From an uncultured Bacteroidales bacterium (GTDB lineage: Bacteria; Bacteroidota; Bacteroidia; Bacteroidales; Muribaculaceae): a stretch of 32,490 nucleotides of DNA. This document shows, piece after piece, positions 1 through 32,490 of this stretch. The stretch is taken from NCBI GenBank assembly GCA_902776955.1, contig CACYSG010000025.1:1-32490 (forward strand), read 5' to 3'. The notes under the pieces were generated by a model, which ran no database searches, had not been told where the DNA came from, and saw only the letters and a list, made by a program, of their open reading frames with translations. The first letter of the stretch is position 1. Each line of letters begins with the position of its first letter. The position numbers were made by a program, and so were the translations under genes.

Positions 1-150
1 GCTCCAAAAGTCTAACCCATCTTCATTGATGTCCCTTGGTACATCCCATGATTCAAGATTAAACGCAAGAAACTCTCCTCCTTCGCCATAGCGATTTTTG
101 ATTATCGTCAAAGGAGAGATGTGAATGTCATTGTCTGTTAATTCTTCCAT
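1..150 (-). CDS. N-terminal part of an unrecognised protein, cut by the window edge
   Basis: The first 50 codons of a minus-strand gene run off the left edge. The peptide starts MEELTDNDIHISPLTIIKN and is acidic, with no signal peptide or membrane segment in the visible part. I do not recognise the family. The start is supported by a TACTTTTG -7 box 30 nt upstream and by the inverted repeat (196-217) that also precedes two other genes in this island, so it probably belongs to the same regulon as the WYL regulator at 3470-4426. The function is unknown. Confidence 0.6.
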   Translation of the reverse strand, partial: MEELTDNDIHISPLTIIKNRYGEGGEFLAFNLESWDVPRDINEDGLDFWS

Positions 151-180
151 ATTTCAATTATTATTAGTGATTTTTCGCCA

Positions 181-218
181 CAAAAGTAAAAGGCACCTCG
201 GCCATTCTGCGGCAGAGT
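181..218 (-). promoter_or_regulatory. Promoter with palindromic operator, copy 1
   Basis: On the minus strand the -7 box is TACTTTTG (181-188), matching the Bacteroidetes TAnnTTTG consensus. Exactly 7 nt upstream, CCTCGGCC (196-203) opens a 23-bp inverted repeat whose other arm lies near 210-218. This arm is the weakest of the three promoter copies (about 6 of 9 positions match). The repeat sits where a -33 box would normally be. The start codon of the partial gene at 150 is 30 nt downstream. Confidence 0.6.
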
Positions 219-228
219 TAAAAATTTT

Positions 229-729
229 TCAGCCGTTGAGTAGAGCGATGGCTCGGTCGGCCAGTAATTCGGTTAATCCATCAAATGGATTGGTCAAGAT
301 GAAACGAGGTAACCGTGAATCCAGTATCACATACTCATAGTCAATGATGACGTAACGAGCGTCCTGGGTGGCATTCTCGAAAAGCCAAAAGTCTATTTCA
401 ATGCCTTTGCTTTGTCTCGCATCCAGGCCGTTATCGTCAAGTGACCAACTGGCACTGACAATCGACGGTGTGACGGCAATCACGCGACCAGGCAGTTGTC
501 GATCCGTCCACATGTCCTGCATCGCCTCCAGCCCAAGGTACTTCCAAGATGATTCAATGACGATGTCAGCACGAGTTGAATCAATGACCCGCTTTAACTG
601 TTCAACGGCCACCGGATCAAAGAAAGGCCCATGTTTGTCTCGAGATGGTTTCCCCTGAGACATCAGCAAATCCTGATAAAACTCAGTATTCAGCACACCA
701 TCAAAGTCAAGAAACAAATACTTGTCCAT
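229..729 (-). CDS. HAD-superfamily phosphatase-like protein (RNA-repair SAK type)
   Basis: This 166-residue protein opens with the HAD motif I, LFLDFDGVLN, with the nucleophile and acid/base aspartates at positions 8 and 10. The second region contains ADIVIESSWK, a plausible HAD motif II (Ser after beta-strand 2). The late RYVIIDYEY segment may form the distal acidic site. Length and motif style resemble the HAD domain found in Swiss Army Knife RNA-repair proteins, which act on phosphate ends of nucleic acids; the substrate here is inferred, not shown. No cap domain is evident. The start overlaps the end of the upstream Trp-repeat gene by 40 nt, so the two are probably one transcript driven from the operator-promoter near 1195-1232. 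Confidence 0.72.
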   Translation of the reverse strand: MDKYLFLDFDGVLNTEFYQDLLMSQGKPSRDKHGPFFDPVAVEQLKRVIDSTRADIVIESSWKYLGLEAMQDMWTDRQLPGRVIAVTPSIVSASWSLDDNGLDARQSKGIEIDFWLFENATQDARYVIIDYEYVILDSRLPRFILTNPFDGLTELLADRAIALLNG

Positions 730-1160
730 GGAATCTGTGGCAGATGAGCCGTTAGAACTATGACAAAGTCTTTAAAATAATGACTTCCATCAATGAGGGC
801 ATCCCAATCCCAATAGTCGATAAATTTATCAATGGTGTTCTCCGTAATAAGAGAAATGTTATTTGATAACAGAGTCCAATCCCATTTATCTTTGAATTCT
901 TCAAGATGCGCTTCGGTGAACCATTCCACGCTTCCATATACTTGTCCAGACAATCTTTTCCAATCCACTTTTTTTGAGAATTTTTGAAGCATCGGTATTG
1001 TCCATATAATATTTGTGTTTGCTGATATCTCTTCCCAATCAACTTTATCACAGTATTTCTCTAAAAGTGTTTCTGTCCAAGCAAAATTCTCTGATAGCTC
1101 TTTCCAAGCCTGTTCAGTAGCAATTTGCTGCATAAACTCGTCATTAATTGTCGTAGCCAT
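690..1160 (-). CDS. Trp-rich tandem-repeat protein of unknown function
   Basis: This 156-residue protein consists of about five degenerate units of 24-28 residues, each ending in a W-x-x-[LI]-S type core: WKELS near 19, DWEEIS near 41, DWKRLS near 66, DWTLLS near 94 and DWDALI near 118. Each unit starts with an amphipathic stretch such as LLEKYCDKV or HLEEFKDKW, suggesting an alpha-solenoid scaffold for protein binding. No catalytic motif or signal peptide is seen. The last ~30 residues leave the repeat pattern and overlap the downstream HAD gene by 40 nt, so the original C-terminus may have been altered by a frameshift. The gene has a 34-nt leader behind the shared operator-promoter. Confidence 0.65.
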   Translation of the reverse strand: MATTINDEFMQQIATEQAWKELSENFAWTETLLEKYCDKVDWEEISANTNIIWTIPMLQKFSKKVDWKRLSGQVYGSVEWFTEAHLEEFKDKWDWTLLSNNISLITENTIDKFIDYWDWDALIDGSHYFKDFVIVLTAHLPQIPWTSICFLTLMVC

Positions 1161-1194
1161 ATTGTTGTTCTTTTAAAAGTTAATAATCACGATG

Positions 1195-1232
1195 CAAAGA
1201 AAAAGACCACCTCGGCCAATCTGTGGCAGAGG
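1195..1232 (-). promoter_or_regulatory. Promoter with palindromic operator, copy 2
   Basis: The -7 box is TTTCTTTG on the minus strand (1195-1202), one base off TAnnTTTG. After exactly 7 nt comes the inverted repeat CCTCGGCCA (1210-1218), five bases, then TGGCAGAGG (1224-1232); 8 of 9 arm positions are complementary. It controls the Trp-repeat/HAD gene pair, whose first start codon is 34 nt downstream. No TTTG-type -33 box is visible because the palindrome occupies that place. Confidence 0.68.
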
Positions 1233-1264
1233 TGCGTCCTGATGATTATTTTTCTCGAAAAAAC

Positions 1265-1615
1265 TTATACGATGGGGTCTGGGCAGTAGTCCTTGCGCTT
1301 ACAGGTTTTGCAGTGCTTGCCGATCCAAACGTCGTCAAACTGCTTCATGGCCTGCTCGGCGATTTGAGGATTATCGGTAAGGATGCCGGTTTCGAAGTTG
1401 CGCTTATCGCTGCTCTTCATGCCGATGCCTGCACCCGTAAGGTTAGCGCTGCCGATATACACCTCCTCACAGTCAAAGACCAGCATCTTGAAGTGAACCC
1501 GGGGGCACAGCACCCGCTCCAACCGGTCATACAGCACGGGATACCTGTCAAAGTCCTCCCTAAAGTTCGGCCCCGGCTCCTTGCACCCGACCAAGCACTT
1601 TCCCATAATGGTCAC
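1265..1615 (-). CDS. Short phospholipase D-like nuclease (single HKD motif)
   Basis: The 116-residue product has one complete PLD-superfamily HKD motif, HFKMLVFD (His41, Lys43, Asp48), followed by IGSANLTGAG, the typical glycine-serine-asparagine block. Single-HKD members of the Nuc/BfiI type dimerise to form one active site that cuts phosphodiester bonds. They usually have about 90 residues before the motif, so this protein seems to lack roughly 50 N-terminal residues; an in-frame stop lies 10 codons above the ATG. It ends in a small Cys cluster (CKTCKRKDYC) that could bind metal. It starts 18 nt after the PD-(D/E)XK gene and is probably co-transcribed with it. It may be a remnant. Confidence 0.65.
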   Translation of the reverse strand: MTIMGKCLVGCKEPGPNFREDFDRYPVLYDRLERVLCPRVHFKMLVFDCEEVYIGSANLTGAGIGMKSSDKRNFETGILTDNPQIAEQAMKQFDDVWIGKHCKTCKRKDYCPDPIV

Positions 1616-1633
1616 TATTTGAAATGAACTGAA

Positions 1634-2869
1634 TCATTCTTCAGTCTGATTGATATTAGCGAGTTTGTTATCCATTATTTTCGAATATTCTTCAATTAAG
1701 TGATGCTCTATAATCTTAGTTAATTCATTATCAATTATATCTTTTATCCTAGTTCCCTTAACCATATCTGTTAACGAATCTATGCCATCCCACCATCTCA
1801 TGTTCCCTGGGAAAAGTTTGAATCCATATGGCCAACTTATATTAATTCCATCAGTCCAGCCCTCAAATTGCCCCACTACCTTCCGGTGGCTTTCTGGATA
1901 GCCATCAGCCACAATACCATAATAAACTGTATTACTCTCATTTTGAATTTGAAAGTAGCATTTGTCATAGCCATGAAGTTTGAAGCAAATATCTTTATAA
2001 TTTAGGTTGCGTGTTCCTAATGCAACGAAATCTTTATCATAAGAGAAACGCATATTGTGTTTCTCTGCCAGTTCACGAAGAACACTCTCAATAAAATTCA
2101 TTCTAATAGTCCGACCAATGTCCTCAGACAAAGATATAATTTCAAGAGTTGCATCAATATTTGCCTCATTGGTGAGCAATTCTAACATTGATTGCTTGTT
2201 TATTTCACTCATATTTCTAGTTATTATATTAAGATTTGTTTGATATTGCGCTATTGTTTCTCTTACTCTTGGGAATAATGCCGCTATGCTAATACAATGA
2301 TTTAGCCATTGATAAATATATTCTTTATAGCTAATGCGGAAATAATCAACTTGATTATTGGTTGAATACTCACTTGCCTCTTTACTATCCAAAGTTAAAT
2401 AAAGTAGAACGTACTTTAAAGAGTTCTTTTTCGCAAAATTCTGGTATCTAAGCAATTGTTTATATTGATCTCCTGCATTAATCTTATTCTCGATTATTAT
2501 GGCATGATTATTATCATCACGAATCAGCAAATCAATACGTCCACCTTCTGTGTAATCTTCAGAAATTTCTCCAATAGGATATTCAACACTCACTTTACAA
2601 GTTTTGGTGTCTATCTCAAATTCTGGATCAACTTGTTTAATTATAGTATCAACAAAGGCTTTAAGAAATCCATCTCCAAGGCCATGATCACCATTAGGAT
2701 TCAACAACTCACCCAAGAACGCAGAATGCAACCGGACCTCACTTGTGGATAGCCCAAGCACACTGAATACATTAAAATTTTCGCCTCGTATGCGTTTCTC
2801 CTCTTGTTGCGTCCTCTCTTTTACAACAATCTCTGAAATTTGCTTTAATAATGTCTCTATGTTTGTCAT
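1634..2869 (-). CDS. PD-(D/E)XK nuclease family protein (PDDEXK_4 type)
   Basis: This 411-residue protein has the nuclease core GRIDLLI (Asp113), then IIIENK (Glu127, Lys129), and NAGDQYKQLLRY (Gln135), the usual order for the PDDEXK_4 group. The N-terminal segment contains a conserved-looking LGLSTSEVRLHSAFLGELL block typical of that family. The C-terminal ~200 residues are a less conserved recognition or partner domain. Members are putative DNA-cleaving enzymes of accessory regions; the target is unknown. The gene is visibly more AT-rich than its neighbours, which fits horizontal acquisition. Unlike the operator-controlled genes on both sides, it has a standard promoter (2907-2938), so it is probably regulated differently. 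Confidence 0.82.
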   Translation of the reverse strand: MTNIETLLKQISEIVVKERTQQEEKRIRGENFNVFSVLGLSTSEVRLHSAFLGELLNPNGDHGLGDGFLKAFVDTIIKQVDPEFEIDTKTCKVSVEYPIGEISEDYTEGGRIDLLIRDDNNHAIIIENKINAGDQYKQLLRYQNFAKKNSLKYVLLYLTLDSKEASEYSTNNQVDYFRISYKEYIYQWLNHCISIAALFPRVRETIAQYQTNLNIITRNMSEINKQSMLELLTNEANIDATLEIISLSEDIGRTIRMNFIESVLRELAEKHNMRFSYDKDFVALGTRNLNYKDICFKLHGYDKCYFQIQNESNTVYYGIVADGYPESHRKVVGQFEGWTDGINISWPYGFKLFPGNMRWWDGIDSLTDMVKGTRIKDIIDNELTKIIEHHLIEEYSKIMDNKLANINQTEE

Positions 2870-2906
2870 CGTCTAAACGAATTTAGTTTTAAGCGATTAT
2901 TGCTTG

Positions 2907-2938
2907 CAAAGTTATTAAATCCAAAACTCTTTTCCAAA
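2907..2938 (-). promoter_or_regulatory. Standard Bacteroidetes promoter of the PD-(D/E)XK gene
   Basis: On the minus strand TTTG (plus coordinates 2935-2938) is followed after 20 nt by TAACTTTG (2907-2914). Both boxes match the Bacteroidetes consensus. The start codon at 2869 is 37 nt downstream. No palindrome overlaps this promoter, in contrast to the operator copies 1-3. Confidence 0.7.
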
Positions 2939-2955
2939 AAAATACCAAGCCAACG

Positions 2956-3447
2956 TTATAGCAATTCCAGTGCTATCCAGGCGCAGGCTTCGGCGTCGGC
3001 GAGGGCATGGTGGTGATTCTCCATGCAGAAGCCGCAGGCGGCAGCCACGGTTTGGAGCTGATGGTTTTCCAGGTCGGGTTGCAAGCGGCGGGATGCGGCA
3101 AGCGTGTCGAGGAACTCGTACTCGGGATAATCCATCTGATAGGTGCGGAAGACGGCGCGAAGGCAACCTTCATCAAAGGGTCGGTTGTGGGCCACCAGCG
3201 GGAGGCCTTTGATCAAAGGCTCAATCTGTGCCCACACATCTGGGAAGACTGGGGCATTGTCTGTGTCAGTACGGCACAGGCCATGCACCTGAGTACACCA
3301 GTAGTTATAATAGTTGGGCTCGGGCTGGATGAGCGAGTAGAACTTGTCCACAATCTCCCCGTCCTGGACAATGACCACACCAACCGAACATACCGATGAA
3401 CGGGCATTGTTGGCGGTCTCAAAATCTATAGCTGCAAAGTCGTTCAT
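2956..3447 (-). CDS. DEDDh 3'-5' exonuclease (DnaQ/RNase T-like)
   Basis: The 163-residue protein is a single exonuclease domain. ExoI is AAIDFET (Asp8, Glu10), ExoII is LVAHNRPFDEGCL (Asp92) and ExoIII is HHALADAEACA (His146, Asp151). The His places it in the DEDDh class of two-metal 3'-5' exonucleases that includes the DNA polymerase III epsilon subunit. No polymerase-binding tail is present, so it is a free-standing exonuclease acting on DNA or RNA in the cytoplasm. It lies 22 nt after the WYL regulator with no promoter between, so the two are likely co-transcribed. This ties the exonuclease to the operator-controlled regulon. Confidence 0.88.
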   Translation of the reverse strand: MNDFAAIDFETANNARSSVCSVGVVIVQDGEIVDKFYSLIQPEPNYYNYWCTQVHGLCRTDTDNAPVFPDVWAQIEPLIKGLPLVAHNRPFDEGCLRAVFRTYQMDYPEYEFLDTLAASRRLQPDLENHQLQTVAAACGFCMENHHHALADAEACAWIALELL

Positions 3448-3469
3448 TTCAGTTTATAGTTTCTAGTCC

Positions 3470-4426
3470 TTAGCTGTTTTGGGAAGCGTAATTTATGGGA
3501 TGGTATAAGTTCAACATGTCATTGATTCTCTCCGCCATCTCTTCGCGGAGCCACTTGGGCTCAAGCACTTCCACTTTGTCGGCGTTCCACAACAGTTCCT
3601 GCTGGAAATCAAATGTGGGGCGAAGATAGTATTTAAATATGCTGTACTCGTCGTTGCGTTCCTCCTCCTGCTGCGACCGATGGATCTTGAGGTCGCGGAG
3701 GTAGTTGGCTTGCTTGGCATTCACTTTTAGCTTCACTATCTCTTTATCATAATCCTCGCTTCGAATCACACCGATAAAACCATCGAAATAGGCCTGAACG
3801 TCCCAATCCTTTGGCATGGTGAAGGTTGCCTCGGTTTTCTCCAGTGACAAGATGCGGTCAAGGGCGCAAATCCAAATCTTGGCATCCTCTTTATCGACAT
3901 GTTTACGAACAACCACGTACCATCGCTGGCGGAACAGCTTCAGGCAAAGTGGCTGCACATCATAGTTTTTCTCGTGGTCTTCCCAATAACTCTTGTAAGT
4001 GATGTTAAGCACCCGGTTCTCCTTCATCGCGTCGATGATAGGCTGCAGGTACAGTTCTCCCGAGGGCACATACTCAAGCTGGATCCTGTCCTTGATGCCC
4101 ATGCAACCCGTCAGAGCATTGCTCACCGTGAACGTGTTGAACAACCACGACTGCAGTCCGCCCTCGTTGATGTCCTCCAGGTTCTCAATGTAGTAGCAAT
4201 ATCCCGCACACCGCTCGTTCTCGATAAAGACCCCGAACAAGTCCCCGATGTTATTCACCCACCGCTTGAAGGTGCGGATGGACATATCTTCGCCTCGGCT
4301 CATACCAACGTCATGGCGCCAGCGCTCATTGATCTCCTTGAACGAAATCCTCCCTGCCCGGTAGATCGTATCAATCAACCAGACATACTTCCTCATCAGG
4401 CTCGGTCCCCTCTCATTATTAGCCAT
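3470..4426 (-). CDS. WYL-domain transcriptional regulator
   Basis: The 318-residue protein has an N-terminal winged-helix region (about 10-90, including ISFKEINERWRH and SIRTFKRWVNNI), a central WYL domain (about 135-205, with VLNITYKSYW and LKLFRQRWYVVVRKH) and a C-terminal extension rich in charged residues. WYL proteins of this layout bind nucleic acid or nucleotide ligands and control transcription; relatives such as BrxR and CapW repress phage-defence genes from inverted repeats. Its own promoter (4455-4492) overlaps an almost perfect 23-bp inverted repeat that recurs at two other island promoters, so autoregulation plus control of those genes is likely. A DEDDh exonuclease follows in the same operon. 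An alternative start lies 10 codons in. Confidence 0.85.
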   Translation of the reverse strand: MANNERGPSLMRKYVWLIDTIYRAGRISFKEINERWRHDVGMSRGEDMSIRTFKRWVNNIGDLFGVFIENERCAGYCYYIENLEDINEGGLQSWLFNTFTVSNALTGCMGIKDRIQLEYVPSGELYLQPIIDAMKENRVLNITYKSYWEDHEKNYDVQPLCLKLFRQRWYVVVRKHVDKEDAKIWICALDRILSLEKTEATFTMPKDWDVQAYFDGFIGVIRSEDYDKEIVKLKVNAKQANYLRDLKIHRSQQEEERNDEYSIFKYYLRPTFDFQQELLWNADKVEVLEPKWLREEMAERINDMLNLYHPINYASQNS

Positions 4427-4454
4427 AATTCACACGTTTTTTATTATCACACCG

Positions 4455-4492
4455 CAAAGATACAACAAACCTCGGCCATTTCGTGACCGAGG
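4455..4492 (-). promoter_or_regulatory. Promoter with palindromic operator, copy 3 (WYL regulator)
   Basis: The -7 box is TATCTTTG on the minus strand (4455-4462), a perfect consensus. Seven nt upstream lies CCTCGGCCA (4470-4478), five bases, then TGACCGAGG (4484-4492); 8 of 9 arm positions pair. The symmetry extends outwards with ACAAA and TTTGT, giving about 33 bp of near-dyad sequence. The start codon of the WYL gene is 28 nt downstream. The following 180 bp (4493-4671) carry no gene; they contain a run of eight G (4548-4555) and nothing else I can name. Confidence 0.72.
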
Positions 4493-4671
4493 TTTGTTAT
4501 TTTTCTTCCATTAAACAAATAATTGAACACTAGCGCACCTATTCTGAGGGGGGGGATTCGCGCTTATAGTACAACTGGGCCGTTGTGTTCTTGCATGCTC
4601 ATCTCTTATTCATATCTTACATTTTGTGTTGTCCTTGATGATGGTATTATCAGTTATTTCTTATTCTCGGT

Positions 4672-5463
4672 TTAGTCGTCTGGGGCGCAGATGAAGCCCA
4701 GGTCGTAGAGTTCGTCCTGCTCTTCATCGGACAAGTTGCGGTATTCTTCATCGCTGATGAAGCGCTTGTCCATGGTGACGCGGCCCTTGACACCGTCCTT
4801 GATGAAGGTGAAGTCTTCTCCGATGCCATTGTCAATGATGTCGTCATACTCGGGTGAGATGTAAACCAGTGAACCCATGCCGATGATGCCGTATTTGTCG
4901 TTGTCGCCCTTCAGAATGATATGGTCGTCACAAGGCCTGTAATAGTTGACCAACTCGTAAGGGGTGAAGACTTTGCCCAATACTACGATGGCAAAATGAT
5001 GGAGGTCTTCGGACTTGAAGGCGATATTGAAAAGGGTGAACGGGATGGGTTCCACATAATGGAATTCAAAGTCTGTGCTCGGCGTCCCCTTGCCGTCACG
5101 CTCAACCAGAGCGAACTTGCCTCCTTTCTTTGCCCCCACGAGCATCATGGGCAGATAATAGGGGCGCGGCATGAGGAAATCGTCATAGATGGCGGGCACG
5201 ACCACTTCGCCACGGACATTGCGCAGGCCCTTCTTGCCATTCTCTTCAAAGACCTCGTCCAGCCAGTCATATCCAAACATCAGCTCATCCTGCTCCTGCA
5301 TAAGGCTCAAATAGTTGTCGGCTTCTGGCCCGACGCGTTTAATCTCGGCTGTGAGGAAATCCAGCCTGTCGGCCTGTACTGCTGTCGCTCTCGGTGTTTT
5401 TTCTTTGTCGTTCATCGTTGTTTTGGCTTTATTGTTCATTGAGTTTGTTTTCGTAGAATTCAT
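4672..5463 (-). CDS. WG-repeat-like protein of unknown function
   Basis: This 263-residue cytoplasmic protein has WG-like beta units: NGKKGLRNVRGEVVVPAIYD (about 75-94), KGGKFALVERDGKG (about 112-126) and NDKYGIIGMGSLVYISPEYD (about 187-206). Each has a lysine/glycine turn followed by 'P-x-Y-D', typical of WG repeats that form beta-sheet scaffolds. The C-terminus is acidic (SDEEQDELYDLGF). Three starts are possible: 5463 overlaps the upstream phosphoesterase by 35 nt, 5439 by 11 nt, and 5415 begins 13 nt after its stop. The Thr/Lys-rich first 16 residues look non-domain, so 5415 may be the true start. It appears to be the last gene of the operon from the AAA+ ATPase. Confidence 0.65.
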   Translation of the reverse strand: MNSTKTNSMNNKAKTTMNDKEKTPRATAVQADRLDFLTAEIKRVGPEADNYLSLMQEQDELMFGYDWLDEVFEENGKKGLRNVRGEVVVPAIYDDFLMPRPYYLPMMLVGAKKGGKFALVERDGKGTPSTDFEFHYVEPIPFTLFNIAFKSEDLHHFAIVVLGKVFTPYELVNYYRPCDDHIILKGDNDKYGIIGMGSLVYISPEYDDIIDNGIGEDFTFIKDGVKGRVTMDKRFISDEEYRNLSDEEQDELYDLGFICAPDD

Positions 5464-6148
5464 TGTTCTCTATCACCAGATAGGAGCCGTTGCCCAGCGC
5501 GTCGCACAGCCACAGGTTGTGCGGGATGTCGCTTGAGTCCTTCACATTATAGCACCGTTCCACTGGTGTATGGCCGACCACTTGGTCATAGCCCGGAATC
5601 ATCACGTCGACCAACGTCGTCGGGCGAATCCATGTGGGAGGCTGTTCGGGGGAGGTACCATAGATATCCCTCGGATTGCTCGAGCTGAATCCAAAGCGTT
5701 CGGAGGGTTCGAGTGAGTTGATGCCGTCCAACGTGAGTCGGTTTGACTCAAGCCACTTCGTCGAAATCCCTGCATGGCTAAATATCGTATTGCCCATGAT
5801 GTGGATCCACTGGGTCTTGGCGAGGAACTCCTCTTTGAGATCGACCATCAACTCAGCAACACGAGCGAAATAGCCGCTGCATTCCGCCCAGTAATAGCCC
5901 AGATGCTGCAGGTCGTGATTGCCGCGTAGCAGAATGGTCTCGGGATAGAGGTCCTTGAAGTGCAGGATTTCCAATAGGTTTGATACCTGATCGGACTCGG
6001 AAATACATTCATGGGTCGACACATAATCCCCCAAGAAGATGACCTGATTGGGTTGTTCCTTATCAATGATATCCTTCCACACCGTTCGACCATGGATGTC
6101 GCCTAACACAATGATTTTCGTGCTATTTTTGTCGATGTTGTTCGTCAT
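5429..6148 (-). CDS. Calcineurin-like metallophosphoesterase
   Basis: The 239-residue protein carries the complete metallophosphoesterase signature: GDIHGR (Asp17, His19), FLGDYV (Asp41), LLRGNHD (Asn77, His78), a lone FSHAG, and VVGHTP near 195 that supplies the last metal-binding histidine. The spacing and GDIHG/GDxVD/GNHE-like order are those of the PPP-type bacterial Ser/Thr phosphatase and ApaH group. It therefore hydrolyses a phosphoester using two metals; whether the substrate is a protein, a dinucleoside polyphosphate or RNA cannot be read from sequence. It starts 4 nt after the stop of the Cys-rich protein gene, so the two are tightly coupled. Confidence 0.88.
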   Translation of the reverse strand: MTNNIDKNSTKIIVLGDIHGRTVWKDIIDKEQPNQVIFLGDYVSTHECISESDQVSNLLEILHFKDLYPETILLRGNHDLQHLGYYWAECSGYFARVAELMVDLKEEFLAKTQWIHIMGNTIFSHAGISTKWLESNRLTLDGINSLEPSERFGFSSSNPRDIYGTSPEQPPTWIRPTTLVDVMIPGYDQVVGHTPVERCYNVKDSSDIPHNLWLCDALGNGSYLVIENNEFYENKLNEQ

Positions 6149-6152
6149 AACG

Positions 6153-6581
6153 TTACTTTAAAGTGTTTGAATCTGTTTTCTGTGCTGTCTCTTTGAGAAT
6201 CTCCTTCAAGACAGTCCAATGAGGCAGCCCTTGGGGATTACGGATGCTGTAGCCGCAGTCGCACTCGGGACAATAGGCACAAATTTCCCAGTAGCCACCA
6301 CCATTGACGTGCCCAGCAAAATAGTAGATAAAGGTCTCATGGCCGCGCTCGGGACACTTGCACCGGTACTCGCTGCGTTGCCAGCATTGCGCCAATTGAG
6401 AGATGCTGACATCCCGCTTGTAGGCACACGCCCCAAGGCCGCCAGCGCTAAATCGCGTGATGATTCGGCCGAATTGCTCGGGATTAGCCAATATCATTTC
6501 GCGATTGCGATACACGTCGCCAATCGTCCACGCTTCCACGTCAACATTTCCAGTAGCTTTAACGTCATCTATCTTGTTCAT
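6153..6581 (-). CDS. Small Cys-rich, zinc-ribbon-like protein
   Basis: The 142-residue protein is unrecognised. Its N-terminal half has no clear motif. The central and C-terminal part holds many cysteines in pairs: CKCPERGHE near 87, and CAYCPECDCGYSIRNP near 115-130. These CxC, CxxC and CxxCxC pairs look like a structural zinc site, common in nucleic-acid-binding or chaperone-like proteins. No signal peptide is present, so it is expected in the cytoplasm. It is followed 4 nt later by the metallophosphoesterase gene, suggesting that the two products act together. A strong inverted repeat (6613-6650) lies just upstream of its start. Confidence 0.6.
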   Translation of the reverse strand: MNKIDDVKATGNVDVEAWTIGDVYRNREMILANPEQFGRIITRFSAGGLGACAYKRDVSISQLAQCWQRSEYRCKCPERGHETFIYYFAGHVNGGGYWEICAYCPECDCGYSIRNPQGLPHWTVLKEILKETAQKTDSNTLK

Positions 6582-6612
6582 ATTGTCTATTATGGTTCAT
6601 TTTGAGGTAAAT

Positions 6613-6650
6613 GCTTGGGCAATGACTTGGGGGGCGATCATTGCCCAAGC
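6613..6650. repeat. Perfect 13-bp inverted repeat between two genes
   Basis: GCTTGGGCAATGA (6613-6625) and TCATTGCCCAAGC (6638-6650) are perfectly complementary with a 12-nt loop containing six G. It lies between the 69-residue gene and the Cys-rich gene, both on the minus strand. No T-run follows in either direction, so it is not a simple rho-independent terminator. An mRNA stability hairpin, an operator or an attenuating structure are all possible. Confidence 0.6.
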
Positions 6651-6686
6651 GCGGTAAACAAAGCGATACTTAGAGTGAAGTTAGGC

Positions 6687-6896
6687 TTATGAGGCCATAG
6701 CAAGAGTTGTTGCCGACTTCAAGTGGAAGTGCTTGGTGAAAGCGGCCATCAAGAGTTCGGCTTCGGCACGGTCGAGTTCAAAGAGCGACACTTCGGTCTC
6801 TTCATTGCAGAGCATACACTGTACGCCCTTGTTGTAGAAATAGTTGTGGATACGGTTCACCAGATACGGATTGCTGTTTTTGATAGAGATGGTCAT
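6687..6896 (-). CDS. Small protein of unknown function
   Basis: The 69-residue product has no signal peptide or membrane segment. A CMLC pair near residues 27-30 lies between a likely helix-strand start (NSNPYLVNRIHNYFYNKGV) and an acidic helix (ELDRAEAELLMAAF). The gene starts 60 nt after the stop of the AAA+ ATPase and sits in the same direction, so it is probably part of that operon. I do not recognise the family. The reading frame has codon use like its neighbours, which supports it as real. Confidence 0.5.
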   Translation of the reverse strand: MTISIKNSNPYLVNRIHNYFYNKGVQCMLCNEETEVSLFELDRAEAELLMAAFTKHFHLKSATTLAMAS

Positions 6897-6956
6897 AGAA
6901 AAACTTGATTTTATGGTTTGACATGAATGTTGAAGTCAATTTGTTAATTCAGCTTT

Positions 6957-8723
6957 TCACGCCACGAAGCCCACACGGCGGCGCTCAGTCACCGATTTCA
7001 TCACGGGGTCGTTGATGCGCTCTTCGCTGCAGAGGGTTGTCAGTTCGCTCAAGCGGTCGGCCTGCTCAAGTTCGCCCAAGATGCCGTCGATGGCGAACTT
7101 GCGAGCCACATTCTCAATCTGCCCGCCGCTGAAGTCGAATCCTTCGGCCAGCGTCTTGCACTCGTTGTCGTCCAGCTCGGGAAGCATTGCGTGCCAGATG
7201 TGTTCCCTCACGTCGGCGTCGGGTCGCTCGAACTCCACCTTGTAGAGGAAGCGGCGCTCGAAGGCGCTGTCCAGATTCTCAGTCAAGTTGGTGGTGGCAA
7301 TCATAATGCCGTTGAGGGTCTCCATTTCTTGCAAGATGATGTTTTGGATGGAATTCTCCATTTTGTCAACCGCATTCTGCGCACCACTCTTGCGGATGCC
7401 GATGATGGCGTCGGCTTCGTTAAACAGCAGAATGGGGGCCACTTTGGCCTTGGCAACAATGCCGCGGTACTTGTCGAAGACGGCCTTGATGTTCTTCTCG
7501 CTGTCGCCCACCCATTTGCTCTTGATCTGCGGCACCTCGATGGCCATCACGTCGCGGCCAGTCAGTCGAGCAAGCTGATAGACGGTCTCGGTCTTGCCCG
7601 TGCCCGGTCCGCCGTACATCAAGCAAGTGAGGCCGCAGCGGTTGTAGCGCTCCCTCATACGCTCGACCAATACCTTATACTTCTCTTGATCGAGAAAGGC
7701 GCGCAGCTTATCCACTTGCTTGCCCACCTTGGCGCTGTAGTACAACTCCTTGGCAGCGATACTCTCGGCATGGATGACACCGCTCAACTCCTCTTCCTTG
7801 ACGGTAAGGTTGACCGAGGCCAGCAACTCGGTGCGCGCTTTTGCGGTCAATGTGAAGCTGCTGGTGTCGGCAATGCCGTTATTGCACGTAAACTCCAGCA
7901 AGCCCTTGATCATTAACTCATTACGGCCAACGCGCATTTGTGACTTGAAAAGGGCGAACTCCTTTTTGCTAGGATATAGGCTTTCCAAGTCAAAGAAGTT
8001 GAGGTATGGGTCGTCTTCGTTGACCAGCTTGTCGCAGAAGAAAAGCAGCAGCAAGCGGTTGTTGGGGCAAAGGCCATAGCGCTCTATCCTGTCCACGATG
8101 TCCAAGCCCGGATTCTCTTGGAACAAATCGTTTACTTCTTCAAGGAGCAAGCCTTGCTTGATGCCTTCTTCTTCCAACTCGTCATAGAACTCGTGGAAGT
8201 AGCTCAACAGCCCCACGGTGTCTTCGCACTTGCGATGAGGCACATCATAATCGGTGTTGGTGGTGAGTGCCTTGATGACACGGCCGGGTATGACATAAGA
8301 CGAGGTCTTGTCACGGAAGCCGCTAGTGAGCGTCAGCAAGCGACGACGCACGAGGCCATTCAAAACCTCCACGAGTGCCAATGCTTGCGCCTTGCTGATT
8401 CGCAGCGCCCTTGCGAAATCATTGTAGTCGATACAGTTGGGGCCAAGTTCAACGCAGATGCAGAATACCACGGCCTGAAGCGGAGTCACCCCCAAGCGCT
8501 TGGCCAGATAATCGACATTGTTGCCACACGCCTTGGTCAAGTCGATGTCTTCGTCGTTGCCGTTCTCATGGACATAGTTGGAGAGCTTGGTGTTGATATT
8601 GTCGATTGCCTCCAGCAGTGTTTTGGGCTTCTTGCGAGTACCGAGGCTGATACCCTTTGACTTGCCGCTCTCTGCTGCCAGACCGTCTTCTTCGGTAATA
8701 GTGATGTTCTTCTTCGTCTTCAT
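6957..8723 (-). CDS. AAA+ ATPase with N-terminal winged-helix-like region
   Basis: The 588-residue protein has a C-terminal AAA+ module: Walker A GGPGTGKT (Lys377), a QIKSKWVGDSEKNI pore-loop-like segment, Walker B ILLFNEADAI (Glu436, with Asn in place of the usual Asp), sensor-1 MIATTN and arginine finger region AFERRF. This is the classic AAA clade related to Cdc48/FtsH-type remodelling ATPases. The first 350 residues hold a helix-rich segment with RLGVTPLQAVVFCICVELG and KAQALALVEVLNGLVRRRLL, which resembles a winged helix, so nucleic-acid or adaptor binding is possible. No membrane segment is seen. It heads a run of minus-strand genes down to 4672 and has a 371-nt structured leader. The partner and substrate are unknown. 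Confidence 0.85.
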   Translation of the reverse strand: MKTKKNITITEEDGLAAESGKSKGISLGTRKKPKTLLEAIDNINTKLSNYVHENGNDEDIDLTKACGNNVDYLAKRLGVTPLQAVVFCICVELGPNCIDYNDFARALRISKAQALALVEVLNGLVRRRLLTLTSGFRDKTSSYVIPGRVIKALTTNTDYDVPHRKCEDTVGLLSYFHEFYDELEEEGIKQGLLLEEVNDLFQENPGLDIVDRIERYGLCPNNRLLLLFFCDKLVNEDDPYLNFFDLESLYPSKKEFALFKSQMRVGRNELMIKGLLEFTCNNGIADTSSFTLTAKARTELLASVNLTVKEEELSGVIHAESIAAKELYYSAKVGKQVDKLRAFLDQEKYKVLVERMRERYNRCGLTCLMYGGPGTGKTETVYQLARLTGRDVMAIEVPQIKSKWVGDSEKNIKAVFDKYRGIVAKAKVAPILLFNEADAIIGIRKSGAQNAVDKMENSIQNIILQEMETLNGIMIATTNLTENLDSAFERRFLYKVEFERPDADVREHIWHAMLPELDDNECKTLAEGFDFSGGQIENVARKFAIDGILGELEQADRLSELTTLCSEERINDPVMKSVTERRRVGFVA

Positions 8724-9094
8724 ACTCTGGTTCTTGTTGATGATTTGTAATTGTTAATTGATCGGATTACTGCGATTTTCAAATAATTATTTACAAATTT
8801 CTAATATTAATACACACAAGCCTGGTGGCCGATTTCCTAGGGCACCTTCGCTCAACCGCCGAGTGCGGTTGAAAAGAGGCGCTGAATCCATTGCGACAGT
8901 TGTTGAGCCGTCACACGTCTAATCAGATCAAAATGTCTTAGAGTATTTTCACAAACACCTATCTTTCAGCAAGATAGCAATCTCCACCTTCAAAACAGGT
9001 GTCTATGAAGGCACGAATGAGACGGCTTTTGCCCCGTCTCCAGCAGTTTTAACTTTGATTATAGATTAATTTGTTCATACCATTGCCTAAATCT
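8724..9094 (-). ncRNA. Candidate structured 5' leader or small RNA
   Basis: Between a clear promoter (9100-9130) and the AAA+ start codon there are about 371 nt without a convincing gene. Several stems can be drawn: GAGACGG (9019-9025) with CCGTCTC (9034-9040); ACACCT (8955-8960) with AGGTGT (8997-9002), enclosing TATCTT/AAGATA (8960-8976); and an 8-bp stem TCAACCGC/GCGGTTGA (8852-8872) with a 5-nt loop. A 9-codon open frame beginning MNKLIYNQS starts about 15 nt into the transcript. This could be a cis-acting leader or an independent small RNA. It matches none of the tmRNA, RNase P, SRP or riboswitch cores that I know. Confidence 0.45.
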
Positions 9095-9099
9095 TAGTG

Positions 9100-9130
9100 C
9101 AAAGGTATGTAAAACATTTAAATTATGCAA
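9100..9130 (-). promoter_or_regulatory. Promoter of the AAA+ ATPase leader
   Basis: On the minus strand TTGC (9127-9130) is followed after 19 nt by TACCTTTG (9100-9107), a full Bacteroidetes promoter. Transcription would begin near 9094. Upstream (9131-9390) no gene is visible; there is a 9-bp inverted repeat CTTTATTAT/ATAATAAAG (9186-9206) and a degenerate operator-like repeat at 9323-9345. Confidence 0.68.
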
Positions 9131-9322
9131 CTTCTGCGCGTTAATAATTGTAAACAGCATTAACTTTTTTGCTCTCCCATTTCCTCTTTATTATTACATA
9201 ATAAAGGACAGCCCTAAAGTAGCCGCAAACAAAGGATCACCCCTGGCAACGAGACCAACTCACACACCATTATCCCGAGACATGAACCTGTTACTGTTTT
9301 TCCTCAATAGTTATCAATGGGG

Positions 9323-9345
9323 CCTCGGCCAATTTCGGCCAGCAA
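9323..9345. repeat. Orphan, degenerate copy of the WYL-linked inverted repeat
   Basis: CCTCGGCCAAT (9323-9333) matches the left arm of the operator copies, but the right arm (CGGCCAGC) is eroded. The -7 box expected 7 nt further on is absent, and no gene lies close downstream on the minus strand. It may mark a promoter whose gene was lost, or be a chance GGCC-rich dyad. Confidence 0.3.
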
Positions 9346-9390
9346 TTCATCTGGTTGTTCGTCTGTCATGTCCCATGTCAGTTTTGGTCT

Positions 9391-9918
9391 TTATTTGTTT
9401 AAGTATTGATGGTTGCTCAGATACTCTACTACTGAGGGCCAGTCGGGGAATTTGGGTGAGCCAAATTGGATCAGTTCGCCCTTGAACTCTTTGGCGCCGT
9501 TCTTCTCGCGATCGTCAATCAGGAAGTCGCCGCGGTTGAGGTCCTTGTGGTGGGAGATGATGAGGCGCTTGTAGAAGATGGAATCTTCGCCCTTGCCGAA
9601 GTGGCGCTGCACCCACTCCAACTTGTCGGTCCAAGCCGACGGGTTGAGCCACGGGGCCGTGGAGAGGATGTAGAGGTCGAAGAACTTGTTCAGTTCCTGC
9701 ATGGCCTCGATGGCACCGGGCATCGGGTCCATCAGCGAGAAAATCCCCGGGATTTCATCGTAACAGGGCTTGCCGGTGCCGTCATCGGCATATTCAGCCT
9801 TGACCGCTTCGGGCACTCGATCAAGTCCGCTCTGGAAATCAACCAGGACATTGTCCATGTCAACATACACGATTTTTCCGCATTTCAAACTTGTGTTTCT
9901 GCTAATTTTAAATCCCAT
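9391..9918 (-). CDS. 5'(3')-deoxyribonucleotidase (NT5C-like)
   Basis: The 175-residue protein has HAD motif I as VYVDMDNVLVDF (Asp21 and Asp23), motif II in LYILSTAPW and motif IV in DFLIDDREKNG. The DMDxVLxDF form and the length are those of 5'(3')-deoxyribonucleotidases, which dephosphorylate deoxynucleoside monophosphates such as dUMP and dTMP. It is expected in the cytoplasm. The gene is monocistronic as far as can be seen, with no close neighbour on either side. In this island of nucleic-acid enzymes, a role in nucleotide-pool control is plausible but inferred. Confidence 0.85.
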   Translation of the reverse strand: MGFKISRNTSLKCGKIVYVDMDNVLVDFQSGLDRVPEAVKAEYADDGTGKPCYDEIPGIFSLMDPMPGAIEAMQELNKFFDLYILSTAPWLNPSAWTDKLEWVQRHFGKGEDSIFYKRLIISHHKDLNRGDFLIDDREKNGAKEFKGELIQFGSPKFPDWPSVVEYLSNHQYLNK

Positions 9919-10237
9919 AATCTATACTGTTTTTTAATTGGTGATTTCTACTCCCTTCAAGTGAGCATTTCGGATACCTCTCATTATTATATGATTTGTT
10001 CGTTTCAACAAACGATTGGAATTTTTCCGAGATAAAATATACTGAAATTTATTTAGGTGACCAAATTTAAATGAATAATTTAACGCATTGTAACGAATAA
10101 TTATTCAAGTATACCTGATACAATTATAATATGGAAACAACGAGGAAAAAATTCAAAAAAAGGAACACAAATTTTTATCGGTTTTTGTTTTAATTTTTTG
10201 GGGCACGTTTACATTTTAAGGTCAAAATTAGGGACTA
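9919..10237. other. Intergenic region between divergent genes
   Basis: About 320 very AT-rich bases separate the deoxyribonucleotidase (minus) from a small plus-strand gene. The only structure that stands out is a dyad TCGTTT/AAACGA (10000-10015), nested with TTTGTT/AACAAA. On the minus strand, TATATTTT near 10030 is a weak -7 candidate. I see no further gene. Confidence 0.5.
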
Positions 10238-10432
10238 ATGATTTTTAAGATTATGGATAAGGACAAGATTATTATGGTGGCGATTCATGTTGTAGCAGGT
10301 GTGCTGATGATAGCCGTGTGTTGGACGCCTGCGATTGTTGGAAAAATCTCGGTTTGGAACAAACTGTTTTGCAGCGTGGCAATTGTGCTCTTGTTGCGGT
10401 TCCACTACTGGTGCCAGCAGTATGAGCCATGA
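10238..10432 (+). CDS. Possible small membrane protein
   Basis: The 64-residue product has two hydrophobic stretches, about 12-29 (IIMVAIHVVAGVLMIAVC) and 44-57 (LFCSVAIVLLLRFHYW region), separated by a polar loop. An internal start at 10253 gives MDKDKI as a more typical N-terminus. It stands alone between two minus-strand genes and has no clear promoter. No family is recognised. The hydrophobic pattern supports a real gene, but its short length leaves this uncertain. Confidence 0.4.
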   Translation: MIFKIMDKDKIIMVAIHVVAGVLMIAVCWTPAIVGKISVWNKLFCSVAIVLLLRFHYWCQQYEP

Positions 10433-10457
10433 CACCAGTGGTGGATAACTCGGTTGA

Positions 10458-11036
10458 TTACTCTGAAAGGATTTTTTGGGCGGCGGGGATGATGACGTCG
10501 AGAATGACCTGATCGTTCATGCGGTGCTCGCCGTGGAAATCTTCCTCATGAGTGAAATGTTGGGCAAACTCGTCCTTGCAGTTGACCAGTGTATCACCGT
10601 CGGCAAAGAAGCCCCAGCACAGGGTCTGGTTCTCACTGGTGACGCCGTCGAACAGGTGCTGCTCCATCTCCTTGAAGTGCTGAATGATTTCTTCGGTAAT
10701 CGTGAAGTGTGTCTGGCCATCAGCTGTCGGCTGGAAACGCTCAAAAGTGCCCACCTGGAGGATATCCTTTTGCTGCGACATGTGCAAGGCAGGATTAACG
10801 CAGATGCGGGGATAATCCGTCATCTGCATGGCATACATGCCGCCCATGCTGGTACCAATGATGAGATCAACTTGGTTCTCGGCACAGTAGTTCTTGAGGA
10901 AAGGCAATGCCTCCGCAGGGTCAACTGGAATGTCCGGAGCAATCACATTGTACTCCGGCAGATTATCTGCAAGACAAGTTGCCGAATTGCTTCGGCAGCT
11001 GGACCCGAAACCGTGAAAATAAACGATAGTTTTCAT
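10458..11036 (-). CDS. Alpha/beta hydrolase of the YqiA/YcfP esterase type
   Basis: The 192-residue protein starts MKTIVYFHGFGSS, with the oxyanion-hole HGF motif at 8-10. The nucleophile elbow is GTSMGG (Ser63), the acid is probably in FADGDTLVN and the histidine in FHGEHRM near 170. The compact size and the short GFxSS start are typical of YqiA/YcfP (UPF0227) esterases, which are cytoplasmic and act on small acyl esters; the natural substrate is not known. A longer reading frame goes up to 11183, but the promoter box (11078-11085) lies inside that extension, so 11036 is the right start. Confidence 0.82.
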   Translation of the reverse strand: MKTIVYFHGFGSSCRSNSATCLADNLPEYNVIAPDIPVDPAEALPFLKNYCAENQVDLIIGTSMGGMYAMQMTDYPRICVNPALHMSQQKDILQVGTFERFQPTADGQTHFTITEEIIQHFKEMEQHLFDGVTSENQTLCWGFFADGDTLVNCKDEFAQHFTHEEDFHGEHRMNDQVILDVIIPAAQKILSE

Positions 11037-11077
11037 TGTTATATCAAGTGTTGTTGAGTTGTTTTTATTTCCGACAT

Positions 11078-11109
11078 CAAATATACAAAAACTTTTCAAA
11101 TCAACCAAA
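11078..11109 (-). promoter_or_regulatory. Promoter of the YqiA-like hydrolase
   Basis: On the minus strand TTTG (11106-11109) is followed after 20 nt by TATATTTG (11078-11085), both perfect consensus boxes. The start codon at 11036 lies 41 nt downstream. This fixes the start of the hydrolase gene. Confidence 0.72.
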
Positions 11110-11262
11110 TCGTCCTTTGAAAAAACTGCAGCTGCAAAAGCTGCAAGCCGAAAGAACAAGTGCGCAAGTCTTCTATCCGGCAAATACGACCCTTAATGCC
11201 TAGAGCGAAAGAGGGTCGCCTATTGAATGTGGGTAAAGTAGATTAAAAGAAGGGTTAATCAG

Positions 11263-11310
11263 CTAAAGTGTAAAAAGAATAGACACTTTAGTGTAAAAAA
11301 GTTTTACACT
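11263..11310. repeat. Two abutting inverted repeats (four AGTGT half-sites)
   Basis: CTAAAGTGT (11263-11271) pairs with ACACTTTAG (11283-11291), and AGTGTAAAA (11290-11298) pairs with TTTTACACT (11302-11310); the two dyads share two bases. All four arms carry the same core, AAGTGT or TAGTGT, so this looks like a cluster of operator half-sites rather than a terminator. It lies about 80-130 bp upstream of the secreted subtilase and is the most likely regulatory site for it. The rest of 11110-11389 holds a short dyad CGACCC/GGGTCG and no gene. Confidence 0.55.
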
Positions 11311-11389
11311 TTTGAGAAAAGAAGCAAATAATATATGCTCAAACTAATTTTCAAGACTAATTTCGTATCAAACAATTATTCACCATTTA

Positions 11390-14300
11390 ATGTATCATAT
11401 TATGAAAAAAGTATTCCTTCTTAGCTTGATGTCCGTGCTATTCAGCATCAGCGCTATTGCTAATGTTAATCAGAAATTATCTGGTTCAACACAACTGTTT
11501 ATTGCTGAAAGGGATGGCCGTATTTCTCTTGATATGGAAATTGACGGCCCTACTCTCCCAACACGCACACCATTACGGCGCACCAAACAGGTGGACCGCG
11601 TGATAGCCCCAGCCAAGGTCGTTAATGGTGTCGAGATGGTATCTGCCTTTATACACGTCGATCCCGATGCAACAACTCAAATCGAAAGCATGGGTGTTAT
11701 CATTCAAGAGCGTTTCAAGAAATTTGTGGTTGCTATGATTCCTGTCGACAAGATCGAGAGCGTTGCCCAGGTTGCGGCAGTCCATCAAGTGAACGTAGCC
11801 CGCAAGACGAGTTTACACACCGATATGTCCCGTTTCTACACCAAGACGTCTCAGGTTCTGGATTACAGCAACGCTATAGCGTCAGGGCTACCCGGTGCAT
11901 TCACCGGAGAGGGTGTTGTGGTTGGTGTGATTGACACAGGCATTGATTTTCAACATGCGATGTTCAAGGATGCCAACGGCAACACACGCATCAAGCAAGC
12001 GTATATCGTTGATGAAAATGGTTTTCTTGAATCCTACACAAGCGAGATGATTTCTTCTCTGACAACAGACTATAGCGGGAACTCACATGGTACACACACG
12101 GCTACGACAGCAGCAGGATCCGATCTCACTTATAATGGCATCAACTATGGCGGCATGGCACCCGAGGCCGATCTCGTACTCGTTGGTTTAGGCGAGGAGT
12201 TATATACTACAAATATCGCTATGGGCATCAAATATGTTTTTGATTATGCCGACAGCCAGGATATGCCGGCCGTGTGCAGCATCAGTCTGGGCAGTCAATG
12301 GGGACCACACGATGGTACCGGAGAGCTAAATGAGGTTTACGCTGAATATGCAGGCGATAACCCTAACCACATTTTGGTGATGTCTGCAGGCAATTCAGCA
12401 AGTTATTCACCGAGTGTTGGATTTGAGTATGTCGAGGGGGAGGCATCGGCAGAAGCACCATTCTGTACCGTAATCAATGGCACATACAATGCTACGAGTA
12501 CCCTAAATCTCAATAGGTATTATGCGGGTTACGAGTGCTTCTATGACCGCACACCCGGGCAGCAGCTGGCTTGCAAACTGCATGTCGTGAACACCAGCAC
12601 TAACCAGATACTCTGGACTTCGGATGAAATCACCGAGTTCACTATTGATGATTTTTCGGGCATCAACAAGTATTTCACTGGCCTCCCCGAAGTTTATGTC
12701 TATGAGGATGATTTCAGCGGCAAGAATAATGTGATTGTCTATACTAACGGCATGGCGAAGAAGAGTGGTTACACGAACCCGAAATTCGCGCTTGCTATAA
12801 GCATCTATCCTGTCGATGGGGGCCCTTGTATGATTGACGGATGGGAAGGATATGGCTACAACCTGTTTGCGAACTATCATGGCACAATCGATGATTATGT
12901 GTTTGTTTCAGGATCTGACGATTCCAGTATCAATGATTTTGTAGCCACCGATGATGTCATCTCGGTTGGAGCTTATGTTTCCAAAAATAACTACACTGAT
13001 GTTGATGGCAACACGCAGAATTATAACTCCTATTTTACCCTCAATGACATCGCGTATTTCTCCTCCTATCAAACGCCTGGCCATGGTCCAACAGGCAAAG
13101 CAAAGCCCGACATCTGCGCACCTGGCGCTATCATTGTTGCAGGCGTTAACCGCTATGATACCGAAGAGTATATGTCCGCTGCCTATAGAAGTGATTTAGT
13201 GTGCGACGATCCGTCCCAACCGTTAGGCTGCATGCAGGGCACATCTATGTCGGCGCCTTGTGTGGCAGGCATTGTCGCACTGTATTTGCAAGCCGCACAG
13301 AGTGTTGATAAGACGCTGAAAACCGATGACATCCGAGACATTTTTGCTCACACTGCCATCACCGATGAATATACGAATCAAAGCAACTTTGGACCCTATG
13401 GCAAGATTAATGCCCTGGCTGGAATCAATTACATTTTGGGGCCGACTGAACCTGTCATCACAACTGATGTGACTTCCATCACCATTGACCCGACCTATAC
13501 CGGCTATGAGGGTTCTCAATTGATCCATATCAAGGGAATCAACTTACGGAGCGATTTACAATTAAGCTTTTCCCATGATAATTCCAACTCATTTGCACTA
13601 TCGGATTATACCATCAATCCAGAGCAAGCGGCCGTCGGCACTTGGGTGAAAGTGTATTTCTATCCAACCTCTGGCGGCTTTAAACGTGCGACACTTAACA
13701 TCCGTAGTGAAGGTGCCGAGACAGTCAGTATCCCAGTTAGCGGGAGCGGAATCAAGTCAGAAGGTTACATCTTTGCCGGGCCATCACTTCGGACATTTGA
13801 GACCCAAGTGGGAACACCTGTCACCCAGACTTTTAAAGTTACTTATACGAAACCCAATGGCTCCGTCATGATTAGCAGCGTGAGTGATGATGGTGAAACA
13901 TGTTTCAATAATGAATTCGGCTCAGAAAACGCCATGCCTGCACTCAATACTGTCAATACTCTATCAAACCAGAAAAGAACGATCAGTAACATTAATGGCG
14001 TTTCATCGCGTTGGAAAGACTTCATCGGTCCCATTGAACCAATTACGATCAGAAGTCTCGTATTGGAGTTGACAGGTGATGACTGTTTTGAGATCACTCC
14101 TTCGAGGATTACTATTTTGAACGTTCCACATAGCGCCTATGTAACTGTGACTTATCGTCCTGAAAGTGTCGGCGAGCATGATGCCACCATTAAGATCAAG
14201 TTGTCCAATGGCTCGGCTAAGCCGTTTATCATGACATTACATGGAACTGCGACCGAACAACTCAACGCACCCAGCTGCGAAAATGAGGGCAATGATTTAA

Positions 14301-14548
14301 TGATCATGCAACGAGAATCAGGCATAAATACTCTAGTGAACGAAATGTTGATGAACACTAAGGTTTATGCTGAAGGCTTGAACATCGTCATCGAGAGTCC
14401 CGCTGAGCAGAGTGCGGTCATCAGCGACATTGCAGGTCGCGCAAGGAAAGTCAACCTTCAGGCTGGACATAACGAGATTCCCGTCAATGCAAGTGGAATC
14501 TATATCGTAAGAATTAGAGAAAAGACCACCAAACTGATGCTCAACTAG
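11390..14548 (+). CDS. Secreted subtilisin-like serine protease (S8) with T9SS tail
   Basis: The 1052-residue protein begins with a signal peptide (MKKVFLLSLMSVLFSISAIA; the start may be 11402). An I9-like propeptide region precedes the catalytic domain. The triad is visible: Asp182 in GVIDTGID, His233 in SHGTHTA and Ser619 in GTSMSAP. The ~390 residues between His and Ser include an inserted, probably beta-rich region. After the protease domain come two Ig-like beta units (about 690-800 and 900-985), one with an SGSGIK end. The last ~70 residues (VYAEGLNIVIESP through GIYIVRI) form a type A sorting domain of the type IX secretion system, so it is exported and anchored or released at the cell surface. 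It degrades proteins or peptides outside the cell. It is monocistronic, with a terminator at 14580-14619. Confidence 0.9.
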   Translation: MYHIMKKVFLLSLMSVLFSISAIANVNQKLSGSTQLFIAERDGRISLDMEIDGPTLPTRTPLRRTKQVDRVIAPAKVVNGVEMVSAFIHVDPDATTQIESMGVIIQERFKKFVVAMIPVDKIESVAQVAAVHQVNVARKTSLHTDMSRFYTKTSQVLDYSNAIASGLPGAFTGEGVVVGVIDTGIDFQHAMFKDANGNTRIKQAYIVDENGFLESYTSEMISSLTTDYSGNSHGTHTATTAAGSDLTYNGINYGGMAPEADLVLVGLGEELYTTNIAMGIKYVFDYADSQDMPAVCSISLGSQWGPHDGTGELNEVYAEYAGDNPNHILVMSAGNSASYSPSVGFEYVEGEASAEAPFCTVINGTYNATSTLNLNRYYAGYECFYDRTPGQQLACKLHVVNTSTNQILWTSDEITEFTIDDFSGINKYFTGLPEVYVYEDDFSGKNNVIVYTNGMAKKSGYTNPKFALAISIYPVDGGPCMIDGWEGYGYNLFANYHGTIDDYVFVSGSDDSSINDFVATDDVISVGAYVSKNNYTDVDGNTQNYNSYFTLNDIAYFSSYQTPGHGPTGKAKPDICAPGAIIVAGVNRYDTEEYMSAAYRSDLVCDDPSQPLGCMQGTSMSAPCVAGIVALYLQAAQSVDKTLKTDDIRDIFAHTAITDEYTNQSNFGPYGKINALAGINYILGPTEPVITTDVTSITIDPTYTGYEGSQLIHIKGINLRSDLQLSFSHDNSNSFALSDYTINPEQAAVGTWVKVYFYPTSGGFKRATLNIRSEGAETVSIPVSGSGIKSEGYIFAGPSLRTFETQVGTPVTQTFKVTYTKPNGSVMISSVSDDGETCFNNEFGSENAMPALNTVNTLSNQKRTISNINGVSSRWKDFIGPIEPITIRSLVLELTGDDCFEITPSRITILNVPHSAYVTVTYRPESVGEHDATIKIKLSNGSAKPFIMTLHGTATEQLNAPSCENEGNDLMIMQRESGINTLVNEMLMNTKVYAEGLNIVIESPAEQSAVISDIAGRARKVNLQAGHNEIPVNASGIYIVRIREKTTKLMLN

Positions 14549-14579
14549 AGCTATTTTATAAAACCCAGGAATAACCACT

Positions 14580-14619
14580 AGCGGTTGCTTACCTTAACGG
14601 GGTAGGCAACCGCTTTTTG
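14580..14619 (+). terminator. Rho-independent terminator of the subtilase gene
   Basis: A 14-bp stem (14580-14593 with 14601-14614, one G.U pair) with a 7-nt loop is followed directly by TTTTTG. It lies 31 nt after the subtilase stop codon. The next 130 bp, up to the convergent ATPase gene, contain nothing recognisable. Confidence 0.85.
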
Positions 14620-14752
14620 TGTGTCTTTTCTCTCCTTTTTCGCTCAATTCCCCACCCTTTTCATTCTCACATTAAACCCTTGTATACAAAGAGGTTTGAT
14701 TTCTTCAGGAATTACACTATTTTTCCATCTCAAGATAGCAATGTAATCGGGG

Positions 14753-15484
14753 TTAGTTATTGGGGAGGAGGCCGAGGGTTTGGAGGCAGCCTGTGCGGTT
14801 GAGGAGGAAGGCGTAGAGGTCTCGGTAGGCGCTGCAGTCGTGGTAGGGTGTGGGGACTAGTTGGCCGTCTTTGATTTCGTGGATGGAAGCGTCGGGATAG
14901 GAAAGGATGACGGGGGAATGGGTGGCGATGATGATTTGGGCTCCTTTGCTGACGACATCTTTGATCCATAGCAGGAATGCCAGTTGGTTTTGGAAGGAGA
15001 GGGCGGCCTCGGGTTCGTCAAAGATGTAAATGCCTTTGCCGGTGAGTCTGTGTTCAAGCAGGGCCATGAAGCCTTCGCCGTGGGAGAATTCGTGGAAATT
15101 AAGATAGTCATAGTACATGTTTAAACTGCGGCGATTGATTTCGGTGATGACGTTGTAGTAACTCTCGGCCCTGAAGAAATACGTATCATCATAACTCAGG
15201 CTGGCTTGCGATGCTATCAGTGCCTCGTGCAGCGACGAGTGGGTCTCTTCGGTATGGAAGTTGAAGTGACGGGAACCGCCCTCGGGATTGATGCGCAGCA
15301 AGACGGCGATTGCCTCGAGTAACGTTGATTTTCCCGACCCGTTGCCTCCAACGATATAGGTCACCGATTTCTCAAATCTAAACTCGGTGAAGTCTCTGAT
15401 GACGGGAATGGAGAACGGGTATTTGCTGGTGTCCCATTCCCCCTCGCGTTTCCTGATTTTTCTCAAATAGATATTCTCTTTCAT
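14753..15484 (-). CDS. Small AAA/ABC-type ATPase (SMC/RecF-like)
   Basis: The 243-residue protein has Walker A GGNGSGKST (Lys52), a Q-loop-like region, a signature FSHGEGF (about 160), Walker B IYIFDEPEAAL (about 180-190) and a switch histidine in IIATHSPVI. This order is that of short ABC-type ATPases of the SMC/RecF branch, and there is no coiled coil or membrane partner. Such soluble ATPases occur alone in many genomes and in nuclease-linked defence operons; here no partner gene is adjacent on the same strand. The frame is open up to 15607, but the promoter box at 15509-15516 points to the ATG at 15484 (or 15490). Confidence 0.82.
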   Translation of the reverse strand: MKENIYLRKIRKREGEWDTSKYPFSIPVIRDFTEFRFEKSVTYIVGGNGSGKSTLLEAIAVLLRINPEGGSRHFNFHTEETHSSLHEALIASQASLSYDDTYFFRAESYYNVITEINRRSLNMYYDYLNFHEFSHGEGFMALLEHRLTGKGIYIFDEPEAALSFQNQLAFLLWIKDVVSKGAQIIIATHSPVILSYPDASIHEIKDGQLVPTPYHDCSAYRDLYAFLLNRTGCLQTLGLLPNN

Positions 15485-15508
15485 GACCATCCATTGACAA
15501 TTTTGCCG

Positions 15509-15516
15509 CAAAACTA
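15509..15516 (-). promoter_or_regulatory. -7 box of the small ATPase gene
   Basis: TAGTTTTG on the minus strand matches TAnnTTTG and lies 24 nt before the start codon. The -33 element is not clear, so only the -7 box is claimed. Confidence 0.5.
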
Positions 15517-15666
15517 ATACTGCCCAATGCCATATTTCGGCACTCCAAAAACAAAATTCATTTAATCGTTTAATACTTGCCACTGGCTTCCTGATAAAAT
15601 GCGCCATCAGGTTTTGTCTTCATTACAATAAGGGAGTATAATGAATAAAAATCCCCAATAATTGGC

Positions 15667-15698
15667 ATTGTGGACATATTCATGTGTGGGTAATTTTG
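15667..15698 (+). promoter_or_regulatory. Promoter of the six-gene TonB operon
   Basis: ATTG (15667-15670), 20 nt, then TAATTTTG (15691-15698) give a standard Bacteroidetes promoter. Transcription should start near 15704, only about 17 nt before the first start codon at 15722. No other promoter is apparent before the terminator at 24279-24319. Confidence 0.68.
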
Positions 15699-15721
15699 CA
15701 TGCTTCAAAACATTTAGAGTC

Positions 15722-16642
15722 ATGCATGATTATTTGCGCTACGTTTTAACGGCCCTATTTCTCAGTTTAATGATTGGGGCTCAGGCCATTGGCACGGGTG
15801 TATATCGCACCGCCATCACATTAAAGAACGGTACACAGGAAATCTTTCCTGACACTGTAGTGAAAAAATTCACCTATACCCGTTCTATACAGAATGGCCA
15901 AACCGTTTACTACTTGAACGTCATCAAGGACGGAAAGGTCACCAAGACCTTTCCCCTGAGCGACATCGTGGAAATCAATTACGGCGAGATGACCCCCTAC
16001 GAGCACTTCGCCGGCGACTGGTATCTGGTTGCCAGCCCCAACGGGGAGCCTCTTCCCGGAACGTCCATCATGGTAAGCACCGCTGTGTCCATCCCTTATC
16101 ATGCCGTATTGCCGGCACCGGGCACACCAGGCTATGGCCATGAGATTTATTGCCACATCGACTCGATGGCTCATCGCAAGGGGCTGAAATATGACGCCGA
16201 TTTCAAGATGTTGTATGCGTATAACGAGTCGACCCAGCAAGGCACCGTCACCATGGTGCTCGACGACCAGCACCCCGTGAGCACGACGCAATACACCGCT
16301 GACGCGTCAACCTATGCCTACTGGGACGCCAACAGCACCTGGTATAACGGAGTGTCACCGCTGCACGAGGGCGGGGATACCGGCGGCCGACACATGTATT
16401 TCTTGACCCATAACCTGGACACCTGGGAACTTGAGGGCCACGAACTGGCATGCCAGTGGACGCTGGCCGACGCGTGCGACAGTTCGCACGAGTATGCATT
16501 CCCCACCATCTACGAGATCTGTTGGGTTGTGGGCCTTGACATCCCGTTTGTATATTCAGAGCACGACCTGCTGGGCTACATTGATATTTTTGCCAGCCCC
16601 CGATTGATGAACCATCCGTGGACCAAGCCGCTGAGCGAATGA
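15722..16642 (+). CDS. Secreted protein of unknown function, first gene of the TonB operon
   Basis: The 306-residue protein has a signal peptide (MHDYLRYVLTALFLSLMIGA, cleaved near AQA-IG). There is no lipobox. The segment 25-90 (TAITLKNGTQEIFPDTVVKK to SDIVEINYGE) resembles a beta-rich N-terminal module seen in many secreted Prevotella proteins; the rest is rich in Tyr, Trp and His, with four to five cysteines. I know no family for it. The stop overlaps the start of the TonB-dependent receptor (ATGA), so the two are translationally coupled and the product probably works with that receptor in the periplasm or at the surface. Confidence 0.72.
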   Translation: MHDYLRYVLTALFLSLMIGAQAIGTGVYRTAITLKNGTQEIFPDTVVKKFTYTRSIQNGQTVYYLNVIKDGKVTKTFPLSDIVEINYGEMTPYEHFAGDWYLVASPNGEPLPGTSIMVSTAVSIPYHAVLPAPGTPGYGHEIYCHIDSMAHRKGLKYDADFKMLYAYNESTQQGTVTMVLDDQHPVSTTQYTADASTYAYWDANSTWYNGVSPLHEGGDTGGRHMYFLTHNLDTWELEGHELACQWTLADACDSSHEYAFPTIYEICWVVGLDIPFVYSEHDLLGYIDIFASPRLMNHPWTKPLSE

Positions 16643-19605
16643 CGAGACTGAAGGCAATATGGTGTCTCCTGTGCTGCTTTGCGCTCACGCTCCATGGTCA
16701 AGTGTCGCTGACAGGAGTCGTGACCGAGCAGGGTAACGGCAATCCTGTGGAGTTTGCCACGGTATCGCTGCAACCGGGAGAGCAATGGTGCATGACCGAC
16801 CATCAGGGAATGTTCACGCTGCGGACACAGTCGACAGGCGCGGCAGTGTTGCGCGTGACCTGTGTGGGATATGAGCCCGTCGAGATCACCGTCGACAAGA
16901 GCAATTCCAGCGACACCCTGCATCTTGTCATGCATCCCACAAACCTGCAACTCCAGCAAGTCATCGTCACCGCCCAACGCAAGAGCGAAAACGCCACCAC
17001 CAGTTACCTCATCGACCGGCAGGCGCTGGACAACCAGCAAATCATCAACGTGAGCGACATTCTCACCCTGCTGCCTGGCGGCAAGACCGTGAACAGCTCG
17101 CTCATCAACGACCAGCGAATCGCTCTGAGGGCCGACGGCAGCGAGAAAGGCAACGCAGCCTTTGGCACCGCCGTCGAAGTGGATGGCCTGCGCCTGCAGA
17201 ATAACGCCGAATTAGGCGAAACCACCAGTGCCAGCACCCGCACCATCAGTTCGACCAATGTGTCAAGCATCGAGGTCGTCCCCGGCATCCCGTCGGTCGA
17301 GTACGGCGACCTGAGCAATGGCATCGTCAAAGTGCACACCAAACGAGGCCACACGCCATGGGAAATCGCCCTTGCCACCAACCCCTACACCAAGCAGGTA
17401 GGTGTGAGCAAGGGATTCGACCTGGTCACGGGCATCCTGAACGCCTCGCTGGAGCATACCCGCAGTTACAGCAATCTGGCATCGCCTCACACCGCCTACC
17501 AGCGCAACAACTTGTCGCTCAACTACAACACCACACCCATGGTGGCATCGCACCCGATGATGATCAACATGAAGGTGGAGGGCAACATGGGCGGCTACAA
17601 CAATGAGGCCGACCCCGATCAGTTTGCCGACACTTACACACGCGTGAGGGATCGCGCCCTCAGGGCATCCCTGCAAGCTGACTGGAACCTTGACCGCCGC
17701 GGACTTGCCAACCTGTCGCTGCAAGCCGACCTCTCGGTGGCCGACAAACGCCGCACCTCCCGCGTCAATGCCAATAGCAGCAGCCCCCAGGCCCAGATAC
17801 ACGCCACCGAAGCCGGCTATTACCTCGCCACCGACTATGACCAAGACGCCCTGTCGCCCATCATCATGGGCCCCACAGGATACTGGTATATCAACAGTGT
17901 GCGCGACAACAAACCCATCAGTTTGCTCATCAAGGCCAAAGCGCGCTGGAATCAGCGGGGAGCAAACGTCACCAACCGTATCATGGCGGGCGCCGAATGG
18001 ACCGCTACCGGCAATAACGGACGTGGCCTGTATTATGATGACCTGCGTTATGCGCCATCGTGGAGGGAATACCGCTACGACCAGCTGCCCTGGATGCACA
18101 ACGTGGCTCTGTATGCCGAAGACCGATTCACGCTCACCACCAGCGAACACGGCGGCGAGTTGCAGGTCATGGCAGGCCTGCGCGCCGACATCACCCGAAT
18201 CAGCCAGTCGGAATATGGCACAATATCGTCATGGTCGCCACGTGTCAACCTCAAGTATACCCTGTGGCGTCAACGCACCGGTTGGTGGGTGGAAAGCCTG
18301 GGCGCCTATTGCGGTTGGGGCAAGAGCGTTAAACTGCCGTCGTTTGAGGTGTTGTATCCGCAGCCGTCCTATGCCGACAGGCTCGCCTTCGTCCCCAGCA
18401 GCACCGCCGATAACAAGGTGTACTACGCCTATAGCGTCACCCCGTTCAAGTCCATCACCAATCCCTCGCTCAAGTGGCAATATGCCCAGCAACTCGAACT
18501 GGGTGTAGAAGCACGGACCCGAGTGGCAACCATCACGCTGGGCGGATTCCTGGCCAAGACCTACCGTCCTTACTTAAGCACCAACGTATATACGCCGTTC
18601 ACCTACAATTTCACTTCTCAGGCCGCTCTAGAGCAAGATTTCCCCATTCCCTCGGCCGACCGCATCTATCAAATCGACCGCCAGACAGGCGTGGTCAGCG
18701 TGATTGACCGCACGGGGCAAGTTCCCACCCAAGTGCTGGATCACGTGAGCCGCAACACCTTTAACACCAATAACACCTATGTTAACGGAGCGCCCATTTC
18801 GCGTTCAGGCCTCGACTGGGTGATTGATTTCACTCAAATCGAGCCCTTGCGTACGAGCTTCCGTATCGACGGCTCCTATTACCATTATCACGGCGTGGAG
18901 CATACCCTCATCGCCTCACAACCGACAGGAGCACAATGGATGAGCGACGGTGTCACCCCCTATCAATACATCGGCTACTACGATGGAACAGCCCTGGGCA
19001 GCGGCGTTGCCACCGCCACCGTCCCCAACGGCAGCAAGTCGGATGTCGTGAACAGTAATCTGACCATCGTCACCCACATTCCTGCCATCAGGCTCGTCGT
19101 GAGCGTCAGGTTAGAGTCCACGCTCTATGACGCCCGCCGATCTCTCAGCCAGGGGGAAAACGGGGCAACCAGGGGATATGTCCTTGACGACCCCGCCGGC
19201 TACTTCGGGCAACCCTATACCGGCAATGAGCGGGATTGCTATGTGGCCTTGTGGCCCGAGTACTACACGACGTGGGACCATCCCGATGTCCAGATTCCAT
19301 TTGCCGAGCGGTTCACCTGGGCTCGCGACCACGACCCTGCCCTATTCAACGAACTAGCCCAGATGGTTATCAAGACCAACTACAATTACAACCTGAATCC
19401 CGACCGCATCTCGGCCTACTTCTCGGGTAACATCAACATCACCAAGGAAATCGGCGACCACGTCAACATCTCGTTCCTCGCCAACAACTTCTGGAACTCG
19501 ATGGCCCGTGTCAAGAGCCGTCAAACCGGGTTACGCACCACCATCTATAACGGAGGGTATATTCCGCCGTTCTACTACGGCATATCCATGCGATTAAAAT
19601 TGTAA
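16639..19605 (+). CDS. TonB-dependent outer-membrane receptor with carboxypeptidase-like domain
   Basis: The 988-residue protein has a signal peptide (about 1-22), then a carboxypeptidase-D regulatory-like beta domain (about 26-100, LTGVVTEQGNGNPVEFATVS), a TonB-box-like LQQVIVTAQR, a plug domain (about 120-245, with ISSTNVSSIEVVPGIPSVEYGDLSNG) and a large 22-strand barrel ending in YYGISMRLKL. It transports a ligand across the outer membrane using TonB energy. There is no SusD partner; the partners are the DUF4876-like lipoprotein and DUF6850-like barrel protein that follow, so it is not a standard glycan locus. I chose 16639 (MTRLKAIW) rather than an ATG 21 nt upstream, because it gives a proper signal peptide and the ATGA overlap. 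Confidence 0.9.
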   Translation: MTRLKAIWCLLCCFALTLHGQVSLTGVVTEQGNGNPVEFATVSLQPGEQWCMTDHQGMFTLRTQSTGAAVLRVTCVGYEPVEITVDKSNSSDTLHLVMHPTNLQLQQVIVTAQRKSENATTSYLIDRQALDNQQIINVSDILTLLPGGKTVNSSLINDQRIALRADGSEKGNAAFGTAVEVDGLRLQNNAELGETTSASTRTISSTNVSSIEVVPGIPSVEYGDLSNGIVKVHTKRGHTPWEIALATNPYTKQVGVSKGFDLVTGILNASLEHTRSYSNLASPHTAYQRNNLSLNYNTTPMVASHPMMINMKVEGNMGGYNNEADPDQFADTYTRVRDRALRASLQADWNLDRRGLANLSLQADLSVADKRRTSRVNANSSSPQAQIHATEAGYYLATDYDQDALSPIIMGPTGYWYINSVRDNKPISLLIKAKARWNQRGANVTNRIMAGAEWTATGNNGRGLYYDDLRYAPSWREYRYDQLPWMHNVALYAEDRFTLTTSEHGGELQVMAGLRADITRISQSEYGTISSWSPRVNLKYTLWRQRTGWWVESLGAYCGWGKSVKLPSFEVLYPQPSYADRLAFVPSSTADNKVYYAYSVTPFKSITNPSLKWQYAQQLELGVEARTRVATITLGGFLAKTYRPYLSTNVYTPFTYNFTSQAALEQDFPIPSADRIYQIDRQTGVVSVIDRTGQVPTQVLDHVSRNTFNTNNTYVNGAPISRSGLDWVIDFTQIEPLRTSFRIDGSYYHYHGVEHTLIASQPTGAQWMSDGVTPYQYIGYYDGTALGSGVATATVPNGSKSDVVNSNLTIVTHIPAIRLVVSVRLESTLYDARRSLSQGENGATRGYVLDDPAGYFGQPYTGNERDCYVALWPEYYTTWDHPDVQIPFAERFTWARDHDPALFNELAQMVIKTNYNYNLNPDRISAYFSGNINITKEIGDHVNISFLANNFWNSMARVKSRQTGLRTTIYNGGYIPPFYYGISMRLKL

Positions 19606-19608
19606 TAC

Positions 19609-20856
19609 ATGAATGCATCGAATCCTATAGCCCTACTGTTCATCCTCGCGCTCCTAGGCGTGGGCTTGGCATCATGTGATGACAGTATCGGCGACCCTGA
19701 TCAATACCTGACCCAAGAACTGCTCGTGCAATTGACGGGCGACCTGCCTGCCAAACAAGGCATCACAGTGCGGGCAATCGACGATAAAGGCATGGTCTAC
19801 AGCCAGCCCACCGACGCGCGGGGTATTGCCACCTTCAACGTGCCTGTGGGCATCTACGACATCACCGTGTCGCACGTTTCCACTCCCGATAACGGCTGGC
19901 GCACCGTGTATAACGGCTCGACGAGCAATGTCGTGGTGAGACAAGGCGCTCAACCCACAGTGAGCCTGTCACTCACCACCGCCACAACCAGCGCCATCAT
20001 CATCCGCGAGTTGTACGTCGGCGGTTGCCAGCGCGACGACGGTTCAGGCTGGTTCTACCGCGACAAGTATGTCATCATCGCAAACAACAGCAGCCAGCGC
20101 GTCGTCTTGCCCGGATTGTGCCTTGCTATCGCCACGCCCTATAACAGTTACGGCGACAACAAGAACTATGACGACCAGGGACATCTCAACTATGAGAACG
20201 AGGGCTTTGTTCCCGCCGCTAGCAGTTTCTGGTACTTCCAGGACGAGGAGGTCGTGTTTGAGCCTTGGGAGCAACGGGTGATCGCCCTCAACGGCGCCAT
20301 CGACCATACCCTCACCTACTCTAACAGCGTCAATCTGGCAAACCCTGATTACTACTGCACCTATGACATCGAGCGTTACAGTAGCACCAGTGCCTATCCC
20401 TCACCCAGCGAACTCATCCCCACGAGCCATTACCTCAAGGCCGTGCGCTACGGTGACCAGATGGAATCGGCCTGGCCGTTAAGCAACACCTCTCCCGCCT
20501 TCTTCATCTTCACCCCGCCCGAGGGAATGACGCCATTGGAGTTTGGCAACGATGCCTCTAATGTGTGGTATGACGAGGGTCGTGCGTTGCCCACCTTTGC
20601 CTGTCGCAAAGTGCCCGTGGAGAACATTCTCGACGGTGTGGAAGTGTTTTCCACCGCATGGGAAGAAGCCAGCAAGCGACTGACGGCGAGCGTGGACGTG
20701 GGAGCGGTTTACATGACCTCCCGCTATGGTCATTCGGTTGAACGCCGCATCGACGAGCAGGAAAGCGAACGGCAGGGGCATCCGGTCTATATGGACACCA
20801 ACAACTCAACGGTTGACTTCTATGAGCGCGAGCAGTGCTCGCTCAGGGGGCAATAA
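19609..20856 (+). CDS. DUF4876-like outer-membrane lipoprotein
   Basis: The 415-residue protein has a lipoprotein signal with lipobox VGLASC (Cys at 23) followed by DDS, a surface-export-like acidic tail. Residues 34-120 form a transthyretin-like beta domain (VQLTGDLPAKQGITVRAIDD, TDARGIATFNVPVGIYDITV). The remainder (IIIRELYVGG to the end) resembles the lamin-tail-like domain of DUF4876 proteins. It starts 3 nt after the receptor stop codon, so it is very likely the surface or inner-leaflet partner of that receptor in ligand capture. The ligand is unknown. Confidence 0.8.
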   Translation: MNASNPIALLFILALLGVGLASCDDSIGDPDQYLTQELLVQLTGDLPAKQGITVRAIDDKGMVYSQPTDARGIATFNVPVGIYDITVSHVSTPDNGWRTVYNGSTSNVVVRQGAQPTVSLSLTTATTSAIIIRELYVGGCQRDDGSGWFYRDKYVIIANNSSQRVVLPGLCLAIATPYNSYGDNKNYDDQGHLNYENEGFVPAASSFWYFQDEEVVFEPWEQRVIALNGAIDHTLTYSNSVNLANPDYYCTYDIERYSSTSAYPSPSELIPTSHYLKAVRYGDQMESAWPLSNTSPAFFIFTPPEGMTPLEFGNDASNVWYDEGRALPTFACRKVPVENILDGVEVFSTAWEEASKRLTASVDVGAVYMTSRYGHSVERRIDEQESERQGHPVYMDTNNSTVDFYEREQCSLRGQ

Positions 20857-20868
20857 AGATTTCCAGTC

Positions 20869-22485
20869 ATGAGAAAGAGCATTTCACTCACATATCATTT
20901 TGTTTCGGCCTTGCTGCTATCGATAGCACTGCCGGCATCGGCTCAATCGTGGCTCGATTACGATCAGACCGTGGGCCGCTATCCCCTGTTGCGCACCAGC
21001 AATGCCGCCGCGCTCACCACCTATAACCCGAGCGACAGTTCGCAACGCTTGTTGGGCGATGCACGGTTGACCATCAGCACCGGGCAAGGTCATCTTGAGG
21101 GGCCGGACGTTTCACCCCATGCCTGGGCAGCCGACGCTCAAGTGCGTTCCATCTACCGCATGAGCCGACGCGTGGTCGTGAGCGGCTCGATGCATTATAA
21201 CTACAGTTGGGGTTCACAATGCGGGGGCTCGGTTTGGATTGATCCGGAACGCATGCCGTTCAACATCACCGAAACCAACGACACCACCCTAGGCAACGCG
21301 AGTCTCGAGACCTATCGGCTGACGGGCGACGTGGGAGTAGATGTCGGGCACGGCGTGAGCCTGGGAGGACGTTTTGACTACACAACGGCAAGCGGTGCCA
21401 AGAAGAAAGATCCCCGCCACACCAACACACTAATGCGCTGGGCGGGCAGTGTGGGAGCAATATGGCAGACTGGCGGTATCACCGTGGGAGCCAATTACCT
21501 TGTTGAGCGCAGCACCGAGGCCCTGAAGTTCAGCACTGTGGGCCGCACCGACCAGATTTTTCACTACCTGATTGACCAAGGCGCCTATTTCGGACGAGAG
21601 GAATCGACCGACGGAAACGGTTATGTGGGGAGCTCGAATGAGCACCCGCTGCTCGATATCAAGCACGGGATAGCCATCCAGGCCGGTTACCATCAAGGTG
21701 CGTGGGACTGGTGCCTTGAAGGCCAATGGAAGAACCGCCACGGACACTATGGTCTGGAATCGCCTTCCCTGATTGACTTCAACCGCCATCACGGTGACCA
21801 GTGGGACATCGCATCATGGTGTCAACATGATGATGGCGGCAGCCTGCAACGTGTTGGTGCCTACTACCGTCACTGCAATCTCAAGGATTATGAGCGCACC
21901 TACCGCATCATCACCACTGGGGGTGTCACCGACGTCAACTACTATGACGACAGGCTGATGAGCAACAGCGACAGGCACACCATCGGCATTAGCGGAGAAG
22001 CGCACTGGGGCATCAGGCGGCAGTTGGCGGCCTGGACCGTAGAGGCAACGCTGCAGCACGACCGACGCTCGGTCACCGCCAGCGTTTACCCCTTCTATCG
22101 CCAGCAGCAGAGCCACTTCACAGAATTCATCTTGCAGGGAGGGCACAACTGGCTCACCAGCGGCGACCACGTGTGGTCACTGATGCTAATGAGCGGATGG
22201 GGCGATGGCGGCGGCTGCGATGCCCATGACGGCGCCTATCAGGTGCCCGATGCCGATGCCATGGCGCCTCACGACCATCTGCTGTACAGAATGCGGGAAT
22301 TTGAGCATCTCACGGCCCGGCGACTGCATTGCGGCGCACAAGCGCGCTGGTCACTGCCCATGAGCCGTCAACGCATGAGGCTCTATATCGAGGGGCGCTT
22401 CTCGTACAGCCAAGCCTTTGACATACATTACCTGCAAGACGGTTACCGCCTGCAAGCGGCATTGTCCATCGGATACCAATTCTGA
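20869..22485 (+). CDS. DUF6850-like outer-membrane beta-barrel protein
   Basis: The 538-residue protein has a signal peptide cleaved after ALPASAQS. The mature part alternates amphipathic beta strands with aromatic ends (VVVSGSMHYNYSWG, GITVGANYLV, LQAALSIGYQF) and terminates in Phe, the C-terminal signature of an outer-membrane barrel. Family knowledge: DUF6850 barrels occur next to DUF4876 lipoproteins and TonB receptors in Bacteroidota. The gene starts 12 nt after the lipoprotein gene. It may be an accessory channel or assembly factor of the uptake system; its molecular role is not known. Confidence 0.78.
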   Translation: MRKSISLTYHFVSALLLSIALPASAQSWLDYDQTVGRYPLLRTSNAAALTTYNPSDSSQRLLGDARLTISTGQGHLEGPDVSPHAWAADAQVRSIYRMSRRVVVSGSMHYNYSWGSQCGGSVWIDPERMPFNITETNDTTLGNASLETYRLTGDVGVDVGHGVSLGGRFDYTTASGAKKKDPRHTNTLMRWAGSVGAIWQTGGITVGANYLVERSTEALKFSTVGRTDQIFHYLIDQGAYFGREESTDGNGYVGSSNEHPLLDIKHGIAIQAGYHQGAWDWCLEGQWKNRHGHYGLESPSLIDFNRHHGDQWDIASWCQHDDGGSLQRVGAYYRHCNLKDYERTYRIITTGGVTDVNYYDDRLMSNSDRHTIGISGEAHWGIRRQLAAWTVEATLQHDRRSVTASVYPFYRQQQSHFTEFILQGGHNWLTSGDHVWSLMLMSGWGDGGGCDAHDGAYQVPDADAMAPHDHLLYRMREFEHLTARRLHCGAQARWSLPMSRQRMRLYIEGRFSYSQAFDIHYLQDGYRLQAALSIGYQF

Positions 22486-22532
22486 AACGACTCAATTATT
22501 ATCATTTATTATAAACTTAAAAACAAAACATT

Positions 22533-23786
22533 ATGAATCTTTCTACAAAACTGAGTGCATTAGCACTGCTCGCCAGCGCCATGATGAGCATGGGCGCACA
22601 AGCACAAACCCAAGAGAACGTCTATGACTTTGCCAACAACAATCTCGGCCTTGAAGTAGCCACTCCCGCCGATTGGGAAGACCCCAGCAAGGGCGTGATC
22701 AGCGGCATGGAAATCCGTCAAGGCGATGTGGTACTGACATCGGTTGACGGTGCAAAGGTAAACCGCATGTGGCGTACAAATGGCGGTGTCCAGTATCTGC
22801 AGGTGGGTGGCAAACTCACCATCACCGCCGATGAAGGCCGTGCCATCACGGGCGTGACCTTTGAAGTCCAGAACTACAAATTCTTCCTTGAAGCACAAGA
22901 GGGCAACGGAGCCCTGGATGCCGACAACTACGTGTGGACCGGTAACTCGACGGCAATAACCTTTGACAACGAGAATGCCGCCAACGAGTACAACACCCAG
23001 TCGCTGCTGCTGTGCATGACGGTAACCACCGACGAAGCCAATGCCGACACCTACTCACCCGACGGTGCCACCTATGCCGAGTGTGCCAACATCGCCGAAT
23101 TCCTGAATCTGGAAGTGGGCACAGCAGCCCGATTGACGCTCACCAATGCCCAAGTCAATGGCACCTATTGGGGTGGAACCTTCCTGGAGGACGCAACCGG
23201 CGCTATCCAAGTGATGGCCAACATCAATGTGAACCGCAACGATGTGCTCAACGGCACCATCTACCTGAAACGTAGCCAGGACGACTTTGATACCGAGCAC
23301 ATCATCCCCACCGCCGACAACGATGTCCTGACCTCGCTCGACGACGTGACCATCACCAGCGACAACACCCTCAACCCCACTGTAATCAGCATCGATGCCC
23401 TTGCCGACAACAGCAACATGAGCAAACTGGTGAAAGTGGAGAGAGTGACCATCACCAAGCCTGGCCGCTTCTTCTTCATCACGGCCTCGGACGGCGAGCA
23501 GATCCAGTTGGTGGACCAGATGAACGTGGGCGGTTATGACCTGAACAACTTTGTGGACAAGACCGTCACCGTTACCGGCGTGTTCACCTGGAACATGATG
23601 CGCTGGGCCATCTTCCCCACCAGCGTTGCGGAAGAAAGCGAGACTGGCATCGAGGAAATCACCATGGGCAACAACGCCGACAACGATGTTTACACCATCA
23701 CGGGCATCAACCTGGGTAAAGTTGACATGAACACCTTGCCCGCCGGCCTGTACATCAAGGGTGGCCAGAAGTTCATGAAACGTTGA
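22533..23786 (+). CDS. Secreted OB-fold-like protein (DUF6359-like) with C-terminal sorting tail
   Basis: The 417-residue protein has a signal peptide (MNLSTKLSALALLASAMMSM, cleaved near AQA-QT). Residues 30-175 look like a beta-sandwich (DFANNNLGL...). Two OB-fold-like parts follow: about 190-275 (GTAARLTLTNAQVNGTYWGG, YLKRSQDDF) and about 280-370. The last ~35 residues (DNDVYTITGINLGKVDMNTL, AGLYIKGG) are a short T9SS-type tail of the Prevotella style. This suggests export to the surface by the type IX system. It lies 47 nt after the barrel gene, in the same operon, and may bind the substrate or its polymer. The function is inferred only. Confidence 0.7.
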   Translation: MNLSTKLSALALLASAMMSMGAQAQTQENVYDFANNNLGLEVATPADWEDPSKGVISGMEIRQGDVVLTSVDGAKVNRMWRTNGGVQYLQVGGKLTITADEGRAITGVTFEVQNYKFFLEAQEGNGALDADNYVWTGNSTAITFDNENAANEYNTQSLLLCMTVTTDEANADTYSPDGATYAECANIAEFLNLEVGTAARLTLTNAQVNGTYWGGTFLEDATGAIQVMANINVNRNDVLNGTIYLKRSQDDFDTEHIIPTADNDVLTSLDDVTITSDNTLNPTVISIDALADNSNMSKLVKVERVTITKPGRFFFITASDGEQIQLVDQMNVGGYDLNNFVDKTVTVTGVFTWNMMRWAIFPTSVAEESETGIEEITMGNNADNDVYTITGINLGKVDMNTLPAGLYIKGGQKFMKR

Positions 23787-23821
23787 TTCTGATTATTCAC
23801 CGCTAAATCCGTCTTGCCACA

Positions 23822-24253
23822 ATGACTAAAATAAGATACATATTGCTGATGCTGCTTGCCATGGTAGTGATGACATCACACGCCAACGGCGAGGAACGTC
23901 TGACCTTTGTCAACGCCGACGGATCCACAGTGTCGTTCTCGACCAGCGGACTGGTCATCACCTATGATACCGATGATGGGTCTGCCCACGCAATTGTGGT
24001 GAATGACGAGACCAGCGCAACACTGGACGTGAGCGATTTGGAATGCATGTACTTTGGCGAAAAAGCAGGTTTCTTGCCAGGAGACGTCAATGGTGACAAC
24101 GAGGTGAACATTGCAGATGTCAATGCCATCATCGCCATTATCCTGAGCGGCAATACCGATGACGAGAGCCGCGAACGGGCCGATGTCAACAACGACGGAG
24201 AAGTCAATATTGCCGACGTCAACGCTATCATTGACATCATCTTGACCAACTGA
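23822..24253 (+). CDS. Small secreted dockerin-repeat protein
   Basis: The 143-residue protein has a signal peptide (MTKIRYILLMLLAMVVMTSH, cleaved near ANG-EE), a short beta segment (30-75), and two dockerin type I calcium-binding repeats at the C-terminus: GDVNGDNEVNIADVNAIIAI and ADVNNDGEVNIADVNAIIDI. The Asp/Asn positions 1, 3, 5 and 12 of each EF-like loop are intact. Dockerins pair with cohesins in cellulosomes, but in Bacteroidales such repeats are common on surface proteins without cellulosomes. Here it is the last gene of the TonB operon (35 nt gap), followed by the terminator. The same repeat type recurs in the protein at 30966-31838. Confidence 0.8.
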   Translation: MTKIRYILLMLLAMVVMTSHANGEERLTFVNADGSTVSFSTSGLVITYDTDDGSAHAIVVNDETSATLDVSDLECMYFGEKAGFLPGDVNGDNEVNIADVNAIIAIILSGNTDDESRERADVNNDGEVNIADVNAIIDIILTN

Positions 24254-24278
24254 CGTCAACACTCCCACATCCCTCTAT

Positions 24279-24319
24279 AATAGCCTCTATCTCAACAGGA
24301 ATAGAGGCTATTGTTTTTT
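24279..24319 (+). terminator. Rho-independent terminator of the TonB operon
   Basis: AATAGCCTCTAT (24279-24290) and ATAGAGGCTATT (24301-24312) form a perfect 12-bp stem with a 10-nt loop, followed by G and six T. It lies 25 nt after the dockerin gene and closes the operon that begins at 15667. Confidence 0.88.
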
Positions 24320-24425
24320 GGGATGCATGGATTGATCTTGATTCGTGATTTCTGTATTACTTTGATGTGGGGGCTTGTTGACGGGTGGTGCGGATATTAT
24401 GGAAAGAAAATATTTATGCAAAGTG

Positions 24426-24456
24426 GTTGTTTGTGTGAAAAAAAATAGTACCTTTG
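24426..24456 (+). promoter_or_regulatory. Promoter of the cobalamin operon
   Basis: GTTG (24426-24429), 19 nt, then TACCTTTG (24449-24456) form a standard Bacteroidetes promoter. Transcription would begin near 24463, just before the riboswitch. Confidence 0.75.
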
Positions 24457-24469
24457 CAGCGCAAAAATG

Positions 24470-24648
24470 ATGGTAATCGCCGTTGGCATGGATGCCAACG
24501 TGTCGATGCAAGGGAATCCGGTGAGAGTCCGGAACTGTACCTGCAGCTGTAATCCCCTCAAACACAGGGTCTGCTTGCGATATTGCCACTGGCCGCCGAC
24601 ATGGCTGGGAAGGCGAAGCAGACTGGGGAAAGTCAGAAGACCTGCCAT
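24470..24648 (+). promoter_or_regulatory. Cobalamin (B12) riboswitch
   Basis: The canonical core is present: AAGGGAATCCGGTGAGAGTC (about 24509-24528), CCGGAACTGTACCTGCAGCT, TGTAATCCCC, and near the end AAAGTCAGAAGACCTGCC (24630-24646). The GCCGTTGGCATGGATGCCAA stem at the start is P3-like. This class binds adenosyl- or other cobalamins and lowers expression of the genes downstream. It controls the receptor at 24774, the CbiK-like lipoprotein and probably the second receptor. The 125 nt between it and the first start codon hold a likely expression-platform hairpin. Confidence 0.93.
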
Positions 24649-24650
24649 AT

Positions 24651-24699
24651 CAGTTAATAGTTAAGAGTTTACAGTTAATAGTTGGTTTTGCGAACTATT
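24651..24699 (+). repeat. Direct repeat and hairpin after the riboswitch
   Basis: CAGTTAATAGTT occurs twice (24651-24662 and 24672-24683), 9 nt apart. The second copy also pairs AATAGTT (24677-24683) with AACTATT (24693-24699). The hairpin could be the platform that the riboswitch folds against; two equal copies of the 5' arm would allow switching between pairings. This is inference. Confidence 0.5.
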
Positions 24700-24773
24700 G
24701 TGACTGGAAACTAGTGGCTAGTGACAAAGTTATTTTAGTACGTTCACTCAGGAACAGGTGTGACGGAAAGCAA

Positions 24774-26918
24774 ATGAAGAAAAGAAAAAGACTGACAGCC
24801 GCGCTGCTGGCTTTATGCGCGTCTATGGCTGTCAATGCACAGAATGACATCCAATGGCAGGACAGTCTGTCTGAGGTGGTGGTTACGGGTACTGGTACGC
24901 AGCACCTGCTGAAGGATGCGCCCGTACAGACCGAGGTCATCACCAGCAAGATGCTGCAGGGGTACGCTGGCAAGAGCATCGAGGACATCCTGGGTGGCCT
25001 CACGGCATCGTTTGGCTTCAGCGAGGACGACATGGGTTCGCAGATGCAGCTCAACGGCCTGGGCAACAGCTATATCCTTGTCTTGATTGACGGCAAGCGC
25101 ATCCACGGCGACGTGGGAGGCCAGAACGACCTGTCGCTCATCGACCCGCAGAATATCGAGAAAATCGAGATTGTGAAGGGAGCGTCGAGCGCGCTCTACG
25201 GCTCGGACGCCATCGCCGGCGTGGTCAACATCATCACCAAGAAACACCGCGAGGAGGGGCTGTTGATTGAGAACACGACCCGCGTGGGCAGCTACGGCGA
25301 CGTGCGTCAGCACAACGGTCTGGGACTGAATTACGGGAAAATCAGTTCCTACACCAACTTCCAGTTACAGCACAGCGACGGCTGGCAGAACACCCCTGTG
25401 GAGCACACCGAGGGGTCAGAGCCGCCCATCACCGACTCACGCAACAAGACCGTGAACCGCCACACCAACTGGCAAGTTGCCGAACGGTTGACCTACCAGC
25501 CAACCAAAAATCTGGAATTCTATGCCGACGGTTCGATGTACTGGAAGCGCATCTACCGCGTGAGCGGACACCACCCGCACTATGACGTCAAGACCTGGGA
25601 CATGGAGTACCACAACGGTTCAGCGTCCATCGGCGGCAAGTGGAGCCGTTCAAAGACCGACTACATCTCGCTGGATGTGGACTGGAACCGCCACGCCTAC
25701 TATTATTACTACACGGCCACGACACTTGTCGAGGACTATGATAAGAGCGCCGGCACGCCCTATTACCCCTATTACCCCTATCTGCCTGACCAGAAAGAGC
25801 TGCAGAGCGACCAGCAACGCACCATGGCGACCTTGAAGGGTGTGTTTACCCTACCCTACGAGAATATCCTGAGCTCTGGCGTGGAATTCCGCTACGACTG
25901 GCTGCATGCGCCCACACGCGTCAAGGGCGGCAAGGCCAGCGACTGGACAGCCGCCGTGTATGTCCAGGACGAGTTTAACCTGATTCCCAACGTGAACATC
26001 ACCGCCGGCCTGCGCTTGAACCAGAACGAGCAATTCGGCACCAAACTGACGCCCAAGGTGTCGGCGATGTGGAAACCCGGTAATGCCTGGCGGTTGCGTG
26101 CCACCTGGAGCCAAGGCTTCAAGACACCCGCCATACGTGAACTGTTCTACCGCTACGTGCGCCAGATGAGCGGCACCTACCTCTACCTGGGCAACACCGA
26201 CCTCAAGCCCCAGTCGAGCAATTACTTCTCGTTGAGCGGCGAGTATGGCTGGCGCGGCCTGAATGTGACCATGACCGGCTATTACAATAAGGTCAAGGAC
26301 ATGATAGCGCTGGTGACCATCCCCAACTATCAGGCACCCGACGAGTACATCATCCAGTATGACCCCGTCAAGACCCGCCAGTACCAGAACATCGAGGACG
26401 CCAAGACCTATGGCGTTGACGTGAATGTCAACTACCAGTGGCGCGAGTTCGCCTTTGGCTTGGGCTACAGTTACCTCGACACCGATGCCAACCAGTATGA
26501 CACCAACCACGACAAGATGCGCAAGGTCACCATCGACGGCATGGCCCATCACAAGGGCAACTGGTTTGCCACATGGGGCCACCGCTTCTCGCGCGATTAT
26601 CGCCTGGGCATCGGCATCTACGGCAGGATGTCAAGCACCCGCTACTATCAGGACGACGGTAACGGCAAGGGCTACCAGACCTGGCGCCTGTCCACGACCC
26701 ATGATCTGGGGCATTTCAAGGCGACGACCTGGCGCATCGAGGCCGGCGTGGACAACATCTTCAACTACTGCGACCGCACGCCTCACGGGCTGCACCTGGG
26801 CACGACCACCCCGGGCCGCACCGGCTACGTGTCGCTGACCATCCGCTTCAACCAAGGAAAGAAACTTTCTAATAAGTATAAGTCAAACTTTAAACAACAA
26901 AACAATGATGAAGATTAA
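24774..26918 (+). CDS. btuB: BtuB-like TonB-dependent receptor
   Basis: The 714-residue protein has a signal peptide (MKKRKRLTAALLALCASMAV, cleaved near NAQ-ND), a TonB box (DSLSEVVVTGT), a plug domain (about 45-155, with LNGLGNSYILVLIDGKRIHG and IEIVKGASSALYGSDAIAGV) and a beta barrel. Position right behind a cobalamin riboswitch makes corrinoid uptake the likely role, in the outer membrane. The barrel seems to end at YVSLTIRF (near residue 692), followed by 22 polar residues that look like translated intergenic sequence, overlapping the next gene by 14 nt. A stop-codon mutation probably extended it. I chose 24774 because the 20 upstream codons are not signal-like. Confidence 0.88.
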   Translation: MKKRKRLTAALLALCASMAVNAQNDIQWQDSLSEVVVTGTGTQHLLKDAPVQTEVITSKMLQGYAGKSIEDILGGLTASFGFSEDDMGSQMQLNGLGNSYILVLIDGKRIHGDVGGQNDLSLIDPQNIEKIEIVKGASSALYGSDAIAGVVNIITKKHREEGLLIENTTRVGSYGDVRQHNGLGLNYGKISSYTNFQLQHSDGWQNTPVEHTEGSEPPITDSRNKTVNRHTNWQVAERLTYQPTKNLEFYADGSMYWKRIYRVSGHHPHYDVKTWDMEYHNGSASIGGKWSRSKTDYISLDVDWNRHAYYYYYTATTLVEDYDKSAGTPYYPYYPYLPDQKELQSDQQRTMATLKGVFTLPYENILSSGVEFRYDWLHAPTRVKGGKASDWTAAVYVQDEFNLIPNVNITAGLRLNQNEQFGTKLTPKVSAMWKPGNAWRLRATWSQGFKTPAIRELFYRYVRQMSGTYLYLGNTDLKPQSSNYFSLSGEYGWRGLNVTMTGYYNKVKDMIALVTIPNYQAPDEYIIQYDPVKTRQYQNIEDAKTYGVDVNVNYQWREFAFGLGYSYLDTDANQYDTNHDKMRKVTIDGMAHHKGNWFATWGHRFSRDYRLGIGIYGRMSSTRYYQDDGNGKGYQTWRLSTTHDLGHFKATTWRIEAGVDNIFNYCDRTPHGLHLGTTTPGRTGYVSLTIRFNQGKKLSNKYKSNFKQQNNDED

Positions 26919-27999
26919 GTCTTTATTGATTGCCATGATGGCAATCTGTCTGACCCTGGGTTTCACCTCTTGTAAAGATGACAAGGACGATCCCGTTCAG
27001 AACAATTACACCGTTTACCAGAAAGCAGTTACCGAGACCGTTAAGTCGCAGAAGAAGAGCGACAAGGTTATCCTGCTGGTTGCCTTCGGCTCGACCTGGG
27101 AACAGGCCTACAACGCATTTGATGCTACCGTAGCCGCCTACAAGCAGAACTTCCCCGGCTATGATGTATTCCTGTCATTCTCGTCGGCCATCTGCATCAA
27201 CCGCGCCGCTGCCGGTGAGAACGTTGACCCCCGCAACTTCTATGCTCCTCCCTTCTGGCTCAACGCCTTTGCCGAGGTTGAGTACATGGAAATCGTCGTA
27301 CAATCACTGCAGGTAATCCCCGGTGAGGAATATACCCGCGTGATCAACTACATCAAGGACTTTGCCAACAACGCCAACGGCGACATCAACGACAAGTATC
27401 TGTCGATCGTTGACCTCAAGCTCGGTGTGCCCCTGTTGCAGGATGCCGAAAGCGACGTCAACCTCGTTGCCAGCGAGTTGAACAAGCTCTACAAGGATAA
27501 GGCCAATGAGGGCGTTGTTGCCTTTATGGGCCACGGTAACCCCGACAGCTATGACACCTATAAGGCCAACATTCGCTACACCCAGCTCGAGGAGGCCCTC
27601 CAGCAGCTCAACAGCCACTACTTTGTGGGCACCGTTGACATGATGGACAATTTCAAGACCGACGTCTATGAGCGCATGGTTGCTGCCGGCTTCACCAGCG
27701 GTAAGGTATATTGCCACCCCCTGATGTCGATCGATGGTGACCACGGTCACAACGACATGGCCGGTGACGATGACGACAACTGGGACGGCACCAAGTTCAC
27801 CCCCAACGACGAGGGTGAGGTTGAGGACACCTCCTGGAAGATGTACTTCCAGCACCTGGGCTACGAGTGCAACAACTCGACCATGATCGAGAAGGGTCTG
27901 CTGGAGCTCCCCAGCATCCGTCAAGTGTGGATGAACCACACCCGTGACGCCATCAACGGCGATCCTCTGGACTTCTACCACAGCAAGAATCCCGAGTAA
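26905..27999 (+). CDS. cbiK: CbiK-family cobaltochelatase-like lipoprotein
   Basis: The 364-residue protein has a lipoprotein signal with the lipobox GFTSC (Cys23) followed by KDDKDD. The mature part is a CbiK-type class II chelatase: FMGHG (His210) and GDHGHNDMAGDDDDNW (His280) supply the metal-binding histidines, and an acidic residue of the central region is expected to complete the site. CbiK normally inserts cobalt into sirohydrochlorin in the cytoplasm; as a lipoprotein it must act outside the inner membrane. Family knowledge: Porphyromonas gingivalis IhtB is a similar lipoprotein next to a TonB receptor and is thought to bind or remove metal from haem. Here riboswitch control suggests a corrinoid or tetrapyrrole substrate. 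The ATG pair overlaps the stop of the preceding gene. Confidence 0.88.
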   Translation: MMKIKSLLIAMMAICLTLGFTSCKDDKDDPVQNNYTVYQKAVTETVKSQKKSDKVILLVAFGSTWEQAYNAFDATVAAYKQNFPGYDVFLSFSSAICINRAAAGENVDPRNFYAPPFWLNAFAEVEYMEIVVQSLQVIPGEEYTRVINYIKDFANNANGDINDKYLSIVDLKLGVPLLQDAESDVNLVASELNKLYKDKANEGVVAFMGHGNPDSYDTYKANIRYTQLEEALQQLNSHYFVGTVDMMDNFKTDVYERMVAAGFTSGKVYCHPLMSIDGDHGHNDMAGDDDDNWDGTKFTPNDEGEVEDTSWKMYFQHLGYECNNSTMIEKGLLELPSIRQVWMNHTRDAINGDPLDFYHSKNPE

Positions 28000-28009
28000 T
28001 CATGACGAA

Positions 28010-28063
28010 AAGGTCCTTAAGGTCTTTAGGGTCCTTAAAGTCCTTAAAGTCCTTAAGGACCTT
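28010..28063. repeat. Six tandem copies of a 9-bp unit
   Basis: Six units of AAGGTCCTT or near variants (AAGGTCTTT, AGGGTCCTT, AAAGTCCTT twice, AAGGACCTT) run without gaps. The unit AAGGTCCTT can pair with itself (AAGG/CCTT), so neighbouring units can form short stems. It fills most of the 82-nt gap between the CbiK-like gene and the second receptor. It could act as an mRNA stability or attenuation element, or vary in copy number by slippage. Confidence 0.75.
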
Positions 28064-28081
28064 AAAAAATAGAATTAAGAA

Positions 28082-30148
28082 GTGATTAAGAAAATCATAC
28101 TGGCTACAGTGGCGCTCCTCACCTGGAGTGCCGCTGTTTCCCAAATCCACAAGATGGAACGCAGCGACTCGTCGATGACGGATCGCACTTACACCTTAAA
28201 TCCCGTGGTCGTGACCGGTTCGGGTCACCACCAGCGCCTGAAATCCACTGCCACCCCCGTCCACGTGCTCAGCCGTCAGGAAATCAAGGAGCAAGGCATC
28301 ACCACCTTTGACGGTGCCTTGACCCGCATGATGCCGCAGGTGTCGATGGCACCCAACTCGATGGGCACGTTCCTGAGGCTCAACGGACTCGGCAACAAGT
28401 ATATCCTTATCCTCGTCAACGGCCAGAAGTTGACGGGTGACATCTCCAACAATGTAGATCTGAACCGCATCAACATGGCACGCGTGAAACGCATCGAGGT
28501 GCTTGACGGTGCCGCGTCGTCGCTCTACGGCTCGGACGCCATTGCGGGCGTGATCAACATCATCACCGACCAACCCACCCAGCAACTGGTATCCCTCACC
28601 AGCGACACCCGCGTGTCGGGCCATGGACAGTTGACCGAAAACATCACCCTGGACATTTTCAAGAACGGCTTCGGCTCCTACACCTCTTTCTCGCGCGACC
28701 AAGCCGACAGTTACCGCATCAACGATGTGGAATATGTCAAGGACTCAGAAACCGAGACCCAGCCGACCATCGCCCCGTTCTTCACGGGCTATCGTGCCAA
28801 CCTAGTGGGCCAAAAGTTCACCTATGCTCCCAACGAGCACCTGGCCTTGAATGCCGGCATCGACTACTCCTACAAGATTACCGACCGTCCCAACACCCGC
28901 AAGGACATCACCGGCGGCACCGACTACGAGATGCGCTACAAGGGCCTGCGCTGGAATGTGGGCGGTATCTACAAGTTCACGAGCCGCAACTCGTTGCAGG
29001 CCGATTTTACCGTTGACCGTTTCCGCTACGGCAAGCAGTATGACGTGGCCACCAAGAACTACGCCATCGACGATTACGTGCAGTCCAAGAAGCAGCGCTC
29101 GATGGAAAGTCAGCTGAAGGCCATTTTGGGGCTGATGAACAATTCAACCACCATCTTTGGTGCCGACTGGCGCAAGGATTACTTGACCGCCACCTCAGGC
29201 AACATCAACCAGAACGCCTATACCGCAGCGGCCTTCGCCCAGCACGAGATGCTGTTTTTTGACAAACTCACGGCCACCGTAGGCCTGCGCCTGACCTATC
29301 ACGAGACCTTTAACTGGCACCTCACGCCCAAGGCCACGCTGATGTACGCCCCGGGCAACTTCCGCCTGCGCGCCACCTATTCGGCGGGATTCCGCGCCCC
29401 CGGCCTTGACGAGTTGTATTACCATTACTTCTCGGTCAACCGCGGCAAGGCGCAGATTATCTTCGGCAACAAGGATTTGTCGCCCGAGAAGAGCAACTAT
29501 TTCTCGCTCAATGCCGAGTACCGCACCAATATGCTCGCCGTGAGCGTCACGGGATTCCTGAACCGCATCAACGACATGGTCATCAGGCAGAACATCGACG
29601 TGGACGCCCCCACCCTGGCCATGTTGCGCGGCGAATTCCCCGAAATGACCGATGACCAGGCCGGGAAACTCGAGCGCTACTCGCTTTACAAGAACAGCGA
29701 CAAGGGCGATGTCAAGGGCGTGCAGGTCAACGTGTCGGCCAACCTGTTCAGGGGCTTTAACCTATCGGCCAACTACGTTTACACCTATGCCCGCACTTGC
29801 AGCGAAGGTCAATGGGCTCCGCTGGAGCGCAGCATCCGCAATGCCGCAACCGTTGCCGCCAACTATTACCACAGCTGGGGCAATTACGCCCTGAACGTGA
29901 ACGTCAACGGCCGTTTGCAGTCCAAGACCTATTATCCCGACTATGAGGACGCCCCGGGTTATGGCATCTGGAACCTAAACACGACCCACTCGTTTGACGG
30001 GTTGAAACACCTGTACCTGGAGCCGAGCATCGGCATTGACAACATCTTCAACAAGGTGGACCGCCGCATTGATTCCTCCAACCGCAAGTATGCCCTGTAT
30101 TCCCCAGGACGCATGCTCGTGATTGGCCTGAAATTGAAAATCAAGTAA
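28082..30148 (+). CDS. Second TonB-dependent receptor of the cobalamin operon
   Basis: The 688-residue protein starts with GTG (28082), giving a good signal peptide (MIKKIILATVALLTWSAAVS). A TonB-box-like LNPVVVTGSG precedes the plug domain (about 45-165, with LNGLGNKYILILVNGQKLTG and IEVLDGAASSLYGSDAIAGV). The barrel ends in MLVIGLKLKIK. The plug is strikingly like that of the receptor at 24774, so the two are paralogues that have diverged in their barrels. No SusC-type N-terminal domain is present. It likely imports a related corrinoid or porphyrin. It is separated from the chelatase by the tandem repeat and closes with a terminator at 30167-30202. Confidence 0.88.
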   Translation: MIKKIILATVALLTWSAAVSQIHKMERSDSSMTDRTYTLNPVVVTGSGHHQRLKSTATPVHVLSRQEIKEQGITTFDGALTRMMPQVSMAPNSMGTFLRLNGLGNKYILILVNGQKLTGDISNNVDLNRINMARVKRIEVLDGAASSLYGSDAIAGVINIITDQPTQQLVSLTSDTRVSGHGQLTENITLDIFKNGFGSYTSFSRDQADSYRINDVEYVKDSETETQPTIAPFFTGYRANLVGQKFTYAPNEHLALNAGIDYSYKITDRPNTRKDITGGTDYEMRYKGLRWNVGGIYKFTSRNSLQADFTVDRFRYGKQYDVATKNYAIDDYVQSKKQRSMESQLKAILGLMNNSTTIFGADWRKDYLTATSGNINQNAYTAAAFAQHEMLFFDKLTATVGLRLTYHETFNWHLTPKATLMYAPGNFRLRATYSAGFRAPGLDELYYHYFSVNRGKAQIIFGNKDLSPEKSNYFSLNAEYRTNMLAVSVTGFLNRINDMVIRQNIDVDAPTLAMLRGEFPEMTDDQAGKLERYSLYKNSDKGDVKGVQVNVSANLFRGFNLSANYVYTYARTCSEGQWAPLERSIRNAATVAANYYHSWGNYALNVNVNGRLQSKTYYPDYEDAPGYGIWNLNTTHSFDGLKHLYLEPSIGIDNIFNKVDRRIDSSNRKYALYSPGRMLVIGLKLKIK

Positions 30149-30166
30149 CCTTATATTGTAATTATT

Positions 30167-30202
30167 ATGGAGGATTGTCGGGAGACAATGCCTCCATTTT
30201 TA
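30167..30202 (+). terminator. Rho-independent terminator of the cobalamin operon
   Basis: ATGGAGG and ATTGTC (30167-30179) pair with GACAAT and CCTCCAT (30184-30197) with one bulged G, loop GGGA, followed by TTTTT. It lies 18 nt after the stop codon of the second receptor. An ATG inside this hairpin (30175) is not a gene start. Confidence 0.85.
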
Positions 30203-30251
30203 ATTATGTAAAGCGGTACATCTCAACTCAAACTCACGATAAGACTCTAAG

Positions 30252-30734
30252 TTTTATCATCGCCCCTATAGCCGCTGCCATGGCAGTGGCTGCAGGAGCC
30301 ATGCAGGTGGCAGCCATCAAAAAACAGCAGCAGGCGAGCCAGGCCCAGGGCTACGGCGAGGGCGGTTTCACCCGCAAGGGCCGTGCCGACGAGGTGGCTG
30401 GCGTGGTCCATGCCGGGGAATGGGTGGCGAGTCAGAAACTGGTCGCTTCACCCGTTGCCCGTCCTCTGATCGAGGCTTAGTCCAGGAGAGTAAAGACTTG
30501 AAAGAGATCATCGCCCGACTTAACGAGCGATTGGACGAGCCCTTCGTCACCGTCAACACCGTGACCGGCGACAAGGGCATAAAAACTTGTGCAAGCCGAA
30601 TGCAAAACGAGCTCGCTCGATTTGCTGAGGCGCCGCCAAGTTTATCCAACCAGGCGCAGGACGAGTACCAGCGCCTCATGAACAATAAATCACCGAAATC
30701 TAAAAGAAAATGGGCTCAAACAATGCCGAATTAA
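30252..30734 (+). pseudogene. Remnant of a phage tail tape-measure protein (C-terminal end)
   Basis: The first frame reads FIIAPIAAAMAVAAGAMQVA, then AIKKQQQ, GYGEGGFTRKGR, DEVAGVVHAGEWVASQ and VARPLIEA, the characteristic C-terminal block of Bacteroides-type tape-measure proteins. It stops at 30480. The sequence continues in another frame from about 30480 with LKEIIARLNERLDEPFVTVN and TVTGDKGIK, then QAQDEYQRLMNNKSPKSK. So there is a frameshift or deletion near 30478, and the large N-terminal part of the gene is absent. Within the second frame a 66-nt element (30585-30650) splits GIK from QAQDEY. In the phage the protein sets tail length; here it is dead. Confidence 0.82.
30585..30650 (+). 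repeat. Covarying palindromic element, copy A (in frame in tape-measure remnant)
   Basis: A 66-nt insert of 22 codons lies between GIK and QAQDEY. It shares TGCAAGCCGAATGC on the left and the GCTGAGGCG...GCC block plus TTTATCCAAC on the right with copies B and C. The inner hairpin is GCAAA-A-CGAGC, loop TC, GCTCG-A-TTTGC (30602-30625). The outer ends AAACTTG and CAAGTTT also pair. The arms differ in sequence from those of B and C but keep the same shape. Confidence 0.72.
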
Positions 30735-30829
30735 CTGCGTTTTCCCCATAATGAATATTTTGTTTTTTATATGTTTGAATTTCAGTTATTTACATAATGC
30801 AAAATGAACTCAAAAAACTACCGAATTTC

Positions 30830-30860
30830 TTGGAAAATATGTTAAAATGCAGTATCTTTG
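30830..30860 (+). promoter_or_regulatory. Promoter of the dockerin-FISUMP gene
   Basis: CTTG (ending 30832), 20 nt, then TATCTTTG (30853-30860), a perfect -7 box. Transcription would begin near 30866, about 100 nt before the start codon. The leader contains a 7-bp hairpin AATACCC/GGGTATT (about 30890-30907). The stretch 30735-30829 holds no gene. Confidence 0.72.
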
Positions 30861-30965
30861 CAATCGACTAGTGATGCCATTTGACAAAAAAATACCCTTT
30901 TGGGTATTGTAAGAAAGAAAGGGCATTTATATTGGCACTGATATTAACTAAAAACTATATGTATT

Positions 30966-31838
30966 ATGAAGAAGATTACTGGTTTTTCACTTATCCTGTT
31001 TTTGGTGATGTGGCTAATGCCGTTGGATGTTGTTGCCGATAACACTGGCGGTGATGTCAACAATGATGGCGAAGTCAACATTGCTGACGTAAACACCGTT
31101 ATCGACTTTATTCTTGGCAGCAGAAGTCGTCAAAGTATAGATGTCAACGGAGATGGCGAGATTAATATTGCCGATGTGAATGCTGTCATTGGTATCATCC
31201 TGGAAGGCACATCGGTGTCAGAGGAACATGAGTACGTTGACTTGGGCCTCCCCAGCGGTACGCTGTGGGCAACCTGCAACGTGGGTGCCGATACCCCTGA
31301 GGACTACGGCGACTACTTTGCCTGGGGCGAGACAGAATCTAAGGATGTATATAACTGGGATACCTACAAGTGGTGCAATGGCAGCGAAGGTACGATAACG
31401 AAGTATTGCATTGATGACAACCATGGTTATAATAACTTCACTGATGGCAAGACAGAGTTGGATTTTGCCGATGATGCAGCATATGTTAACTTTGGTACTT
31501 CTTGGCGCATGCCAACTTGGGAGCAAGCGTGTGAGCTAGTTGAGTATTGCAGTTGGACGTGGACATCAAAGAACGGTGTACATGGTCAGTTGGGAACCGG
31601 CCCGAATGGAAACTGCATCTTCTTACCCGCTGCTGGCGGCCGTTGGAACCAGTCGCTCTACCACGTGGGATCATGGGGCGTCTATTGGTCCTGCACGCTT
31701 AGCCCTAGCTACTCAATAGGCTCCACTTCCAACGTTGCATGCTGTCTGGGCTTCTACAAGGACGACATTCACTGGTTCGGCAACGACTATCGCTTCTTCG
31801 GGTTTTCTGTCCGCGCGGTTCGTATCTTGCAGAATTAG
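30966..31838 (+). CDS. Secreted dockerin plus FISUMP-domain protein
   Basis: The 290-residue protein has a signal peptide (about 1-25, MKKITGFSLILFLVMWLMPL). Residues 28-78 are two dockerin type I repeats (GDVNNDGEVNIADVNTVIDF and IDVNGDGEINIADVNAVIGI). The rest is a FISUMP domain (Fibrobacter succinogenes major paralogous domain): VDLGLPSGTLWATCNVGA, FAWGETE, WRMPTWEQACEL, FLPAAGGRW and GFSVRAVRI. FISUMP modules are lectin-like folds found on secreted Bacteroidota proteins; binding of a polymer or another surface protein is plausible. Its dockerin repeats resemble those of the protein at 23822. The gene lies between two broken phage tail genes and has its own promoter and terminator, as for a phage cargo gene or a later insertion. 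Confidence 0.85.
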   Translation: MKKITGFSLILFLVMWLMPLDVVADNTGGDVNNDGEVNIADVNTVIDFILGSRSRQSIDVNGDGEINIADVNAVIGIILEGTSVSEEHEYVDLGLPSGTLWATCNVGADTPEDYGDYFAWGETESKDVYNWDTYKWCNGSEGTITKYCIDDNHGYNNFTDGKTELDFADDAAYVNFGTSWRMPTWEQACELVEYCSWTWTSKNGVHGQLGTGPNGNCIFLPAAGGRWNQSLYHVGSWGVYWSCTLSPSYSIGSTSNVACCLGFYKDDIHWFGNDYRFFGFSVRAVRILQN

Positions 31839-31862
31839 TGCAGCAGCGTCTTTTCAAGGTCT

Positions 31863-31904
31863 AATCGGTTGGTTTACTTTTGTCAGAGTAAACCAACCGA
31901 TTTT
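31863..31904 (+). terminator. Rho-independent terminator of the dockerin-FISUMP gene
   Basis: A perfect 16-bp stem (31863-31878 with 31887-31902) with an 8-nt loop is followed by a short T run. It lies 25 nt after the stop codon, and only 3 nt before the start of the next phage-like frame, so it isolates that gene from read-through. Confidence 0.85.
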
Positions 31905-31907
31905 CTT

Positions 31908-32234
31908 ATGATACTCACGATAAACGGAAAACAGGCAGCGCTGAAGAAGGGGTCTTCGATAGAGTATGTATCGGAGAACCGCATCTTCACCGATGCCGAC
32001 GACTACAGCATGGAGATTGAACTGCCCCTGGCAGACTGTCCGCAGAACCTTGACATCTTCGGGATGATCACCCGCAAGGACGTGGATACTGGTGACATCT
32101 TTTTCGATGCGGTCCTGCAGGACACCAACTTCTTCAAAAATAGAGCAAGCCGAATGCAGAGTCAAGCTTGCTTGAACTCTGTTAAGGCGTAGCCTATTTT
32201 ATCTAACCGAGGTGCCGTCGTGATCACGATTCGA
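31908..32234 (+). pseudogene. Broken phage tail-region gene, N-terminal part
   Basis: The frame starts MILTINGKQAALKKGSSIEY and runs through PLADCPQNLDIFG, ITRKDVDTGDIFFDAVLQDT to NFFK (32138). I recognise this as the N-terminal domain of the small protein that follows the tape measure in Bacteroides-type prophages. A 69-nt element (32139-32207, copy B) then interrupts it and brings an in-frame TAG (32190-32192). After the element the same frame resumes as RGAVVITIR to 32234, which looks like the natural continuation. The product would be about 95 residues and is presumably inactive. Confidence 0.65.
32139..32207 (+). repeat. Covarying palindromic element, copy B
   Basis: A 69-nt insert, 23 codons long, interrupts the phage gene between NFFK and RGAVVIT. 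It shares GCAAGCCGAATGC and TTTATCTAAC with copy A. The inner hairpin is CAGAG-TCAAGC, loop TT, GCTTGA-A-CTCTG (32157-32181); outer ends AAAATAG and CTATTTT pair. Arms differ from copy A but keep the pairing. Confidence 0.72.
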
Positions 32235-32239
32235 TGAAA

Positions 32240-32306
32240 ATATGTGCAAGCCGAAAGCAATGCTAAGTTTACTTAAGCATTGCTAAGGCGCAGCCAAATT
32301 TATGCA
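32240..32306 (+). repeat. Covarying palindromic element, copy C
   Basis: About 67 nt with the same flanks: TGTGCAAGCCGAAAGC on the left and GCTAAGGCGCAGCC plus TTTAT on the right. The inner hairpin is GCAATGCT-AAGT, loop TT, ACTT-A-AGCATTGC (32257-32283). It lies only 32 nt after copy B and ends at the beginning of the next phage frame. The right boundary is uncertain by a few bases. Confidence 0.68.
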
Positions 32307-32490
32307 GACCTACATCGACGAGCTCGACCTGGGCAAATGGCCCAGCATCTACCCCGACAATTCGCCTACAGGCGGCGGGGCCCAGCCACGACCCGGGGAA
32401 GAAGTGTCCTACGCCTCTCCGGCGCAGCTCTGGGGCAGGACGGAGGACTACACCGCCTTGCCGTGGGTCAACAACTCCAGCGGCAACCTG
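32302..32490 (+). pseudogene. Downstream part of the broken phage tail gene, cut by the window edge
   Basis: The open frame reads MQTYIDELDLGKWPSIYPDN through PGEEVSYASPAQLWGRTEDY to the end of the window. The YI[DN]ELDLG segment is what I expect later in the same phage protein as the fragment at 31908, so this is probably the remainder after an internal deletion and insertion of copy C. The apparent ATG overlaps the end of the element and may not be used. It could also be read as a separate gene that is intact beyond the edge. Confidence 0.5.

Follow-up and report, generated by a model that had tools for sequence, protein, structure and literature searches.

Two phage genes and three palindromic inserts

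Two phage genes lie near the end of the window (here the whole stretch of DNA analysed, 32,490 bp), which is the whole of contig C25 in a genome of 3.23 Mb and 123 contigs from an uncultured Bacteroidales bacterium. The first, on the forward strand at 30175–30480, is what remains of a gene for the tape measure protein of a phage tail (phrog_1506, E = 1.8e-12), and this fragment upstream of the first insert is split across two frames. The second (31908–32490, forward strand) is a fragment with no PHROGs or Pfam match; the gene occurs in 69 of the 101 genus genomes, and many relatives have it as an open frame of about 650–700 codons. Many genomes of the genus also carry truncated starts of this second gene (about 40–75 codons), either besides the full gene or replacing it.

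Three copies of a palindromic element are inserted in these genes, all on the forward strand. Copy A (30581–30648; R1 match, 85.7 bits) is located in the 3' end of the tape-measure remnant, and its outer stem is formed by the arms AAACTTG (30583–30589) and CAAGTTT (30637–30643). Copies B (32135–32205; R1 match, 78.5 bits) and C (32236–32306; R1 match, 80.7 bits) both lie in the second phage gene, with outer arms AAAATAG (32137–32143) and CTATTTT (32194–32200) in B, and AAATATG (32238–32244) and CAAATTT (32295–32301) in C. The shared blocks, 2-nt loop and complementary variable ends that an earlier sequence-only reading had described for the three copies are all present, with one mismatch in the outer stem of C.

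Homologous loci in relatives define the inserts. Copy A is a 66-bp insert relative to its empty homologue L014, B a 69-bp insert relative to the intact homologue L376, and C also a 69-bp insert (L381 or L374 compared with L376); the intact phage homologues thus lack these segments, and by length the parental frame does resume after A and B as had been proposed. Copy B nevertheless contains an in-frame TAG (32190–32192; the ORF ends at 32192), and in L381 and L390 the parental reading frame runs into a TAA inside copy C. The window has in addition lost some of the host gene between B and C, which shifts the frame beside C. The same phage gene on contig C68, a paralogous locus, holds inserts of 65 and 69 bp at two sites that are both empty in the window (31926–31934, forward strand, and 31970–31972, reverse strand, respectively), the 69-bp copy being antisense to the gene.

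The region between the two phage genes varies among remnant loci: differing cargo genes follow one phage gene end in the window (30650–31930), L014 (4850–5600) and L012 (4000–5800). The cargo includes a dockerin protein (by Pfam) and, named by eye, a small lipoprotein, a DUF1016-like gene and a secreted protein. In both the window and L014 the start of the next phage gene comes after the cargo, and on contig C84 the leader is present twice in a cassette-like arrangement.

A conserved fold with changing stems

From the fetched loci we collected 165 copies that are unique with their flanks, representing 156 distinct sequences, all of which are matches to a covariance model made from ten of them. 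The element is mostly 65–70 bp long, and the commonest insert is 65 bp. Its plan on the 5' side is C or G, A, a 7-bp outer stem (AANNTNG), T, GC, AA, GCC, GAA and a free base. The apex consists of a stem of 5, 6 or 7 bp, a 5-bp apical stem and a 2-nt loop, with one bulged base on the 3' strand. The 3' side supplies the partners with TGA, GGC, GC(C/A)GC, the outer-stem partner and a tail ATNC, followed by A. The inner strands are nearly fixed and the tandem-GA loop is nearly constant. The odd inner length required by this plan is found in 126 of the 156 copies, of which 123 have the 5-, 6- or 7-bp stem, and the length departs from the plan in the other 30. Of the 126, 73 have the loop TT and 24 the loop TC, 79 have A as the bulged base, and in 119 a bulge on the 3' strand fits better than one on the 5' strand.

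The stems vary in sequence yet stay paired. Watson-Crick pairs make up 1008 of 1050 outer-stem positions in 150 of the 156 distinct copies (six with fewer than four of seven pairs were dropped), and these 150 copies carry 60 distinct arm pairs. The alignment of ten copies has 19 consensus pairs, nine of which show double changes. In a second alignment of 96 distinct rows, 96.5% of cells are paired, a percentage raised by fitting the alignment to the structure, and there are 315 double-change cells compared with 75.7 in shuffles and 27–46 in slid controls. The proposal that compensatory changes keep the fold is therefore borne out. Single-strand folding of individual copies, by comparison, gains only modestly over dinucleotide shuffles (z = −2.5 for A, −3.1 for B and −1.9 for C), and the evidence for the fold is strong because the covariation extends across many copies. 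As the stems change sequence and remain complementary, recognition of the element seems to depend on its folded shape.

The element has no coding role. Rickettsia palindromic elements, with which A and B had been compared, are inserted in frame with open reading through the insert. Both kinds are palindromic inserts within genes (as the available portions of PMC3733652 and PMC2229807 describe the Rickettsia ones), but no open frame runs through B and C, and the commonest insert length here is 65 bp. Insert length is divisible by three in four of the five phage-gene inserts measured and in just 49 of all 156 copies. Given this and the stops in B and C, we reject an in-frame coding insert, and the comparison with Rickettsia elements fails in that respect.

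Distribution

Plain similarity to the stretch with copy A detected seven more places in its own genome, three of which (C84 twice and C10) match solely or mainly the phage flank. The covariance model gave 38 matches at E ≤ 1 in this genome, where 150 of 1312 first-look candidates were scored. At E ≤ 1e-4, 35 of 61 genomes were positive: 33 of 37 in the genus, own genome included, and 2 of 24 from other families. The genus genomes G004, G016, G022 and G031 gave no match, with few candidates scored there. With even sampling of the order at E ≤ 1e-6, 21 of 295 genomes were positive and 15 of 184 genera had at least one positive genome, counting the own genome and genus; these figures are lower bounds, as 17 candidates were scored per genome. 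The element is present in tens of copies per genome in one gut-bacterial genus, and it is found beyond that genus too.

A gapped 23-base pattern occurs in at least 118 stretches of named genomes. The 80 matches listed are nearly all from Bacteroidales, mostly from rumen or gut samples, and include Hoylesella timonensis S9-PR14; one of those listed is titled as a proteobacterium. Two further stretches with the pattern are on viral contigs. All 12 pattern stretches checked with the model (ten genomic and two viral) match it, with 14 matches in total. A blastn search of plasmid and phage records with one copy (75 bases) returned nothing at E ≤ 0.01. The predicted further copies, intact homologues without the segments and an excess of compensatory changes were thus all found.

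Mobility and insertion sites

The element is mobile, as both filled and empty alleles occur for A, B and C, for the two sites at the second prophage locus on C68, and for the leaders of hflX, GH92 and parA. With these empty sites and its 38 matches in one genome, the description of a dispersed palindromic element holds. The insert is 65 bp in the hflX leader and 68 bp in the leader of the divergent GH92 gene, and occupancy of the two sites varies among relatives. G000 and G036 carry a copy in the hflX leader and none in the GH92 leader, the reverse is found in G009, G017, G018, G019, G021 and G024, and both leaders are filled, with a third copy in between, in G007 and G025; G006 and G032 have one match each in this region. 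Across 30 genus loci, the parA leader has from zero to four recognisable copies. Most parA loci without a recognisable copy have the host sequence GTGAAACA, and some of these hold decayed copies. Tandem arrays of copies occur, and copies are also found within phage genes and other repeats.

Insertion sites are rich in A and usually have AAA after a C or G. Across 85 sites the hairpin foot is (C/G)AAANNTNG, and at most sites the As of the left end recur in the right flank (three positions, with A in 78, 76 and 67 of the 85). The two bases past AAA match 48 times compared with 32.8 expected (55 sites, p = 0.0002), although stricter pruning to 39 sites gave p = 0.06 and one of five control offsets reached p = 0.03. 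The target repeat is at most about one base at C and at C68 site b, and up to 5 nt at C68 site a. As there is hardly any repeat at the first two of these, no fixed-length target duplication is demonstrated. At one locus (L054, near 1501) the left and right flanks resemble two different sites, as if two copies had recombined.

A proposed mode of movement

We consider it likely that A, B and C belong to one family of non-autonomous, shape-recognised mobile DNA hairpins served by an enzyme in trans. Each copy is one asymmetric hairpin, mostly of 65–70 bp, and a strand-processing enzyme might read the folded single strand by its shape, with the tandem-GA loop, the bulged base and the nearly fixed inner strands as putative cues. 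Such an enzyme would join the hairpin ends into A-rich targets, preferably single-stranded ones such as open promoters and replicating prophage DNA. Complementarity would be required, or generated, when the element moves and would then decay in place. A more specific version, to which we give only a minor share of probability, is that the 3' arm serves to guide the choice of the AAANN target or is re-copied from it, such that each insertion would rebuild the outer stem, entry would occur at the single-stranded edges of open promoters and the enzyme would not be of the Y1 type.

Candidate mobilising enzymes

The best-surviving alternative is that these are REP/REPIN-type elements served by a RAYT (TnpA_REP, a Y1 HUH transposase), possibly of the kind with atypical structures that the available portion of PMC6006769 reports beside subclass 2.6 genes in Bacteroidetes. 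The element shares with REPs its REP-like size, dispersal, bulged hairpin, unpaired 3' tail and occurrence in arrays, and Y1_Tnp genes were found in 35 of the 38 genomes searched. However, the available portion of PMC6006769 defines REP/RAYT systems by a GTAG/GTGG tetranucleotide at the hairpin foot, which is absent from the foot consensus of our 85 sites. The element is also unlike REPs in being about 66 bp long, with variable stems that strongly covary and no linked Y1 gene found.

Linkage to a REP-type transposase, which the sequence-only reading had suggested looking for, did not emerge. Only one of 80 Y1 stretches (batches of 32, 40 and 8) holds an element copy, about 1.4 kb from the gene; the 80 are a subset of all Y1 genes, ten being from outside the genus and some others from element-free genomes, which makes part of the 80 uninformative. 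The three Y1 genes of the own genome (L015, L016 and L017) are each flanked by their own different palindromic repeats, as read by eye. G013 has 14 element matches and no Y1 gene, and G016 has nine Y1 genes and no element. Elsewhere in the order, five of nine genomes with the element gave no Y1 match at E ≤ 0.001, including the single-contig G392 with eight element matches, although the enzyme may have been lost there, leaving the copies as relics. We therefore reject a REP/RAYT link for the stretches sampled and regard this origin as improbable overall.

Integron attC sites have invariant AAC/GTT triplets in their outer box. The element resembles them in keeping its shape while the stem sequence varies, in its bulged base and in its tandem arrays, but its arms vary at the AAC/GTT positions, with 60 distinct arm pairs. 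An integron integrase exceeded the cut-off in one of 37 genomes, which is outside the genus, and in none of the 23 genus genomes searched, so it too was rejected as the mobiliser; below the cut-off the profile matches 36 of the 37 genomes and all 14 controls, as other tyrosine recombinases would. The recurrent neighbours listed within 1.5 kb of copies at 252 loci (at most 45 families, each identified by eye from the beginning of a single representative) include ParA, ParB, HflX, GH92, the phage gene and secreted proteins, and no transposase-like family. A search of the collected loci for an autonomous parent with left and right halves far apart gave no credible candidate.

Promoters and the nature of the fold

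Copies sense to hflX, GH92 and parA lie directly after TAnnTTTG boxes, which could point to a leader that works as structured RNA, riboswitch-like or mRNA-stabilising, and has spread through its usefulness in 5' UTRs. A sense box ends within 20 nt upstream at 8 of 87 non-tandem sites. However, an antisense box is present in the last 10 nt at 9 of 87 sites. Other 10-nt bins hold 0 to 4 boxes. Plain TTTG is hardly enriched (20 of 87 sites in the last 20 nt, 11–20 of 87 in other windows), and only the longer TAnnTTTG box stands out. About a fifth of the sites may thus be next to a promoter, with the box 5' of the element, and most are not. An RNA leader is also difficult to reconcile with the copies in phage genes and other repeats and with the variable presence at hflX, GH92 and parA among relatives, and a search of Rfam with window positions 30300–32490 (E ≤ 1) gave no relevant match.

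An RNA fold under selection should tolerate G·U over A·C on its functional strand. Among distinct stems, we counted G·T and A·C mismatches at 8:6 in the outer stem, 10:12 in the apical stem and 12:12 in the middle stem, or 30:30 in total, counts that are non-independent as the copies are mutually related. In 26 tRNAs from the same loci there are 39 G·T, 8 A·C and 3 other mismatches. The symmetry in the element, unlike the tRNAs, indicates that neither a sense nor an antisense RNA is favoured, and it argues for a DNA structure rather than an RNA; we thus think an RNA leader very unlikely. Other mismatches (25 outer, 18 apical and 38 middle) outnumber G·T and A·C together in the outer and middle stems, and the 1:1 ratio therefore partly reflects simple decay. 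Both strands of two copies fold about equally well, so folding alone does not show strand choice. Of the RNA-like tandem G·A motif proposed from the GCC/GGC pair and GAA/TRA loop, the loop stands as nearly constant and its RNA nature is opposed by the 30:30 ratio. The fold looks like a property of DNA, or like one renewed by templated copying. Covariation, which often counts as a sign of RNA structure, occurs here in an apparent DNA element, and comparing G·T with A·C is a simple means of distinguishing the two.

Stem changes within and between sites

We compared nearest neighbours within 27 multi-copy site clusters, some changes being counted from both sides. Within clusters, 49 of 119 changes are compensated and 70 are one-sided, compared with 94 compensated and 63 one-sided between sites and 14928 and 3618 across all pairs. 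The clusters led by L019 (hflX promoter), window copy A and L126 (GH92 promoter) have one-sided changes only (5, 2 and 8, respectively), and in one parA cluster 12 of 19 changes are compensated. We infer that pairing arises or is selected when a copy moves and decays from then on, with the parA arrays turning over. Against this, the 49 compensated changes of 119, including those 12 of 19, suggest that copies may retain or restore their pairing without moving. Replication template switching (quasipalindrome correction), which can create and mend hairpins according to the available portion of PMC8794818, might by itself make the complementarity while recombination spreads copies and no dedicated recognition exists, and both the 1:1 G·T:A·C ratio and the multi-base arm changes fit such templated arm copying, but it leaves the nearly fixed inner strands, the 3'-strand bulge, the new insertions at unrelated sites and the uncorrected one-sided changes in the three clusters above unexplained, and its probability is as slight as that of the RNA leader.

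Relation to other repeats

A new family of shape-defined palindromic mobile DNA is most likely, REP- and attC-like in its logic and belonging to neither group by the tests made. Among the titles and abstracts listed by literature searches, which included core sequence strings, none concerned this element. About 150 natural copies in which the shape is kept and the stem sequence is free provide material for reading the recognition code of the putative strand-processing enzyme, and the insertion polymorphisms at the parA, hflX and GH92 leaders are supplied for a little-studied group of gut Bacteroidales.

CGTC-tagged REPs, reported in Bacteroidetes, have stems of 8–9 bp, loops of 4–5 nt and a CGTC tag in the available portion of PMC3733652. 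They are similarly palindromic, have a CCA-like tail, occur within genes too and have no dedicated transposase known in that portion of the source, whereas the element has several stems, internal loops and a 2-nt loop. It resembles a MITE of an insertion sequence as a non-autonomous insertion with empty sites, but it has no conserved terminal inverted repeat sequence, given 60 arm pairs in 150 copies. A Porphyromonas gingivalis MITE (PMC4596501, available portion) is likewise a non-autonomous repeat in Bacteroidales, but it contains a minisatellite.

Some copies are parts of larger repeats. In G320 (L447–L456), near-identical copies lie within a larger dispersed repeat, a probable recent amplification. 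At L030, L031, L032, L033 and L198, copies lie inside a second palindromic repeat, GTAGAGACGCAAAATTTTGCGTCTC, and the composite seems to move.
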